Source of the DNA: a virus | IMG/VR virus record: IMGVR_UViG_3300028394_000078 | Coordinates: 1 to 64,000 of that record | Strand: one strand, 5' to 3' | DNA length: 64,000 bases | Shown: positions 1 to 64,000 of the stretch, one piece after another | Position numbering within the stretch: the stretch's first letter is position 1 | Layout of the letters: each line of letters begins with the position of its first letter | Translations under genes and position numbers: made by a program | Notes under the pieces: model-generated | What the model saw: the letters and a program-made list of their open reading frames with translations, nothing else | The model's database searches: none | What the model was told of the DNA's origin: nothing

Positions 1-1
1 C

Positions 2-145
2 CTGGAGCGTGTGAAAGATTTTGCTGCCCTGAGAGAAGAATCAGCATTGAGCCGAGCAAAAATCCGTGAAGACTCGGCCTTGGCCCGAGCAGATTTGGAT
101 AGCCGCATTGACCTACTTGAATACAAAGTATTTGGCAAAAGATAA
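2..145 (+). CDS. 3' end of a helical (coiled-coil-like) protein, truncated by window edge
   Basis: An open frame runs from the window edge to a TAA at 143-145 and encodes 47 residues. The visible part is rich in Glu, Arg, Ala and Leu with a repeated motif (EESALSRAKIRE then EDSALARADLD), typical of a long helix or coiled coil. It ends 11 bases before the next start and shares its strand. The N-terminus and any catalytic domain lie outside the window, so no function can be assigned. Confidence 0.6.
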   Translation: MERVKDFAALREESALSRAKIREDSALARADLDSRIDLLEYKVFGKR

Positions 146-156
146 AGGAGCATAAC

Positions 157-675
157 ATGGAGTCACGCAGCGAAAGAGAAGCACACATTAAAGACAAGGC
201 AGGTTGGGTGATCACTGTGGTAGCAGCATTGTTGGCAGTGAATACATATCTTGCCAATGGTTACAGCAGCAGCATATTAACCAATACTATCAAAGCCAAC
301 GATACATGGAATTTTTATCAGGCCAAAAGTATCAAACAAACTATAGCAGAAGCAGCACGTGATGATGCAGAGGCACGCCACGATGCCAAAAAAGTAGCAG
401 CACTAACTGCTAAAATAGATCGATATGAAAGTGATACTGAAAAAGGTGAAGGCAAGCGAGAACTATTTGTCAAAGCCAAAGCATTAGAAGCATCTCGTGA
501 TGAGGCTAAACTACACGGTCCATGGCTGACATTTTCAGGATCTGCATTCCAACTCAGCATTGTCCTGTTGTCTGCTGCTATACTTGCAGTCAGTATGGGC
601 ATGTTCTGGGCCAGCATTGGTGTTGGGTTAATTGGTGCCATACTGATGAGTCAAGGCATTTGGCTCTGGATGTAA
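157..675 (+). CDS. DUF4337-family membrane protein
   Basis: This 172-residue protein has one hydrophobic segment near residues 16-33 and two more near 126-172. Between them is a charged helical region containing TWNFYQAKSIKQTI. That N-x-W-x-Y/F-x-A-K-S-I-K pattern is the hallmark I associate with DUF4337 proteins, inner-membrane proteins of unknown role found in bacteria and phages. An AAGGAG Shine-Dalgarno sits about 7 bases before the ATG. It heads a run of small membrane proteins that includes the holin-like gene, so a role at the host envelope late in infection is possible but not shown. Confidence 0.75.
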   Translation: MESRSEREAHIKDKAGWVITVVAALLAVNTYLANGYSSSILTNTIKANDTWNFYQAKSIKQTIAEAARDDAEARHDAKKVAALTAKIDRYESDTEKGEGKRELFVKAKALEASRDEAKLHGPWLTFSGSAFQLSIVLLSAAILAVSMGMFWASIGVGLIGAILMSQGIWLWM

Positions 676-742
676 CTTAACTACATACTTAACTTTACCT
701 GCTGCTTCTTTAAATAATAGCATACTATTATGGAGCAGGCTA

Positions 743-958
743 ATGTGGATTTTCAAATCGGGTATTCTGATATCCGCATTAGCGGTTGTATTCCTTACAG
801 CCTCATCTGATCAAATATTGAAAAAAAACGAAGTATGGGTTTGCGTAAAATGGCAATGGTCAAGTAGTCCATTTGAAGGGCGAGTAACCTGTGTTGAATG
901 GACCAAGAAAGATTGTTCTGGTAGATTGTATCCGGAGATATGTAAATTAGGCGGATAA
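743..958 (+). CDS. Small signal-anchored conserved hypothetical protein
   Basis: A 71-residue protein with a hydrophobic N-terminus (about residues 5-20, a signal peptide or signal anchor). The rest is a short Cys/Trp-rich region with four cysteines (VWVCVKW, VTCVEW, DCSG, EICKLGG) that could form two disulfides in the periplasm. I recall similar small proteins in T4-like cyanophages, but no function is known to me. It lies three bases before the next gene, and both follow the DUF4337 gene on the same strand. Confidence 0.65.
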   Translation: MWIFKSGILISALAVVFLTASSDQILKKNEVWVCVKWQWSSSPFEGRVTCVEWTKKDCSGRLYPEICKLGG

Positions 959-961
959 TAT

Positions 962-1579
962 ATGATTGATCCAATTAGTATAAGTCTTGCCTTTTCAGCA
1001 GCACAATCAGCGATTAGTGGCATTAAACAAGCCATTGCTATGGGCAAGGATGTTAATAGCATCATTGGGCAAGTAGGGCATTTCTTTGAGTCTGCTGATC
1101 AAGTTCATATGGCCAGTATTCAGGCCAAGCACGGTTCCATGGGTAAAAGTGATGCTCAACTTGGTCGTCAGGCTCTTGAGTTTGCCATGCACAGTAATCA
1201 ACTACGTGAGGATGAAAGAGCACTCAAGGACATGATCTATTGGCAACTTGGCAAGCCACAAATTTGGGAAGAAATGATTAAAGAGCGTACCAGATTGCTT
1301 AAAGAAAAGCGTGATGGTGAAGAAGCACTGGCAAAAGCCAAACAAGCACATAAAGAAAAGATGGCCAAATATTTTATGCTGGCCTTGTATGTATTTGCCG
1401 GCGGGATTGTTATTACTGCATTTATCATGCTCGGAGTTCAGTTTTACAGTATGGCAGAAGAACAGAAAGCATTCGAGGCTGCACAGGCAAAAGCCTTAAA
1501 AATTCGTAGAGAACAACAATGGGCTAGAGAGCAAGAACAGAAAAAAGAATTAGAGAAGGCCAGCAAGAACGGTGGTTAA
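962..1579 (+). CDS. Conserved membrane protein with long charged helix
   Basis: A 205-residue protein. The N-terminal part (about 1-60) has small and hydrophobic residues, the middle is a charged helix, one clear transmembrane segment lies near 138-160 (MLALYVFAGGIVITAFIML), and the tail is a highly charged K/E/Q coiled coil. I know no enzymatic motif here. Similar proteins occur beside holins in T4-like cyanophages, so a lysis-accessory or membrane-scaffold role is a guess from position. The ATG follows the preceding stop by three bases. Confidence 0.65.
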   Translation: MIDPISISLAFSAAQSAISGIKQAIAMGKDVNSIIGQVGHFFESADQVHMASIQAKHGSMGKSDAQLGRQALEFAMHSNQLREDERALKDMIYWQLGKPQIWEEMIKERTRLLKEKRDGEEALAKAKQAHKEKMAKYFMLALYVFAGGIVITAFIMLGVQFYSMAEEQKAFEAAQAKALKIRREQQWAREQEQKKELEKASKNGG

Positions 1580-1717
1580 TACCTATTTCTATCGTTTGAC
1601 CAATCTTTAAACATTACCCAAAATATCATAACCAATGGCACACACCCTAGTAAAAACAATAGATCGTTGAAAGTAATGATTATATTAAAATGCATCAACT
1701 ATTTATTGGGTTATTAT

Positions 1718-1725
1718 GATAAATA
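1718..1725 (+). promoter_or_regulatory. Putative T4-type late promoter (GATAAATA)
   Basis: GATAAATA matches the T4 late -10 consensus TATAAATA at seven of eight positions and lies 25 bases before the holin-like start at 1751. It is in a 171-base intergenic gap that otherwise shows no gene, tRNA or terminator to me. In an AT-rich genome such a word can occur by chance. Confidence 0.5.
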
Positions 1726-1750
1726 TCAGTACACTTAATCGGAGCACACT

Positions 1751-2338
1751 ATGGCGGACGAAACTGTAGAAAAGATCAGCGAAAGCGAAAAGAAAAAAGA
1801 AGATTGGATGAATAGTAAATGGCGGCCAATGATGGGTTGGATGTATATGGCTGTTTGTACATGTGATTTTATGTTGTTTCCTGTACTATGGAGCCTACTA
1901 CAAAGTCTTAGTCATGGAACAATTAATTCACAATGGCAACCATTAACATTACAAGGTGCAGGATTGTTCCATATTGCCATGGGTGCTGTACTAGGTATTG
2001 CTGCATACGGCCGCACACAAGAAAAATTAGGTGGAGCAAACAATGGCGGATTAGGACAGCCAGGAATGGGAACAACTTATGTTCCGCCTGGGGCACAAAA
2101 CACAGTCAATGTAGGAGGAATGAACAATGGCGGATTCAATTCACCAGCAAGCGGCTCAACAGCATTTGGCTCTCAGACAACAGGAGGCTTTGGCAACTCC
2201 GGCGGTTTTAGTTCACCAGCACCAACAGGCTTTAATGGTGGTTCAGGATTTGGAGCGGCAGCGGGTGGACCCCAACCAGTCGTTACAGGATTTGGTGGAA
2301 GACCAGCGCCAGTACAACCACAACAACCAATGTTATAA
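1751..2338 (+). CDS. Holin-like protein (3-TM holin superfamily) with Gly/Pro-rich tail
   Basis: Residues 1-100 resemble the GTA/phage three-TM holin family: a charged N-terminus, KWRPMMGWMYM, then hydrophobic stretches near 33-53 and 70-86 ending in AAYGRTQEKL. Holins pore the inner membrane to time lysis. The second half (about 95-195) is low-complexity Gly/Asn/Pro/Gln, much longer than a usual holin tail, and its role is unknown. SD-like GGAG precedes the ATG, and a late-promoter-like word lies upstream, consistent with late expression. The 3TM assignment is from memory of the family pattern; the extended tail could mean a different envelope role. Confidence 0.65.
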   Translation: MADETVEKISESEKKKEDWMNSKWRPMMGWMYMAVCTCDFMLFPVLWSLLQSLSHGTINSQWQPLTLQGAGLFHIAMGAVLGIAAYGRTQEKLGGANNGGLGQPGMGTTYVPPGAQNTVNVGGMNNGGFNSPASGSTAFGSQTTGGFGNSGGFSSPAPTGFNGGSGFGAAAGGPQPVVTGFGGRPAPVQPQQPML

Positions 2339-2350
2339 AGGAGCATTAAA

Positions 2351-2551
2351 ATGAATAAATTATTAGCGGTATTACTTTTAGGTATCATTTCTAGTACAGC
2401 ATATGCTGGTGGAGAAATGAAAGAAGTATGTAAAGATAAATTGGACAAGGCTGGCAAGCCTGTAATGAAGGACGGCAAAGCAGTCCAAGCGTGTAAAAAA
2501 ATTAAAGTTCACAAAAAACTTGAGGGGACAGAAGTTCCAGTTAAGAAATAA
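2351..2551 (+). CDS. Small secreted Lys-rich protein
   Basis: A 66-residue protein with a classical Sec signal peptide: K near the start, hydrophobic core LLAVLLLGIISS, and a likely cleavage after AYA at about residue 19. The mature part is short, strongly basic and has two cysteines (EVCKDK, QACKK) that could form a disulfide. AAGGAG precedes the start. It follows the holin-like gene by 12 bases and is probably co-transcribed. Function unknown; a periplasmic role is inferred from the signal. Confidence 0.65.
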   Translation: MNKLLAVLLLGIISSTAYAGGEMKEVCKDKLDKAGKPVMKDGKAVQACKKIKVHKKLEGTEVPVKK

Positions 2552-2557
2552 AAAGTC

Positions 2558-2586
2558 TTGACAATCTACAAAGGGTATAGTATTAT
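2558..2586 (+). promoter_or_regulatory. Sigma70-type promoter upstream of the dnaJ-like gene
   Basis: TTGACA at 2558-2563 and TATTAT at 2581-2586 are separated by exactly 17 bases, and the DnaJ-like start follows at 2623. This fits host sigma70 recognition and suggests that the proteostasis operon (dnaJ-like, def, clpA) is transcribed early. Confidence 0.75.
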
Positions 2587-2622
2587 AAATGCTATACCTT
2601 TTTCTATTAGAGAGATATTATT

Positions 2623-3453
2623 ATGGACCATTATACAACTTTAGGCGTAGATCGAAACGCAAGTCCGGAAGACATTAAACGGGCATATCGAAAACTAGCA
2701 GGACAGCATCATCCAGATAAAGGTGGTGATACTGCCAAATTTCAACAAATTGAAGAAGCATATCGAACATTGAGTGACGATGGAAAACGTCAACAATACG
2801 ATAATCCAGCACCCCAAGGATTTCATCAACAAGGCGGAATGCCTCCAGGATTTGAAGACATTTTTAGTCATATGTTTGGAGGAAACGGATCTCCATTTGA
2901 TCATATGTTTGGTGGCCGCAGGCCGCAACCTGTTAGAAATAGAACTTTAAACTTGCAAACACAGATATTGTTAGAAGAAGCATTTCATGGTAAAGAACTG
3001 TTAGCAACAATACAATTGCCATCAGGTAGAGAACAAATATTGCAGGTAAAAATTCCACCAGGTGTTAGTGACGGTACTACATTGAGACTGGCAGGCATGG
3101 GGGATGATAGCATTGGAAATATGCCAAGAGGTGATATACATTTGTCAGTACATGTATTACCACATAATATATATCAAAGGCAAGGCGACGATCTTGTTAG
3201 AAATTTACCTATTAATTGTTTAGATGCAATTGTAGGTAAAACTTTACAATTTGACACTATAGATAGCAAAACATTAGAAATTGAAATTGCGCCTGGTACA
3301 CAGCATGGTCAAACACTTGCTGTGCAAGGATACGGAATGCCTAATATGTCTAATTTCTATATGAGAGGACGATTGTTATTAAATATTAATATCACTGTAC
3401 CAACTAATTTAACAGATGAACAAAAAATACTTATTAATCAAATATTATGTTAA
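2623..3453 (+). CDS. dnaJ: DnaJ/CbpA-like co-chaperone
   Basis: A 276-residue J-domain protein. J domain residues 1-65 include the HPD tripeptide at 30-32 that triggers the DnaK ATPase. A Gly/Phe-rich linker follows (about 68-112), then two beta-rich substrate-binding domains. There is no CxxCxGxG zinc-finger block, so it is type II (CbpA/DnaJB-like) and shorter than bacterial DnaJ. No DnaK or GrpE is in the window, so it presumably recruits host DnaK. It overlaps the deformylase gene by seven bases and starts a def-clpA operon under a sigma70-like promoter. Confidence 0.9.
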
Positions 3454-3950
3454 AACTTGTAAAATTTCCAGATCCTATACTCAGGCAACGTATGCCTGAT
3501 TTTGATTTTACTAATCCTATTAAGGATCCGATAGAACTTGAAAAGACAATGCTAGCAATGATGTTTGAACATGACGGCATCGGACTTGCGGCTAATCAAG
3601 TGGGTATTAATACTCGTGTGTTTGTTATGGGTCATAGAGTAAATGCTGAGTCTGCTCAAGCATTTTTTAATCCTGAAATAATTGCAAATACAGAAGAAAT
3701 TGCCGACATAGAAGAAGGATGTTTGAGTTTTCCTAAGATCTATGTTAATATTAAACGACCTAAAGCAATTAAGGCTCGTTGGCAAAATAGCCGAGGAGAA
3801 TTTGAGGAGGGCGAGTTTGATGGTTATAACTGTAAGTGCTTCTTACATGAATATGATCATCTAGAGGGAATTACATTCCAAGATAGAGTCAGTGCTCTTA
3901 AATGGGCAATGGCAGTTAAGAAAACTAAAGTAAAGAGAAAATACAAATAA
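3447..3950 (+). CDS. def: Peptide deformylase
   Basis: A 167-residue metalloenzyme removing the N-formyl group from nascent proteins. All three family motifs are present: [10 protein letters not shown] (44-53, canonical GxGLAAxQ), EGCLS (90-94, metal-binding Cys) and HEYDH (134-138, the HExxH metal site). Length is normal for the family. Phage deformylases are known in marine myoviruses, where they are thought to favour processing of certain host or photosystem proteins. It overlaps the genes on both sides (7 bases and 1 base), so translation is likely coupled with dnaJ-like and clpA. Confidence 0.93.
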
Positions 3951-6229
3951 TGCTACAACCAAATAAAGACCTCGAAGAAATTTTTGAATCAGCAGTTAGA
4001 TTCGCTAATGAACATAATCATGAATTTATTACATTAGAACATTTTCTTTATAGTATGGTTAAAAATGAACCGTTTGCTAAATTATTAACCAATTTTGGTA
4101 CAGATGTTACAACACTCATCGTTGATCTTGAAAAATATATCACAGATGAATTAAGTGGAATAGTTAACACCAGTGTTGATAGGCCTAAAAAAACACAAGC
4201 AGTTGAAAGAATACTTAATCGTGCATTCTCACAAACATTATTTGCTGGTAGACAAATAATCGAACCAGTTGATTGCTTCATTAGTATGTTTGCAGAAAAG
4301 AAAAGTTATGCAAACTATTTTATTCGTAAAGCAAATATAGATAAAGATAAATTTATAAATTATATACAAAAAGAATATTCAAAAGAAGAAGAAGTTGAGG
4401 AAGGTACCCCTACTAATGTCAGTCCTCAGATTGAGCGTATGCTTAATCAATTTTGTGTTAATCTAAGTGCTCGTGCAAAATCTAAAAAGATCGATCCTGT
4501 TATCGGTCGTGAAAAAGAAATAGAAGAAGTACAACTAGTGCTAGCACGTAGAAATAAAGCCAATGTTATGTTGATCGGTGATCCGGGTGTTGGTAAGACT
4601 GCTATTGCAGAGGGTTTAGCACGTAAAATTTACGAAAGTAATGTTCCTAAATTTATTCAAGACCATACTGTTTATAGTTTAGACATAAGTGCATTGTTAG
4701 CAGGCAGCAAATATCGTGGTGACTTTGAAGAACGCTTAAAGATGGTATTAGGTGCATTAGAAAAGAAAAAGAATTGCATACTATTCATTGACGAAGCACA
4801 TATGATGAATGGTGCTGGTGCTAATAGTGGTGGTAGCAATGATATGGCAAATATGCTTAAACCTGCTTTAAGCAAAGGTACTATTAAAGTTGTTGCTAGT
4901 ACTACATGGGAAGAATTCCGTAAACACTTTGAAAAAGATCGTGCTCTAATGCGTCGATTCCAACGTGTTACTGTAGACGAGCCGGATGAGTCTACTACTA
5001 TTAAAATCCTTAAAGGTCTACGCAAGTATTACGAAAAACATCACGGTGTTAAAATCACTAATCAAGCACTAACTGATGCAGTAACATACTCAGTTAAGTA
5101 TATGACCGATAAAAAATTGCCTGACAAAGCAATTGACCTTATCGATTGTGCTAGTGCTCGCTTTAAAATTAAAGATGAAGAAAACGGTGTAGTAGACCAT
5201 GATGAAATATTGTTTGAAGTAGCAAAGATTGCTAATTTACCTTTAGAACAAATCAACTCTAAAGAAGGTGCAAATCTTGCAGGACTTGAAAAAGGTATGC
5301 GAAACAAAGTATTCGGGCAAGAAAAAGCCATCGAAACACTGCTAGACAAAATCTTCATTGCACAGGCAGGGCTTAAAGCATTCAATAAACCTGTAGGAAG
5401 TTTCTTATTTGTTGGTCCAACTGGTGTAGGTAAGACTGAAGTTGCTAAACAACTTGCATCAAATATGGGAATCAAAATGATTCGCTTTGATATGAGTGAA
5501 TTTCAAGAGAAACATAGTGTAGCCAAGTTTATTGGTGCACCCCCCGGATATGTAGGGTTTGATGATAATGCTGGACAATTGATTACCGGACTACAAGAAC
5601 ACCCTAATTGTGTATTATTGTTAGATGAGGTAGAAAAAGCACATCCAGATGTACTTACTGTTCTTCTACAATTAATGGATAATGGCTTTATTACTGGTAG
5701 CAATGGTAAGAAAGCGGATGGTCGTAATGCTATTATCATTATGACCAGTAACTTAGGTGCTGCTGATGCTGAAAAGAACAGCGTAGGATTTGGTAGTTTA
5801 GAGCGTGACGGTGATCCGAAGGACGCTGTAAACAAATTCTTTGCACCTGAATTCCGAAATCGTTTAGATGGCATTATTAAGTTTGGTAAGTTAGACCAAA
5901 CTAGCATGATTAAAGTGGTTAAGAAGTTTATTGATGATTTAAATGCATTGGTTAAAGATAAGAACATACATGTAAAACCCAATAATGATGCTATTGAGTA
6001 TCTGATTAAGAAAGGATTTGATAGTAAAATGGGTGCTCGTCCATTACAACGTACTATTGATGATATGATTAAAAAACCATTAAGCAAAGAAATCTTATTT
6101 GGTAAGTTAACTAATGGTGGAGTTGTTGAAGTATCCATTGAAGATAGTAAACTTAAACTTAACATCATTGAAGTATTACCTATTATTAAGGTTGAAAAAA
6201 ATGCAGATACAGAAACTGAACTCCAGTAA
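3950..6229 (+). CDS. clpA: ClpA-type AAA+ unfoldase, ATPase subunit of a Clp protease
   Basis: A 759-residue two-ring Clp ATPase. An N-domain (1-150) is followed by D1 with Walker A GDPGVGKT (210-217) and Walker B LFIDEAH, then D2 with Walker A GPTGVGKT (489-496) and LLLDEVEKAH. The order and length fit ClpA, with no long ClpB middle domain. SVGFG at about 611-615 occupies the place of the IGL/IGF loop that docks ClpP, so partnering with host ClpP is plausible. No clpP is in the window. It shares one base with the def stop, and the next gene begins inside its 3' end. Confidence 0.93.
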   Translation: MLQPNKDLEEIFESAVRFANEHNHEFITLEHFLYSMVKNEPFAKLLTNFGTDVTTLIVDLEKYITDELSGIVNTSVDRPKKTQAVERILNRAFSQTLFAGRQIIEPVDCFISMFAEKKSYANYFIRKANIDKDKFINYIQKEYSKEEEVEEGTPTNVSPQIERMLNQFCVNLSARAKSKKIDPVIGREKEIEEVQLVLARRNKANVMLIGDPGVGKTAIAEGLARKIYESNVPKFIQDHTVYSLDISALLAGSKYRGDFEERLKMVLGALEKKKNCILFIDEAHMMNGAGANSGGSNDMANMLKPALSKGTIKVVASTTWEEFRKHFEKDRALMRRFQRVTVDEPDESTTIKILKGLRKYYEKHHGVKITNQALTDAVTYSVKYMTDKKLPDKAIDLIDCASARFKIKDEENGVVDHDEILFEVAKIANLPLEQINSKEGANLAGLEKGMRNKVFGQEKAIETLLDKIFIAQAGLKAFNKPVGSFLFVGPTGVGKTEVAKQLASNMGIKMIRFDMSEFQEKHSVAKFIGAPPGYVGFDDNAGQLITGLQEHPNCVLLLDEVEKAHPDVLTVLLQLMDNGFITGSNGKKADGRNAIIIMTSNLGAADAEKNSVGFGSLERDGDPKDAVNKFFAPEFRNRLDGIIKFGKLDQTSMIKVVKKFIDDLNALVKDKNIHVKPNNDAIEYLIKKGFDSKMGARPLQRTIDDMIKKPLSKEILFGKLTNGGVVEVSIEDSKLKLNIIEVLPIIKVEKNADTETELQ

Positions 6230-6899
6230 GTTATTCTACAATAAATGGCCCTACAAAATAGAATGCTATATTAGTGGGGCTAGTAGATTAAAATGGCTAG
6301 GAGCAGAAATAACTAAAGATTTCTGTCTTGGTAAACCAACTCCTACACTATGGAGTTGGCAAAGCAATGACAGATTAAGCCTAAAAGATAAGTCTGCTTT
6401 GTTGGAATTTACTACTGGCATAGAACCATTTTTAGAACTCAAAGAACAATTACAAGTTAGGGTTGAAGGCAGACGCTATAACATATATTGTAAAGATCGT
6501 ACATTGTTAGAAAATATCTATAATGCTGTTTCACCCTGGGTACAACAAGTATCGGGTCCTACTACCAAAGAAGAACTTAATTATATGCTAGATAATGGGT
6601 ATAGAAAAATCCTACGTGATGTATTACCTAAAGATATATATCAATATAGGATTTATTTTAAAGAATCCTGGAAAACAGAAGATAGGGTTAGATTCCTAGC
6701 ATGGGCTATTAAGAATCCCAACATTATAGATATAAGTAAAGGATCCAGAGCGTGGTTAGAGAGTGGCAAAAGATGGGTATATAACCCTTTTATCTACGTC
6801 AAGGACTCACATACATTAACTATGGTAGGACTACATTCCAGTGGAAATGTCAAAAGAGTAGAAGAATTCATACTACGGGAGAACTTAGTAACAGCATAA
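6201..6899 (+). CDS. Conserved hypothetical protein
   Basis: A protein of 232 residues when started at the ATG at 6201, which begins MQIQKLNSSKLFYNKWPY. An upstream in-frame ATG at 6114 lies deep inside clpA and gives an unlikely hydrophobic leader. No transmembrane segment or catalytic motif is visible. It has many aromatic and basic residues (WPYKIECYISGASRLKWLG) and could bind nucleic acid, but this is a guess. It overlaps clpA by 29 bases, indicating translational coupling with the proteostasis operon. Confidence 0.6.
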   Translation: MQIQKLNSSKLFYNKWPYKIECYISGASRLKWLGAEITKDFCLGKPTPTLWSWQSNDRLSLKDKSALLEFTTGIEPFLELKEQLQVRVEGRRYNIYCKDRTLLENIYNAVSPWVQQVSGPTTKEELNYMLDNGYRKILRDVLPKDIYQYRIYFKESWKTEDRVRFLAWAIKNPNIIDISKGSRAWLESGKRWVYNPFIYVKDSHTLTMVGLHSSGNVKRVEEFILRENLVTA

Positions 6900-6902
6900 A
6901 TA
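6895..6902 (+). promoter_or_regulatory. Late-promoter-like CATAAATA just before a start codon
   Basis: CATAAATA overlaps the end of the preceding gene and ends seven bases before the ATG at 6910. There is no Shine-Dalgarno in between. If used like a T4 late promoter, the transcript would be almost leaderless. Confidence 0.35.
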
Positions 6903-6909
6903 CTTTATT

Positions 6910-7362
6910 ATGCCAGCATTAAGTCAAAATCTAATATTTAAAATCCCAAACGGTAACACTACATACGATTCAGTACAGGTTCAGTACCCAAATACTGGTA
7001 CTACTGCGCTGATTTATAACAGCGAGCGTATCAAAGGTGACGGTTACTTTGGTAATAGCGACGGATTACATACTGTATTTTGGAGCGTAGCAGGATTTAT
7101 TGGTACTGTAGAAATGCAAGGAACACTTGCATCAGAACCTACAGAATCAGACTGGGCTACAATTACACTCACAGCACCTACTAGTCGATATATTGTAGAT
7201 ACTTCGGGTGCGGCTACAATTGCAGGTGTAGATAGCACTCGATATACACAAGAAACTACCACATCAAAATCTTATAATTTTACTGGAAATTTTGTATGGG
7301 TCAGAGGACGTATCATCGAATTCACACAAGGTGTGATGAATGGTATAAGTATAAACAGATAA
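6910..7362 (+). CDS. Putative small virion structural protein
   Basis: A 150-residue protein, rich in Thr, Ser, Gly and aromatic residues with alternating beta-type hydrophobicity, and without membrane segments. VTFWSVAGF-like and FVWVRGRIIEF patterns look like a small beta-sandwich as in decoration or tail accessory proteins. It sits next to a gene with a recognisable tail/baseplate N-terminal motif, which supports a virion role. No named family is recognised, so the function is an inference. Confidence 0.5.
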   Translation: MPALSQNLIFKIPNGNTTYDSVQVQYPNTGTTALIYNSERIKGDGYFGNSDGLHTVFWSVAGFIGTVEMQGTLASEPTESDWATITLTAPTSRYIVDTSGAATIAGVDSTRYTQETTTSKSYNFTGNFVWVRGRIIEFTQGVMNGISINR

Positions 7363-7372
7363 CGGAATCACT

Positions 7373-7852
7373 ATGGCACAACAAAGCATAAACGTAGGAT
7401 CAAGAGAATATTCAGGTGATGGGGAAAGCCTACGCTCAGCATTTACAAAAACAAATGCAAACTTTGACGAAGTTTATACAAGCATCGATGCCATTAATGC
7501 AAACATTACCGACATTCTTAGTACTTCCACTACAAGTCAATTAGTTAATGGTAATGAACATGTGGTGCTTAGAGAAGATGGTAAATTAACTACTCCAAGA
7601 AACCTCCAAGTTAATGGTGGCCGAGTAACTCTACACCCATACGGCAATGCATATATTGAATCAGTTGATTATGGAATTACTACTTCTACTAGTGCATTAA
7701 ATATCTTTGCTGGTCCTGATCAAAAAATTAAACTACGTGCCGGATTTGGCATGGAAGCGTTTTGGACCTTTGATACAACTGGTAATTTAACATTACCAGT
7801 TGGCGGACAAATAATTAACTTAGATATAGACGGTGGTAATTCTTCGGTATAA
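7373..7852 (+). CDS. Putative tail/baseplate-associated protein with fibre-like N-terminus
   Basis: A 159-residue protein. The N-terminus INVGSREYSGDGESLRSAF followed by TNANFDEVY matches the short motif (G-x-x-x-x-D-G-x-S-L-R-x-A-F-x-K-x-N-x-N-F-D-E-V-Y) common at the start of phage fibre and baseplate proteins. The rest has beta-repeat character with LREDGKLTTPRNLQVNG and DTTGNLTLPVGG repeats, typical of trimeric fibre shafts. Short for a fibre, it could be an adaptor. It is on the opposite strand from the main tail block at 35-64 kb. Confidence 0.6.
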   Translation: MAQQSINVGSREYSGDGESLRSAFTKTNANFDEVYTSIDAINANITDILSTSTTSQLVNGNEHVVLREDGKLTTPRNLQVNGGRVTLHPYGNAYIESVDYGITTSTSALNIFAGPDQKIKLRAGFGMEAFWTFDTTGNLTLPVGGQIINLDIDGGNSSV

Positions 7853-7858
7853 TAAATT

Positions 7859-8218
7859 ATGAAACTTACAGAATTTTTTAACAAACCTATGGAGATCAGC
7901 AAGCATGGTCAAAATACTGATGACGACAAACGTGCTGACGAACTATTTTGGTATATTATCGATCACGATAAATTACATAAAGACTACTTCCATCCTATTG
8001 CTAATAAAGTTAAAAAGTTAAAAGAATGCACACCCGAGCAAGTATTAGAAATATATATGCCAATGGTTATTAAAGGTTGTAAAGAATACCATCACGATAA
8101 CGAATTAAAAGGCAAGTTAGGCAAAGAATTTCCTCGAGAAATGAGAGATGACATGTGCCATAGACTACACGATCATTATCGTGAGGATATTAAAAAAGAC
8201 AAATACAAGTTAGGATAA
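7859..8218 (+). CDS. Hypothetical protein with capsid-targeting-like N-terminus
   Basis: A 119-residue, highly charged, His- and Lys-rich protein. Its start MKLTEFFNKPMEIS follows the same M-x-x-[NT]-E-[FL]-[FIL] pattern as five neighbouring genes, which resembles the T4 internal-protein tag MKTYQEFIAE. The body is mostly helical with regularly placed His residues (DHDKLHKDYFH, CHRLHDHY) that might bind metal. No family is recognised. It is the first gene of the putative internal-protein cassette and ends five bases before the next start. Confidence 0.55.
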   Translation: MKLTEFFNKPMEISKHGQNTDDDKRADELFWYIIDHDKLHKDYFHPIANKVKKLKECTPEQVLEIYMPMVIKGCKEYHHDNELKGKLGKEFPREMRDDMCHRLHDHYREDIKKDKYKLG

Positions 8219-8222
8219 TGCT

Positions 8223-11200
8223 GTGATATTAAATGAACTATTTAGAAATCCTAAATTAGCATTATCTGAGGGTGGTAATTTAGAATTACCTAATCCAGAC
8301 GATCCCACTACCCCCTATCAAGCAGACGAAATTGATCTTAAAGTTCATAACCGTACATTTATGGTAGGGCTATTGGATAAGTTATTACATGACGTAAATG
8401 CTGCTTTCTATGGTCAATACAAAAAACCGATATGGAATCCAGCGTTACTTCAATCAAAAGAGTTTTTAGGTGGAAGCAGTTTGCACTTTTTTAATACCGC
8501 AGGTATTAGTGATAAAGAATTTGCCAAACATAAACCCAAAGTAGGCGACATTGATACACAATGTAACAAAGAACTCGAACCAGAACTTAGAGAATTTTTA
8601 ACTTCTTATAATCACAAACCAATAGGCGATGCAACATTACTAGGATTTACTCAAGGCAATGAACAACTTAATGCATTGTTTCAATTTCAAGATCCTCCAA
8701 TTAAAATTCAAATAGATTTTGAACTTGGTCGTTATGCTCCGGAAACAGATACACCGGACGAATGGTATAGGTTCAGCCATAGTTCAGAATGGAATGATAT
8801 TCAGGCAGGTATTAAAGGTGTATTCCACAAATATATCTATAGAGCATTAACTGCTGCACATGGTAGTATTAAACATCAAGTTAATGTATTAAAAACAAAA
8901 ACTAATATTAAACCAAATGTTGATGATAACGATTTATCATTTGCAGTGGCCAGCGGACAAGGTGGTGGATTAAGTCAAAAGTACGAACCATACATACATA
9001 CCGATCCTACTACTGGTGAGAAAATGACTCACCAAGATAATGTTCCTTACAAAAGATTGATCCCAGCGCCTGAAAGAACTTATATACAGCAATTAGATAA
9101 ACAATTCTATTATTTCTTTGGTGCAAACCCAGAAGGCAATGATAAAGAATTGCAAAAGAGTTTCTTAGGCGCACTTGAATTAATTAACAAATATATACCT
9201 GATCAAGCAGCAAAAGAAAAAGTGTTCATGTCATTTTTAAACTTATGTTTTGAACCGGGCGCTCAAATGATTACCAAAGGTGATCCACAACGAGATCAAG
9301 AAATTAAATTTGCTGCAATAGATAACTTTATTAAAATTTGTAAATTAAATAATCTAAGAAAAACTGCTATAGATATGGGCAAGGCATATATTAAAGATTT
9401 TGAAGAAGTAGAAGCATTTAGAAAAGCCAATCCAGGTGAAAAGCAACCACGTGCTGCAATGAAAAAACAAGGTCTAAGAGAAGAGGCACAGGTCAAAGCA
9501 CAATTCCGTAAAGGTATGCCACACTTGCACGATCTTAAGCCTGCTGACTTGTTAGATTTATTAGACGAAATTCATGACGGAAACGGCAATTTTAAACTTG
9601 AAAACATCCCTTTAAACGTCAAAGTAGATGGATTCGGTGGTAGATTTGGTAAGAATTCCGAAGGTCGGCCTTTCATGGGCACCAGTAGAACAGAACCAAG
9701 ATACGAACCAGGCTTTGTAGCATATCATCAAAAGAAAGGCACTACTGATCCAGAAGTATTAGGTCGTGCAGAATTGTTTGATCAATTGTTTGAAGAGATG
9801 ATGAAGGCTGTTAAGTTAGTCGATAGCAAGTTAGGCCCTGGATTTTTAGTCAATAAACAAGTGACCTGTGAAGTATTGTATCTGCCATTTGCCACAGAAA
9901 CTCCAGAAGGCAAATTAAAGTTTGTGGGCATACACTACGACAAATTACCATCGGGTGTTAAACTTGCATTAGTACCATTCCGTATTACAGATGCTACCAC
10001 AGGTGATGATTTACCTAACTCAAATAAAATTGTACAAGAACTAACCAGTGTAGGACAATCCGGCAGTGTCATGTTCATTGACAACAGCCTAACACAAAAT
10101 GAAGCATTGGATGTTACAGCATTAGTTCCGCCTGTAGAGAATATCGACGAATTAAAAGCCATGTTGGCCAGCAACAAATTAGAAGCCAGACGACAAGTTA
10201 AGGCAGCATTAGAACCTGTGGCAGCAGCATTAGAAAAAGCAATCATTAACGATCCTAACATCATAGGCAAAGATTTGTTAGGACAAGACTATGAAGGTAT
10301 TGTTATCAATAGTCGCCTTGGTCCTATTAAAGTAACCAGTCAAGAACAACGTGATGTTATCACTGCCAAGAATGCTGCTAAAGTAAATGCAAGAACAGAG
10401 CGTCCAAGAGGCGAGGCTAAGACCGCAGTAGTTGCTATTGGAAGTTTTGTTGGACATATCGGTCATGAACAACTTTGGGATTATACCACTAAAAAAGCAG
10501 CAGCAGTAGGAGGTGATCCATATTTGTTTATTGGCAATGCACAGGGCAAAGATGATCCTATTCCACCGCCAGTCAAAGTACAGACCTGGCATAAACTATA
10601 TCCAGAATATGCTAAGAATATTAGCACCGTGACCCAAGATGGTGGATCACTATTACAAAAAATCAAACACGAGTTAATCAATCCACTTCCAGGTAAGCCT
10701 CCACGCTATGACAATGTTATTATTATGGTAGGCGAGGATCAAGCAGGTCTTACCATGCCACAGGCATTAATGAAGGCTGTTAATAAGTTTCCAGGATATG
10801 AACATGTTAAGGTTACATTAGAGCCAACACCACGTGGCACTGGTATGAGTTTTACTCGACTACGTAACATATTAAAAGATCCTAACGCTACTGAACAACA
10901 GCAATTAGCCGTGTGGAGTCAAGGATTTGATGTACAAAAATTAGGTGCTGACTGGATTAAACACCTAATGGACATAACAAGGAAAGGTATGGGAATACAA
11001 CAAGCACCGGCACCTGTGCCACAACCAGACCCTGCTCCTATAGCAGAACAAAGAGTATTAAATGCCCTAGTAGAAGGTACCAGCATTGACAGCACACTAC
11101 GAGCAATCATCAATGACATTGGCGAGCCTATTACCAGTGTTTATGACACGATGAAATTCCAGGCTAAGAAGTATATGGAGAATCACGGCGAACTAGGTCG

Positions 11201-12932
11201 TGGCTTTAGAATGGTAGCAGCAGGTGTTGGCGGCCGTTGGATACAAAATATGTACATAGGCAGACTACATAATGAACTTCACGACCTATGCAAATACAAC
11301 ACCCGTAGAACCGTGGAGTTACGTGACTTCTTACGTGGAGAAGAATCCAACGGTGAAATAGAAATGAAGAGATCATTTGGCAACCTTGCTAATAATCTAC
11401 CTCCTATATTGGCCAAGTTAGGCGAACAAATCAATGCTCCACAACTGACAAGAAATGCTCGTCGTTGGATGCAGAACAAAGCAGAATACGAAAGATACAT
11501 TATGGATCTTGAAGCAGAAGGCGATGATGAACTAGATGACGAACCAGTGATCAAGCCACCTAAGAGCAATGTAGTCGGACAACAGAATGCACAGGTTGAT
11601 CAGATTGTTAATGATATATTAAGTAAGATTCCCAAGCACATAGCCGGTGAGATACGTAATGCCATTGCTCGTTCTCCAAACAAATTATCAGCATTAAAAC
11701 AAGAGTTGAATAAGCATCATGTGACCATGTCAGAAGGTGCAACTGCTGATATGCGTTCATGGTTTGCAGGTCAAGAACGTAATTTACCATTTAGAAAAAA
11801 AACACCCGATATACGCAATTATGATTATCCAAAAGAAATTGATGATATTCTTAAAAAGATTAAAAACCGTGAAAGACTACAACCTCAAGAATTTGAGTAT
11901 CTAACAAAATGGAAGGCTCGCCAGGGCATGGATGAAGAGCAAGATGATGTAATGGGTAATATGGCTAAAGACCTAACTGGTCATGGTAGTCCTATTGCCA
12001 AGGCAGCAGCACAGAGAGATAAGAAGCGTGAGCAACAAAGTACTCAAAGTCATGGAAGAGCAGAAGGTCCTAAGTGGAATGTGGCTGAAGAAGAAATAAA
12101 AAATAATCATTGGTATGATGCCGGAGTGAAGGATGCTACTCGTGGTGCTAGACCTAATCCACGCACATATTTGCCAACACTTAAAGACAAGCAGGCTAAA
12201 CATCCAGAAGAAGTATATTTTTATATGCAAGGGTATAAAAGTGTCAAACAAGGTGTGGCGGAAGGCTCAGGCGAAGCAGAAGCATACAAGGCACATCTAA
12301 TAAAAACAATGCCACAAATGATGAACTTCCTAAGTAAGAAAGTTAAAGGGTGGACCCCTGGCAAAGAAGAAATGTTAGGTGCTATTGATACTGCCTATAT
12401 GGTTATGAAACACACCGGTGATGTTAAACAAGCAGGCAAGGCTATGATGGATGAGTTGAATACTCTACACAGAATGAGTCAAGGTCAGCAAGGTGTGGCG
12501 GAGGCTCGTATGAGTGCTGCTCAACGTTTATGGAATGCTGAACAGAAACAACGTGCTAAGAGCGACGCAAGTCTTGCTCGTACTCCAAGTAGTATTCCCA
12601 AACCAGAACCCAAGAAGGATGAGAAGATTGCTGAGAAGATGATGCCAGCAAGTAACTTTGCAGGTAGCAAAAAGAACAAACTTGGACCAGCAGGACAATG
12701 GAAGAACACTGGGCCAAAGAAAAACAAACCTGCACAGGCTGGTGACTTAGTTGGTGGTATGGAAGAAAGTTTGAAGGATACTAACCCTTGCTGGAAAGGC
12801 TATCACCCTGTAGGTACTAAGAAAAAAGCGGGCAAGACCGTTCCAAATTGTGTGCCAGTAAGTGAGAATGTTGAGAACATTATGGATGCTTTGATTAACA
12901 AGATTATTGTTAATGAAGCAACTAATAAATAA
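8223..12932 (+). CDS. Giant multidomain nucleotidyltransferase-like protein, putative internal virion protein
   Basis: 1569 residues from a GTG start; AGGA lies seven bases upstream, and the resulting MILNELF matches the tag of neighbouring genes. Region 1 (80-170) has GGSS 83-86, GDID 108-111 and QIDFE 163-167, the Pol-beta nucleotidyltransferase signature. Region 2 (about 430-710) has KVDG 467-470, CEVLYLPF from 549, EGIVI 691-695 and IKV 702-704, as in motifs I, III, IV and V of ATP-dependent ligases and cappers. Region 3 (735-885) has HIGH 745-748 and SFTRLR 876-881, as in cytidylyl/NMN adenylyltransferases. The last 250 residues are small basic modules separated by GVAE at 1344-1347 and 1424-1427, with a Cys-containing CWKGYHPVGTKKK block near the end. 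Substrates are unknown. Confidence 0.75.
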   Translation: MILNELFRNPKLALSEGGNLELPNPDDPTTPYQADEIDLKVHNRTFMVGLLDKLLHDVNAAFYGQYKKPIWNPALLQSKEFLGGSSLHFFNTAGISDKEFAKHKPKVGDIDTQCNKELEPELREFLTSYNHKPIGDATLLGFTQGNEQLNALFQFQDPPIKIQIDFELGRYAPETDTPDEWYRFSHSSEWNDIQAGIKGVFHKYIYRALTAAHGSIKHQVNVLKTKTNIKPNVDDNDLSFAVASGQGGGLSQKYEPYIHTDPTTGEKMTHQDNVPYKRLIPAPERTYIQQLDKQFYYFFGANPEGNDKELQKSFLGALELINKYIPDQAAKEKVFMSFLNLCFEPGAQMITKGDPQRDQEIKFAAIDNFIKICKLNNLRKTAIDMGKAYIKDFEEVEAFRKANPGEKQPRAAMKKQGLREEAQVKAQFRKGMPHLHDLKPADLLDLLDEIHDGNGNFKLENIPLNVKVDGFGGRFGKNSEGRPFMGTSRTEPRYEPGFVAYHQKKGTTDPEVLGRAELFDQLFEEMMKAVKLVDSKLGPGFLVNKQVTCEVLYLPFATETPEGKLKFVGIHYDKLPSGVKLALVPFRITDATTGDDLPNSNKIVQELTSVGQSGSVMFIDNSLTQNEALDVTALVPPVENIDELKAMLASNKLEARRQVKAALEPVAAALEKAIINDPNIIGKDLLGQDYEGIVINSRLGPIKVTSQEQRDVITAKNAAKVNARTERPRGEAKTAVVAIGSFVGHIGHEQLWDYTTKKAAAVGGDPYLFIGNAQGKDDPIPPPVKVQTWHKLYPEYAKNISTVTQDGGSLLQKIKHELINPLPGKPPRYDNVIIMVGEDQAGLTMPQALMKAVNKFPGYEHVKVTLEPTPRGTGMSFTRLRNILKDPNATEQQQLAVWSQGFDVQKLGADWIKHLMDITRKGMGIQQAPAPVPQPDPAPIAEQRVLNALVEGTSIDSTLRAIINDIGEPITSVYDTMKFQAKKYMENHGELGRGFRMVAAGVGGRWIQNMYIGRLHNELHDLCKYNTRRTVELRDFLRGEESNGEIEMKRSFGNLANNLPPILAKLGEQINAPQLTRNARRWMQNKAEYERYIMDLEAEGDDELDDEPVIKPPKSNVVGQQNAQVDQIVNDILSKIPKHIAGEIRNAIARSPNKLSALKQELNKHHVTMSEGATADMRSWFAGQERNLPFRKKTPDIRNYDYPKEIDDILKKIKNRERLQPQEFEYLTKWKARQGMDEEQDDVMGNMAKDLTGHGSPIAKAAAQRDKKREQQSTQSHGRAEGPKWNVAEEEIKNNHWYDAGVKDATRGARPNPRTYLPTLKDKQAKHPEEVYFYMQGYKSVKQGVAEGSGEAEAYKAHLIKTMPQMMNFLSKKVKGWTPGKEEMLGAIDTAYMVMKHTGDVKQAGKAMMDELNTLHRMSQGQQGVAEARMSAAQRLWNAEQKQRAKSDASLARTPSSIPKPEPKKDEKIAEKMMPASNFAGSKKNKLGPAGQWKNTGPKKNKPAQAGDLVGGMEESLKDTNPCWKGYHPVGTKKKAGKTVPNCVPVSENVENIMDALINKIIVNEATNK
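12252..12265 (+). repeat. GVAE-site DNA word, copy 1
   Basis: GGTGTGGCGGAAGG encodes GVAEG at residues 1344-1348 of the 1569-residue protein. The same word recurs at 13808 and 14414, and in a one-base-shorter form at 12492, always in frame at a module boundary. It may be a prohead-protease cut site (after Glu). Confidence 0.7.
12492..12504 (+). repeat. GVAE-site DNA word, copy 2
   Basis: GGTGTGGCGGAGG encodes GVAEA at residues 1424-1428 of the same protein, 240 bases after copy 1. The two copies bracket an 80-residue helical module. Confidence 0.7.
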
Positions 12933-12936
12933 CACT

Positions 12937-13317
12937 ATGAGAGCAAACGAATTTATCACTGAAAGAACAACAGGCAAGATGTCAAAGAGACAACAACAGC
13001 CGTCGCGAGGGTTACACACATTCAGCGATGCAGAACATGCCAATAGCGATTATACGTTCAATAGAGTAGGTCTTGCTGCCGCAATGTGTGATGGTAAAAA
13101 CAAACCCGATATGGATTATGTTAGTTGGATAGGTAAGAACAAATTAACTGCTCCTTATACTAAAATAGAAGCAGATATCCTTAAACAGGCTTATAAAATG
13201 GCAGGCGCAAATCATAAAGATATTAACAACGGTGACATGAATAGTAAAGAATTAGATAGTACTTACACAGTTAGCCCTGTGGCAAATTGGAAAGATAGAG
13301 AAAAAAATCATGACTAA
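12937..13317 (+). CDS. Hypothetical internal-protein candidate with MRANEFITE tag
   Basis: A protein of 126 residues from the ATG at 12937. An in-frame ATG at 12907 lies inside the preceding gene and would hide the tag. MRANEFITE closely parallels T4 IPI/IPIII MKTYQEFIAE, where the prohead protease cuts after the Glu; here the cut would leave RTTGKMSKRQQQ, a basic tail. The body (FSDAEHANSDYTFNRVG, DYVSWIGKNKLTAPYTKIE) is a compact helical domain of unknown family. There is no clear SD; AATAAATA lies just before the start. It overlaps the next gene by eight bases. Confidence 0.65.
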   Translation: MRANEFITERTTGKMSKRQQQPSRGLHTFSDAEHANSDYTFNRVGLAAAMCDGKNKPDMDYVSWIGKNKLTAPYTKIEADILKQAYKMAGANHKDINNGDMNSKELDSTYTVSPVANWKDREKNHD

Positions 13318-14614
13318 TGAATTTAAAAAAATAGATCAAGGTAACATAACTCGTTATGTATTAGAAAATGCCAGCGGTGGGGGGACTAGTTCAGGTAGTG
13401 TTGCCAGTGTTAGTATGCCCATGGGTGGTATGCAGCGTAGAAAAGGTGACAACTTGATTGCACAAGAAGGCGATAAGAAAAAAGTTCCAGCAAGTACTCC
13501 AAGAAACTTTGTTGCTAAGAATGCCAAGTCAAGCGGTGCTGGTGCTCACAAAGATAAGAAAAAAGAAGCCAAACAAGGTAATGTAAAACATAAAAAACCT
13601 TTTATGGAAAATAGAGATCATCCTGATCACGAAATACAAATGGCCAGTAGCGAACTAATGAGTATTGCTAAAAATGCTCAATCATTATTAGACATGGTAC
13701 AACGTTACAGCGAACAAGAAGGTCTTGATGCTTGGCAACAAAGTAAAATTACTAAAGCCGCAGACTACTTGAATAGTGTGCTACAAAGTATCAACGGTGA
13801 GCAACATGGTGTGGCGGAAGGTGATGCAGGACTTAGCAAAGATGCTGAAACTAATTTCCATGCAAAATTAGATCAACTTGTACATGCTACATTTGGTAAA
13901 AGAAAATCTGAGCAAGACACAGATGAGGACATGAGCCGTAGAGGTTTCCTCAAAGGTGCAGGAGCAATGGCCGCGGGAATATCAGCAGCAAGCGGTGCTC
14001 GTGCTGATAATCAAACTGATCCAAATAAATTAATTGCAATTGTTAATATCGATGGTGAATCTAAAGAGTTTAACTTAACCGGTAGATTCAAAGGCGATGT
14101 TAAATCTCAATTACATCAAGCAGAAGATTTTATAACTGAATTTTTAGAAAAACGAGATATTAACTTTTCTAACTTAGAACTACGCTATCAAGGTGCAGTT
14201 CTTAAAACACAAAATACTGGTTCTGTTAAAGAAGATGATTCTGCATTAAACGCATTTTTAAGTAAAGGTGGAAAGGTACAACAACTTCCATATAAAAAAC
14301 CTCGTAAAGCAGACAAAACCGATTATGGCAGCAAGCACATAGGCGGTGGTGGTGATAAAATGAAAGCTAGTAGAACAGGTACTGCTGCCAAAACCCAAGG
14401 TAGCAAAGTAGTAGGTGTGGCGGAAGGCTCGGAAGATAAGATCAAGCAACTAAAGAACGAAAGTGTAGATCCATACTTTGAATCACTACAAACTATGGTT
14501 GAAAGACAATTGGAACCTACTATGGATTTAGACACTTGGGTTGATAATTTCCAAAATGCTGATCCACAAAAGTATCACCAATTTAAAAATAAGACCCCAG
14601 AAAAAAAAAAGTAA
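13310..14614 (+). CDS. Modular basic protein with GVAE sites and embedded Tat-like signal
   Basis: A 434-residue modular protein. Residues 1-25 resemble a processed tag (MTNEFKKIDQ then YVLENASGGG). Residues 25-100 are Gly/Ser/Lys-rich, and 105-165 form a helical module (HEIQMASSELM, QSKITKAADYLN). GVAEG follows at 167-171, a 200-residue segment comes next, GVAEG recurs at 369-373, and a helical C-terminal module ends in Lys. The middle segment contains SRRGFLK at 209-215, a hydrophobic stretch and ARA at 230-232, a full twin-arginine signal pattern, followed by a beta-rich domain (about 235-300). Similar modules occur in other large phages as I recall. No enzymatic motif is seen. Confidence 0.7.
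   Translation: MTNEFKKIDQGNITRYVLENASGGGTSSGSVASVSMPMGGMQRRKGDNLIAQEGDKKKVPASTPRNFVAKNAKSSGAGAHKDKKKEAKQGNVKHKKPFMENRDHPDHEIQMASSELMSIAKNAQSLLDMVQRYSEQEGLDAWQQSKITKAADYLNSVLQSINGEQHGVAEGDAGLSKDAETNFHAKLDQLVHATFGKRKSEQDTDEDMSRRGFLKGAGAMAAGISAASGARADNQTDPNKLIAIVNIDGESKEFNLTGRFKGDVKSQLHQAEDFITEFLEKRDINFSNLELRYQGAVLKTQNTGSVKEDDSALNAFLSKGGKVQQLPYKKPRKADKTDYGSKHIGGGGDKMKASRTGTAAKTQGSKVVGVAEGSEDKIKQLKNESVDPYFESLQTMVERQLEPTMDLDTWVDNFQNADPQKYHQFKNKTPEKKK
13808..13821 (+). repeat. GVAE-site DNA word, copy 3
   Basis: GGTGTGGCGGAAGG encodes GVAEG at residues 167-171 of the 434-residue protein. It is identical to copy 1 in a different gene. Confidence 0.7.
14414..14427 (+). repeat. GVAE-site DNA word, copy 4
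   Basis: GGTGTGGCGGAAGG encodes GVAEG at residues 369-373 of the 434-residue protein. The identity with copy 1 continues through GGCTC. Confidence 0.7.
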
Positions 14615-14663
14615 TGGCCACAGCGGCCTTGTATAAAGCCCGTCAGCCAAAGGTGAAAAAACA

Positions 14664-14954
14664 ATGAGAGCAAACGAATTTATAATCGAATCTGCTGCTT
14701 GGCATCGTAAGGCCGGCAAAAGCAAGTCTGGCGGACTAAATGCCAAAGGTGTTGCTAGTTATCGTAGAGAGCATCCTGGTAGCAAACTGCAAACAGCGGT
14801 TACCACTAAACCCAGCAAATTAAAAGCCGGTAGTAAGGCTGCTAAACGCCGTAAATCATTCTGTGCTCGTATGAGCGGTGTTGATGGTCCTATGAAAAAG
14901 CCCAATGGCAAACCCACACGTAAGGCATTGGCTCTACGCAAATGGAATTGCTAA
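14664..14954 (+). CDS. DUF6321-like basic protein with MRANEFIIE tag
   Basis: A 96-residue, very basic protein. The first nine residues MRANEFIIE are nearly identical to the tag of the gene at 12937. The remainder (WHRKAGKSKSGGLNAKG, YRREHPGSKL, KRRKSFCARMSGV, TRKALALRKWNC) fits the DUF6321 family of small phage proteins as I remember it; two Cys and many Arg/Lys suggest nucleic-acid binding. If cut after Glu9 it would be a DNA-packaged basic peptide. The start is preceded by AAAGGTG. It ends directly against the next ATG. Confidence 0.75.
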   Translation: MRANEFIIESAAWHRKAGKSKSGGLNAKGVASYRREHPGSKLQTAVTTKPSKLKAGSKAAKRRKSFCARMSGVDGPMKKPNGKPTRKALALRKWNC

Positions 14955-16049
14955 ATGCGTATTAACGAATTACTTGAGGCGCTTGCAAGTGATGACGATC
15001 TAAAAGCACGATACGGTGATTTTGATCCCGAAGATAAACCTATGCTTCCAACCACACATGTTGGTGGTGCTCCTGCTCCTACGCTATGGACAGCATATGA
15101 TGTAATTCGAAATATACTAGGAAGAGATCAAGTAACGGACGACGATGAAGAATTAGGACCAGGAATGTATTATGTTTATCAAAGCGGTGGGCCTCCTATG
15201 TTTAGAGATACAGGTGACGGTGTAGGAAGTATCAATGTACCAAACTTAGAAAGTACTGCTGCCAGAGATGTAGCACAGGCTGCACACGAAGCATATCATG
15301 CGTATGTTCATAGTAAGAGTCAAGGTGGTGTTGTTTATGCCAACGAAAAAATTATAAACAATCTAGCAGAAAAATGGCTACGAAAACATTTATCCGGGCC
15401 TGCATTGCATGTTGGATTGGAACAGATTGTGGGCAGTAGAATAAGCTACGGTCCAAATCATATTCCCACGCAAACAGAAAACTTTACCAACTACCAGGGA
15501 GTTAGACCACCTAAGAATGTTCCTGGTACGAATCTATTTCCTGGACAAGACATAGTGGGGCAAAGGGTTTATCATTGTACCAATAGGCTAGAAGCAATTA
15601 AGAAAAGTGGAGGACTAAAACCTCGGCGTGACGCCACAGGCGAACGGGAATATGGTCGGTTGAGCACAGATGAACATCCATTTATTCCTGTGATAGGCAT
15701 TTGGTTTAGTGTGGGCAAACCAGACTGGCCCGGTAAACATTGTGTGAGTTTTGTTATAGAACCCACAGATCAAGTGTATGTGGCCTATGCTAACACCAAA
15801 GGCTTGAAACCGAATGTTGTATTAAATCCAATAGCATTAGACAGGCTTACTGTGGAAGGTCAGCAGGATGTAGCAGAGAATTTTGCCGATGGTCGTAATC
15901 CCCAAGACAAGGGTGATGCCAAACGACACGGTGTAAATACCAAAGCAAGTGTAAGTAGTTTACGTAAGACTGCCAAGCAAGGCGGCCGCAAAGGTCAACT
16001 TGCACATTGGCTAGCCAATATGAAAGTTGGAAGGGCTAAAAAGAAATAA
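14955..16049 (+). CDS. HExxH protein with possible ADP-ribosyltransferase-like domain and basic tail
   Basis: 364 residues. MRINELLE resembles the cassette tag. HEAYH at 111-115 in a helix is a zinc-metallopeptidase-type HExxH motif. The later segment VYHCTN (205-210), GGLKPR (219-224) and GIWFS (248-252) has the H-x-T, turn and beta order seen in ADP-ribosyltransferase-like folds; this is weak. The tail after DVAEN (305-309), NPQDKGDAKRHG to KVGRAKKK, is a basic module found in several phage proteins as I recall, probably binding DNA. T4 Alt is a precedent for an injected ADP-ribosyltransferase. Overlaps the SOD gene by one base. Confidence 0.6.
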   Translation: MRINELLEALASDDDLKARYGDFDPEDKPMLPTTHVGGAPAPTLWTAYDVIRNILGRDQVTDDDEELGPGMYYVYQSGGPPMFRDTGDGVGSINVPNLESTAARDVAQAAHEAYHAYVHSKSQGGVVYANEKIINNLAEKWLRKHLSGPALHVGLEQIVGSRISYGPNHIPTQTENFTNYQGVRPPKNVPGTNLFPGQDIVGQRVYHCTNRLEAIKKSGGLKPRRDATGEREYGRLSTDEHPFIPVIGIWFSVGKPDWPGKHCVSFVIEPTDQVYVAYANTKGLKPNVVLNPIALDRLTVEGQQDVAENFADGRNPQDKGDAKRHGVNTKASVSSLRKTAKQGGRKGQLAHWLANMKVGRAKKK

Positions 16050-16591
16050 TGTATAATTTTATAAAATATGTAGTAGAGGGCAAAGAAATTAAACACCTTG
16101 AGCAGGTGAAGTTATCCTATGCTCGCGATGCACTAGAACCTGTGAAAAGCGAAGATACAATGGATTATCATTATGGCAAGTTATATAGAACTTATGTCAA
16201 TCGCTTTAATGCCGGTGAAGGTGATCCAAACTTCAACGAAGCAGGTGCGTTCTTACATAGTATGTATTTTCCACAACTACAAGTCCCAGATGAAAACAAT
16301 ACCCCAATAGGTGCATCTAAAGAGTTTATCAATAAACATTTTAAATCATTTGATAATTTTAAAGAAGAATTTACCAAAGTTGCTATGGGCATACAAGGCA
16401 GTGGGTGGGTCTATCTTGCTCGAAACGGTGAGATCAAAACCATTGTCAATCACCAAATTAAGAATGATATCATACTACTAATAGATTGGTGGGAACACTC
16501 TTGGGCTCTTGATTACCAAGCAGACAAAAAGGGTTATTTAACTAACACATGGAAAATTATCAATTGGAACATTATAGACGCTCGTTTATAA
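16049..16591 (+). CDS. sod: Fe/Mn superoxide dismutase with N-terminal extension
   Basis: A 180-residue Fe/Mn SOD that dismutates superoxide to oxygen and peroxide. The four metal ligands are all present: H41 (MDYHYGK), H70 (FLHSMYF), D146 and H150 (DWWEHSW). GSGWVYL (117-123) and INW (171-173) are further family marks. The usual His-His after YGK is Leu-Tyr, so a conserved second-sphere His is lost. About 14 residues precede the normal SOD start, and MYNFIKYVVEGKE looks like a targeting tag with a possible cut after Glu10. Last gene of the cassette, sharing one base with the preceding stop. Fe versus Mn preference cannot be told. Confidence 0.9.
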   Translation: MYNFIKYVVEGKEIKHLEQVKLSYARDALEPVKSEDTMDYHYGKLYRTYVNRFNAGEGDPNFNEAGAFLHSMYFPQLQVPDENNTPIGASKEFINKHFKSFDNFKEEFTKVAMGIQGSGWVYLARNGEIKTIVNHQIKNDIILLIDWWEHSWALDYQADKKGYLTNTWKIINWNIIDARL

Positions 16592-16599
16592 AATAAACC

Positions 16600-16628
16600 T
16601 TGACAGAACTCCTTGTCTAGTATATACT
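16600..16628 (+). promoter_or_regulatory. Sigma70-type promoter upstream of the DsbA-like gene
   Basis: TTGACA at 16600-16605, a 17-base spacer and TATACT at 16623-16628 give a near-consensus promoter 20 bases before the ATG at 16649. It separates the internal-protein cassette from the replication genes. Confidence 0.85.
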
Positions 16629-16648
16629 TACTTACAAGGAGATTTTTT

Positions 16649-16921
16649 ATGGGTAAAGCATTTGGAGCGCCTGAACAGGCCAAAATTAAACAGATCGTTG
16701 CAGAGGGCATGACCGTTATGCAAGAGATTCAAGACCTCACTGAAGGGCTTAACGATACCATTAAAGCAGTGGCAGAGGAACTCGAAGTTAAGCCTAGTGT
16801 GATTAAAAAGGCTATCCGAATTGCACAAAAAGATCAATGGGATAGCGTTTGGAAAGAGTTTGATGATTTGGAAACTATTGTAGATATCAGTGGGCATTCA
16901 CATCGTCGTACTGATGAATAA
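16649..16921 (+). CDS. dsbA: DsbA-like dsDNA-binding protein (late transcription)
   Basis: 90 residues from the ATG at 16649, which follows an AAGGAG SD; the upstream in-frame ATG at 16613 lies within the promoter. The helical pattern LTEGLNDTIKAVAEELEV, KPSVIKKAIRIAQKD, ETIVDISG parallels T4 DsbA, a small dsDNA-binding protein that binds near late promoters and aids late transcription. Similarity is by length, charge and the central helix-loop-helix and is not overwhelming. The stop overlaps the next gene's start. Confidence 0.6.
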   Translation: MGKAFGAPEQAKIKQIVAEGMTVMQEIQDLTEGLNDTIKAVAEELEVKPSVIKKAIRIAQKDQWDSVWKEFDDLETIVDISGHSHRRTDE

Positions 16922-17207
16922 TCATTTAATAAACATTATCAATTGGATACAAAATGACTATAAAACTTACCCTCTTCGTTTTATCGTTGAGGTTACGGCT
17001 TGGGCACTTAGTATCGGATGTGCGACTACTATGGCGCTCACTGTACCCAATCCGCCTCTTATTATTTTGTATCCTATTTTTATTTGCCAGTGCATTATGT
17101 ATGGATGGGCTTGTTTTTCTAGACGTTCTTTTGGAATGCTGGCTAACTACTGCCTGCTTGTCACTATAGATAGTGTCGGATTATTTAGGATGCTAAATAA
17201 TTTATGA
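16914..17207 (+). CDS. Conserved small membrane protein
   Basis: 97 residues from the ATG at 16914, inside the preceding stop region (overlap eight bases). Three hydrophobic stretches are visible: VTAWALSIGCATTMAL, PLIILYPIFICQCIMYGWA and MLANYCLLVTIDSVGLF. I recall near-identical arrangements in T4-like cyanophages, where the function is unknown. It sits between the DsbA-like and polymerase genes; a membrane link for replication is possible but unsupported. Confidence 0.65.
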   Translation: MNNHLINIINWIQNDYKTYPLRFIVEVTAWALSIGCATTMALTVPNPPLIILYPIFICQCIMYGWACFSRRSFGMLANYCLLVTIDSVGLFRMLNNL

Positions 17208-17290
17208 GTAAGGTTGAATCAGCCATAATTGATTATAAGAAGGTCAGTGAGCCATTAAATCACGAGGAGGAAAAATATGTCATATGTTGA
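17204..17290 (+). CDS. Possible 28-residue leader or small ORF
   Basis: The ATG at 17204 overlaps the previous stop as ATGA and reads MSKVESAIIDYKKVSEPLNHEE to a TGA at 17288-17290, overlapping the polymerase start by 14 bases in another frame. Its last part covers the strong GAGGAGG ribosome site of the polymerase gene, so its translation could tune polymerase expression. It may be spurious; length and lack of homology knowledge keep confidence low. Confidence 0.3.
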   Translation: MSKVESAIIDYKKVSEPLNHEEEKYVIC

Positions 17291-19949
17291 TGCATGGTGG
17301 GATCGCGACAAAGATATTGTCAAGGTAGTTGAGCGCGATACAAAAAAGGGTAGAATTTATCAAGAATATCCTGCCAAATTTATCTTTTATTATCCTGACC
17401 CTAAGGGTAAGTACAAATCAATCTACGGTGAGAATCTAAGTAAAGTATCTTGTAGAAATAACAAGGACTTTCAGAAAGAACTACGTATCCACGGAGAACG
17501 CAGGCTTTTTGAAAGTGATATTAAACCGGCTTTCCGATGTTTAGAAGATCACTATCTTGGTATTGATGCACCAAAACTTCATGTAGCGTTTTTTGACATT
17601 GAGGTTGATTTTGATCCAGAACGTGGCTATAGCACTCCTGAAGATGCTTTTATGCCAATTACAAGTATTGCGGTTCATTTACAATGGATGGATACGTTAG
17701 TTTGTTTTGCTGTTCCACCTAAAACACTAACTATGGAACAAGCACAGGAACAAGTTAAAGATTTTCCTAATACTATATTGTTTGAAACAGAAGCAGAAAT
17801 GTTGGATGCATTTTTAAATCTAATTGAAGATGCTGATATTTTAAGCGGTTGGAATAGTGAAGGTTTTGATATTCCTTACACTGTCAATCGTGTTACCAAA
17901 GTACTAAGTAAAGAAGATACTCGCAGATTTTGTTTGTGGGATCAATTTCCAAAGAAAAGAGAATATGAGAAATATGGGAAACAGGCTGTTACTTATGATC
18001 TTATTGGTCGCGTTCATCTGGACAGTCTCGAACTGTACAGGAAATATACCTATGAAGAACGTCACACCTACAGACTTGATGCCATTGGAGAAATGGAGAT
18101 AGGTGAAAGTAAAACTGTTTATGAAGGTACATTGGATCAACTATATAATAATGACTTCCGAAAGTTTATTGAATACAATAGACAAGATACTGCACTACTC
18201 GATAAATTAGATAAGAAACTAAAATTTATTGATCTAGCAAATACTCTAGCACATGAATGTACTGTATTGTTACAGACCACAATGGGTGCGGTTGCCGTTA
18301 CTGAACAAGCAATTGTTAATGAAGCACACCACCGAGGTCTAATAGTTCCAAGTCGTGCTAAACGTGATGAAACAGAAAACAATCAAGCAGCAGGTGCTTA
18401 CGTAGCGTATCCTAAAAAAGGATTACATGACTATATAGGCAGTATGGACATTAACAGTCTATATCCAAGTGTTATTCGAGCATTGAATATGGGTCCGGAA
18501 ACTATTGTTGGACAAATACGTCAAACTAATACTGACGAATTTATTCATGAACAAACAACGTTACATAAAAAATCCTTTGCTGCCGCATGGGAAGGTATGT
18601 TTGGTAGTTTAGAATACGAAGCAGTGATGCGTCAAGATCGTGCATTTGAACTTACCATAGATTGGGAAAATGGTGAAAAAGATATTGTAAGTGCAGCCGA
18701 GGCTTATAGATTAATTTACGAAAGTAATAATCCATGGATGCTTAGTGCCAATGGTACAATCTTTACCTATGAACAAGAAGGCATTATTCCTGGCTTGCTG
18801 GCTCGCTGGTATAGTGAGCGTAAGGATATGCAAAAGAAACTTAAAGTGGCTATGGATGCCGGCAATAAGATTGAAGAAGAATATTGGGACAAACGTCAGT
18901 TGGTCAAGAAGATTAACCTAAACAGTTTGTATGGTGCTATTCTAAATCCCGGCTGTAGATTCTTTGACAAGCGCATCGGACAAAGTACTACACTAACTGG
19001 TCGTGCTATTGCTCGTCATATGGCCGGTAAGGTCAATGAAGTTATCACAGGTGAGTTTGATCACGTCGGTAAAAGTATTATTTACGGTGACACAGACTCA
19101 TGTTATTTCTCTGCTTACAATACATTAAAAATTGATATCCAAAAGAAACTTGTTCCTTGGGATAAAGATATTGCTATCCAATTATATGACACAATTGCAG
19201 ATAATGTTAATGATACATTTCCACAGTTCATGTTAGATGCTTTTCACTGTCCAAAGAGTCGTGGTGAAGTTATTAAAGCAGGACGTGAAATTGTTGCAAT
19301 TAAGGGCCTGTTCATTACTAAGAAGCGTTATGCTGTATTGTACTATGATAAGGATGGCAAGAGATATGATAGCGAAACTAAACCTGGCAAGATCAAAGCC
19401 ATGGGTTTAGATTTGAAGCGCAGTGATACTCCGGAATTCATGCAGAAGTTTCTTGAGGAAGTTCTTACCAAAGTTCTAAATGGTAGTCAAGAAGAAGAAA
19501 TTTTAGAAATGATTTCAGAATTTAGAACTGAGTTTAAATCAAGGCCCGGGTGGGAAAAAGGTAGTCCTAAACGTGCAAACAACATTGCCGAATATCAAGA
19601 AAAAGAAAAAAAGGCTGGGAAGGCTAATATGCCAGGACATGTACGGGCAAGCATCAATTGGAATACTCTTAAACGTATGAACGGTGACAAATATAGTGCC
19701 AACATTGTTGATGGTATGAAAGTTATTGTTTGCAAGGTAAAATCTAATCCGTTAGGATATACAAGTATTGCGTATCCAGTTGATGAACTTAGACTGCCTA
19801 AATGGTTCCAGGACTTGCCATTTGATCATGCTGAAATGGAAGCAACTATTATCAATAATAAACTTGATAATCTTATTGGAGTTCTAGAGTGGGATCTAGA
19901 ATCAACAACCGAAACAAACACATTTAATTCTTTATTCAGTTTTGATTAA
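17277..19949 (+). CDS. Family-B replicative DNA polymerase, gp43-like
   Basis: 890 residues, the T4 gp43 size. Exonuclease motifs: DIE at 107-109, a WNSEGFD region with D198, and YNRQD at 300-304. Polymerase motifs: DINSLYPS (391-398, motif A), NSLYG (549-553, motif B) and YGDTDS (603-608, motif C). All catalytic Asp/Glu are present, so both proofreading and synthesis should work. A strong GAGGAGG SD precedes the ATG. The clamp gene follows 55 bases downstream under its own promoter-like site. Confidence 0.97.
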   Translation: MSYVDAWWDRDKDIVKVVERDTKKGRIYQEYPAKFIFYYPDPKGKYKSIYGENLSKVSCRNNKDFQKELRIHGERRLFESDIKPAFRCLEDHYLGIDAPKLHVAFFDIEVDFDPERGYSTPEDAFMPITSIAVHLQWMDTLVCFAVPPKTLTMEQAQEQVKDFPNTILFETEAEMLDAFLNLIEDADILSGWNSEGFDIPYTVNRVTKVLSKEDTRRFCLWDQFPKKREYEKYGKQAVTYDLIGRVHLDSLELYRKYTYEERHTYRLDAIGEMEIGESKTVYEGTLDQLYNNDFRKFIEYNRQDTALLDKLDKKLKFIDLANTLAHECTVLLQTTMGAVAVTEQAIVNEAHHRGLIVPSRAKRDETENNQAAGAYVAYPKKGLHDYIGSMDINSLYPSVIRALNMGPETIVGQIRQTNTDEFIHEQTTLHKKSFAAAWEGMFGSLEYEAVMRQDRAFELTIDWENGEKDIVSAAEAYRLIYESNNPWMLSANGTIFTYEQEGIIPGLLARWYSERKDMQKKLKVAMDAGNKIEEEYWDKRQLVKKINLNSLYGAILNPGCRFFDKRIGQSTTLTGRAIARHMAGKVNEVITGEFDHVGKSIIYGDTDSCYFSAYNTLKIDIQKKLVPWDKDIAIQLYDTIADNVNDTFPQFMLDAFHCPKSRGEVIKAGREIVAIKGLFITKKRYAVLYYDKDGKRYDSETKPGKIKAMGLDLKRSDTPEFMQKFLEEVLTKVLNGSQEEEILEMISEFRTEFKSRPGWEKGSPKRANNIAEYQEKEKKAGKANMPGHVRASINWNTLKRMNGDKYSANIVDGMKVIVCKVKSNPLGYTSIAYPVDELRLPKWFQDLPFDHAEMEATIINNKLDNLIGVLEWDLESTTETNTFNSLFSFD

Positions 19950-19957
19950 AATATTAC

Positions 19958-19986
19958 TTGACTTTCTCCCTAAATCTAAATAAACT
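19958..19986 (+). promoter_or_regulatory. Weak sigma70-type promoter upstream of the clamp gene
   Basis: TTGACT at 19958-19963, a 17-base spacer and TAAACT at 19981-19986 lie 18 bases before the ATG at 20005. The -35 is good and the -10 is poor. An AAAAGGAAA ribosome site follows. Confidence 0.5.
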
Positions 19987-20004
19987 AACTAAAAGGAAAT
20001 TATT

Positions 20005-20739
20005 ATGAAATCTATTCTTCAAGACATCGTTGCACATACTAACAAATTAGGCTTTCTTAACATTGTTAAAATTACAGGCACTGATCAAAAAACACTAATT
20101 GACTCTATGGCAGATGACCGTACAGTTATTATGTATGCCGAGACTGCTAATCCATATCCAGACATGATTGGTACATATGGTATGCCACAACTTGAAAAAC
20201 TACGCTATCTATTAGATGGTAAAGAATATCAAGAAGATGCTAAAATTGAAGTAGTTACTGCTGAACGTAATGGCGAAACTATTCCAGTTGGTCTTCACTT
20301 TGAAAACAAAGACGGAGATTTTAAGAATGACTATCGATTTATGAATCAAGACATTATTAATGAGAAATTAAAAACTGTCAAGTTTCGTGGAGTCAAGTGG
20401 GATGTTGAAGTTGAGCCAACACTTGCTTCTGTTCAACGTTTTCAATTCCAAGCAGGTGCTAATACAGAACATACAACGTTCTTGGCAAAAACAGAAGGCG
20501 ACAAATTAACATTTACATTCGGCGATGTTAGCAGTCATGGTGGTGAATTTGTATTTGCCACAGGTGTTGTTGGAAAGATTACTAAAGCATGGACATGGCC
20601 TGTAACCAGTGTATTGAGTATTTTAAAAGTTGCAGATGCTAACAACACTAAAATTAGTTTTAGTAATGAAGGTGCTATGCAAATCACGTTAGACAGCGGC
20701 TTGGCTACTTACAAATATATCATTCCAGCAAACGCATGA
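20005..20739 (+). CDS. gp45-like sliding clamp (DNA polymerase processivity factor)
   Basis: 244 residues, close to T4 gp45 (228). No catalytic motif, as expected for a clamp; alternating beta strands fill the sequence, with features like GMPQLEKLRYLLDG and a C-terminal YKYIIPAN similar to the final clamp strand. Position directly after the DNA polymerase, with a strong ribosome site, fits a processivity factor needed in many copies; T4 clamp is also loaded for late transcription. The assignment relies on context plus general pattern, so a structure match is still needed. Confidence 0.75.
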   Translation: MKSILQDIVAHTNKLGFLNIVKITGTDQKTLIDSMADDRTVIMYAETANPYPDMIGTYGMPQLEKLRYLLDGKEYQEDAKIEVVTAERNGETIPVGLHFENKDGDFKNDYRFMNQDIINEKLKTVKFRGVKWDVEVEPTLASVQRFQFQAGANTEHTTFLAKTEGDKLTFTFGDVSSHGGEFVFATGVVGKITKAWTWPVTSVLSILKVADANNTKISFSNEGAMQITLDSGLATYKYIIPANA

Positions 20740-21143
20740 TAAAAGGTCTATCTGGCGGTGTAGGTGTTAAGGTATCAGGTGGTGACACGTCTGTACCTTA
20801 TATTACTATGAATGATGTAAATCCTATGCAGGGAATGATTCGTATATGGGGTTCAGAGATACAAGTGTTTGATGATGCTAGCAAGCAATTCATGGGAACT
20901 GCTGGCTGGAGGACATTATCTACCAGTTATGCAACTGTTACATTAGACAAATATACTTTAGAATTATTAGATTGGGCAAGGAAGAAACAGATGGAAGAAG
21001 AAGTTCTTTTATCATTGCCCAACGATAATCCTGCTGTTAAAATTGCTAGAGAAAATATAAATCGTGCTAAAAAAGAACTTGCCCGCGCAGAAGAACAATT
21101 AAAAATAACAGAGATATTAAGTCAAGAACATGAAACAAGTTAA
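20736..21143 (+). CDS. Conserved hypothetical protein (clamp-adjacent)
   Basis: 135 residues overlapping the clamp stop by four bases (ATGA). N-terminal half is beta-type with MIKGLSGGVGVKVSGGDTS and a Trp-containing WGSEIQVFDD segment; the C-terminal half is a charged coiled coil (EEEVLLSLPNDNPAVKIARE onward). I recall homologs in T4-like cyanophages with the same two-part layout, without a known function. Its stop overlaps the dpdA start by 14 bases, placing it in a clamp-dpdA operon. Confidence 0.65.
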   Translation: MIKGLSGGVGVKVSGGDTSVPYITMNDVNPMQGMIRIWGSEIQVFDDASKQFMGTAGWRTLSTSYATVTLDKYTLELLDWARKKQMEEEVLLSLPNDNPAVKIARENINRAKKELARAEEQLKITEILSQEHETS

Positions 21144-22671
21144 TTTAACACCACTACAAAAAGACTATGCAGTTTATTTGCCGGCAATTAGTAGTTTTTA
21201 TAGTACATACATTGCCAAACAAAGACTAGAAAAATTTATACCAGATGATCGTATTCCTAAAGGATTTGATCGTGGTATTGAAGGTATGAATTTTTTAAAT
21301 CCGGAGCAAGGGTACTTTACGTACAAATATGGTTTGTATTCAGCAGGTCATGCACAATTGGATCTTAATAAAAGTGTTATTCAAGAATCAATGATACAAC
21401 AACGTGATCGAAATAACACCATGATCTTAGGTGACTCGGGCGGATACCAAATTGGTAAGGGTGTTCTTAAATTTGATTGGTTAGACTTTGAAGGGCCTGC
21501 CGCAACTAAAACTCGAAAACAAATTTTAGACTGGCTTGAACTAACTGCTGATTGGTCAATGATGTTAGACGTTCCTACTTGGGCTTGTGATCACATTCAT
21601 AGTCCTAAGACAGGGTTGAAAACATTCGATGATTGTTTAGATAAAACAAAATATAACAACAAGTTCTTTTTAGATAATAGACAAGGACTTACAAAGTTTT
21701 TAAATGTTCTCCAAGGCAACGATTGGGATACTGCTGAGAAGTGGTATAATGGAGTAAAAGAATTTAGCGATCCAGCAGTTTGGGGCGATAAGGCCGCAGA
21801 AGGTTGGGCCATGGGTGGCGCTAATATGTGCAAGATGGATATTACCCTAAAGCGACTAATGACTCTTAGAGACGAAGGTTTGCTTAATGGTAAAGACTGG
21901 ATGCACTTCCTGGGCACAGCACAATTAGATTGGGCTGTATATTTGACTTCAATACAACGACAAATCAGAAAACATATCAATGAAAACTTTACCGTATCTT
22001 TTGACTGCGCCTCACCGTTTATCGCAACAGCGCACGGACTTGTCTATACCAACGCACAACACACAACAAAAAGGTGGAGTGTTATTATGGACAAAGCCCC
22101 AGACAACAAAGCACTTGCAGAATCAGACATACCATTCCCATTCGAAAGTGAATTTGGTCGTAGATTAACAATGGGTGATATTTGTCACTATGCTCCTGGC
22201 ATGTTGAACAAAATTAAAAAAGAAGGTAAAACATCGTGGGATAGTTTTGCTTATGCTCTTATGATGGGTCATAATGTTGAATGCCACATTGTTGCTGTAC
22301 AACGTGCAAATCAATTAGCAGACATTGAGAAAACTAGATTTAAACCAGACTGGAGACATTGGAATAAACTTAGTTCTAAAGATATTGCAGGTGATCAATA
22401 TAGCGATTGGGTTCCACGTAATATTTTGTACTTTGATCGATTCGTTGAAGAATTGTTTAATACTAAGTCAAAAACAGAAGCATTTGAAATGATCGAAGAA
22501 GGATTAAATTTCTTAAGAAGTCTTGAAGGTTCTAGAATGCAAGGTGGTCCTGCTCAAAATACATTTAACAATTTATTTGAAATTGAAAATATTACGACTT
22601 CATTAGAAGTAGATACAGAAGATGTTGAAGATCCAAAGTATAGAGCACTTGAAAACAGATTGGCTGAATAA
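21130..22671 (+). CDS. dpdA: DpdA-like tRNA-guanine transglycosylase family enzyme, 7-deazaguanine DNA insertion
   Basis: 513 residues. Phage DpdA proteins replace guanine in DNA with a 7-deazaguanine base by a TGT-type exchange. Visible TGT marks: GDSGGYQ at 101-107 with D102 as likely acid/base, LDVPTW with D147, WAMGG at 226-230, HFLGT at 259-263 and SFDC with D292 as likely nucleophile. Length and the HFLGTAQLDWAVY block fit phage DpdA rather than a cellular TGT acting on tRNA. With QueE in the window it points to modified phage DNA resistant to restriction. It starts inside the preceding gene. Confidence 0.85.
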   Translation: MKQVNLTPLQKDYAVYLPAISSFYSTYIAKQRLEKFIPDDRIPKGFDRGIEGMNFLNPEQGYFTYKYGLYSAGHAQLDLNKSVIQESMIQQRDRNNTMILGDSGGYQIGKGVLKFDWLDFEGPAATKTRKQILDWLELTADWSMMLDVPTWACDHIHSPKTGLKTFDDCLDKTKYNNKFFLDNRQGLTKFLNVLQGNDWDTAEKWYNGVKEFSDPAVWGDKAAEGWAMGGANMCKMDITLKRLMTLRDEGLLNGKDWMHFLGTAQLDWAVYLTSIQRQIRKHINENFTVSFDCASPFIATAHGLVYTNAQHTTKRWSVIMDKAPDNKALAESDIPFPFESEFGRRLTMGDICHYAPGMLNKIKKEGKTSWDSFAYALMMGHNVECHIVAVQRANQLADIEKTRFKPDWRHWNKLSSKDIAGDQYSDWVPRNILYFDRFVEELFNTKSKTEAFEMIEEGLNFLRSLEGSRMQGGPAQNTFNNLFEIENITTSLEVDTEDVEDPKYRALENRLAE

Positions 22672-22675
22672 GCTA

Positions 22676-22704
22676 TTGCATTTGACTAATAATTCTGCTA
22701 TACT
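22676..22704 (+). promoter_or_regulatory. Sigma70-type promoter with very short leader
   Basis: TTGCAT at 22676-22681, a 17-base spacer and TATACT at 22699-22704 place the start site very near the ATG at 22711, so the leader would be a few bases or none. There is no SD before that ATG. Confidence 0.6.
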
Positions 22705-22710
22705 AATATT

Positions 22711-23229
22711 ATGAAACGTGATTATAAAACCGGTGAAACAGATAATGTTGAATTCTTTACAGGAGTAGAGGTTGAACATACTCCTGCATTTGGAATGCAA
22801 ACATTATTTGTTACAGGAATCCAATCTTTTGAAGATATTGCTAAAAACTTAAATGGTGCAAGGCACATATTCTTTGGTGCTAATCATAGTTTTAATCCTA
22901 CAAATTATGACGAGTGGAGAAGTTGGGACTCAATGATTCATTTCTTTTTAGAACTAGAATACTTATGTAGTCTTGATATTCCAATTAATCTAGCAGAAGA
23001 ATTTCTAGAAAGCGGTTTGAATGAGAAAGATAATTTTATTCCACAGATTAGAATTCCACTTCCTTATATTAAATTGTGGAATTACAACACAATGATTAAA
23101 ATTGATGATAAAGATTTTAAAGCAACTAATCCCGGTGTATGGTCTCACAGTCTGCATACACTTATGGATCGTAGTAAATTCACAGACTGGAATCAATATA
23201 AAAACGACGAGGTAATTAAATTTAAATGA
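22711..23229 (+). CDS. Conserved hypothetical protein next to dpdA
   Basis: 172 residues with GVEVEHTPAFGMQTLFVTG near the start and a middle rich in aromatics and Asn/His (FFGANHSFNP, WDSMIHFFLELEYLC). No membrane segment or known motif. I recall similar proteins in T4-like cyanophages close to the glycosyltransferase-type gene found below, so it may belong to the same DNA-modification or nucleotide block; this is position-based only. The stop overlaps the next start as ATGA. Confidence 0.6.
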   Translation: MKRDYKTGETDNVEFFTGVEVEHTPAFGMQTLFVTGIQSFEDIAKNLNGARHIFFGANHSFNPTNYDEWRSWDSMIHFFLELEYLCSLDIPINLAEEFLESGLNEKDNFIPQIRIPLPYIKLWNYNTMIKIDDKDFKATNPGVWSHSLHTLMDRSKFTDWNQYKNDEVIKFK

Positions 23230-23408
23230 TTAACGCAAAACTAACTAAACAAGCAAAACAAGAAACTACAGAAGAACGTCTATTCAAATTGCTTGAAAGC
23301 ATGGATTGGAAACTTTGGGAAATGATGAATATGATGAAAGATAATCTTCCTGAAAAAACTAAGACTACTAAACCTGTAAAAACTGTAACTAAGAAAACAG
23401 CAGAATGA
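23226..23408 (+). CDS. Small Lys-rich hypothetical protein
   Basis: 60 residues, start overlapping the preceding stop by four bases and stop overlapping the next start by four. An acidic-helical front (ERLFKLLESMDWKLWEMMNMM) is followed by a Lys/Thr tail (KTKTTKPVKTVTKKTAE), suggesting an interaction peptide. The four-base overlaps at both ends favour a real gene. Function unknown. Confidence 0.5.
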   Translation: MINAKLTKQAKQETTEERLFKLLESMDWKLWEMMNMMKDNLPEKTKTTKPVKTVTKKTAE

Positions 23409-23788
23409 ACGACTTATCACTTATCTGGGTCACCTTCCGCAAAGAAGGTATCCACATGTATCCCGCAGCCGCAACTGATCCTAAGTTGGCCACAGGCGAC
23501 GAATATGATGTAAGTTTCCTTGGAACTCCACATCGACATATTTTTCATTTTAAAGTTTCTATTGAGGTCTTCCAAGATGACCGCGATATTGAATTTATCC
23601 AGTTTAAGCGTTGGCTTGAGAAGTGCTACAGTGATGGTACTCTTGAACTCAACCACAAATCTTGTGAAATGATTGCTCGTGAACTTAACACGACAATCAC
23701 TGCAAGGTGGCCTGGTCGTAAGACCATCATTGACGTAAGTGAAGATGGCGAGAATGGCGCTACACTTACTTTTTTTAATCAACCCTAA
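23405..23788 (+). CDS. Conserved hypothetical protein, possibly QueD/PTPS-like
   Basis: 127 residues. TPHRHIFHFKVSIEVFQDD, then IEFIQFKRWLEK, then ELNHKSCEMIAREL and a Glu-containing VSEDGENG resembles in order the 6-pyruvoyl-tetrahydropterin synthase/QueD layout (His metal site, x-D/E-F-x-x-x-K, LxHKxLN, Glu). The match is distant: no clear second metal-binding His pair is confirmed. If correct it would make the deazapurine precursor used by QueE and DpdA, and the genes flank the same region. Otherwise it is a conserved phage protein of unknown role. Confidence 0.55.
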   Translation: MNDLSLIWVTFRKEGIHMYPAAATDPKLATGDEYDVSFLGTPHRHIFHFKVSIEVFQDDRDIEFIQFKRWLEKCYSDGTLELNHKSCEMIARELNTTITARWPGRKTIIDVSEDGENGATLTFFNQP

Positions 23789-23806
23789 TATTAGGAAAAA
23801 ACTTAA

Positions 23807-24043
23807 ATGGCGCAACCCGCTTATATTCAAAAAACTCTTAAAATGAAACCCGAGGTATCTAAGATCTTTGATGATCTCGATGCTTGGTTAGATCATTGCA
23901 GATTTAATCTTCTTCCATTCAACGAAAGCGATTTATATCGCAGTCAAGAATACCGTAACTTCCAACGTTGGAGTAACGGTGGAGAACGTCGATCACGCAC
24001 AGAGTACAAGGGTAATAATCCTCGTCCATACAATCAACGTTAA
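23807..24043 (+). CDS. Conserved hypothetical protein
   Basis: 78 residues: a helical front with EVSKIFDDLDAWLDHCRFNLLPF and an Arg/Asn-rich tail (GGERRSRTEYKGNNPRPYNQR). I recall the front half in T4-like cyanophage genomes. No motif of known function. It ends one base before the glycosyltransferase start at 24045, so the two are probably coupled. Confidence 0.6.
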   Translation: MAQPAYIQKTLKMKPEVSKIFDDLDAWLDHCRFNLLPFNESDLYRSQEYRNFQRWSNGGERRSRTEYKGNNPRPYNQR

Positions 24044-24044
24044 T

Positions 24045-25115
24045 ATGATTTATGTAGTCGATATTGAAGCAGTTTCGACAAGGTACACGGGACAATGGCA
24101 GTCTCATGTACCTAATCTCTTACGAAAGGCAGGACACAATGTTCAAATTATTGCTGGACCTACTGATATCCCTGCTGCTACTACCCCTGGTGCTTTTCTT
24201 AATTTTGGTGGAACTAATATCTACAAGGCTAAGCAAGTTGAAACCTTGGGTAGGTTATTTTGCAACGGAGCCGTTCATGCAGGTGATCATTTTGTATTTA
24301 CTGATGCTTGGCACCCTGGTGTCATCAATCTCAAGTACATGGCCGGGCTTCTCGGCATTCCTGTAACTATACACGGATTATGGCATGCCGGTAGTTATGA
24401 CCCTCAAGACTTTTTAGGTCGTCTTATCGGCGATGCAAAGTGGGTACGACATGCTGAAGAAAGTTTCTTTCACGCTATTGATCATAACTATTTTGCCACT
24501 GACTTTCACATTAATCTGTTTGCTAAAACATTTAGCGAAACAGTTGATAACGAATGGAAGATGACCATGATCGAACAAGGAAAAATTGTTCGCACAGGTT
24601 GGCCCATGGAGTATATGGATAATACTTTAAACTTGTACAAGGGCATGAAGAAGCGTGATCTAATTTTGTTTCCGCATCGCATTGCACCTGAGAAGCAAGT
24701 TGAAATATTTCGTGACTTAAAAGAACAGTTGCCACAATATGAATTTGTTGTTTGTCAAGAACAGGAACTAACAAAGAATGAATATCATAATTTGTTAGGT
24801 GAAGCAAAAATGGTGTTTAGTGCCAATCTACAAGAAACATTGGGCATTAGTTGTTATGAAGGCGCATTAGTAGGTGCTATTCCATTAGTTCCTGATCGTT
24901 TAAGTTATACTGAGATGTATTATGACCTATTTAAATATCCTAGCGAATGGACTGAAAATTTTGAAGCATATAAGAGTCATAGACCCAATCTATGTTTCGC
25001 TATTCATCAGCATATGGATCACTATGAGACACGCCTTCCTAAATTACTAGCACAGACTAGAGACTTAACTGATAATTTTTTTAGTGCAACTAAACTATTG
25101 GAAAATTTTAAATGA
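24045..25115 (+). CDS. Glycosyltransferase-like protein, possibly DNA or hydroxymethyl-base glycosylating
   Basis: 356 residues from the ATG at 24045 (MIYVVDIEAVSTRYTGQW). The in-frame ATG at 23979 overlaps the previous gene and is unlikely. A GT-B-like Rossmann layout is seen: N-terminal VVDIEAVSTRY, VHAGDHFVFTDAWHPGV, then RDLILFPHRIAPEKQVEIF and SANLQETLGISCYEGALVG, matching the donor-site E-x-x-x-x-S/G-pattern of GT4-type enzymes. Cyanophage relatives are annotated as glucosyltransferases of modified bases. Acceptor could be DNA, protein or cell surface. Overlaps the next gene by four bases. Confidence 0.7.
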   Translation: MIYVVDIEAVSTRYTGQWQSHVPNLLRKAGHNVQIIAGPTDIPAATTPGAFLNFGGTNIYKAKQVETLGRLFCNGAVHAGDHFVFTDAWHPGVINLKYMAGLLGIPVTIHGLWHAGSYDPQDFLGRLIGDAKWVRHAEESFFHAIDHNYFATDFHINLFAKTFSETVDNEWKMTMIEQGKIVRTGWPMEYMDNTLNLYKGMKKRDLILFPHRIAPEKQVEIFRDLKEQLPQYEFVVCQEQELTKNEYHNLLGEAKMVFSANLQETLGISCYEGALVGAIPLVPDRLSYTEMYYDLFKYPSEWTENFEAYKSHRPNLCFAIHQHMDHYETRLPKLLAQTRDLTDNFFSATKLLENFK

Positions 25116-25612
25116 ATTGGTTTTTAAATACACTTGATCAACTCGGTCGTAAACGTATTGTTATGGATCGTCAGAGTGATGAACCATATTTAGAACGATA
25201 TTATATTTTTTTAAAAGAAAGAAAAAAATTTCCGTTCAATGTATTTCTTCATAAGTTTCTTAAATCAGATCCAGATGATGTTCATGATCATCCGTGGCCC
25301 TATGCTACCTTAATATTACGCGGTGGTTATTGGGAATGGATTCCTCATTTCAATGAAAAGGGTGAAAAAATATATGAAACTGCTAAATGGCGGGGTCCTG
25401 GACATTTTCGTATTTGTAAGGCAACGTCCTATCATCGCATAGAAATAAATCCAAATGTTACAACATGGACATTGTTTATGCCTGGGAAGCAGCAAAAAGA
25501 ATGGGGTTTTTTAAAGAATAATAAATGGGTTCATAACGATGAGTATATTTCTCAACAAACAGAAATCAAATCTATAAAAAAATCTAGTCTACACAGAAAA
25601 TTTTGTAATTAA
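25112..25612 (+). CDS. Cupin-like small-molecule or carbohydrate enzyme
   Basis: 166 residues. VHDHPWPYATLILRGGYWEW and FRICKATSYHRIEIN are typical double-stranded beta-helix (cupin) strands, with the metal-site His residues HDH and later YHR. The specific reaction is unknown. It starts inside the end of the glycosyltransferase gene (ATGA), suggesting joint expression, and its 3' end overlaps the opposite-strand radical SAM gene by 24 bases. Confidence 0.6.
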   Translation: MNWFLNTLDQLGRKRIVMDRQSDEPYLERYYIFLKERKKFPFNVFLHKFLKSDPDDVHDHPWPYATLILRGGYWEWIPHFNEKGEKIYETAKWRGPGHFRICKATSYHRIEINPNVTTWTLFMPGKQQKEWGFLKNNKWVHNDEYISQQTEIKSIKKSSLHRKFCN

Positions 25613-26524
25613 TTGATCAGTTGGAGATAAACAGTTATTCATTTTACATACACTAGGTGTTTTTGGTAATTCAAATTCTTTGTCCCATATATTTCCTAAA
25701 TGTAAATTGTTACATGTACTACCACTAGTCCATCCCAAATGAGATATATTTAAAGTTTCAATTCCTATATTGCAAGCCATTCCTGTGAAACTAGGACTTT
25801 GTAAGATTCGTTCTTCAAATCTTTCTTTAAGTGTAGTTTCTTTAAAATGATTTTGTTCAACTACTAAGGGAATAACTATTTTTTCTTTTTCAGGTATATG
25901 TTCTTTTTCAGATGTATGCTCTTTTTCAGGTATATATTCTATGTATTCAATCCCTGACATAATTGCTAGTTGTTTAGATTTATATTCATACATAAATCCA
26001 GCATTTTTATCAGCACCGTGATATAGTACAGATTTATTAACTGTTAAATTATAATTATTTTCAATTTTTTTTGCTCTGTTTATATCTTCTTCAAAAAAAT
26101 TAGGACGAATAGGTACAGTTACATTTACAATTTTACTTTTATTATGAAACGAATCTAATATAAATTTAATCAATGGTTCTTTTTGCCAATAATGATAAGT
26201 GAGATTAAGAACGTCAATATGCGGTTCAATAGCCCACCAATCAAGCCACATTTTACCGCCATTAGAATTTAATTTAATATTTCCACTATTTTCCTTACAT
26301 AGTTTTAATATCATAGGAAAATCAAACATATCTAATGGCTCACCTCCGTTAAATTCCCAATCAATATTTCTACCCAATGATGAATAATGAGATATTATTT
26401 TGTTTGTAATTTCTAAATATTCCGATATATGACGAGGTTCTTCGCCTCCCCAATATGTAGAAGGACAATATGTACATTGTGCTGTACAATGATTATGTAA
26501 ATTCCAGTATATTTTTGTTCTCAT
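25589..26524 (-). CDS. Radical SAM protein with SPASM/twitch-like C-terminus
   Basis: 311 residues from the ATG at 26524 (MRTKIYWNLHNHC); a further in-frame ATG at 26578 would place 18 hydrophobic residues in front. CTAQCTYC (Cys13, 17, 20) is the CxxxCxxC 4Fe-4S motif, and NGGEP at 59-63 binds SAM. C-terminal CNIG, SGSTCNN, GNIW and VCKMNNC fit a SPASM or twitch auxiliary cluster, typical of peptide-modifying enzymes. It is the only minus-strand gene in the left half. A repeat-encoded EKEH linker lies in the middle. Substrate unknown. Confidence 0.8.
   Translation of the reverse strand: MRTKIYWNLHNHCTAQCTYCPSTYWGGEEPRHISEYLEITNKIISHYSSLGRNIDWEFNGGEPLDMFDFPMILKLCKENSGNIKLNSNGGKMWLDWWAIEPHIDVLNLTYHYWQKEPLIKFILDSFHNKSKIVNVTVPIRPNFFEEDINRAKKIENNYNLTVNKSVLYHGADKNAGFMYEYKSKQLAIMSGIEYIEYIPEKEHTSEKEHIPEKEKIVIPLVVEQNHFKETTLKERFEERILQSPSFTGMACNIGIETLNISHLGWTSGSTCNNLHLGNIWDKEFELPKTPSVCKMNNCLSPTDQLITKFSV
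25885..25938. repeat. Three tandem 18-bp repeats inside the radical SAM gene
   Basis: Units CTTTTTCAGGTATATGTT, CTTTTTCAGATGTATGCT and CTTTTTCAGGTATATATT lie end to end. On the coding strand they give EKEH-type repeats (IPEKEHTSEKEHIPEKE), a charged linker between the core and the C-terminal cluster domain. Confidence 0.9.
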
Positions 26525-26540
26525 ATTTTGTTCAATAGTG

Positions 26541-26568
26541 TTGACTTTTTTAAATAAAAGTATATAAT
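26541..26568 (+). promoter_or_regulatory. Sigma70-type promoter upstream of queE
   Basis: TTGACT at 26541-26546, a 16-base spacer and TATAAT at 26563-26568 precede the queE start at 26587. It overlaps the 5' side of the divergent radical SAM gene. AAGGAA lies near 26577-26582 as the ribosome site. Confidence 0.75.
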
Positions 26569-26586
26569 TACTTATCAAGGAATAAT

Positions 26587-27447
26587 ATGAGCAAAATTAA
26601 GATCGCAGAATTATTTTACAGCATTCAAGGAGAAGGCCGATATATGGGGGTGCCCAGTGTGTTCTTACGCACATTTGGATGTAACTTTAAATGTGCAGGA
26701 TTTGGCATGCCACGCGGTGAACTAAGCACAGAAGTAGAAGACATTGCACAAGTAGTTCATTTGTATAACGATTACAAACAACTTCCATTAGTAAGCACAG
26801 GTTGTGATAGTTATGCCAGTTGGGATCCGCGTTTTAAAGATCTAAGTCCAATGCTAACTACAGATGCCATTGTAGAACGCATTATGGAAATACTTCCACA
26901 TGGAGAATGGCGTGACGAGCATTTGGTTATTACAGGCGGAGAGCCATTGTTAGGTTGGCAGAAGCAGTATCCAGACTTGTTGAAGCATCCTAAAATGGCA
27001 GGTCTTAAAGAAATTACTTTTGAGACAAATGGCACAATGAAATTAACTACAGAATTCAAACAATATTTGCATACATGGAAATACCATTCTGATGATATTG
27101 ACTTCTATAGAGACGTTACATTCAGTGTAAGTGCTAAATTGCCTTGCAGTGGTGAGCCGTGGTTGGATGCTATCAAACCTGAACGTGTATTTGAGTATGA
27201 AGAGTATGGTACAGCATACTTGAAGTTTGTTATTGCCACAGAAGAAGACTTTGCGGATGCTGAACGTGCCATTGCTGAATATCGTTCAGCAGGATTTACA
27301 GGATATGTTTATCTAATGCCAGTAGGCGGTGTAGAAAGTGTCTATGCAATGAACAATCGTAATGTAGCATTGTTAGCAATGAAGCATGGATTACGTTACA
27401 GCGATAGACTACAAGTGCCGTTGTTTAAAAATGAATGGGGTACTTAA
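26587..27447 (+). CDS. queE: QueE-like radical SAM 7-carboxy-7-deazaguanine synthase, variant cluster motif
   Basis: 286 residues. EIFYSIQGEGRYMG-type N-terminus (ELFYSIQGEGRYMG) is the QueE hallmark, with Cys32 and Cys36 in GCNFKCAGFG and SAM-binding TGGEP. The third cluster cysteine normally three residues after Cys36 is Phe39; Cys73 in TGCDSY is a possible replacement. QueE makes CDG from carboxytetrahydropterin, feeding preQ0-type bases to DpdA. I recall that related phages share this variant motif. Its stop abuts the next start. Activity with the variant cluster is unverified. Confidence 0.8.
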   Translation: MSKIKIAELFYSIQGEGRYMGVPSVFLRTFGCNFKCAGFGMPRGELSTEVEDIAQVVHLYNDYKQLPLVSTGCDSYASWDPRFKDLSPMLTTDAIVERIMEILPHGEWRDEHLVITGGEPLLGWQKQYPDLLKHPKMAGLKEITFETNGTMKLTTEFKQYLHTWKYHSDDIDFYRDVTFSVSAKLPCSGEPWLDAIKPERVFEYEEYGTAYLKFVIATEEDFADAERAIAEYRSAGFTGYVYLMPVGGVESVYAMNNRNVALLAMKHGLRYSDRLQVPLFKNEWGT

Positions 27448-27843
27448 ATGATAGATTTTTTAAAAAAATTATTAGGTATTAACACAGTAGTACATTTTTC
27501 AGAACCTAAAGAAGTTCCACCAATACCTATAGTTAAGGAAATAATAAAAACTCCAAAAGAAATTGCAACTGAAAATAAAGAACCCTGGGTAGCAGTTTTG
27601 GATACCCATGTAAACAAAGATAACATTCGTAATGGATTTTTTGAACTTGACTGGAATGAATATTTTGTGTTACAATTAAGAACAAATGGGTTTCAAGGTG
27701 ATACAGAAGAATCAGTGGTTGATCAATGGTTTCAGGAACTGTGCAGAAACATCGGAAGTGAGTCAGATATTAATATGGATCGACGAGGTAGCGGTTATAT
27801 TAATGTTAATAATTTAGGTGACGGTAGATCGGAAATTTCTTAA
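27448..27843 (+). CDS. Conserved hypothetical protein
   Basis: 131 residues. A short N-terminal amphipathic/hydrophobic stretch MIDFLKKLLGI, a Pro/Lys-rich linker and a compact domain (PWVAVLDTHVNKDNIRNGFFELDWNEYFV, VVDQWFQELCRNI) that I recall in T4-like cyanophage genomes near RNase H. No enzymatic motif is clear. It starts immediately after the queE stop and its last base is the first of the RNase H ATG, so it is part of that operon. Confidence 0.6.
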   Translation: MIDFLKKLLGINTVVHFSEPKEVPPIPIVKEIIKTPKEIATENKEPWVAVLDTHVNKDNIRNGFFELDWNEYFVLQLRTNGFQGDTEESVVDQWFQELCRNIGSESDINMDRRGSGYINVNNLGDGRSEIS

Positions 27844-28835
27844 TGAACAAAACATACATTCTTGTAGATACAGCAAACACATTCTTCCGTGCAAGACACG
27901 CTACTCGTGGTGATCTAAATGATAAGATCGGAATGAGTCTTGCTACTGTATTAGGCAGTGTTCGCAAAGCATGGCGTGACTTCAAAGGCGACCATGTTAT
28001 CTTCTTTTTAGAAGGTCGTAGTTGGAGGAAGGATGTGTATGCTCCATACAAACGACAACGTACAGAAGCCCGTGCTGCTCAAAGTCCAAGAGAAGCAGAA
28101 GAAGATCGTGTATTTTGGGAAACATTTGATCAGTTTAAAGATTACATCACAAATAAAACTAACTGTACTGTATTACAACATCCACAATTAGAAGCAGATG
28201 ATTTAATTGGCGGTTGGATACAAAGTCATCCTAATGATAATCATATTGTGGTCTCAACAGATGGAGACTTTGCACAATTGATTGCACCCAATGTTCGTCA
28301 ATATAATGGTGTAATGCAGATTACAACCACATATGAGGGATACTTTGATGAAAAAGGTAAGCCTGTTAAAGATAAGAAAACTAATTTGTCAAAAGGTGCA
28401 CCAGATCCAGCATGGTTACTCTTTGAGAAGTGTATGCGTGGCGATACATCTGACAATATCTTTAGTGCTTATCCAGGGGTACGTGAGAAAGGCACAAAGA
28501 ATAAAGTTGGTCTTCGTGATGCGTTTGCCGATAGAGAATCCAAAGGCTATGCGTGGAACAATCTCATGTTGCAACGTTGGTCTGACCACGAAGGTGTTGA
28601 GCATCGTGTATTAGATGATTACGTTCGTAATGTACAACTGTGCGATTTAACAGCACAACCGGATAATATTAAAGAGTTAATTAAAGAAACAATCAAAACT
28701 GCTACAACGGCAGAGAAGAATATTCCACAAGTTGGCGTAAGATTGCTTAAACTATGCTCTGAATACGATCTTAATAAAATTAGTGAGCAGGTACAAAGTT
28801 ATGCAGAACCACTTAATGCGAGATATATAGCATGA
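27843..28835 (+). CDS. T4 RNase H-like 5'-3' exonuclease (FEN family)
   Basis: 330 residues. PIN/FEN acidic residues are recognisable: D9 in LVDTANTFF, E117/D119/D120 in LEADDLIGG, D140/D142 in STDGDF, and a later GDTSDNI that binds metal in the helix-hairpin region. T4 RNase H removes RNA primers from lagging strands. Length matches T4 (305). It shares one base with the preceding gene and overlaps the next by four. Its role fits the DNA polymerase and clamp upstream. Confidence 0.87.
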   Translation: MNKTYILVDTANTFFRARHATRGDLNDKIGMSLATVLGSVRKAWRDFKGDHVIFFLEGRSWRKDVYAPYKRQRTEARAAQSPREAEEDRVFWETFDQFKDYITNKTNCTVLQHPQLEADDLIGGWIQSHPNDNHIVVSTDGDFAQLIAPNVRQYNGVMQITTTYEGYFDEKGKPVKDKKTNLSKGAPDPAWLLFEKCMRGDTSDNIFSAYPGVREKGTKNKVGLRDAFADRESKGYAWNNLMLQRWSDHEGVEHRVLDDYVRNVQLCDLTAQPDNIKELIKETIKTATTAEKNIPQVGVRLLKLCSEYDLNKISEQVQSYAEPLNARYIA

Positions 28836-29299
28836 ATGAAGTAATTTCAAAAGTATTGATCCCAAATAAAGAATGGATCATCGAAGGAAATGGTAAAAAG
28901 ATTGGATCTATTTCAAAAAATAAAAAAGGATATATCTTTTTACATAAAGGTAAAATAATTAATATTAAAAGTTTCAAAGATATAATTGAAAAATTAGATA
29001 TAATTGATACTAAACGTAAATTTGAAATAGAACCAATTAACCATACTATCTATAACTACCCATGTAGTTCAAAACCTTTTGAACCAGTTTATAATGTAAA
29101 GAAAAAACTACCATTATATGCAAAGAGTTCTAAAAGCAAAAGCCAATATTGTGCAGGGTACTATGTTATTCAATTCCGAAAAGGATGGGTTAAAAGTTTT
29201 TGCCCTAAACTAATCACATTAGAACGCTATCCATATCACGGTCCATTTAAAACAGAACAAGAAATGAAAAATATGTTAAACACAATTAATAAGATATGA
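28832..29299 (+). CDS. Hypothetical basic protein
   Basis: 155 residues, strongly basic (many Lys), with a Cys/aromatic middle (YNYPCSSKPFEPVYN, SQYCAGYYVIQFRKGWVK) and no membrane part. Similar proteins occur in T4-like marine phages as I recall; DNA or RNA binding is plausible from charge only. It is sandwiched by four-base overlaps with RNase H upstream and a small protein downstream, consistent with an operon. Confidence 0.55.
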   Translation: MNEVISKVLIPNKEWIIEGNGKKIGSISKNKKGYIFLHKGKIINIKSFKDIIEKLDIIDTKRKFEIEPINHTIYNYPCSSKPFEPVYNVKKKLPLYAKSSKSKSQYCAGYYVIQFRKGWVKSFCPKLITLERYPYHGPFKTEQEMKNMLNTINKI

Positions 29300-29517
29300 G
29301 TCAATTAAACTTACTTCCTCTTGAAGATTTTTTAGATAAAGCAAGAATTGCTAGAAAAAGTAGTCAAAAATCAATAACTTTATCCTCAAAAGAGTATATA
29401 GATTTATATGATAGTATTGCATCGGTCATGACTAGATTAAGTAGTATATTAGATCAAACTTCTTCTAATAAACAAAACACTATTGTAGAGGTTAAAATGG
29501 ACGGTGGTAAATTTTAA
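29296..29517 (+). CDS. Small helical hypothetical protein
   Basis: 73 residues with ATGA overlap to the preceding gene. The sequence is mostly helical (NLLPLEDFLDKARIARK, SIASVMTRLSSILDQ) and resembles a short protein found after RNase H in cyanophages. No function known. Confidence 0.55.
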   Translation: MSQLNLLPLEDFLDKARIARKSSQKSITLSSKEYIDLYDSIASVMTRLSSILDQTSSNKQNTIVEVKMDGGKF

Positions 29518-29523
29518 AAAACC

Positions 29524-29531
29524 GATAAATA
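29524..29531 (+). promoter_or_regulatory. Late-promoter-like GATAAATA
   Basis: GATAAATA lies 30 bases before the ATG at 29561 and right after the preceding stop. It is seven of eight to the T4 late consensus. Confidence 0.4.
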
Positions 29532-29560
29532 TATACGCACTTTTCGGAGATACGTATATA

Positions 29561-29860
29561 ATGTCAAGACCTAAACCAAATATTCTGTTAGAAATAACCA
29601 ATAAAAAATCTTATAAAACGGATCAAGTTTTAGAGTCTGATGCTGTTTGGTCAGTGTTTTACCAAGATAAACCAATTAATTTAAAAACTAGTAGTGTAGT
29701 TGCACAAGAAGTAGGGCCAAAGTATAAGAAAGTGTCTTTTGCAAATAGCGGTCATGCTTTTAATTTATCGGAAAAGTTGAACAAAATGTTCAATACTACA
29801 GAGTTTTCCGTTTATAAACTAACTTCTGGTGAAAAAATCACCGATGAACCAAAAACTTAA
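29561..29860 (+). CDS. Hypothetical protein
   Basis: 99 residues from the ATG at 29561 (MSRPKPNILLEITNK). The in-frame ATG at 29504 overlaps the preceding gene and lies ahead of the late-promoter-like word, so the shorter start is preferred; CGGAGA upstream could serve as SD. Beta-type content (VWSVFYQDKPINLKTS, KVSFANSGHAFNL) and no known motif. Its 3' end overlaps the next gene by 17 bases. Confidence 0.5.
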   Translation: MSRPKPNILLEITNKKSYKTDQVLESDAVWSVFYQDKPINLKTSSVVAQEVGPKYKKVSFANSGHAFNLSEKLNKMFNTTEFSVYKLTSGEKITDEPKT

Positions 29861-30224
29861 GATCACTCATTATGTTGCAGAACAACTTGGGTTAAGCGTT
29901 GACAAAAAATCCATAAGAAATCTGCTACAAGTTTTTTGGCAAAACTTTAGAATTAAGGAAAAGGGTGGCCTAGGACTTACAGATAAAGGGTTTGAATCTC
30001 TTATTGCGTCTGATATAAAGTATCATAAGGTGGATTTTGACGAGCCAATTCATGTAAATAACGCTCTTATACTTTGGATAGATCGAAATATTGACTGTCC
30101 ATTTTACATAACCCATAAATCTATCTATCTTTTTGGGGAAAGAATGGCTATACAACTAGTATTATTTTCTGGAAATCTGCAAAAAATGCAAAGAGCACAT
30201 AAGAGGTTTGCTGAAAAACAATAA
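29844..30224 (+). CDS. Hypothetical protein
   Basis: 126 residues from the ATG at 29844 (MNQKLKITHYVAEQLGLSV). An alternative ATG at 29829 adds five residues. It has mixed helix and strand (FWQNFRIKEKGGLGLTDKGFESL, DCPFYITHKSIYLFGERMAIQL) and a basic tail. I recall related proteins in cyanophages without function. It ends just ahead of the consensus promoter at 30230. Confidence 0.5.
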   Translation: MNQKLKITHYVAEQLGLSVDKKSIRNLLQVFWQNFRIKEKGGLGLTDKGFESLIASDIKYHKVDFDEPIHVNNALILWIDRNIDCPFYITHKSIYLFGERMAIQLVLFSGNLQKMQRAHKRFAEKQ

Positions 30225-30229
30225 AGTAC

Positions 30230-30258
30230 TTGACAATACGACAGAACTATCGTATAAT
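30230..30258 (+). promoter_or_regulatory. Consensus sigma70 promoter for the MoxR/VWA pair
   Basis: TTGACA at 30230-30235, a 17-base spacer and TATAAT at 30253-30258 form a perfect consensus promoter 62 bases before the MoxR start. It is the strongest promoter seen in the window. Confidence 0.95.
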
Positions 30259-30320
30259 TAATACATACTGAAGCATAAAGCATACAGTATTTTAATTAAC
30301 TTTTTCACTGAAAGCATTTT

Positions 30321-31403
30321 ATGGCAGAAAAAATTTCCGCAAATCGTACTGTTAGCCCAAAAGAGGCTAAAGCAGCAATCCGCAAGTGTGTTAAGAAACA
30401 ACGCCCGGTGTTCATGTGGGGTCCTCCAGGAATTGGTAAAAGCGATATTATCAAACAACTCGGCGACGAACAAGGTCGTGAGGTTATAGATGTTCGTTTG
30501 AGTCTTTGGGAACCTACTGACATTAAAGGTATTCCGTACTACAATAGTAATTCAAATACTATGACTTGGGCGCCGCCTGCAGAATTGCCTACTGATCCAG
30601 AGTCTACTGCTATCCTGTTCTTGGATGAATTGAACTCTGCGGCACCTGCTACACAGGCAGCGGCATTCCAATTGGTTCTTAATCGTCGAGTTGGTACTTA
30701 CATTCTGCCAAAAGGTGTGAGCATTGTTGCTGCCGGTAATCGCGAAACTGATAAAGGTGTTACTTATCGCATGCCTGCTCCGTTGGCTAACCGTTTCCTG
30801 CACTTAGAATTGCGTACAGATTATGAAGATTGGTTAGAATGGGCTGTAAACAATTTTGAACACGAACAAGTTGTTGGTTATTTGGGTTTTGCCAAACAAG
30901 ATCTGTACGATTTTGATCCAAAGAGTTCAAGCCGTGCATTCGCTACACCACGTAGTTGGCATTTTGTTAGCGAATTGCTTGACGATGATGATGTATCCGA
31001 TTCTACACTAACTGACCTAATTGCAGGTGCAGTAGGTGAAGGCCTGGCTGTTAAGTTTATGGCACACCGTCGTGTTGCTAAACAGATGCCTAACCCTAGC
31101 GATATCTTGTCGGGCAAAGTTAAGAAGTGCGAAATTAAAGAAATTTCTGCAATGTATTCTTTGAGCATTAGCCTATGCTATGAATTGAAAGAAGCAGATC
31201 GTAAGAAAATTAAAGGCTGGGATGAGATGGCAGATAACTTCTTTTTGTTCTTGATGGATAATTTCCCAACTGAACTTATTGTTATGGGTGCCAAGGTTGC
31301 TTTGACTAATTATGAACTGCCATTTGATGCTAGCAAGTTGAAAAACTTTGATCGCTTCCATGAAAAGTATGGCAAATACATTATCACAGCAATGGAAGGC
31401 TAA
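30321..31403 (+). CDS. MoxR-like AAA+ ATPase
   Basis: 360 residues with Walker A GPPGIGKS (34-41), Walker B LFLDELNSA with D102/E103, and a VAAGNRETD sensor I region, the MoxR family order. MoxR ATPases act as chaperones with VWA-domain partners to assemble or activate metalloprotein or membrane complexes. The next gene encodes such a VWA protein, so the pair likely functions together. Expression is from a perfect sigma70-type promoter upstream, and a terminator follows the gene. Confidence 0.88.
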   Translation: MAEKISANRTVSPKEAKAAIRKCVKKQRPVFMWGPPGIGKSDIIKQLGDEQGREVIDVRLSLWEPTDIKGIPYYNSNSNTMTWAPPAELPTDPESTAILFLDELNSAAPATQAAAFQLVLNRRVGTYILPKGVSIVAAGNRETDKGVTYRMPAPLANRFLHLELRTDYEDWLEWAVNNFEHEQVVGYLGFAKQDLYDFDPKSSSRAFATPRSWHFVSELLDDDDVSDSTLTDLIAGAVGEGLAVKFMAHRRVAKQMPNPSDILSGKVKKCEIKEISAMYSLSISLCYELKEADRKKIKGWDEMADNFFLFLMDNFPTELIVMGAKVALTNYELPFDASKLKNFDRFHEKYGKYIITAMEG

Positions 31404-31407
31404 AATT

Positions 31408-31428
31408 GGGTCCTTAGGGGCCCTTTTT
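31408..31428 (+). terminator. Rho-independent terminator after the MoxR gene
   Basis: GGGTCC (31408-31413), loop TTAG, then GGGCCC (31418-31423) form a six-pair stem with one U-G, followed by five T. It separates the MoxR gene from the VWA gene, which has its own promoter-like sequence. Confidence 0.8.
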
Positions 31429-31430
31429 AC

Positions 31431-31459
31431 TTGCTCTTTTGATAAATTTAATGTATAAT
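31431..31459 (+). promoter_or_regulatory. Sigma70-type promoter upstream of the VWA gene
   Basis: TTGCTC at 31431-31436 and TATAAT at 31454-31459 have a 17-base spacer. An overlapping alternative is TTGATA (31439-31444) with TATACT (31461-31466), 16 bases apart. Both lie just downstream of the terminator and within 60 bases of the start at 31488. Confidence 0.65.
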
Positions 31460-31487
31460 ATATACTTAAACACTAAAAGGATATGCT

Positions 31488-32753
31488 ATGTCTAAAGTAA
31501 TGAAACAAGAACGCACTAAAAAAGATTGGACAGATCGTCAATTTACAGCGGCAGAAAAGAATAAGATTGTAGAAAAACTTATTACTGCTCGTGTTGGATT
31601 GCTACTTCGTCATCCTTTCTTTGGCAATTTGGCTACACGTATGCAATTGATTGATGCTAGCGAATGGTGTAGCACATTGGCAACAGATGGAAGAAACTTC
31701 TATTACAATAATGGTTTTGTACATAAACTAACTCCTAAAGAAGCAGAATTTGGATTTGGTCATGAAGTACTACACAATGTATTTGACCACATGGGACGTC
31801 GAGAAAATCGTGATCCTCAACTGTCAAACATTGCCGCTGACTATGCCGCTAATCAAATTCTAAAGGATGAACGCATTGGAATGTTTCCAAGTTTCATGCA
31901 ATGTTTTCAAGATGACAAATATCGTGGAATAAGTTACGAACAAATTTACGACATCCTTTATGAGAAGGCAGAAAAGATTAATCTCGATTCGTTAGGCGAG
32001 TTACTGGACGAACATTTAGATGACGGTGACGAGGGCGAGGGCGAGGGCGGCGACAAAGATGGTAACACCAAAGGCAAGGGCAAGGGTCGTCCTAAATTAA
32101 CTGCTGAAGAAAAAAAAGCCATTCGTGATGAAATGAAGGAAGCCATTGTAGCAGCCGCACAAGCCGCCGGTGCTGGTAGGGTGCCGGCAGGTATCCAACG
32201 TATGATTACAGACTTTACTGAACCTAAAATGGATTGGCGTCAGATCCTGCGTATGCAGATCCAAAGCATCTACAAAAGCAATTACAGTTTTACCCGGCCT
32301 AATCGTAAAAGCCAACACTGCGGTGCTATATTGCCAGGAATGATGAATGAGGATACTATTGATGTTTCAGTAGCAATCGATATGAGCGGAAGTATCTCGG
32401 ATGTAATGGCTAAAGACTTTATTAGTGAAGTTAAGGGTATTATGGATGAGTACAAAGACTTCAAATTGGATCTGTGGTGCTTTGATACTGAAGTGTATAA
32501 CTATGCTAAATTCACCGGCGATAATGCTGACGATATCTTGAATTACGAAGTTAAAGGTGGTGGCGGTACTGACTTTGATGCCAATTATGAATTTATGAAA
32601 CGTGAAGATATTAATCCAAAGAAATTTATTATGTTTACAGATGGGTATCCTTGCGGGAGTTGGGGTGACGAAGAATATTGCGAAAGTCTATTTGTTATTC
32701 ACGGTAATGAAACCATAATTGCACCATTCGGCGAGACCGCATATTATAAATAA
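31488..32753 (+). CDS. VWA-domain protein with HExxH metallopeptidase-like domain (DUF2201-type)
   Basis: 421 residues. GHEVLHNVFDH with HEVLH at 92-96 is a zinc-peptidase-like N-terminal region. The middle has a Gly/Asp/Glu-rich stretch near 178-200 (DDGDEGEGEGGDKDGN). The C-terminal VWA domain carries the MIDAS motif DMSGS at 298-302. This layout fits DUF2201/VWA-like metallopeptidases that pair with MoxR ATPases. The gene follows the MoxR gene, so the two probably form a complex, though transcribed from its own promoter. Substrate unknown. Confidence 0.85.
   Translation: MSKVMKQERTKKDWTDRQFTAAEKNKIVEKLITARVGLLLRHPFFGNLATRMQLIDASEWCSTLATDGRNFYYNNGFVHKLTPKEAEFGFGHEVLHNVFDHMGRRENRDPQLSNIAADYAANQILKDERIGMFPSFMQCFQDDKYRGISYEQIYDILYEKAEKINLDSLGELLDEHLDDGDEGEGEGGDKDGNTKGKGKGRPKLTAEEKKAIRDEMKEAIVAAAQAAGAGRVPAGIQRMITDFTEPKMDWRQILRMQIQSIYKSNYSFTRPNRKSQHCGAILPGMMNEDTIDVSVAIDMSGSISDVMAKDFISEVKGIMDEYKDFKLDLWCFDTEVYNYAKFTGDNADDILNYEVKGGGGTDFDANYEFMKREDINPKKFIMFTDGYPCGSWGDEEYCESLFVIHGNETIIAPFGETAYYK
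32745..32752 (+). promoter_or_regulatory. Exact T4 late promoter word TATAAATA
   Basis: TATAAATA overlaps the end of the VWA gene and lies 13 bases before the ATG at 32766. It is the exact T4 late consensus; whether it is used is unproven. Confidence 0.5.
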
Positions 32754-32765
32754 AGTAGGTATATA

Positions 32766-33050
32766 ATGTCTCTAAATAGAGGAACAATAAATGCTTTGGG
32801 ATTATTAGGTTTTAGAAAACTAAAGTTTATTCCAGAGCATTTTACAAAACTTTCAATAGAGCATAGATTCAATGTTAAAGACATCGAGCATTGGATTGAA
32901 TATAACCTAAATGGCAGATATGCCATTGTAGACGGATATAGTTTAGATCATAATAGGAAAATCAAAGTTACTACAGATATAGGAATTGAAGATCCAAAGG
33001 AACTAACTATGCTAGCAATAGGATGCAAAAATTTACATAAGGAAAATTAA
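32766..33050 (+). CDS. Hypothetical protein
   Basis: 94 residues with helix and strand mix (GTINALGLLGFRKLKFIPEHF, IEHWIEYNLNGRYAIVDGYS). A GVSLDHNRKIKVTTDIGIEDP-like C-terminus is seen but no motif I recognise. One base separates its stop from the next start. Expression from the exact late word upstream is possible. Confidence 0.5.
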   Translation: MSLNRGTINALGLLGFRKLKFIPEHFTKLSIEHRFNVKDIEHWIEYNLNGRYAIVDGYSLDHNRKIKVTTDIGIEDPKELTMLAIGCKNLHKEN

Positions 33051-33051
33051 A

Positions 33052-33345
33052 ATGGAAGATCAAGCACAAGTAACAACACCGGGCGGAATTGGTGGAGTGC
33101 CGCCTGTAGGAGGAACAGTACCTCAAAATACTCCAGAACTTACAATTACTGATTTAGCAAATCTACGAGCAATTGTTGATGCTGCGGTTCGTCGAGGAGC
33201 ATTTGCTGCCGCAGAGATAACATCTGTTGGTGCAACATTTGATAAACTTAATGCATTTTTAAATGCAGTGGCACCGCAACCTGCTGTATCTGAACCAGCA
33301 ACAAATGCCGAAGAAACAACTGCACCAGACGGATCTGGTTTCTAA
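33052..33345 (+). CDS. Conserved small acidic phage protein
   Basis: 97 residues. A Gly/Pro-rich front (TPGGIGGVPPVGGTVP) is followed by a helical domain with LTITDLANLRAIVDAAVRRGAFAA, strongly like a conserved cyanophage protein I recall near ThyA. The tail is low complexity. Function unknown. Confidence 0.6.
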   Translation: MEDQAQVTTPGGIGGVPPVGGTVPQNTPELTITDLANLRAIVDAAVRRGAFAAAEITSVGATFDKLNAFLNAVAPQPAVSEPATNAEETTAPDGSGF

Positions 33346-33361
33346 ATAAAAGGAGAGTAGC

Positions 33362-34009
33362 ATGGCTAAATTTACTAAGCATGTAGGAAAGATGAAAAAT
33401 AACTCGGCCAGGATAGCCATTGTTTACAGAACCCTACCTGGAGATCCTAATAGTGCATTAGTAGTAGGTACTAGTGGACTTACTGATGCATATCATGACT
33501 CATTAATGAGTCTAATTGATAGTGATGCCGGACAACAAGCAAATGAACTTGCAGATGTTATGGCAGTACGTCGATTCCCCGACGGAACCGTCATGTTACA
33601 ATACCTACATGCTAATGGACATCTTAAAAAAGTCCCCACTAGTCTTGTACTAGTAACACCCAATGCTCAAACTGCAATTCAACTTAACGAAGTTAATGAA
33701 CAAATTGCATTAGAAAAAGGTGTTAAGGTAGAAGAACTAGCAGTAACAGACGGAACTACTCCAACTACTTCAAAGTTTGATGCAGTTAACAAAGAAATTA
33801 TTGTTCCAGATGTTGTGGTACCAGAAACAAGGAAATCTGCAGTAGTTGAATCTACTGAGGAAGTTTCTGATCCTGTAATTATTGCTAAACAATATCGTTC
33901 TAAGGCTGACAAGTTGGCCAAGGATGCTGCTAATTTCCGTAGAATGGCAGACGCTATTGATCCACCAAAAGTTAAAGAATCTAAGGCTAAGAAAACTGTA
34001 GCGGCTTAA
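33362..34009 (+). CDS. Conserved phage protein with basic C-terminus
   Basis: 215 residues. The first 110 (MAKFTKHVGKMKNN, ARIAIVYRTLPGDPNSALVVGT, RRFPDGTVMLQYLHANGHL) resemble a conserved T4-like cyanophage protein. A linker of Thr/Val and a Lys/Ala-rich helical tail follow (KADKLAKDAANFRRMADAI, KAKKTVAA), which may bind nucleic acid. AGGAGAG is the SD. Its stop overlaps the thyA ATG by one base, so translation is coupled. Confidence 0.6.
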   Translation: MAKFTKHVGKMKNNSARIAIVYRTLPGDPNSALVVGTSGLTDAYHDSLMSLIDSDAGQQANELADVMAVRRFPDGTVMLQYLHANGHLKKVPTSLVLVTPNAQTAIQLNEVNEQIALEKGVKVEELAVTDGTTPTTSKFDAVNKEIIVPDVVVPETRKSAVVESTEEVSDPVIIAKQYRSKADKLAKDAANFRRMADAIDPPKVKESKAKKTVAA

Positions 34010-34887
34010 TGTTAGATTCAGAACACGTCTATCTCGATGCTCTAAGCGAGATTTTAGAGACAGGTGAACATCGTCCCGATCGTACTGGCGTTGGTACTAT
34101 TAGCAAGTTTGGACTACAGTTAAAGTTTGATTTACAACAAGGATTTCCGGCTATTACCACAAAGCGGTTAGCCTGGAAATCTGTTGTTAGTGAACTACTT
34201 TGGTTTATTGAAGGTAGTGGCGATGAGAATCGTCTAAAAGAAATATTACACGGAAGTCGGACTAGTACAGAAAATACCATCTGGTCTGGTAATGCTAATG
34301 CAGACTATTGGAAACCAAAGGCACGTTTTAAAGGTGACTTAGGACGAGTATATGGAGTACAATGGCGTTCGTGGCGTGCTCCAATGTTTGGATCTAACAG
34401 AATGGCTGTTAAACATGTTGATCAATTACAAGTATTGATTAATGGTATTAAGAAAGATCCATATGGACGTAGGCATGTTATTAGCGCATGGAATCCGGGT
34501 GAACTAGAGTTAATGGCATTACCTCCATGCCACATGATGGCACAGTTTTATGTTAGCAGTAGTAGAAAGTTAAGTTGCCACATGTATCAGCGTAGTGCGG
34601 ATATGTTTCTTGGAGTACCATTTAACATTGCAAGTTATGCATTGTTTACACATATGATTGCACAAGTATGTAATTTATCAGTTGGTGAACTAATTATTTC
34701 GTTCGGTGATGCTCACATTTATAATAATCACCTAGAGCAAGTCAGAGAACAATTGAGCAGGGCGCCTTTAAATCTTCCAACACTTGAATTAAATCCAGTT
34801 GAAGGTATAACTATGTTTAAGATGGATGATATTAAATTAGTCGACTACAACTGTTATGCAACTATTAACGCACCGATGGCTGTTTAG
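34009..34887 (+). CDS. thyA: Thymidylate synthase (ThyA type)
   Basis: 292 residues. All ThyA marks are visible: RTGVGTISKFG near residues 24-34, WRSWR (here 119-123), catalytic Cys174 in LPPCHM, SADMFLGVPFNIASYA and GDAHIYNNH. It methylates dUMP to dTMP for phage DNA synthesis. It is the last plus-strand gene; its stop overlaps the end of the opposite-strand tail gene. Length is normal for ThyA. Confidence 0.97.
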   Translation: MLDSEHVYLDALSEILETGEHRPDRTGVGTISKFGLQLKFDLQQGFPAITTKRLAWKSVVSELLWFIEGSGDENRLKEILHGSRTSTENTIWSGNANADYWKPKARFKGDLGRVYGVQWRSWRAPMFGSNRMAVKHVDQLQVLINGIKKDPYGRRHVISAWNPGELELMALPPCHMMAQFYVSSSRKLSCHMYQRSADMFLGVPFNIASYALFTHMIAQVCNLSVGELIISFGDAHIYNNHLEQVREQLSRAPLNLPTLELNPVEGITMFKMDDIKLVDYNCYATINAPMAV

Positions 34888-36170
34888 ACTACCAGTACTT
34901 CAATAATACCAAGGCCTTCGGAATAACTTTCGAGGGCCTTTGCTATTACGGCTCCTACCGGAGCATGAGGTATAGACCATGATTGGGCATGTCCTAGTGT
35001 GCTGCTTGTTACTAGTAGATCGCCCTTAGTTATAGGACCTAAAACTTTACAAGGAACCCGACCTTTTAAGGCAATATAAGGGTGTGTTTCGTCAGTTCCT
35101 GCCTCGGAATTCATCATATAGGCAGGATTTTTAGACACTATGCCCGCTACCCTTGTATCAGCAAATGTTGTGGTAACAGTGACTTCTTTTTCACCACCAA
35201 TTACTACAACTGTTCCAGGTTCATACTCTGCATCTGCTTCATAACGTTCTGCCAAATCGGCATATAACGCACTAGTAGCAAGTCCTTCAAATCGTGTTGC
35301 TCTAACATAATTAGTAGACGGATTATACATAAATCCGTAATCTACATTTATATTTCCCTGGGTAAGTGACGATGTTGTTACAAATGCAACTGGTTTATAC
35401 ACATTAGATCCGTCTACTGAATAAGTTAATGAACTTGAATATGTAGATGAATTTGCCTTTATTGCGTGGGCTGCGGTTCCCCATAATATATTACCAGAAA
35501 AATATGTACCATCTATTGTATTAATAATAGCAGATTGCCCTGTAACTGGGTCTGCTCCAATTAAATTAATACCTCTATATAATTTTAAGGGGGGTGTTTT
35601 TTCTTCATATATAGGATATGTAGCATTAGAATTTGGATATACTATATATTCTTGATTAGAAACTACTGAAACAACTTCTGATCCAATAATTGCTTTAATG
35701 TTAAAAATATTAGTGCCTGGTCGATATAAGTCTTGTTCAAATGACCCTCTCCATCCTGCTTGGGTGTCTGCACCAGTCGGTGGCCCAATTAATATATATT
35801 CAGATCCATTTGAAGCAAACAGTTGGTCTTCTAAAGAATTATACCAAAGATTACCCTGTGGAGGGGGATTATTTTCATTGAATGGATTTGAGTCACTAGA
35901 TATTAAATTGGAAATACTTTTCCATTCTTTAGAATCATAAAAATTTAATTTTTTATTAGCAGTATCATACCATATCTCACCTTCGAGAGGTTTGCTAGGT
36001 GGGGTTGTGTTTGCAAAATTTTCTAATAATTTTATAAAATTTTCATTTTGAGGTTCACCATAGCCTGCATAATTTCTACCTAAAAATATTAAATCTGTAG
36101 ATAAATCTATTGTGGCATCTTGTACCGTTGCAACTATTGACCCATTTGTTTTATTTAAAATATATGCCAT
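34884..36170 (-). CDS. Tail fibre protein A, with peptidase G2/chaperone-like C-terminal domain
   Basis: 428 residues. The N-terminal module (about 1-110, including FLGRNYAGYGEPQ, NENFIKLLENFAN and EGEIWYDTANKKLNFYD) is paralogous to two adjacent genes. The C-terminus (305-428) has DLAERYEADAEYEPGTVVV, RVAGIVSKNPAYMMN and GRVPCKVLG, matching the G2-type autoprocessing chaperone domain of fibre proteins. Such domains promote trimer folding and may cleave off. It is the distal gene of the minus-strand fibre set and ends tail-to-tail with thyA. Confidence 0.75.
   Translation of the reverse strand: MAYILNKTNGSIVATVQDATIDLSTDLIFLGRNYAGYGEPQNENFIKLLENFANTTPPSKPLEGEIWYDTANKKLNFYDSKEWKSISNLISSDSNPFNENNPPPQGNLWYNSLEDQLFASNGSEYILIGPPTGADTQAGWRGSFEQDLYRPGTNIFNIKAIIGSEVVSVVSNQEYIVYPNSNATYPIYEEKTPPLKLYRGINLIGADPVTGQSAIINTIDGTYFSGNILWGTAAHAIKANSSTYSSSLTYSVDGSNVYKPVAFVTTSSLTQGNINVDYGFMYNPSTNYVRATRFEGLATSALYADLAERYEADAEYEPGTVVVIGGEKEVTVTTTFADTRVAGIVSKNPAYMMNSEAGTDETHPYIALKGRVPCKVLGPITKGDLLVTSSTLGHAQSWSIPHAPVGAVIAKALESYSEGLGIIEVLVV
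34911..34940 (+). terminator. Hairpin at the convergent junction after thyA
   Basis: AAGGCCTTCG (34911-34920) and CGAGGGCCTT (34931-34940) can pair over 10 positions with one G-T and a 10-base loop. It lies inside the end of the minus-strand fibre gene, 24 bases past the thyA stop, with no T-run on either side. A bidirectional or attenuating terminator is plausible but not demonstrated. Confidence 0.4.
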
Positions 36171-36179
36171 TTTTAATCC

Positions 36180-37178
36180 CTATAATACTACAATATTAGT
36201 AATTGTATTTGCTGCCGCATTATAATAAAGATCATATGACTTCCATATTCTTATTCCCGGATGGATAGGATCATCTATTAAACGGAAACGACGAACTGAA
36301 GGAGTAGTATTATAATAGCAAACAACTCTAGCATCAGAACCTATCGGATATGCAACTTGATTATAGAGAACATTAGTTGCTGTAGAATATATTAATCTTA
36401 AATATTCCCCTATAGCTATGTTGCCGGTGCCTATATTTGAAATTGCAGTAGCAGTCGTTGCATGATTTGGATCACCATAAGAAGTAATATTAAATGATGC
36501 TACCAAAGTATTTACAGGAGGAATTTGTCTAATCTTATTGATATATAAATTTTCTCTAATATCTAAATTATTTGATATTGTTACACCTTGAATAATAGTG
36601 GATGTTGTTCCACTATTAAGATACTTTGTGCCGTCAGTAGCCTTTAGAGAAAATGAAGATGTAGTTATTAAACCCATTGAAGAGCCATATGAATATATTA
36701 TACCTGCTTTTTGAGGAATATTTGTATCATCTTCTCTTATTGTAGTTGGAGGAGGTTCAATTCCAAATTTTCCAAACAATCCAGAAACTGCTGGGCCCAC
36801 TAGTTTATATACATATCCATTCCAAATTTTTAATTGACTATTAATTGTATCATACCAAAGATCACCCGTACTTGTTGTTAGTGTCTCAGTACCACTTACA
36901 GTGGCTCCGTATGTTGGTTTAAATAATGCTCCATCATATACTGTTAATCTTTTAAGAGTTGTATTATACCATAATTGACCAGTTTTAGGACTTCTTGGTT
37001 CATTACCATTTGGTGCTGCAAAACTTGTTAATAATTTAACTAAATCATTGTTGAAATATTGTCCGTAATTATCAACATTTTTTCCTATCAGATCTAAACT
37101 AGTTGTACTGCTATCAACTTGACCAACAGGAATATTTACTAAAACAGAACCGTTGTTATTGTATATGATGTAGGCCAT
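36180..37178 (-). CDS. Tail fibre protein B (paralogue of neighbours)
   Basis: 332 residues. Shares the fibre module with both neighbours (LDLIGKNVDNYGQYF, NNDLVKLLTSFAAPN and GQLWYNTTLKRLTVYDG). The C-terminal part is beta-rich (SYGDPNHATTATAISNIGTGNI, VVCYYNTTPSVRRFRL) and has no domain I can name. It probably forms a trimeric fibre or an adaptor between fibre parts. Nine bases separate its stop from the upstream neighbour on the template, so the three genes form one unit. Confidence 0.65.
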   Translation of the reverse strand: MAYIIYNNNGSVLVNIPVGQVDSSTTSLDLIGKNVDNYGQYFNNDLVKLLTSFAAPNGNEPRSPKTGQLWYNTTLKRLTVYDGALFKPTYGATVSGTETLTTSTGDLWYDTINSQLKIWNGYVYKLVGPAVSGLFGKFGIEPPPTTIREDDTNIPQKAGIIYSYGSSMGLITTSSFSLKATDGTKYLNSGTTSTIIQGVTISNNLDIRENLYINKIRQIPPVNTLVASFNITSYGDPNHATTATAISNIGTGNIAIGEYLRLIYSTATNVLYNQVAYPIGSDARVVCYYNTTPSVRRFRLIDDPIHPGIRIWKSYDLYYNAAANTITNIVVL

Positions 37179-37179
37179 A

Positions 37180-38937
37180 TTATGTCTTTATTATATATGT
37201 TAAATATCCGCCAATTGGCATAAATGTTGCTGTTGATAAATTAGGAGTCCTAAATGTTCCTGCTCCTGCAGATCCATATGTAGTTCCAATTAACGCATAA
37301 AGTTTTGGATATGCAGTAATAGATGCAGATCTATTATCACATATTAAAAATCCACTTGGGATATTTGTTGATGTTCCAAATGAAGTAATCATTCCTGGTG
37401 AAAATAAATTAGGATAAACATCTGAAAAGAAATCTGATTTAGAAATCTTTTGTAAACTAGAGGTTGTTGTAGCAGTATCTAAAACTAGTAACGTTTGACT
37501 GGATGTTGTTGTACTTGTTGTACTTTGATCAGATATTGCAGATCGTGTTAGTGTAGTATTAAAGGTAGAAGTAGCAGTTCCTTTAAATAAAACTGAAGTA
37601 GCAGTAACTTGCCCCTGTATGTTAAATGCTCTAGCAGTTGCTAATGATGCTGCAGAACCTGTTAAATTTCCATAAAAAGAATTTGCAAAAATACTAATAG
37701 CATAAACGTCGCCGAATCGATATCCAGCAGAACCAATATCATATACTCCCGAAAGTGCAGGAAGTAATATCGAGCCTGACCCAGATGGTGTTCCTAAAGT
37801 TAGTAACCCGGTACTTGTTGTTCTACCATTTATTTTTAAACTATTTGTTGTTATATTTTTACCAACAATTACACTACCTAGTACAGTTAACGCCGTTGTA
37901 GATGTTGAAGAAATAGATAAATTGCCCGAGAATCCGCCACTGCCATTAACATCCAGCGTAGGAGAAATAGATGATGTGGGTTTGTTTATACCAATATTTG
38001 AATAACTAGAATTAAATCTTAAATAAGAATTTGAATTTATTCCTATTTTTAATGTACCTGTTGTAGTGCTATCTTGAAAATCAATAAAGGCTCCGCCAGT
38101 TAAATTACTATATATTTTAATAGGATCATTAGTAGAATTAGATCTAATATATAATCCATTTGTTGATTGCAAATCGAGCGAACCACTTAAAATTTGAGAA
38201 GTAGCATTATTTTTTAATACCTGATTAGCCGCAATTAATACACCTGGACTAACTTCTAATGCAGATGCACGTTCTGCAACTCCATTATATTTTGCATATA
38301 CTTTACTTGTTAAATTTGTTCCAATTTTTATCGATGCAAATCCGTCTATAACAGTTCTAGGAGTAAATGCATTGTAAGAAATAATTTCTATTATATGTCC
38401 ATTTGCCCAATTTTTAACTACAGGATATGTATCACCTGTAGTACTTTCAACTACTACTGATTCCATTCCGGATTTTGAATTACCAGATTGAAGACTAGGT
38501 CCTACAACAGTCCATTCTTCGCTAAATCTAATTTTTAACTGATTGTTAGATGTGTCTACCCATATATCGCCTTCTGCAATATTATTTGAATATTTTACAA
38601 CAGGATCAATAGTTTGTTGATATATACCATTAGCACTCGGCCAGCGACCTGCATCAGTATTACCATTATAAATTCTTAAAACAGCGCGATCGGGATTACT
38701 AGTATCATACCATAATTGTCCTTTAATTGCACTTAATGGTTTGTTAGGGCCCGCAAAATTTTCTAATAATTTTAAAAAATTCTGAGCAATAGGCAGACCA
38801 AAGTTGCGATATCCTGGGCCGACTAATGATAAACTAGTAGAATTATTATCAATTCCAGGGCCGTCAGGAACTGGTAATATTGTAATAGTATTAGCGTTTG
38901 TTGGATCTGAAAATTGTAATACATATGGAGCTGTCAT
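37180..38937 (-). CDS. Tail fibre protein C with tail collar C-terminus
   Basis: 585 residues. N-terminal module shared with B and A (LSLVGPGYRNFGLPIAQ, NFLKLLENFAGPN, KGQLWYDT). The shaft contains Thr/Ser/Gly beta repeats (around 230-500). The C-terminus GMITSFGTSTNIPSGF, then YPKLYALIGTTYG and GTFRTPNLS is a phage tail collar (gp12-type) domain at about 515-585, the receptor-binding part of short fibres. It is the largest of the set and the first transcribed. Trimerisation is expected. Confidence 0.8.
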   Translation of the reverse strand: MTAPYVLQFSDPTNANTITILPVPDGPGIDNNSTSLSLVGPGYRNFGLPIAQNFLKLLENFAGPNKPLSAIKGQLWYDTSNPDRAVLRIYNGNTDAGRWPSANGIYQQTIDPVVKYSNNIAEGDIWVDTSNNQLKIRFSEEWTVVGPSLQSGNSKSGMESVVVESTTGDTYPVVKNWANGHIIEIISYNAFTPRTVIDGFASIKIGTNLTSKVYAKYNGVAERASALEVSPGVLIAANQVLKNNATSQILSGSLDLQSTNGLYIRSNSTNDPIKIYSNLTGGAFIDFQDSTTTGTLKIGINSNSYLRFNSSYSNIGINKPTSSISPTLDVNGSGGFSGNLSISSTSTTALTVLGSVIVGKNITTNSLKINGRTTSTGLLTLGTPSGSGSILLPALSGVYDIGSAGYRFGDVYAISIFANSFYGNLTGSAASLATARAFNIQGQVTATSVLFKGTATSTFNTTLTRSAISDQSTTSTTTSSQTLLVLDTATTTSSLQKISKSDFFSDVYPNLFSPGMITSFGTSTNIPSGFLICDNRSASITAYPKLYALIGTTYGSAGAGTFRTPNLSTATFMPIGGYLTYIIKT

Positions 38938-38939
38938 GA

Positions 38940-39602
38940 TTAAATCCCCATGCTAATACTTTGGATTCGTATTGTATAATCAATTTGAATTATTCGATTT
39001 AACGATTTCTGTACAGGATGAAATATAACATGAGTTAATAATGATCCTAAATTAGGACCATCTTCATTGTATCCCTTTAATCCCAATTCATCAAATATAT
39101 AGGAACCATCTTGAGTTGTACTGTTATCAAAAGCCAATTGATCATACGGTTCTCCAAAATCTAATAAACAACTAATAAGAACATCAGTATAAGCAACGCC
39201 AGGTATATGCCTAGTTTCCATAAAATTTCTTGAAGGATCTATAGATGATGCCCTTCGATGATCTACTTCTTTATAATATGTTTGATTGTATAAAGCAGCA
39301 TTAACACCTATTGTGTTAGGAGTTAGATATGTAATAATTCCAGTTGGATCAACCCTAGATCCCCCATTTCCAAACACCATTTCTGCTATGGGGCCGTTGG
39401 GTTGATTTGATATACTGTTTGCTAATGCTATAGAGAAGTTTTCATAGTGAATAGCATTTCTTTTGTTAACAAAAACTTCTTTAGTATTAGGATCAAATAT
39501 TTTAATATGTCCCTGAACATTAACTGAACCAGTTTCGTTAGGCTTTGAAGCCTGAGTAGGTTTATTATTTTTTGGTAAATTGCTCATGTCTTTGTTATCC
39601 AT
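38940..39602 (-). CDS. Conserved virion structural protein, tail/baseplate
   Basis: 220 residues if started at 39602; an in-frame ATG at 39587 is an alternative that leaves a normal leader from a GATAAATA word at 39608-39615. VQGHIKIFDPNTKEVFVNKRNAIHYENF, VFGNGGSRVDP and the C-terminal TIRIQSISMGI resemble a conserved structural protein in T4-like cyanophages. Position between the giant protein and the fibre genes points to a baseplate or fibre-attachment role. No T4 number can be assigned with confidence. Confidence 0.65.
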   Translation of the reverse strand: MDNKDMSNLPKNNKPTQASKPNETGSVNVQGHIKIFDPNTKEVFVNKRNAIHYENFSIALANSISNQPNGPIAEMVFGNGGSRVDPTGIITYLTPNTIGVNAALYNQTYYKEVDHRRASSIDPSRNFMETRHIPGVAYTDVLISCLLDFGEPYDQLAFDNSTTQDGSYIFDELGLKGYNEDGPNLGSLLTHVIFHPVQKSLNRIIQIDYTIRIQSISMGI

Positions 39603-39607
39603 AATGG

Positions 39608-39615
39608 TATTTATC
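39608..39615 (-). promoter_or_regulatory. Late-promoter-like GATAAATA on the minus strand
   Basis: Reading the minus strand, GATAAATA ends six bases before the ATG at 39602 and 21 bases before the alternative ATG at 39587. It supports late expression of the fibre set and favours the shorter start. Confidence 0.4.
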
Positions 39616-39634
39616 TTTGTAAATTATCAATATA

Positions 39635-42600
39635 CTATTCGCCATAGTAATATTTTCCTGGTAATTCTGCTTCCTTTTCACGCAAAAATTCAGCCTGTAT
39701 TACAGGACTAGTTAATAAAGATTCAGTACTTGTCCAAATATATCCGCATTTTTGCACAATTGTGAGTCTTGTATTAATTTCTGTATTTTCTAAAATATTT
39801 AATGTTAATAATTGCGTTGATGTGTTTATTGAAAATTCTGGAGGTAACATAGTTATACTATTAGGCATTGGATCATAAGATTTTGTTTTATCATGTACAA
39901 CTAAATCTGATTTACGAAGTTGACGGCCGCCGTAATATACTGTAACCTGATCAGCTGCAGGAATATTTGGATTTAATATAATACCTGCTCCTGTAATACC
40001 ATTAGTTAATGTATTAATAATATAAGTTGACGAGGTAGTAGAAGTTGTTTGTATAAACGTCATTTCTTTATATGAAGATGCCCATGGCTGGATAACTTGA
40101 TCGGTAACTATATCTCCTGAAACTCCAATAATTGTGCTTGAATAACGTCCAGATGCTGTTGTAACATGAGTTAATATGTTTCCATTTTTGGCACCAAATT
40201 CAATTCGTTTTCCATTAATTAAAACAACACCTGGTATTCCTGTAGATTGATCAGGTGGCATAATTTTACCAGCATCGTCTAGATAAATTTCTGTAGAAGT
40301 AGTATATACCGGTCTAACTAACTTTGCTTTAACATACGGTGATGTAGGAATGTCTTGTAAAGGACTTTGATCGATAACCGTTGTTCCTGCATGAGAAATA
40401 GAAGGTATTGATGTCCCTAATGTACCTCTTCTCAATTGACGCAAAGTATTTCCATCCTTTATAAAGAATTCAATACGCTCAGCATCAATAATAATTACTC
40501 CTGGTTTATTAGTTAATGGATTTCCGGGAACTAAGTTGCTAGAATCAGTTACATGAATTTCAGTATCATTATAATGCAAAGGCTGATCTAATCTAGTAGT
40601 ATAGAAAGAAGATAACCTATTAAAATGGTTTCTATCAAACATATCATTAAAAATTCTATATCCTAATATATGAGGACTAGTTACCGTTGGATTAAATGTA
40701 GTTATTAAAAGACCGCCTGAATCATAACGATAACGAAATTTAATTGTTTGCATATCGTCTAACAATTCATAATCAATACCTCGACGGAGATCAGATATCC
40801 AAATATGATTATCACTTAAAAGTGGATATAACAATTTATATGTATTATAGATATTATAAGTACTAAACGTTTCAGTTCTTACCATTAAGTTTTTATCAGC
40901 GTTTCCAAAAGAAATAATTCGTACTGTAGCACCACCTAAGAACGAAGTTTTCATATATACATTATTTCCAGTGACTATGTACGCTGCAAACTTTAAATTT
41001 TCTATAGCAACTACATCACCATCTGTTAATAAACCATCCATAATTGTTACCTGACTATAAATTAGATCAAGTGTATAATCAAACCCAGGACGAAGTTTTA
41101 TACCATTAGCATATACACGAATTTCATCTGTTTTAAAATAATTTTGAGGATAGCCCTCCTCATTATTGATTTCAAATGTTAATTGATTGTTTTTAACTAT
41201 GTAATAACTTGCTTTTGGAGGATCAAGTCTATAAACAAATACATTACCATCTTGACCTATAGAAGTTTGGGTCACTATAAGTTGATTACTAACAGGCTCA
41301 TTAGACGATAGTGGTACGTCAAGTGTTATATTAACGTTGAGGTAGGTAGGTGCTATTTCAAATACAGATTCATGCATATTATTAAAGTTTGTATAGTTAG
41401 ATTCAAAAAACCATGCTTCGACTGTATGCGTCCACATAGGATCTAACCCATAAACTTTAACACATGCTCGTTTATTTTTTTCTCCCACATAAGTTAACAT
41501 GTAACCGTAATCACTAGTATTTGTTATTTCATTAATTGGAGATCCACCAACTGTAACATATGCTTTTCGAACATCATCTATACTGGCAACACTTTCTACT
41601 ATGCATGTACTAGAATTTGTAACTACTACCATATTACTATCTATTACCGAACGATCTCCACCAACTGTTAGCATAGTGTATCCTGCTCTACCAGGGTATT
41701 GTTGAGGTGCAACATGTATAATATTACCTTCCATGTAATATTGGCGCGGAAATGTAAATCCGTAAAATGGATTTCTTCTAGTATGGTCAAATTTACCGGG
41801 GCCGAGATATACCCATTGTCCACCATTTGTACTTTTACTATGATATAAATGACTGGAAAAATCTTCAATATTTTTCCAGTCAACTTGTACATAAGCAGAG
41901 CTGTGATTACCCGCAATACCGGCAGTAAAACCGGCGCCATATGGATCGTTACCTCTCCATGTATTTTCATAAATCATTTCAATATATTGATCAGTACCAT
42001 TAGAGTATACTACTACTTCGTATTCAATAGCAGGAACCGTCGGAGTGTCTTCTTTACGTGAAAAATGTGTTCCTTGAAAACGTACTCTAAGATAATTAAA
42101 TGTTCCTATTGTACCGGTGCTAACCCATTGTCCCGGAATTTCACCAGTTGATAACGGCGTGATCCAAGTATTAGTTGCACGATCAGTTATACCGTAATTT
42201 GACCATAAGTCAGTATAGTGTACATAGATAGCAGCCACTGGCTGATATGTTGGATTGGCCGGAGTGGTGAATACATCAAGATATGTTAAACTACCTATTG
42301 ACCTGTTTTTCCAATCCATCGAGGGACCGCCCTGAGTTTGGTTTCCAAGAGTTATATATCCATTGTTTCCAAGAAAGATTCTATCGTATACAGTACCGTA
42401 AGAAACCAAATCAAATCCTAACGCAAAAAAGCCAGGATATGGGATATCATCCTCGGCCTCTGCGTATCTATTGGTTGGATCTGGAATAATTAATCCAGGA
42501 TTAAATCCTATAGGTCCTGCTGCTACAGCAGGTTGATTAATGTAATGTAACCCTCTTTCTACTTCTGCATCTGTTAATCTGCTAAGTTGGCTTCCATTAT

Positions 42601-45600
42601 AATATACCATTAATCCGTCATAAGTTCCAGGTACTGATATTAATGTTGCAGTTGTAATTTCACCTTGTACTATTGGAAAAGTTCCACTTAATACATTAGC
42701 ATAAGAATTTTCATCTTTAGTATATACATTAATACCGAGGTTATCTAAAACATGTCCTTTAACAAGTTCCTCAGGAGCATACTCAAAATCTGGATTTAAA
42801 AATGCATTTCCATCAATAATGTTACTTGTAGCCGTTGAAAGAATAGAATTTGATATAAATGTACTTCCTTGACCATTTAAAAAGTTATTTTGATTATCCC
42901 ATGATCCGCCAGGAATAGAAGTATCTAAACCTGATACCAATGTTTCGGGTTTCCAAAATTCTATAGCAGGATATCCATATACAAAAAAATCAAAATAATA
43001 ACTAGGATTTGTTAATTGATAGAATGATACTATTGCCATTCCATTGCTATCTTTTGTCATTTGATAGTATTCTGCACCAGGATACGGTCCTGTCACTGGT
43101 ATCCCTGTAAGCATTGGAGTAGTTAATCCATCATTAAATATGCTAATTTTAGATATATCATTATATTTGATATGTAAATTTATTACTAATGCACTACTGG
43201 TAGGTTTATCATAAGTTTGCGAAAACTTATCTAATAAAAGTGATGTAGAATTAATAGAAGTTAGCAAGGTATTCACATTAACTAAGGAAGATAATGTAAT
43301 AACTGCGGTTGTAGTTGACAAAGAAGTTTTTGCTTTTATAACAAAGTTATTAGAGTCTAATACTTGATATACTATATAGTTTTCATTATATCCAGGAGAG
43401 GTAATTCCTGTTATAACAATTTGATCACCGGCAATTAATCCTCCTATATTAAATGGTGTCATAGTTCTAACGGTTATTTTTGAACCAATTGTTGTTGCAG
43501 TTGAGTGTGCATATTGAATATTAAAAACAGGTCTGCTAATTGTAATAGCACGTGATTCAGTATTAACATCAATCACTGTAGTATCAGGTCTAATACGTAT
43601 AGTTGAAGAATTTAGAATATTAATAACTTGTCCTGGCATAATACCTGTTGTTGTATTAAGAAATAATACAACAGAACCAGCCGATGCAGTAGATACTATT
43701 TTTGCAGATGCATAATAATTTATAAGTTCACTCCATCTAGAATTATCAATATCAAATTTTCCGTAACCTTCAACAGTGTCCCAAGGAACAGAGTATTCAA
43801 ATGGTAATCCCTGAATAATCGACCCGGAATATTCTAATCCAGTCATTAATGATGATAATTTATCTGTAGAAGTATGTATTTTTTTAATTCTATCTAATGC
43901 TGTATATAACTCTATATTTTTATTATATGAAATTTTAAATACTTGATTTTCTAAAGGAATGTAATTTAAAAATCTAAATTCAGAATATTTTTTACTATAC
44001 CCATTATATTTTTCTGTGTAATATCTTATTGTATAATCAGAACTTAAAATTAATTTACCATCTAATGTCGGTAGTATGTTTAGTTTATTTGTCTCTGCTA
44101 ACCAGGTAAGAACAAATTTATCATCACTTCCTGAACATATAAATGTATCAGATACTTTAGTTTCTCCAATTTCTGAATTATAGTTTACTCTGTCAAATTT
44201 AATACCTATTGTATTTTTTCTAATTTTTGAATTTAATAATTTTCCTACGACAGTAGCGGTAGAGGTGACATAAGGACCGCCGCCTGAAATAATTACAGTT
44301 GGAGTTTCTGTATATCCAGATCCACCGTTAGTTACTATTATTTGATATACTCCACCATTACTAATGTATGCATCGGCAGTAGCAGTAGAAGTGACATAAG
44401 GACCACCACCTAAAATAGTTACAGTTGGTGGAATTGTATATAGTTTACCTTTTTTAGTAACTACTATAGATCCTATTTCCGATGTGTAGTTATCAGCCCA
44501 ATCTTTCCATGGTAATTGATTAATTAGTGGATTTGATAATCTCACAACATCAAACAAGTTCGTTACTGTATTGTAATAAGACGGCAAATCAAAATCAGTT
44601 GCATTTAATTTTCCTAAAGCAGTATCTTCTAAATATGAATATTTAGAAGTATATTTTCTTAATTGTGTATGATATGGTTTAACTTCTTTAATATAATCTT
44701 CAAAATATTTTTCATCAGACAACTTATAAACAGAACGCTGATCAAAAGTTCCTATAACATTTGTTACATTTATAAAAGAAGTTTTAAATGCCCAGTCTAA
44801 TAATTTTTGTTCAGTTAATGCATACTTAACTGCTGTAAAAAATAACAGATTCCAATTTATTTTTAAATCATTAATAAAAATATCATTTTTTAATGCTTTT
44901 AATATATAATATATTTCTAAGTCAGGAATTTGATCGTACAATGTTCCTTCTAATGTATCTTCGTCATACGCATAATTTAATGTACTATAGTTCCATGTAG
45001 TATCTAATATTTGTATAGTACCGTTTGTGCTAAAGACTATATCATAATTTTCAACAAAATTACCAGAGCCTAATGTTCTTTCAAGGACAATGCCAGAATC
45101 TTGTATTTTTACATAATTGCCTGGTATTATATTATTCAAGGTAGATAGATCATATAAATGAGAAATTACATAATCATATTCTTTGAAAGAATTATAATTG
45201 TTGCTTACCCAATCAACATATTTCCAATATAACGGTGTATTGTATATTTGATTTTTAATCATAATCCATGTAGGATTTTGATCTAATTTTGACAATTTAT
45301 AATCATATTGATGTTTAGTCCATATGTTATTATATTTTTCATCAATTTTAACAATAACTGTATGCGGTCTTACTACTAGTTCAGGCGCCGTTTCAAATCC
45401 ATTTCCTGGATTTAATATAATTACTGAAATAATTTGACCATCATCATCGATATTAGTTAATATTTCGGCGCCGGATGTATCTGATACAACTGTTACTTTA
45501 GGAGGATTAGTATATCCATATCCCGGAGATATTATATTAACAGTAGTAATTTTACCATTAATTACATAACATTCTAACGTTGCCTGAGAATATTTAACTG

Positions 45601-48600
45601 TAGAACTATATTCAATTGATTCTAATGCTGTTCTATCTTCAACTTTGAAATCATATTCTCTCAAAATAACATCTTCAATTTCATCTTTTTTATTTAAATT
45701 ATCAAAACTATAATAATTTGTTATTTTATTTTTAATTAAAACAGAATTAGCAAATTCAACAATATTACGCAGTGCTTTTTTTCTATCCTTAAACATTGTC
45801 TGTTGAGGACGAATACTTATTCCATATCTATTTCTATATGTAGAATTAATTGCAGGAACTGGATTACCTAATAAATCGTGCCCTAATAGACTATCAATTA
45901 ATTTTTTCTCTAGTAACTCCGTAGGCATATTATACGGATCACCCTCTGCCAACAATAACCATTCTGTATGTCTTGGAATTGTATTACTAATTGAATCAAT
46001 AACAATATTAGCATTAATTCTGTCACTTACTAGCATTGGTTGAACATTAGCAAAAGCCACACTATCCGATGACAATATTTCGGCAAATTTTAATCCATTG
46101 GCGGTTGGATCTGCAATTGTTCTAGAAATTTGATAACTACTTATTCTTCTATTTTTAACATTAGGAACAGTAACTTTATTTTTAACCCAAAAGAAATATA
46201 TGTTTTCAAAAGAATTAGTTACATTATTAAATATTTGTTTAACAGATACTATACTGTTATCTGGGTATTTAGGTTGCCCGCTTATTCCTTTTGTTAATCC
46301 GTCGTTGGTATCGGCCTGGGCGGCCCACTCACTGGGTAATAAATCTGATCTTACCCATTCGTAAACATCAATAGTTGATCCAGGAAATAATTTACCCCAA
46401 TTATTTTTTCTAAAAATATCATCGCCTTGCTCATACCAAACATATTTTACAGTACTCAAGTCCCACCACAATTCACCTGTATGATCATCTATCCAACTAG
46501 TACTAGCATCAATTATAGAGGCAGCAAGACCAATTGTATAGGTTGCAGGATCAAATGCAGATTTATATTTTAATTCTTCTTCTGCAATACCTGGAATTTT
46601 GCCCTTCAATGGATCAAAAACATCTAAATATTCAACTAATTCTTCTTTAAAAGAATCTATTAATGCTATACGATCAATTGTAGAAATATTTACAAGGTCA
46701 GGCTGTTCTCTTAATAATTTTAAACTATTAACAGTTGGATCTATTTTATAAAAATGATAAAAACTAGATGCATCTTCTGATATAATAGTATATGTTGGTG
46801 CACCGGCATATATACCGTTGTTTGTAACAGCAACTGATGCCCCATATTTGCTACCTTCAACTACTGATGGACTAAAAATTTCTTCGGCCAATACAAAATA
46901 TTCATTTATATTATTATATGAATATATAGTTCCAGCATCTAATAACGGTTCTGTAAATTGTGTAATTCCTCCATCAAACAAGGTTTCTCCAATTTTAGAA
47001 TTAATATCAAATTTAATTAATTTAGAATTATTTGTACCTAATGCACTTATAGCCAATGTTTTACCATTACCACTAATAGAAATAGAATATCCAAATTTTA
47101 AATTATTTCGATGTGTTGGATTTTTTATAATTTGTGAAAGAATAAACTGGGTTCCATATTTTTTATAAACAGCAACTTTACCAAAAGGTTCTCCTGCTAC
47201 TTTTGAATCCATTGAAGACACAAAAATATATAAACCGTCAGAAGATACTACTACATCATTACCAAACGCTGTTGATGTTCCAAAAGGCGAAGTTAACGTT
47301 TGTACCCAAGATAAATTTTTATCAAATATTTGTACTACACCGACAGTTTTTCCTGCACTTACAATATGATACGGGGCACTTATTGCAATAACAGTACCTG
47401 TAGAATTTCCCGAAATCTTATGTCCAAACTGACTACTAGGAGTCAGCGATACGTGAGAATTAAGTTTAATACCGGTTGGATATGCTGAAACTACAATGCT
47501 AGGTTTGATAGATGCTACAGCAGTTCTTTCTGCACGATTTGCAATAGCCTGAGAAGGATTGGCTAGATTATTTTCAATAACTGTTAAATTAAAAATACTA
47601 TTATTTGGACCAAGTCCGTTAATCATCCAATATCTAATATCAGCATCAACAGGATATAATTGTGCAACAGGGTTATTTTGATAAGCGGCGATTACTTCTG
47701 CTCTGCTGTTTACTATTCCAGCACCGTCTGCTGCTCTTTGTTCATCCCAATATGCTGCTTCTAGTGGATTAGCCGCTCTATATTCATATATTAAATTACT
47801 AAATTGAGAAAGTCCTTCAGTCATCCAATTTATTATAGTTATTTCACCATAGTATACGGGTGCTGATAAATTAGCCGCTAATGCATATATTACATCTGCA
47901 CGAGTTGCTTTATAATAATTTTCTCTTGTAATTTGATAAGCATATACATTACCAGTTGTACTTGTTGATGAATTTCCCGGAGCACTAACTAATAATGTAG
48001 TAGATGTTGTAGCAGTAGTATTGTTAATATAAATTGAATGTCCAAACCTAGCGTTTGATGCATTAGAAGAAGTATTTGAAAATGGATTTACTATTACAAC
48101 TACATCTGTTTCTTTAGTAAACAAAGAATCAATGCTACTTATTCTTAGTACGCCCTCTGAAGAGAAAGTTTTAATAGTTGATCCAGCGTCTGTTTGGGTG
48201 CCTAGAATTACTCTTCCAGTTGCTCCTACATCAGAATTTTTAATAACAACATTAGATGCGGCAGGTGCACCTGTGAAATACAGATTTTTTAATTTGTCAT
48301 ATGCTAATGAATATCCAAAATCACTATTAACACCCGTTTGAGCATAGGTCCATCCGTTACCAGATGCTAAATCTAAACCATATTCAAACTTTTGTTCTAA
48401 CTCTCCTGTAGATTTATGTTTTTTATAAATCCAAACGGCTCCTTTTCCTGCACGATGAGCAGGAAGCCAGCCTGGGCCGGAAACCATTAGTATGTCTGTA
48501 TTATCTGATGTATATATAGATTGCCCAAGATATATATCAGTATATTCACTATAATAATTTGGAGAATTATATTGAGTACCAGTTGAATAATTTTTTATTT

Positions 48601-51600
48601 TTTGATAGACTTGCCATTTGCCACCAACTCCTTCATCAATCCAAATTTTTTCATTTTCTTTTAAATTTAAAATATTTGGAGAATTAGCAACTTCTTGAAT
48701 ATTATTATATCGAGCATTTTCAAATTTAAATAATCCGCCGTAACTTAATAGTTCTGCATTAACAATTGTTGTTAACTCAGATGCTACTGTAAATTGATCT
48801 AATCTAGGAATGTCTGTTATAATATGTATGCCGTTAACTTGATTATTAAATCTAACTATAGAAACAATATCACCAATTGCTAGATTGTGATTAATATCAG
48901 TTGTAAATGTAATATTAGTAGCCGGAGAACTTACATAAACTCCTGCAATCTTAGCAGGTTGTTTAGAATATCTGCTAATTCCCCAATCTCCGTTTTCTAA
49001 AAACCCCATCCATATAGTATTGCCTTCTTGTAGAATAGAATTGTTAGCAATATCTAAAAGACTATTCTTATTATATGCTGTAGCAGTAACATCATCCCCT
49101 CTTACATATCCAGCAGTGGTTAATACTAAATTATTATCAGAAAATGTACTAGGTATACTAGGAAATGTATTTGAAGATGAATAATTATCCGGCGTTAATA
49201 ATAAGTCTGAAAAAGGAACATAATTTATCAATGGATTTGCATCTATTGGTTTTTCAGCAAATTTAACAATATACGGATTTTCTAAAAAAGTACTTTCATT
49301 TATATTAAATTCTAATTCATTGTATGTTGAAAAACTTCCATAGTCGCCTACTCTAAATGCCCAATCTTCATTAAATAATATGTTACCTTGACGTGTATAT
49401 CTACCAACTTTGGATAGTTTATCTATAGCATTTTTAGTACCTTTTTCTTTAATATATCCTTGATAAAACTTGTATTGGCTAATTGAATTTGTAAAAATAT
49501 TATTAAGATACGTTCTAGGAGTATATCCAATTAAATGCTGTGCCAAACTTTGTTGAACAGCATCAAAGTTATCAATGTCTAAACTATAAAAATCTTCAAA
49601 CTGATTAATCTTATAATCAAAGTTAGGCAATAAATTAGATACAGGTTTATTATCTAATTTTGCCCACTTAGAAAATTCAAATGTACTATCTCCGACAATT
49701 TTAACAATTGATTCATAATATGATCCGTTAAACCTTACTACTTTTCCTGGTAGATAATTATTGTATGCTAACCAGTCAGTTATTAAAACATTATCATATA
49801 CAAAACCGGGACTATATAAATCACCATTCCAATTAGAAGTTCTAAATCCGGAAAGTTTAATTCGACGCTGCCTATATCCAGTTTCTATATCATATATAAT
49901 ATCATTAAAAATTGTACTATTATTAAATACCATCCCGTGTTCTTTTTGCACAGAATTTAAAGTAGCAAAAAACATACCTTCAAGAGTATCTATAGTATTG
50001 ATAGTGCATATACCATTTTCTCTCGATAATTGAAATTTATCAATTGGGAATGTTTTTCCATCGGCTTTCAATATACTAAAATCATAATCTCCAATGCCAA
50101 TATTATCTACCACAGAGTTAATGTATGAATATTTTAAATAATCCGCAAACGGACTTAATGTAATTAAATTTCCATCAGCCCAATTTTGGGTTGTCCAATA
50201 CAAGAATTCTTTAGCAGTAAATTTCCAATTTACTACATCATTAAGATCAGAATTATATTCATCAAATATAAATCCCTGACTTTCAAGATATGCTCCATAT
50301 CCAACTAGTAGATCGTATACATCTTGTATAGTTGAATAACTTGTGCCATAGGGTATAACAGTTACATTATTTTCAAATTTTGAAGATAACTGTGCAGTAG
50401 CACCGCCTACCATAGGTAACAAAGGTAATGCCTGAAATAGTATTGGGTCAAAAGTAGATTGTGTATTATGTCCTACTTTAACTATATAAAATTTTCCATT
50501 ATATCTTACAACCTGTCCTTGTCTGTAATAATGTGTTGTATTTGCGTTAGTAGAAGTAATATCAATTGCACTAAGTCCGCTATTACCATTATTAACTGCT
50601 CCGGTCCATTCTGTAAATGATTCAGATTTTCCTCCAACAGTGATTGCACCTGATGCTGAATTTTTAATAGGTTTAAATATTTCAAAATATGGATTAGTAG
50701 TATCATATCCCTTAACAATGAAATTACCATTTGAACGTTGTACTATAACTCCGGATATTCTAGAAGATTTAATAGGATTACTTACATTTAAAATTAATGA
50801 ATAATCTTCAGGCGGAAGTATGGCTCCTTGTGCTTGCGACACAGGATCTACAGAATCAATAATAATTTGCAATTTATCTTTACTAGCAAATCCTCCCAAT
50901 TTATGGAATAAATTAAAATTAATATAAGTTAAATCTTGTTTTAAAGATGCAACATAATTTAAATTTTTATGTTTACCTTTTTCAATAACATAAACACTAA
51001 ATCCAGAAGTTTTTACATTTTCATTATCTAATAAAAGTTTATTAGGATTTAAATAAAGATCGTCGGTTGTATATGTTAATTGATTAAGCAAATTAAAAGA
51101 AATTCTACTAGTATCAAACATAGCAGAAATATATGAACAAGGATCAAGAAGAGCATTTATTGCATTTAGAGCAAATGGCCAATAACTACTATGTCTCCAT
51201 GCAGTTTCTGCAGGACCATGGTCTCCAAATTTCCAATTTGCAGATTTATCTGCAATACTTAAAGTATTAGATAAAAATGTATTAGGAGGGACTAAATTAC
51301 CATCAAGATCTACGGGATTTATGGCGCCAAATGCTGGGCGAGCATAATTGGAATTTATGGTTCCTAATTCATCAATAATCCCATTAGTTATAGCGGCAAT
51401 TAGTTCTACTCGTTTTGGATAATCGATCCAATTATAATATGTATCCCACCACATAGGTTTACTAGTATGCCCTAACATTTCCCAAGGATGAGTGTGTGGG
51501 CGATCAGTATCGTAGAAGTATTTGTATATTCCTCTCCAATATCCGGGAGTTGGACCTAATAAAAATTTCCCATTACTATAGTTCCAAGTAAATGGATCAG

Positions 51601-54403
51601 ATTCATTATAAACATTATTTGTGGTTGCATCAATATTATATTGTCCTGTCCATTTAATAAAATCTTTTGTTAAAATACTATTAACTTCAGATAAAGAATA
51701 TTTGTTTGTTCTAAATACTCCAGGCATAGATGATATGATATCAAATATTTTGGAATTATAATTTACTTTTATATTGTTAAAAATACGTTTTTCATACTCA
51801 AGAATAATAGCATCTCTATAATCACCATATGCCAAAATTTTACTACCGTCATGACCTTGAATAATATCTACAGGGTATGTATAACTTGTATCCGAATTAA
51901 TTCCTGGGTTATATTTTGGATATAATCCTAATTTAGTAGGGCTGGGTGGAATAAATGACCCGTATGTATCTAAATAATATTGAATAGTTACTACATCATT
52001 TATAGAAAAGGGTGCATGAATTATTACTCTTCCGTCAATTTTGTTAAAATAATAATCTATATTTGATAATAATTGAATTCCATTAAGGTAAACTAACACC
52101 GATTTAGAACTTAATTCTAATAAATCAAAATCAACACCAATAGGAAATATATTGTTTATACTAGTAACTTTATATGTTCTTGTAATTTTGTTAGGCCCAT
52201 AACCTAGCATATCGGATCTATAGTACAAAGAACGAGTGTCCTTATTAGAATTAATTTGTTTTAAAACTAAATCTAATGCATCGCTAGGTGACAACTTGTT
52301 ATCAACAGTATTAAGAATATTTAAAAAATTTATTTTAAATTGATCGTATTGATCTGCAGAATATCTAATAGCATCGACTACATTATGTTCTTTTTTACCA
52401 AGAAATATTTTTGTAAAAGCAATAGGATTAGCGTTTATAATTAATCTAGTTCCATACTTTACATAATCATCTAAATCTCGAAGATTACTTGAACCTGGAA
52501 AATTACCATCAAACTCTTCAACTCGGTCAATCATGGTTAAGAGGTGATCACTTAATTCACTTAAAGTTAATTCAGTAATAGGTCCATTTAAAGGATTATT
52601 GGTTAACCCTAATGGTGTTTTATAAAATCCATTTAAATTAGGAACACCGTTTGGAGAAATAATTTCTAAAGATATTACATCATTTTTATTAACAATGGTA
52701 GAAGTATTAATATTAATTGTTATGCCGTCTAAATCTAAAGTTGATTTTACTAAATTACCATTTACATAAGAAATTACAGAAGTAGCAGATGTGGTAATTG
52801 ATTTAATTTTTAATACATTTGTTGCTGTTGCCATATTTTGAATTTCAATAATAGGTACTTGATACCCAACTGTTGATTTCCAAATATTCAAAAGAACATC
52901 ATTTATTTTAAAACGTGTAACTCCTGAAGTAATTTTTTGAGTTACATTATTACTATCAGTTATTATAATAACATCAGACATGAAGTAATTTTTAAATACA
53001 TAACTGCCTACTCCAATACTAGTTTTGTATTTTATAGGAAATCCTAAAACAGTATCGTAGACGGTCCCTATTTCGTATCCAAAAATCTTATTTCCTACAA
53101 AATTAGAATTATATTCAGAATAACTTGTTAGATTTATACTATTGTCATAAAGGTCAAACAACGGTGCTTGATTTATAGTTGTATGCTGTTGTGATTTAAC
53201 CCATTGTGTTATAGAAGTAGTTCCTATAATTTTAGTTGCATAATGCCAACTAGTTCCTTGATTTGTTTTACCGTAATTCACAGCAACTGAATCACCAATT
53301 TCAGGAACATGGTCTTCTATTAATCTAAGTGTAGGAGGATTTGTGGTGGTGTCAAAATGTACCTTATAGATTTTTTCTGGATCATAAGCATTGAAAATTA
53401 TTCTAAAACCTTCTTCTAATAAAGTTTCATCACTATAATACCCAATAGTGCCATCTATCTGCGTAAAGGGATCAACTGTATCGGTATCAATTATATCTAT
53501 ATTTGGAATTCCATTACTACCAAAATTATAAAGTTGAATATTTGGTTTAAACTCAATAATTGGTCTTTTAGCCCTAGAATCAAATGGATATACTATTGGC
53601 TGGTTGTTTATTTCAGCAGTTATTCGAATAATATCTTCATGAAACCATCTATTATAACGAGACCACGGATTTAAATCTGAACTGGCTTTATTAATTGTAA
53701 CATACTCAGAAATCAAAGGTAATCTATTATCACTATCAAAGGAATAAGTATCAAATAAAGTATTACCAAATGTTTCATTATAAACTTGAGCAATATTTTC
53801 ATGTACTTCTAATAATTTAATATTAATTAATTTTATAATTTTTCCAACACCTTCAACATAATATTCTTTATTATTAGAAAGTTTTACTTTCATACCATTA
53901 CTTAAAAAATAACCGTTTTCCATTAGATAATTAGAACTACCTTCTATATTAGAAATAACGTCATCTATTAATATAGAATCAGGTCCATTAGGTAACCAAT
54001 AATATTTACTATAGTTTACTAACTTATCCCAGTCTATAGGAGGATTGTATGAATAGAACGTTGACCTAAATAGTCTGTCAAGATTGTCAGTTTTTCCACC
54101 TTGTAAATTAATTTCATTAATGATGTCATCAAATCCTACTATATCTGTTATATTAGAAGATTCATCTTTAAAAACTAATGCCGGTTCTAAAGGATATTCT
54201 TTTCTAAGTGGCAATTCTTCTTTAAGATAATGATCAGTTAAGAGATTAAAATTAGGAGTAATTAGAGACCCAACAAAACCATCAATACGCTCAAGTTGAG
54301 GAGATTGTATTAATGGATCTATAGTAGCCGATAAAAATTTTGAATTTTTATCGGTCTTTAAATATTCAGGAAGTAGTTTAACTGATTTTTTGATATCTGA
54401 CAT
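39635..54403 (-). CDS. Giant 4922-residue tail/baseplate protein with FG-GAP-like propeller
   Basis: A single uninterrupted frame of 4922 codons following the gp6 gene by one base, so in the position of T4 gp7 though far longer than its 1032 residues. The first 200 residues (SDIKKSVKLLPEYLKTDKN, DWDKLVNYSKYYWLPNG) resemble the baseplate wedge/structural proteins of marine T4-like phages. About 1975-2530 has FG-GAP-like propeller blades (FGHSIYIN, FGHKISGN, FGNDVVVSSDG, FGYSISISGNG, YGASVAVT). Near 3335-3395 two tandem GGGPYVTSTAT repeats occur, and near 4600-4750 repeated DTEIHVTD/TSTEIYLDD units. No transmembrane segment is seen. It likely shapes the baseplate or fibre attachment. Confidence 0.85.
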   Translation of the reverse strand: MSDIKKSVKLLPEYLKTDKNSKFLSATIDPLIQSPQLERIDGFVGSLITPNFNLLTDHYLKEELPLRKEYPLEPALVFKDESSNITDIVGFDDIINEINLQGGKTDNLDRLFRSTFYSYNPPIDWDKLVNYSKYYWLPNGPDSILIDDVISNIEGSSNYLMENGYFLSNGMKVKLSNNKEYYVEGVGKIIKLINIKLLEVHENIAQVYNETFGNTLFDTYSFDSDNRLPLISEYVTINKASSDLNPWSRYNRWFHEDIIRITAEINNQPIVYPFDSRAKRPIIEFKPNIQLYNFGSNGIPNIDIIDTDTVDPFTQIDGTIGYYSDETLLEEGFRIIFNAYDPEKIYKVHFDTTTNPPTLRLIEDHVPEIGDSVAVNYGKTNQGTSWHYATKIIGTTSITQWVKSQQHTTINQAPLFDLYDNSINLTSYSEYNSNFVGNKIFGYEIGTVYDTVLGFPIKYKTSIGVGSYVFKNYFMSDVIIITDSNNVTQKITSGVTRFKINDVLLNIWKSTVGYQVPIIEIQNMATATNVLKIKSITTSATSVISYVNGNLVKSTLDLDGITININTSTIVNKNDVISLEIISPNGVPNLNGFYKTPLGLTNNPLNGPITELTLSELSDHLLTMIDRVEEFDGNFPGSSNLRDLDDYVKYGTRLIINANPIAFTKIFLGKKEHNVVDAIRYSADQYDQFKINFLNILNTVDNKLSPSDALDLVLKQINSNKDTRSLYYRSDMLGYGPNKITRTYKVTSINNIFPIGVDFDLLELSSKSVLVYLNGIQLLSNIDYYFNKIDGRVIIHAPFSINDVVTIQYYLDTYGSFIPPSPTKLGLYPKYNPGINSDTSYTYPVDIIQGHDGSKILAYGDYRDAIILEYEKRIFNNIKVNYNSKIFDIISSMPGVFRTNKYSLSEVNSILTKDFIKWTGQYNIDATTNNVYNESDPFTWNYSNGKFLLGPTPGYWRGIYKYFYDTDRPHTHPWEMLGHTSKPMWWDTYYNWIDYPKRVELIAAITNGIIDELGTINSNYARPAFGAINPVDLDGNLVPPNTFLSNTLSIADKSANWKFGDHGPAETAWRHSSYWPFALNAINALLDPCSYISAMFDTSRISFNLLNQLTYTTDDLYLNPNKLLLDNENVKTSGFSVYVIEKGKHKNLNYVASLKQDLTYINFNLFHKLGGFASKDKLQIIIDSVDPVSQAQGAILPPEDYSLILNVSNPIKSSRISGVIVQRSNGNFIVKGYDTTNPYFEIFKPIKNSASGAITVGGKSESFTEWTGAVNNGNSGLSAIDITSTNANTTHYYRQGQVVRYNGKFYIVKVGHNTQSTFDPILFQALPLLPMVGGATAQLSSKFENNVTVIPYGTSYSTIQDVYDLLVGYGAYLESQGFIFDEYNSDLNDVVNWKFTAKEFLYWTTQNWADGNLITLSPFADYLKYSYINSVVDNIGIGDYDFSILKADGKTFPIDKFQLSRENGICTINTIDTLEGMFFATLNSVQKEHGMVFNNSTIFNDIIYDIETGYRQRRIKLSGFRTSNWNGDLYSPGFVYDNVLITDWLAYNNYLPGKVVRFNGSYYESIVKIVGDSTFEFSKWAKLDNKPVSNLLPNFDYKINQFEDFYSLDIDNFDAVQQSLAQHLIGYTPRTYLNNIFTNSISQYKFYQGYIKEKGTKNAIDKLSKVGRYTRQGNILFNEDWAFRVGDYGSFSTYNELEFNINESTFLENPYIVKFAEKPIDANPLINYVPFSDLLLTPDNYSSSNTFPSIPSTFSDNNLVLTTAGYVRGDDVTATAYNKNSLLDIANNSILQEGNTIWMGFLENGDWGISRYSKQPAKIAGVYVSSPATNITFTTDINHNLAIGDIVSIVRFNNQVNGIHIITDIPRLDQFTVASELTTIVNAELLSYGGLFKFENARYNNIQEVANSPNILNLKENEKIWIDEGVGGKWQVYQKIKNYSTGTQYNSPNYYSEYTDIYLGQSIYTSDNTDILMVSGPGWLPAHRAGKGAVWIYKKHKSTGELEQKFEYGLDLASGNGWTYAQTGVNSDFGYSLAYDKLKNLYFTGAPAASNVVIKNSDVGATGRVILGTQTDAGSTIKTFSSEGVLRISSIDSLFTKETDVVVIVNPFSNTSSNASNARFGHSIYINNTTATTSTTLLVSAPGNSSTSTTGNVYAYQITRENYYKATRADVIYALAANLSAPVYYGEITIINWMTEGLSQFSNLIYEYRAANPLEAAYWDEQRAADGAGIVNSRAEVIAAYQNNPVAQLYPVDADIRYWMINGLGPNNSIFNLTVIENNLANPSQAIANRAERTAVASIKPSIVVSAYPTGIKLNSHVSLTPSSQFGHKISGNSTGTVIAISAPYHIVSAGKTVGVVQIFDKNLSWVQTLTSPFGTSTAFGNDVVVSSDGLYIFVSSMDSKVAGEPFGKVAVYKKYGTQFILSQIIKNPTHRNNLKFGYSISISGNGKTLAISALGTNNSKLIKFDINSKIGETLFDGGITQFTEPLLDAGTIYSYNNINEYFVLAEEIFSPSVVEGSKYGASVAVTNNGIYAGAPTYTIISEDASSFYHFYKIDPTVNSLKLLREQPDLVNISTIDRIALIDSFKEELVEYLDVFDPLKGKIPGIAEEELKYKSAFDPATYTIGLAASIIDASTSWIDDHTGELWWDLSTVKYVWYEQGDDIFRKNNWGKLFPGSTIDVYEWVRSDLLPSEWAAQADTNDGLTKGISGQPKYPDNSIVSVKQIFNNVTNSFENIYFFWVKNKVTVPNVKNRRISSYQISRTIADPTANGLKFAEILSSDSVAFANVQPMLVSDRINANIVIDSISNTIPRHTEWLLLAEGDPYNMPTELLEKKLIDSLLGHDLLGNPVPAINSTYRNRYGISIRPQQTMFKDRKKALRNIVEFANSVLIKNKITNYYSFDNLNKKDEIEDVILREYDFKVEDRTALESIEYSSTVKYSQATLECYVINGKITTVNIISPGYGYTNPPKVTVVSDTSGAEILTNIDDDGQIISVIILNPGNGFETAPELVVRPHTVIVKIDEKYNNIWTKHQYDYKLSKLDQNPTWIMIKNQIYNTPLYWKYVDWVSNNYNSFKEYDYVISHLYDLSTLNNIIPGNYVKIQDSGIVLERTLGSGNFVENYDIVFSTNGTIQILDTTWNYSTLNYAYDEDTLEGTLYDQIPDLEIYYILKALKNDIFINDLKINWNLLFFTAVKYALTEQKLLDWAFKTSFINVTNVIGTFDQRSVYKLSDEKYFEDYIKEVKPYHTQLRKYTSKYSYLEDTALGKLNATDFDLPSYYNTVTNLFDVVRLSNPLINQLPWKDWADNYTSEIGSIVVTKKGKLYTIPPTVTILGGGPYVTSTATADAYISNGGVYQIIVTNGGSGYTETPTVIISGGGPYVTSTATVVGKLLNSKIRKNTIGIKFDRVNYNSEIGETKVSDTFICSGSDDKFVLTWLAETNKLNILPTLDGKLILSSDYTIRYYTEKYNGYSKKYSEFRFLNYIPLENQVFKISYNKNIELYTALDRIKKIHTSTDKLSSLMTGLEYSGSIIQGLPFEYSVPWDTVEGYGKFDIDNSRWSELINYYASAKIVSTASAGSVVLFLNTTTGIMPGQVINILNSSTIRIRPDTTVIDVNTESRAITISRPVFNIQYAHSTATTIGSKITVRTMTPFNIGGLIAGDQIVITGITSPGYNENYIVYQVLDSNNFVIKAKTSLSTTTAVITLSSLVNVNTLLTSINSTSLLLDKFSQTYDKPTSSALVINLHIKYNDISKISIFNDGLTTPMLTGIPVTGPYPGAEYYQMTKDSNGMAIVSFYQLTNPSYYFDFFVYGYPAIEFWKPETLVSGLDTSIPGGSWDNQNNFLNGQGSTFISNSILSTATSNIIDGNAFLNPDFEYAPEELVKGHVLDNLGINVYTKDENSYANVLSGTFPIVQGEITTATLISVPGTYDGLMVYYNGSQLSRLTDAEVERGLHYINQPAVAAGPIGFNPGLIIPDPTNRYAEAEDDIPYPGFFALGFDLVSYGTVYDRIFLGNNGYITLGNQTQGGPSMDWKNRSIGSLTYLDVFTTPANPTYQPVAAIYVHYTDLWSNYGITDRATNTWITPLSTGEIPGQWVSTGTIGTFNYLRVRFQGTHFSRKEDTPTVPAIEYEVVVYSNGTDQYIEMIYENTWRGNDPYGAGFTAGIAGNHSSAYVQVDWKNIEDFSSHLYHSKSTNGGQWVYLGPGKFDHTRRNPFYGFTFPRQYYMEGNIIHVAPQQYPGRAGYTMLTVGGDRSVIDSNMVVVTNSSTCIVESVASIDDVRKAYVTVGGSPINEITNTSDYGYMLTYVGEKNKRACVKVYGLDPMWTHTVEAWFFESNYTNFNNMHESVFEIAPTYLNVNITLDVPLSSNEPVSNQLIVTQTSIGQDGNVFVYRLDPPKASYYIVKNNQLTFEINNEEGYPQNYFKTDEIRVYANGIKLRPGFDYTLDLIYSQVTIMDGLLTDGDVVAIENLKFAAYIVTGNNVYMKTSFLGGATVRIISFGNADKNLMVRTETFSTYNIYNTYKLLYPLLSDNHIWISDLRRGIDYELLDDMQTIKFRYRYDSGGLLITTFNPTVTSPHILGYRIFNDMFDRNHFNRLSSFYTTRLDQPLHYNDTEIHVTDSSNLVPGNPLTNKPGVIIIDAERIEFFIKDGNTLRQLRRGTLGTSIPSISHAGTTVIDQSPLQDIPTSPYVKAKLVRPVYTTSTEIYLDDAGKIMPPDQSTGIPGVVLINGKRIEFGAKNGNILTHVTTASGRYSSTIIGVSGDIVTDQVIQPWASSYKEMTFIQTTSTTSSTYIINTLTNGITGAGIILNPNIPAADQVTVYYGGRQLRKSDLVVHDKTKSYDPMPNSITMLPPEFSINTSTQLLTLNILENTEINTRLTIVQKCGYIWTSTESLLTSPVIQAEFLREKEAELPGKYYYGE
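44249..44311. repeat. Imperfect 126-bp-spaced repeat, copy 1
   Basis: Starts CAGTAGCGGTAGAGGTGACA near 44251 and matches the second copy at an offset of 126 bases (42 residues). It encodes the GGGPYVTSTATVVGKL side of a GYTETPTVIISGGG-type repeat in the giant protein. Confidence 0.7.
44375..44437. repeat. Imperfect 126-bp-spaced repeat, copy 2
   Basis: Begins CAGTAGCAGTAGAAGTGACA at about 44377. The two copies give adjacent beta-repeat units TPPTVTILGGGPYVTSTATA and TETPTVIISGGGPYV in the giant protein. Confidence 0.7.
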
Positions 54404-54404
54404 T

Positions 54405-57400
54405 TTAAGATCCGCTGATTGTTACAATTGAAGAAGATTTTAATTGTGATGCAGTAATAGCATCAATTATTTCTATATCAGTGATGTTTGCACTACTAAT
54501 AAATATCTCATTCGATAAACAAGTAAGTTCATATAAACTTCCAAAACTATTGTTATCTGTAATTGGCACTATAACAAAATTGGTAATATCAGGTGTAAGT
54601 AAATTCATAATATAAGTTGACAACTCTCCAAAATGGAATGATTGTCCAAAGTCCCAATTTTCTAAAGCAAAAAAATCATTTATGCCTGACAAAATTCTTG
54701 TTTTTAAATCATTATCAGTAGTTATTATATTTGGATTCTTAACTGCTTTAAACTTTGCCTGAAGGTTAATATTTGCATATGATCCAAATAATATTTTATA
54801 CTCTACAGGGTGAAATACTATTTCATCACTTATCGACTTAATAGGCGATAATGCCGAAATATAATTTTGTTCTAAACTTTGACTTGTAGGAGGCAAAGGT
54901 TTAATAGTGGAGTTTCCTAGCAACCAATTTCTTACATCATTATCATAAGATGTTGTTAACATATAAATGTCTATAATATTTGATTTACTAGGATCAATTC
55001 TTCTTTCTTCCCCGCTATTATGTTCATAGTGAAATTTAATATTCGAAAGTCCATGTCTACCAAAATATTGATTTGTATATATAAACTTTTGATACGGGTC
55101 GGACCAATATTTAATAACATTCAAGGACGGGGAATAAAAATAAAATAACTGACCATCTTTTTTATATTCTGCCTCTACAGCATTTTCAGTTGGGTACGGA
55201 AGTATATCATCTGATGTCAATGCAAAACGTGTACTAGAATTTATTTGTTTAAAATAAACAAATTGATCTCCTACAATATTATTAAAAGCATCGGGATTTG
55301 CAATATTTCCTGTATTTGTACTATCATAAACACTGACTTTAACTTTTTGAGGATCTACATATCCATCAATTTCAACAATTGAATCGTCAATTTGCCAACT
55401 ATAATCAATTGTACTTGTTGAATTAATAGAAAGAACAGTAATTTTATCTTTGATTACAGAATTAGTTGTATAGTCAAAATTTACAGAAGATATATCGTTA
55501 AAAAATGCTGTCTCTTTATTACTTTCAAAAATAAAATCTAATATCCTATATCTTACTTTATATTTTTTACCAGTCCACGTAAAAGAAATTAGCCAACTTG
55601 CATCTAATCCCAAATCTTCTCCATTATTTTGATTTAATAAACTAAAAGAGTTTATTAAATCTAAATTAGAATTAACAATAATACTCCACTCTCTAGATGA
55701 GGAATCAATTGTTAATCCAAAATTTCGCTGTGTCATGCATAAATTTGCAATTTCACTTTCAATAGAATAATTTAAAATACTATTAAATTTATATATAACT
55801 TTTTGAGGTATACATCCTTGCGGAACAATAGTAGAAAAAATTATTGGTCCAGTTCCATCACTTAATTTGCCTTGGCCATAATTAGACCCATCGCCTATTA
55901 CTTGTTTTATTGTAGACCAAATATACGGATTTCCGTTTGTAGGAATAATACCATTAGACGGAATTGTTTTTAATAAATTATTTTGATCAAAATACTTATT
56001 AGTTGGAGGTAAAAATTTAATTATTGATCCAGGTACAATATATTGTAGATAAGTTGAAGATGCAGAACCTACTACTACAGGAATAGTAGAACTGCTAAAA
56101 TATCCACGGCTTTCTTTAGGAGTTGTGTTAACATTATTCCATATTAATGATGGTATATATGTTAAATCAAAACTATTATATTTGTCAAGATAAAATGATC
56201 TTATACTAGTAGATGCAACTACCGGACTTAATTTATTTTTAATTGCTGATAATACTTGATTTCTGCTAGTAAACTCAAATTCAAATATATTTTCTTTTTC
56301 TTCTTTGTATAAAATACCATCGGTAGCAAATATATTTGTTTTGCTATATTTTCCACTAACATCCGATAAATCAAAATATTTACTAAGGCCACTAGAAACT
56401 CTATTAATACTTTTAACTTTGAGAATATTTGAACCAGCAGTCAATGGAGCAATATTATAATCCTCTCCTGTAATCATCCTATTTTGAATATAATAAGACT
56501 GAGGAGCTTTAGATCTAATACTTGCGTTAGATTCTGGTCCGGCGCTATTAGTAACAGTATACTGTAAACTTAATACTAGTTGTAAAGAATGATTTTGACC
56601 TAACGCATTTACATAAGGAACTGTAATTACTATTCCCGACATTTGTTCTGATTTTATACTGTAGTTTAAACCATTGCTTTGTCTATAAAATAATCTAAAA
56701 TCTCCTTTAGGAAGATCTCCAAAAATTCCATCGGCAAAATTTAAATCTATTTGATCTCGATCTCGAGTGCTTATGGCATATATAGATCTTAAATCTTTAT
56801 TAAGACTATTATATATTACATTATTTCCCACCAATGACGGGACCGGAGTCCATAATGTAGAAAAATTTCCATTTTTATCTAATTGCCATAACCATGTATC
56901 TGTGTTATTAATATCAGGTGTGTTTATTCCTATAATTTCATTGGGTACAGGATTATCAATATTAAATCTAGAAACACTTAAACTACCTTGTTTAAATTGT
57001 GTAAAAAATCCAGTGTTAGAACTACCACTACCTTGATTGTCATTTTTATAAATTAAACCAAATGCATTTCTAGGAGCAGGGGCTTCTTCATACACATAGT
57101 CTTTTCCACTAAATGTAGAAGACACAATTTCAAAATTCATCGAAGTTCCGTTAATATTTTTGGAAAAATTAAAAATTGGAACATCGGTATTTGAACTATT
57201 AATTCTATATTGATCTGTTTCTATAGCATTAATTATATTTCGACTTGCAGGATTTCCAAAATTGCTAGACATAGATGAGTTCATTATATTAATAAACTGT
57301 TGATACCAATTTGGATTTGTAGGATCATTCCATCCTACTGTAGTATTGGCTAAATTTGATCCATTAGAGTCATAAACACTATCTGTTGTAGAAATTGCAG

Positions 57401-57758
57401 TGACTTTTAATAATCCGCTTGCAGGAACGTTCCTTGCAGGATTATAACTGATTAATTGTGCAAGACGTAATATACTATCTCTACGTTGTGCTGTTTCTAA
57501 AAAGTTTTCACGTGCATTTAAGTCAATACGAAAACTTAAATTTTGTCCAAGGTAAGCAATTACATCAATAAGAGCAATATATTCGCTACTATCAATATAA
57601 TCATTAAATTCTTCAGGATATGTTTCCTGAAGATATGAAATCATTGTGCGGCGTAGTGTTTCAAAATCGTAACTTTTGAAGTCAGCATTTCTAAAAGATT
57701 GGTAAACTTTTTTCCAATCTTCTGCTACTAATAATTTTGTGTTAGTTGAGGGTATCAT
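54405..57758 (-). CDS. Baseplate wedge protein gp6-like
   Basis: 1117 residues, longer than T4 gp6 (660). The start ADFKSYDFETLRRTMISYLQ, YPEEFNDYIDSSEYIALID and AYLGQNLSFRIDLNARENFLETA is the gp6/J-like wedge signature. Large central insertions of beta type explain the length. It would form the ring of the baseplate with gp25 and gp7-type proteins. gp25 is immediately upstream, and the giant protein is one base downstream. No SD precedes the ATG, and AATAAATA lies about 20 bases upstream. Confidence 0.9.
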   Translation of the reverse strand: MIPSTNTKLLVAEDWKKVYQSFRNADFKSYDFETLRRTMISYLQETYPEEFNDYIDSSEYIALIDVIAYLGQNLSFRIDLNARENFLETAQRRDSILRLAQLISYNPARNVPASGLLKVTAISTTDSVYDSNGSNLANTTVGWNDPTNPNWYQQFINIMNSSMSSNFGNPASRNIINAIETDQYRINSSNTDVPIFNFSKNINGTSMNFEIVSSTFSGKDYVYEEAPAPRNAFGLIYKNDNQGSGSSNTGFFTQFKQGSLSVSRFNIDNPVPNEIIGINTPDINNTDTWLWQLDKNGNFSTLWTPVPSLVGNNVIYNSLNKDLRSIYAISTRDRDQIDLNFADGIFGDLPKGDFRLFYRQSNGLNYSIKSEQMSGIVITVPYVNALGQNHSLQLVLSLQYTVTNSAGPESNASIRSKAPQSYYIQNRMITGEDYNIAPLTAGSNILKVKSINRVSSGLSKYFDLSDVSGKYSKTNIFATDGILYKEEKENIFEFEFTSRNQVLSAIKNKLSPVVASTSIRSFYLDKYNSFDLTYIPSLIWNNVNTTPKESRGYFSSSTIPVVVGSASSTYLQYIVPGSIIKFLPPTNKYFDQNNLLKTIPSNGIIPTNGNPYIWSTIKQVIGDGSNYGQGKLSDGTGPIIFSTIVPQGCIPQKVIYKFNSILNYSIESEIANLCMTQRNFGLTIDSSSREWSIIVNSNLDLINSFSLLNQNNGEDLGLDASWLISFTWTGKKYKVRYRILDFIFESNKETAFFNDISSVNFDYTTNSVIKDKITVLSINSTSTIDYSWQIDDSIVEIDGYVDPQKVKVSVYDSTNTGNIANPDAFNNIVGDQFVYFKQINSSTRFALTSDDILPYPTENAVEAEYKKDGQLFYFYSPSLNVIKYWSDPYQKFIYTNQYFGRHGLSNIKFHYEHNSGEERRIDPSKSNIIDIYMLTTSYDNDVRNWLLGNSTIKPLPPTSQSLEQNYISALSPIKSISDEIVFHPVEYKILFGSYANINLQAKFKAVKNPNIITTDNDLKTRILSGINDFFALENWDFGQSFHFGELSTYIMNLLTPDITNFVIVPITDNNSFGSLYELTCLSNEIFISSANITDIEIIDAITASQLKSSSIVTISGS

Positions 57759-57800
57759 AATATTTTATACCGTATTTATTGTAATAATTAAGTGGGTATA

Positions 57801-58238
57801 TTATTGTACCCTTAATCCAATCTTTTGATCAAACACAAGTTTTAATACGCTAGATTGATTAGTATTTTTCATAGCCAATATTATTTCAATTAGATATCCT
57901 TGAGGATATTCCGTGATATCAATTTTTAAAAGATATACTCTAGGATCAGAACTACAAATAGAATTAATATCTTGTATAAGTAGATCTTTAATTTGAGGAG
58001 TTATTGGTTCCATTAGTATATCCCAAACAATAGTTCCAAATTTAGGGTTCATTACTCGCTGTCCTTTGCGAGTATTAAATTGGTTGAGAATATTTTGTTT
58101 TATTAAATCAAAATCATATAATTTAGATCCTCTATTAATTGGATTAACTGTGCTAAACCCTTTATAGTATTGGCTAAGTTTATCAGTGTGTTGATTACTG
58201 TAATTAGCAGGATTAATTTCAAGATTTTTGTAAGGCAT
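57801..58238 (-). CDS. Baseplate wedge protein gp25-like
   Basis: 145 residues from the ATG at 58238 (MPYKNLEINPANYSNQ). An in-frame ATG at 58304 overlaps the spike gene and would add 22 non-conserved residues. The features GFSTVNPINRGSKLYDFDLIKQNILNQFNTRKGQR and NPKFGTIVWDILMEP are those of gp25/GpW-family wedge proteins, with T4 gp25 at 132 residues. It forms the inner wedge ring that starts sheath assembly. There is no SD, and AATAAATA lies just before the ATG. Confidence 0.93.
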   Translation of the reverse strand: MPYKNLEINPANYSNQHTDKLSQYYKGFSTVNPINRGSKLYDFDLIKQNILNQFNTRKGQRVMNPKFGTIVWDILMEPITPQIKDLLIQDINSICSSDPRVYLLKIDITEYPQGYLIEIILAMKNTNQSSVLKLVFDQKIGLRVQ

Positions 58239-58254
58239 ATTATATTTATTACCC

Positions 58255-60549
58255 TTAAGAACCAGTTTTAATTGGCTTACCACTACTATCTGTAACAATG
58301 CCATTATTGCCAGAACTCAATGTACTACCTTTTAATTGGCCAAGGAAACATTCATAATACCCCTTCTTCTTGGCATATATATCAGGTGTGCAGAATCCCA
58401 CTGCATGAATTGCTTTTTCAACATAGCCTGGATCATTTTGGTCAGTCTTACATCTATCCAACATGTAGTTGACACTAACTTCTGCTGCTGTGGTTGGGTC
58501 ATTTAATAACTTAGGATTGTTTAATAAATCTTTGCCTACCATGGCACCATATCTATTATAATTACTTCTACCAGTCAATTGAATGTATCCACGCCCAATA
58601 AAATTTCCGCCATCGCCTGGTTGCGTATTTCCCAAACCTTTGCCTTTACTTGTATTATATCCATATAAAAATTCAGGTAAACTATTATTGGGATTACCTG
58701 CATATTTTTGTGCGAGATCTTTATCTCCTTTGAATACGCTAGGAAACACTTGCAACAATCTATCAACAGAATAATTAAATCCTTCTTCAACTAATTTCCA
58801 TCCGCATTCGCCGCCTGCGATACCTAGCAATGCTGCCACAGCATACGGACTTGTTAAACCATATTTTGCGCAGGCTGCTTTAATGGCTGCAATACCTGCC
58901 TGTGATGCGCTGGCATTAATTGCTTTGGCATATTCCGGTGAGCATGTTCCTGGCACAATCTCAGGTTGGTTGGCAGGTTGCTGTGTTTCAGAGACAGGAT
59001 TTGGTGGGACGCCGGCTGCGGCTCTAGTAGACCCCGGAGTTGTTCCTAATGTAGCATCAGTTGCGGAAGGAGAAAACTGAGGCGGATTTATATTTTCATG
59101 CTGGGGCCAGGGCTCGTGTGTTGGCACACGTTGCATAATAGTTTTAATAGTGCCTGTGTTATAAAATTTACTGTCACTCCACCCCCACTGAATTTGTTTG
59201 TCAGGTAAACTATAAATTGTTAATAGTGGTGGTAATTCAGCCGGTGCTGGAGTTGCTGGTGTATTAGCAGCAGGACCATTCCAATGTACTTGCGCTCCTA
59301 TTCCGACAATATTCCCATTGGCCAATAAACTTAATGTTGCCGCAGTACCCAAATTAAGATTACCTTCTGATGTAAAATTAATGGTGCCTTCAGCCGCCTG
59401 TTTTATATCTTTTGTAGAACTTAAATTATAAGTATTTCCCACAGTTATCTTAACTTCATCGCCGATTGATTCGTCGTGGCTTCCTCTAATAGCAATCTTT
59501 TGATCTTGATCTACAGTAAGATAATTATAACCTGTAATATTAGTTTCCATATTCTTACCGGCTTTAACATGAATGTTACGTCCTGCTTCAAAATTAATAT
59601 CTCTATCAGCACGGAAATTAAAATCGTGTTCTGAATGTATACTAATACTATCATGTGCGTATATGTCTATCTTGCCATTTGAAGTTAGTTCAATCCATGT
59701 ACTTCCTTGACTATTTCCTATATAAATTAAATCTTGGCTGTTATGCATCAATATTTGATGTCCTGTTCTGGTACGAATTCTAACTAATTCATTTTGTCCA
59801 TTGACATCACCATCATCCATTACAAAAGTCGTGCCGCCCAGTCTACTAACAGGTGCGGCTGTTCCTGCACCATATCCTATATTACCTCGTTTAGCACCTG
59901 CACTAGTATCTAATGGGCCTGGTGTTGAAATACCAAATACACTACTTGGAACTTCCCTACGGGCACCACTAGAGGTAACTCCCCTTACTGTGTCTAGTAA
60001 TAATCCTTGTTGCATAAGTCTATCTGCAAAAGGATGAATAGGTTTAGCAAATCTTTCAGGATTAGGGTTTTGTAAATCTTTTGATTTTTTATGAAACTCT
60101 GCTACAGGTAAGTAATCTGTTCCATACTTCCTACGTTGTTCATCAGTCATTTCTACCTGACGACTAGCTGCAATACCGGGCATCATATGATTTTGGAAAG
60201 TATCAGGTATACATCCTATCCAATAACCTTGATTAGGGTCGCCGTCAATAAAAATAACCATAACAGTTGTACCTATATCAGGCGGAACCATCCACATACC
60301 ATAACTTTTTTGTACATCGTTGAAGTCGCTGCTATTTGTTCCTTCATATCTTAACGAGGTAGTTCCTGCAAAAGGAGACAATTGTCTGACTACATATGTT
60401 TCACCTTGAGATTTTGTTACACTAGGTATACCTTTAATTAATGCAACTTCTAATCCACCCATATATGTAGGATCAAGATGACTGGTCACTTCGGCTAAAA
60501 ATGGCCCAGGTGTAGGCAGTGACGATCGTGTTCTTTTTTCAAAACCCAT
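58255..60549 (-). CDS. Baseplate central spike/hub gp5-like protein with GH19 domain
   Basis: 764 residues. Residues 15-130 (PFLAEVTSHLDPTYMGGLEV, PPDIGTTVMVIFIDGDPNQGYWIG) are the gp5-type OB fold. Repeats at about 280-420 (HSISIHSEHDFNFRADRDINFEA-like) form a beta-helix spike. Pro/Ala-rich linker follows, then a C-terminal GH19 chitinase/endolysin domain with GGECGW near 580 and NFIGRGYIQLTGRSNYNRYG near 650. In T4, gp5 carries a lysozyme at a different place, so the lytic domain here is C-terminal and of another family. It would pierce and digest peptidoglycan during injection. Confidence 0.88.
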   Translation of the reverse strand: MGFEKRTRSSLPTPGPFLAEVTSHLDPTYMGGLEVALIKGIPSVTKSQGETYVVRQLSPFAGTTSLRYEGTNSSDFNDVQKSYGMWMVPPDIGTTVMVIFIDGDPNQGYWIGCIPDTFQNHMMPGIAASRQVEMTDEQRRKYGTDYLPVAEFHKKSKDLQNPNPERFAKPIHPFADRLMQQGLLLDTVRGVTSSGARREVPSSVFGISTPGPLDTSAGAKRGNIGYGAGTAAPVSRLGGTTFVMDDGDVNGQNELVRIRTRTGHQILMHNSQDLIYIGNSQGSTWIELTSNGKIDIYAHDSISIHSEHDFNFRADRDINFEAGRNIHVKAGKNMETNITGYNYLTVDQDQKIAIRGSHDESIGDEVKITVGNTYNLSSTKDIKQAAEGTINFTSEGNLNLGTAATLSLLANGNIVGIGAQVHWNGPAANTPATPAPAELPPLLTIYSLPDKQIQWGWSDSKFYNTGTIKTIMQRVPTHEPWPQHENINPPQFSPSATDATLGTTPGSTRAAAGVPPNPVSETQQPANQPEIVPGTCSPEYAKAINASASQAGIAAIKAACAKYGLTSPYAVAALLGIAGGECGWKLVEEGFNYSVDRLLQVFPSVFKGDKDLAQKYAGNPNNSLPEFLYGYNTSKGKGLGNTQPGDGGNFIGRGYIQLTGRSNYNRYGAMVGKDLLNNPKLLNDPTTAAEVSVNYMLDRCKTDQNDPGYVEKAIHAVGFCTPDIYAKKKGYYECFLGQLKGSTLSSGNNGIVTDSSGKPIKTGS

Positions 60550-60554
60550 AATTA

Positions 60555-63500
60555 TTATCCATAAAAGTCATTTAGATCAGACGGTGATTGTTTAGATGTC
60601 GGATTTAGTCTACTAACTAGTTTATCTAATGGACTTTGTCCTGCTGTATTGCTTCCAAACTTTGAAGATACCGATTCTGAAAAGCCAGCATCTGGTATAT
60701 TAGGTTGGTTTGTATATCCGCCTACCATAGATTTTGCTGAACTTAATTTATCCTTCATTGAATTTATGTCAACTAGGTTGTATGAACCAGTTAGATTTGA
60801 ATAAGGATTATTACTTACACTAGGTGTTCCTGCTTGAGCAGCAGAAACTAATTCTCGAGGAACTAGATTACTGGACAACTTACTTGGACTATTAACACCA
60901 TACAAGTTTTCAAGAGCAGGCATTCCGCCTCGAGCAACTACTTCTTTAGCATATCCTACATCAGCACTTGGTATAGGAGCAGTGGCATATGGTGGAGTAG
61001 CCGGAATATTGGCCATTTTATTGGCAGGTATATAATCTAAAACAAGACCTGCCGATGATGCTTGTGTTAAATTTACATTTTCAGGAGTACTATCAACTAT
61101 ATTAGAAACTTGATTTTGTAATTTACTTTGTAAACCGCCACCAGTTAGTCCGGATAATCTACTAGGATCTAATCCTACCTTAGCAGCAATACCCCGAGGA
61201 TCTGACGGAGAAGACATTAAAGAAGTAATTTTATTTCCTATCCCTCCAACTAAATTTCCTATACCCTTGCCTATACCTTGAACTGCTGTAAGCGAATTTG
61301 GACCTAAATCTTTAGAGATACCAGATATGTTACTAATATTACCTACTCCGAGAGATGTAGGATTAATATTTGCTCCTTGTTTGACATCAAGCGAAGTTAA
61401 ACCATTTGGGAATGTAGAAATAGGTGTTATTGAATATGACGCCCCTTTACCTATTCCTGATCCCACATTAGGAATATTGAGAGACGACCCAATAGAATTA
61501 TTGATAAAAATACTACCTAACGTTTGTGAAAGATTGTTAGATGGCAAATTTCCAGATAATATATTAGCAGCAGAATCTAAATTTGCAGCAGGTTGTAATG
61601 ATAATTGGCTTAATCCTACTAGTCCAGACGATTGCAATCTTATATTAGATGATATATCATTTGTATCTGGTAATGATTGGCCAATTATAGAAGTTTCTAT
61701 CATAGGATTTCCAGATCTGGAAATTAACCCATATGTTTGATTTAATAAACTAGGATTTGAGCCGCCTAGTCCCCCAGTTGCATCTGTAAAGTTACTAAGT
61801 TCTCCAGGTAATCCCTGGCTAGGTAGTCCTCTATTTAACTGGTCCATCACTGTTTCAGAATCCATACGCTGCTCTGGACTTTGTGCTCTTGTATCATCAG
61901 GTATTAATTGTGAAGTAGGATTAGGAGAAGTAACTAAATTATCGGCCGGATCTGTAGCACGTAGATTAGAATCGATTACTTGTCCAGGTATTCTTAAAAT
62001 ATCTAATTTTTGTTTGAATACGCCATCCTTAAAACTACTAGCAACTTTTAATATTCTATAAACTCCGCTAAAAGGAACACGGTTAGCATCAAATTGCATC
62101 ATGCCACCATTTTCAAAACTATTGATGTCAATGGGATTCCTAAAATTTATAGTAACTAAAATTTCACCATAGTTATGATTTGCTTCTCCTTTATCTGTTT
62201 TTCCTCTCTTTGAAGTATCGGGTTTTGCTTTGTAATTTCCAATTCCTCCTGTTACAAGATAAAATGGATCTCCTAATATTTCCATTTCTCCTGTCAACAT
62301 ACTGGCTTTAGAATTAATTACAGCATCATGCATATTTCTTGCCAATGTACTATATGGGTCGCTTAATGGTTGGCTAGCATTTCCACCATATGATTGAATA
62401 GGGGTAGTAGTTGGCTTTACAGGACTTGAAGGAACTTGTTGTCTTTGTAATCTTGCATTTGATCTAGCATTAACTTGCTCATTAGTTTTTAAACTATCAT
62501 CAGAATTAATTTTAACTTCTGGGCTATTATCAGGTGCGGCAGCATTTTTTGGTTGAGGTTGATCCTTATTACCCATTGCTGCTGGTACTGCTTCAAAGAA
62601 TAGTGTATTAAAATTAAGTTTAAAATTTAAAACGTCAACATTTTGTCCAGTGTAAATGTAATTATATTCTCTTAAACTTATCTTTTTTAGATCTTCTTCT
62701 TTAATAATATCATGACCGTAATTAGGTACTCGACTTATATGTATTTTATAAGGAGTTATAACGTATATATATTTTTGATATGGTTTTTGTGACACTTCAT
62801 CTATAACATCTAAATTTTCAACTTCCATTTTAATAAGAAAATAATCTAACATGCCGTATTGATCAGGATTGTTTGGACGTTTTCCTATATTTTTTAATAT
62901 ATCTCTTACATATTCACTATCTCTAATAACTGATGTTATAGCATCATTAATGTTCATGCCTTCCGCAAACTGAATAGAACTTTCTTTAGGATTATATTTT
63001 ACACTTTCTGGTTGTTTTGCTTGTTGGGCAGGAGTAGGTTGTGCTGCACCATCAACTTTATAAGCATTGGGTGAGCCAGGAGCAGCCGGGTCAATCATTG
63101 CATATAGTTTATTGTCTTTTAATACTTCGGTAAATTTTGCATCAGCAATCTTAGAAGGAGGACCATCTATAAATCCTTGTTTTTCGTCCCACACTGGAAA
63201 TTTAATTTCGTATACATTATGTTTAGTTTTATATGTGCCTTCTTTACCTGCTTCATCAGATATAGCAACTTGGCTATTAATATTAGCAATAAAATCATTC
63301 AATATTGCCCTAACAGTTTCACCTACCATCTTAATAGGTTTCTTAACCACGTTAGGTTCTCCAAATGCTCTTTCATTATAAGGAACTGCTGTACATTTAT
63401 ATCTAGTACCTCTTTCAGTTATATCAACATCTACACCTGTTAGACCAAATACATAATAACGTTCAGTGTCTTTGATTAGTTCCGGTTCTGGAAAATCTCC

Positions 63501-63998
63501 AACGTCGGGATAACCCCAAAATTCCATTTTAAGTAAAAAACTAGCCTGTAGATAACTCGGATACCCCGCAGCAACTGCCGATATATGCATTGCTTCTATG
63601 AATCCGTTAATACTATAAGGTTCTATAACTTCAAATTTAATTTGTGTTGGTAAACTAGTATTGCCCTCTTCACTAAATGTCATTATGCTATCAATTTCAA
63701 CATTTTCAATAAACATATCAAATCGGCCGGGGCTGTCTTTGTTGAACCCAGCAGTCAGTTCTTGATTTTTAGACAATGCTGCATCAGCAGATGCTTTATT
63801 AACTACTTTAGAATACTTGTCATAGTTCTCACCCGAATCATCTAATTTTTTTGAATCAGTTAATTGAGTATCACTTAATCTTGTTTGTGGACTTAATCCC
63901 GTAAATCCTTTACCACCGGATCTTAGTATAACAAATTTTAATTGACTATTTCTATATGATTCAGGGTCTTTAAGATTACTATTATCAAGTGCAGCCAT
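60555..63998 (-). CDS. Large baseplate hub-type structural protein (start at window edge)
   Basis: 1147 residues with an apparent ATG at 63998-63996, two bases from the window end, so the true start may lie beyond. N-terminal half (to about 650) has compact beta-rich domains (PGRFDMFIENVEIDSIMTF, FLLKMEFWGYPDVGDF, RYKCTAVPYNERAFG) as in gp27-like hub or tail-tube initiator proteins. The C-terminal half is Ser/Gly/Asn/Pro low complexity, like a flexible or tape-like region. It lies six bases upstream of the spike gene, which fits a hub role. No exact T4 homologue can be named. Confidence 0.65.
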   Translation of the reverse strand: MAALDNSNLKDPESYRNSQLKFVILRSGGKGFTGLSPQTRLSDTQLTDSKKLDDSGENYDKYSKVVNKASADAALSKNQELTAGFNKDSPGRFDMFIENVEIDSIMTFSEEGNTSLPTQIKFEVIEPYSINGFIEAMHISAVAAGYPSYLQASFLLKMEFWGYPDVGDFPEPELIKDTERYYVFGLTGVDVDITERGTRYKCTAVPYNERAFGEPNVVKKPIKMVGETVRAILNDFIANINSQVAISDEAGKEGTYKTKHNVYEIKFPVWDEKQGFIDGPPSKIADAKFTEVLKDNKLYAMIDPAAPGSPNAYKVDGAAQPTPAQQAKQPESVKYNPKESSIQFAEGMNINDAITSVIRDSEYVRDILKNIGKRPNNPDQYGMLDYFLIKMEVENLDVIDEVSQKPYQKYIYVITPYKIHISRVPNYGHDIIKEEDLKKISLREYNYIYTGQNVDVLNFKLNFNTLFFEAVPAAMGNKDQPQPKNAAAPDNSPEVKINSDDSLKTNEQVNARSNARLQRQQVPSSPVKPTTTPIQSYGGNASQPLSDPYSTLARNMHDAVINSKASMLTGEMEILGDPFYLVTGGIGNYKAKPDTSKRGKTDKGEANHNYGEILVTINFRNPIDINSFENGGMMQFDANRVPFSGVYRILKVASSFKDGVFKQKLDILRIPGQVIDSNLRATDPADNLVTSPNPTSQLIPDDTRAQSPEQRMDSETVMDQLNRGLPSQGLPGELSNFTDATGGLGGSNPSLLNQTYGLISRSGNPMIETSIIGQSLPDTNDISSNIRLQSSGLVGLSQLSLQPAANLDSAANILSGNLPSNNLSQTLGSIFINNSIGSSLNIPNVGSGIGKGASYSITPISTFPNGLTSLDVKQGANINPTSLGVGNISNISGISKDLGPNSLTAVQGIGKGIGNLVGGIGNKITSLMSSPSDPRGIAAKVGLDPSRLSGLTGGGLQSKLQNQVSNIVDSTPENVNLTQASSAGLVLDYIPANKMANIPATPPYATAPIPSADVGYAKEVVARGGMPALENLYGVNSPSKLSSNLVPRELVSAAQAGTPSVSNNPYSNLTGSYNLVDINSMKDKLSSAKSMVGGYTNQPNIPDAGFSESVSSKFGSNTAGQSPLDKLVSRLNPTSKQSPSDLNDFYG

Positions 63999-64000
63999 TG

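Follow-up and report, generated by a model that had tools for sequence, protein, structure and literature searches.

What might a phage gain from a single protein that carries three different nucleotidyltransferase-like regions? The question is raised by a locus in a T4 relative from lake water. We analysed a window of 64,000 nucleotides that lies in a 65.5-kb virus record (IMG/VR IMGVR_UViG_3300028394_000078). In this window, one frame stays open from 8223 to 12932 (+), with a GTG start and no internal stop, and codes for 1569 residues, as a first-pass annotation made from the sequence alone had it. The motifs listed in that annotation are all present and in the order given. GGSS (residues 83-86), GDID (108-111) and QIDFE (163-167) belong to a Pol-beta-type domain (PB), KVDG (467-470), EGIVI (691-695) and IKV (702-704) to a ligase-type covalent nucleotidyltransferase domain (LIG), and HIGH (745-748) and SFTRLR (876-881) to a HIGH-type adenylyl/cytidylyltransferase domain (HIGH). 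From the N- to the C-terminus, the three domains occupy approximately residues 17-400, 425-718 and 732-928.

Searches of the window protein against Pfam, NCBIfam and PDB sequences returned nothing useful. Fused PB-LIG-HIGH proteins are common in viral contigs, and we aligned the window protein with 51 distinct fused relatives at under about 90% identity. The catalytic residues of all three domains are invariant in these 52 rows, bar conservative S/T swaps in the second motif of HIGH, and the motifs are therefore beyond chance. Alignments of the window protein and its relatives were used as AlphaFold (AF2) input for two models, one of PB (residues 14-425) and one of LIG-HIGH (residues 421-935). 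Judging from these models, the three domains are nucleotidyltransferase folds; the Foldseek and VIA searches did not return other folds for two or more of the modelled regions. Invariant residues and predicted folds together thus support the proposed trio.

PB (residues 17-400; 8271..9422, +) has the features of the Pol-beta superfamily, namely GS at 84-85, D109/D111 and D165, and matches PHROG 19290 (3e-23). G84, S85, G108, D109, I110, D111, Q163, D165 and E167 are invariant among the 52 rows, and the GS motif, DxD and third Asp are also kept in Xanthomonas phage X1, Stenotrophomonas phage Moby, Campylobacter phage CP220 and Vibrio phage Va1. No Pfam match to RlaP-like or other named nucleotidyltransferase (NTase) families was found for the window protein at E<=1, nor in X1, CP220, Va1 and Moby at the limits used. 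The model (pLDDT 93.2, pTM 0.89) aligned in VIA with Pol mu (Z 8.1, rmsd 3.8 over 172 residues) and Pol lambda (Z 7.8), and in Foldseek with Pol beta (prob 0.99, E 3e-3). These scores are middling (Z about 8), and the RNA-tailing enzyme TUT7 and cGAS (Z 7.7) follow closely, within 1 Z of Pol mu. The predicted fold is nearest to those of Pol mu, lambda and beta, and template-directed DNA synthesis is only putative. The tie with cGAS would fit a maker of signalling nucleotides of the cGAS/OAS type, or a toxin-type NTase. However, the cGAS alignment covers ~123 residues versus ~172 for Pol mu and lambda, which reach beyond the palm, and family X polymerases typically have a GDID motif. We thus hold a signalling or toxin role of PB to be highly improbable.

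LIG (residues 425-718; 9495..10376, +) displays motif I (K467xDG), R474, E550, motif IV (E691G) and motif V (K703). K467, D469, G470, R474, E550, E691, G692 and K703 are invariant in the alignment, as is V694 of motif IV, and the key residues are also kept in the separate genes of X1 and Moby. The LIG-HIGH model has a pLDDT of 85.5 and a pTM of 0.56, meaning that both domains are well modelled while their arrangement relative to one another is uncertain. Its VIA matches were taken up by HIGH, so that the fold of LIG rests on Foldseek, which retrieved an archaeal RNA ligase (5d1o_A, prob 1.00, E 2e-4), followed by tRNA ligases and DNA ligases including DNA ligase 1. Motif V has a single lysine (KVTS rather than KxK), the second Lys being absent, and LIG is not evidently followed by an OB domain on its C-terminal side. 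For these reasons, its sealing activity is putative.

HIGH (residues 732-928; 10416..11006, +) contains H745-x-G-H748, GxD (837-839) and SxTxxR (876-881). G740, S741, H745, G747, H748, D778, P779, G837 and R881 are invariant, and positions 876 and 878 are Ser or Thr in nearly all of the 52 rows. Profile searches of the PDB yielded only weak RibF matches, for this domain. In VIA, the model matched a PPAT (6b7d, Z 12.9, rmsd 2.8 A over 143 residues) and an NMNAT (1m8j, Z 12.4), a tie that does not separate the two activities. Homologues of HIGH encoded by genes of their own in X1, Moby and cyanophage S-H9-1 score above the curated cut-off of Pfam CTP_transf_like. At the curated cut-offs for NMN adenylyltransferases, the window protein gave no match and the X1 homologue scored below them, although the latter has its best scores with these models and with an NMNAT whose structure is known. 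These observations bear on the main rival of the end-repair reading proposed below, in which injected HIGH would be an NMN adenylyltransferase restoring NAD+ that a host defence has depleted, and LIG and PB would take part in the same nucleotide network. NadV, NadM and NadR have been described as NAD+ salvage enzymes of phages (PMC9503650), and the fold of HIGH suits such a role as well as it suits a PPAT. Nevertheless, scores remain under the equivalog cut-offs, the tied Z values do not single out NMNAT, and the constant LIG partner and PB are left unexplained. We consider NAD+ restoration rather unlikely.

The genetic organization of the relatives informs on whether the domains work as one. 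In X1 and Moby, the parts are consecutive separate genes in the order PB-X-LIG-HIGH. Some contigs of the fused group, L158 and L188 among them, have PB without LIG or HIGH within the available stretch, and the genomes of CP220 and Va1 encode PB, whereas LIG and HIGH were not found in them. Since PB can occur without the other two, the three domains need not act together. A scan of cellular genomes for LIG homologues identified a single Anaerolineae MAG contig (L321), with a PB-X-LIG arrangement, and no other relative. There, two different genes encode PB (MLISFGEFLNE|GGN) and LIG (MGFEKYLQE|A), and both products start with a leader.

The X protein is encoded between PB and LIG, or before the DUF6267 gene discussed below (L136 8948-9952, L223 4007-4951, L320 5001-5900 and the L321 ORF at 1876), and has relatives in 69 phage records. 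By eye, a D...PIS.K-type stretch makes it look like a PD-(D/E)XK nuclease. It has no Pfam match, and its profile detected no copy in the contig of the window or in seven large fused relatives.

In cyanophages, pelagiphage HTVC008M, Methylophilales phage Melnitz and Vibrio phage EniLVp02, a DUF6267 protein with a KWDG motif is encoded beside or near a HIGH gene. The KxDG and HIGH pair is widespread in cyanophages, near replication genes; in S-H9-1, the genes lie near those for a helicase, a recombinase and a primase, and in EniLVp02 the X-DUF6267-HIGH genes are located between those for a gp41-type helicase and a primase. The EniLVp02 HIGH protein (L320 6988-7875) harbours a UvsW.1 domain (Pfam) and, after it, a SATRMR-containing HIGH-type domain recognized by eye, and the 'DNA helicase' annotation of its gene is probably wrong. 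We observed that DUF6267 (PF19782) proteins combine KWDG with C-terminal EG[YF]VA or EGFVI and KLV motifs (L222 5727-6959, L221 5320-6576, L319 5974-7206, L320 5897-6979). Based on these motifs, DUF6267 is probably an unrecognised ligase-type nucleotidyltransferase. Its motifs and gene order suggest a distant counterpart of LIG, a relation that sequence profiles do not prove. The 52 fused members have no match to PF19782. HMM searches in both directions and hhalign aligned motif I only, with scores that are not significant, although the gene order X-DUF6267-HIGH agrees with a homology of LIG and DUF6267, which we regard as putative.

We then considered how the chain might reach its site of action. 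In T4, the prohead protease gp21 cleaves behind L/I-X-E, and the N-terminal propeptides that it takes off serve as capsid-targeting sequences (PMC9026906). The window protein begins with a leader reminiscent of such sequences, MILNELFRNPKLALSE (residues 1-16; 8223..8270, +), which ends in a predicted site, L-S-E|GGN. In the 52-protein comparison, all members have a short leader, typically M-L-L-R-E-L-F..., and [LIV]xE|GGN is letter-perfect in 51 of them, the exception (L091) reading EGSN. The N-terminal site hxE[AGSD], here [LIV]xE[AGSD], is thus found in 52/52 proteins versus 4.4 expected from shuffles. In X1, Moby and Va1, where PB is a gene by itself, this gene begins at MGGN, so the predicted cut coincides with its start; the PB gene of CP220 reads MKLSELMFILE|GGN. 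A second predicted site, L418-R-E420|E (9474..9485, +), lies in the PB-LIG linker, where [LIV]xE is present in 52/52 rows (23.8 expected) and [LIV]xE[AGSD] in 46/52 (7.4 expected from shuffles). The LIG-HIGH linker has [LIV]xE in none of the 52. After HIGH, two more [LIV]xE sites are predicted, I-A-E942 and L-V-E951|G (11040..11078, +), and the region contains [LIV]xE in 43 of 50 relatives versus 25.5 expected. A control region inside HIGH (830-870) also gives many [LIV]xE[AGSD] matches, which correspond to GED, a motif conserved within the core of the fold. Thus, the [LIV]xE motif alone does not prove cutting.

A protease of the gp21 family (Peptidase_S77) is encoded in 12 of the 15 records that we examined, among them five large contigs from fused relatives; no match was detected in the window record, which is a fragment, or in the large relatives G003 and G007. 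A cytidylyltransferase was identified by mass spectrometry in virions of cyanophage S-CREM2, with three peptides (PMC10665884, Table 3); the authors warn of possible co-purification or contamination, and we treat this protein as a putative homologue of HIGH. Based on the conserved leader, the L/I-x-E-type sites and the presence of the gp21-family protease in relatives, we find it likely that the chain is packaged and processed. It is probably a head-packaged polyprotein that is cut into PB and LIG-HIGH and injected.

An ordinary cytoplasmic enzyme, with [LIV]xE sites as incidental features of linker composition, would account for the leaderless versions of X1, Moby, Va1 and S-H9-1, which presumably act in the cell, and Glu-rich linkers are common. 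However, incidental composition is hard to reconcile with the site counts at the N-terminus and in the PB-LIG linker, their absence between LIG and HIGH, a predicted cut exactly at the start of stand-alone genes, and the like leaders of several neighbouring genes. We judge a purely cytoplasmic enzyme quite unlikely. The leader, the conserved gp21-type sites, the protease of the relatives and the published virion detection all favour the first-pass suggestion of action after injection, which for the phage of the window is inferred. The same annotation had envisaged one combined job for the protein, possibly in NAD repair, RNA repair or nucleotide signalling. A single trifunctional protein is probably not to be taken literally. 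With a conserved protease site between them, PB also occurring alone and the parts existing as separate genes, PB and LIG-HIGH look rather like a co-delivered set.

The genes around the locus have similar N-termini. The preceding small gene (7859..8218, +) starts with MKLTEFF, and in L047 and L050 a sequence like its C-terminal end runs straight into the PB protein. Most of the following genes (12937..16591, +) have leader-like N-termini (MRANEFITE, MRANEFIIE, MRINELLEA, MYNFIKYVVEG). One of them (16049-16591, +) codes for an Fe/Mn superoxide dismutase starting with MYNFIKYVVE|GKE (Pfam Sod_Fe_C, 83 bits, cut-off 20.9), which is possibly head-packaged. The corresponding cassette of the relative L188 (ORF at 3379) includes a protein that is Dps/ferritin-like by eye. 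Together, the two proteins hint at a packaged oxidative-stress defence.

The C-terminal part of the window protein (residues 952-1569; 11076..12929, +) is variable. It includes a region found as a domain in some relatives (~950-1165), GVAE sites at 1344 and 1424 and a CW...NCVP tag (1523-1545). It is not conserved among fused relatives, and pieces of it recur in other proteins. Short, mostly basic modules (ENFADG..., FAGS..KLG, RMSAAxKL, CWxGY..GTKxKxGKxVxNC) recur across proteins and linkers (window 11076-16049; L106, L105, L090, L023 and other loci), often near [LIV]xE or GVAE sites, and we read them as shuffled cleavable beads. HExxH and YHCT/YHAT stretches, reminiscent of ADP-ribosyltransferase-like effectors, were seen by eye in the window ORF at 14955-16049 (+), which has no Pfam match, and in the C-terminal regions of L083 and L086.

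The resemblance of the variable C-terminal parts to effector tails is one argument for host takeover, in which PB and/or LIG would put NMPs on host proteins or RNA, much as injected Alt does with ADP-ribose. T4 Alt is a precedent (PMC9026906), and Pol-beta NTases are listed among the protein-modifying domains of injected 'polyvalent proteins' (PMC5512222). Nevertheless, the folds nearest to PB are polymerases and RNA-tailing enzymes, and the cyanophage KxDG and HIGH pair lies near replication genes. Host takeover is therefore very unlikely in our estimation.

We give close to an even chance to the reading that the protein is the precursor of a head-packaged, injected enzyme set of a T4-like phage with a role in nucleic-acid end repair. 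As we envisage it, the leader would carry the chain into the prohead core, like the capsid-targeting sequences of T4 internal proteins, and a gp21-type protease would cut after [LIV]xE at E16, about E420 and about E942/E951, releasing a PB enzyme that starts with GGN, an enzyme made up of LIG and HIGH, and fragments of the C-terminal part. These two steps are strongly indicated. The released enzymes would then enter the cell with the DNA. A weaker final step is that, immediately after entering, they might heal nucleic-acid ends and seal them: PB could add or fill nucleotides at a 3' end, LIG could activate the ends, with AMP on K467, and join them, and HIGH could supply or transfer an adenylyl or NMP group, perhaps making NAD+ from NMN.

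End repair itself is suggested by the nearness of the PB fold to Pol mu, lambda and beta and of the LIG fold to RNA and DNA ligases, and by known cases of repair in which a Pol-beta enzyme is paired with a ligase. The combination of a family X polymerase and a ligase serves in DNA repair. Phages have also been reported to pair the Pol-beta NTase RlaP with RNA ligases (PMC7824862). We put forward this function tentatively, at somewhat less than even chance. DNA is slightly favoured over RNA as the substrate because of the neighbouring helicase, primase and recombinase genes and the UvsW.1 domain on the EniLVp02 HIGH protein. The fullest version, that T4-like phages inject a complete end-healing and sealing system matured by the prohead protease, with a Pol-beta filler, a ligase and an adenylyl supplier repairing breaks of the incoming DNA or attacked tRNA before phage gene expression, is more doubtful. 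If our explanation is right, the phage head would carry a repair or nucleotide-transfer system usable within moments of entry, and a polyprotein would be matured by the same protease as the capsid. The predicted cut sites make the polyprotein directly testable by mass spectrometry.

In the open-licence papers that we searched, we found no description of the PB-LIG-HIGH trio, in line with the novelty first claimed for it, nor of the likely nature of DUF6267 or of such an enzyme polyprotein cut by a prohead protease. That phages inject head proteins, and polyvalent proteins, is known as a general idea. Like the T4 internal head proteins and Alt, the window protein has a short N-terminal leader, a predicted L/I-x-E cut, a gp21-type protease (here in relatives) and a cluster of genes with like leaders; it differs in its cargo, a chain that unites three nucleotidyltransferases and has a predicted cut site within it, and its packaging is predicted. 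Polyvalent proteins are likewise large phage proteins of several domains, believed to be injected, and some have a Pol-beta NTase, but no such trio was found in the portion of the work consulted (PMC5512222), and the domains of the window protein are apparently separated by the prohead protease. The RlaP-RNA ligase pairs similarly place a Pol-beta NTase beside a ligase, whereas PB and LIG have no RlaP or RNA_ligase Pfam match, and the HIGH partner and the packaging are additional here. Phage NadM and NadR share the HIGH fold and motifs; in contrast, HIGH of the window and of X1 falls below the family cut-offs, and no Nudix or kinase partner was seen. Family X DNA polymerases acting with ATP ligases, such as PolX and the ligase of ASFV, resemble our proteins in the palm and further fold region and in the ligase partner, but LIG is without an evident OB domain. 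Lastly, the cyanophage 'cytidyltransferase' (phrog_3041/395/455) and DUF6267 differ in that DUF6267 has no sequence-level match to LIG and that no PB was seen in cyanophages, yet they share a HIGH homologue adjoining a KxDG protein in many cyanophage records, together with the cytidylyltransferase of S-CREM2 virions. The fused chain may thus offer a common reading for widespread unexplained parts, namely this virion 'cytidyltransferase', the DUF6267 protein encoded next to it and the Pol-beta-like protein that stands alone in Campylobacter and Vibrio phages.
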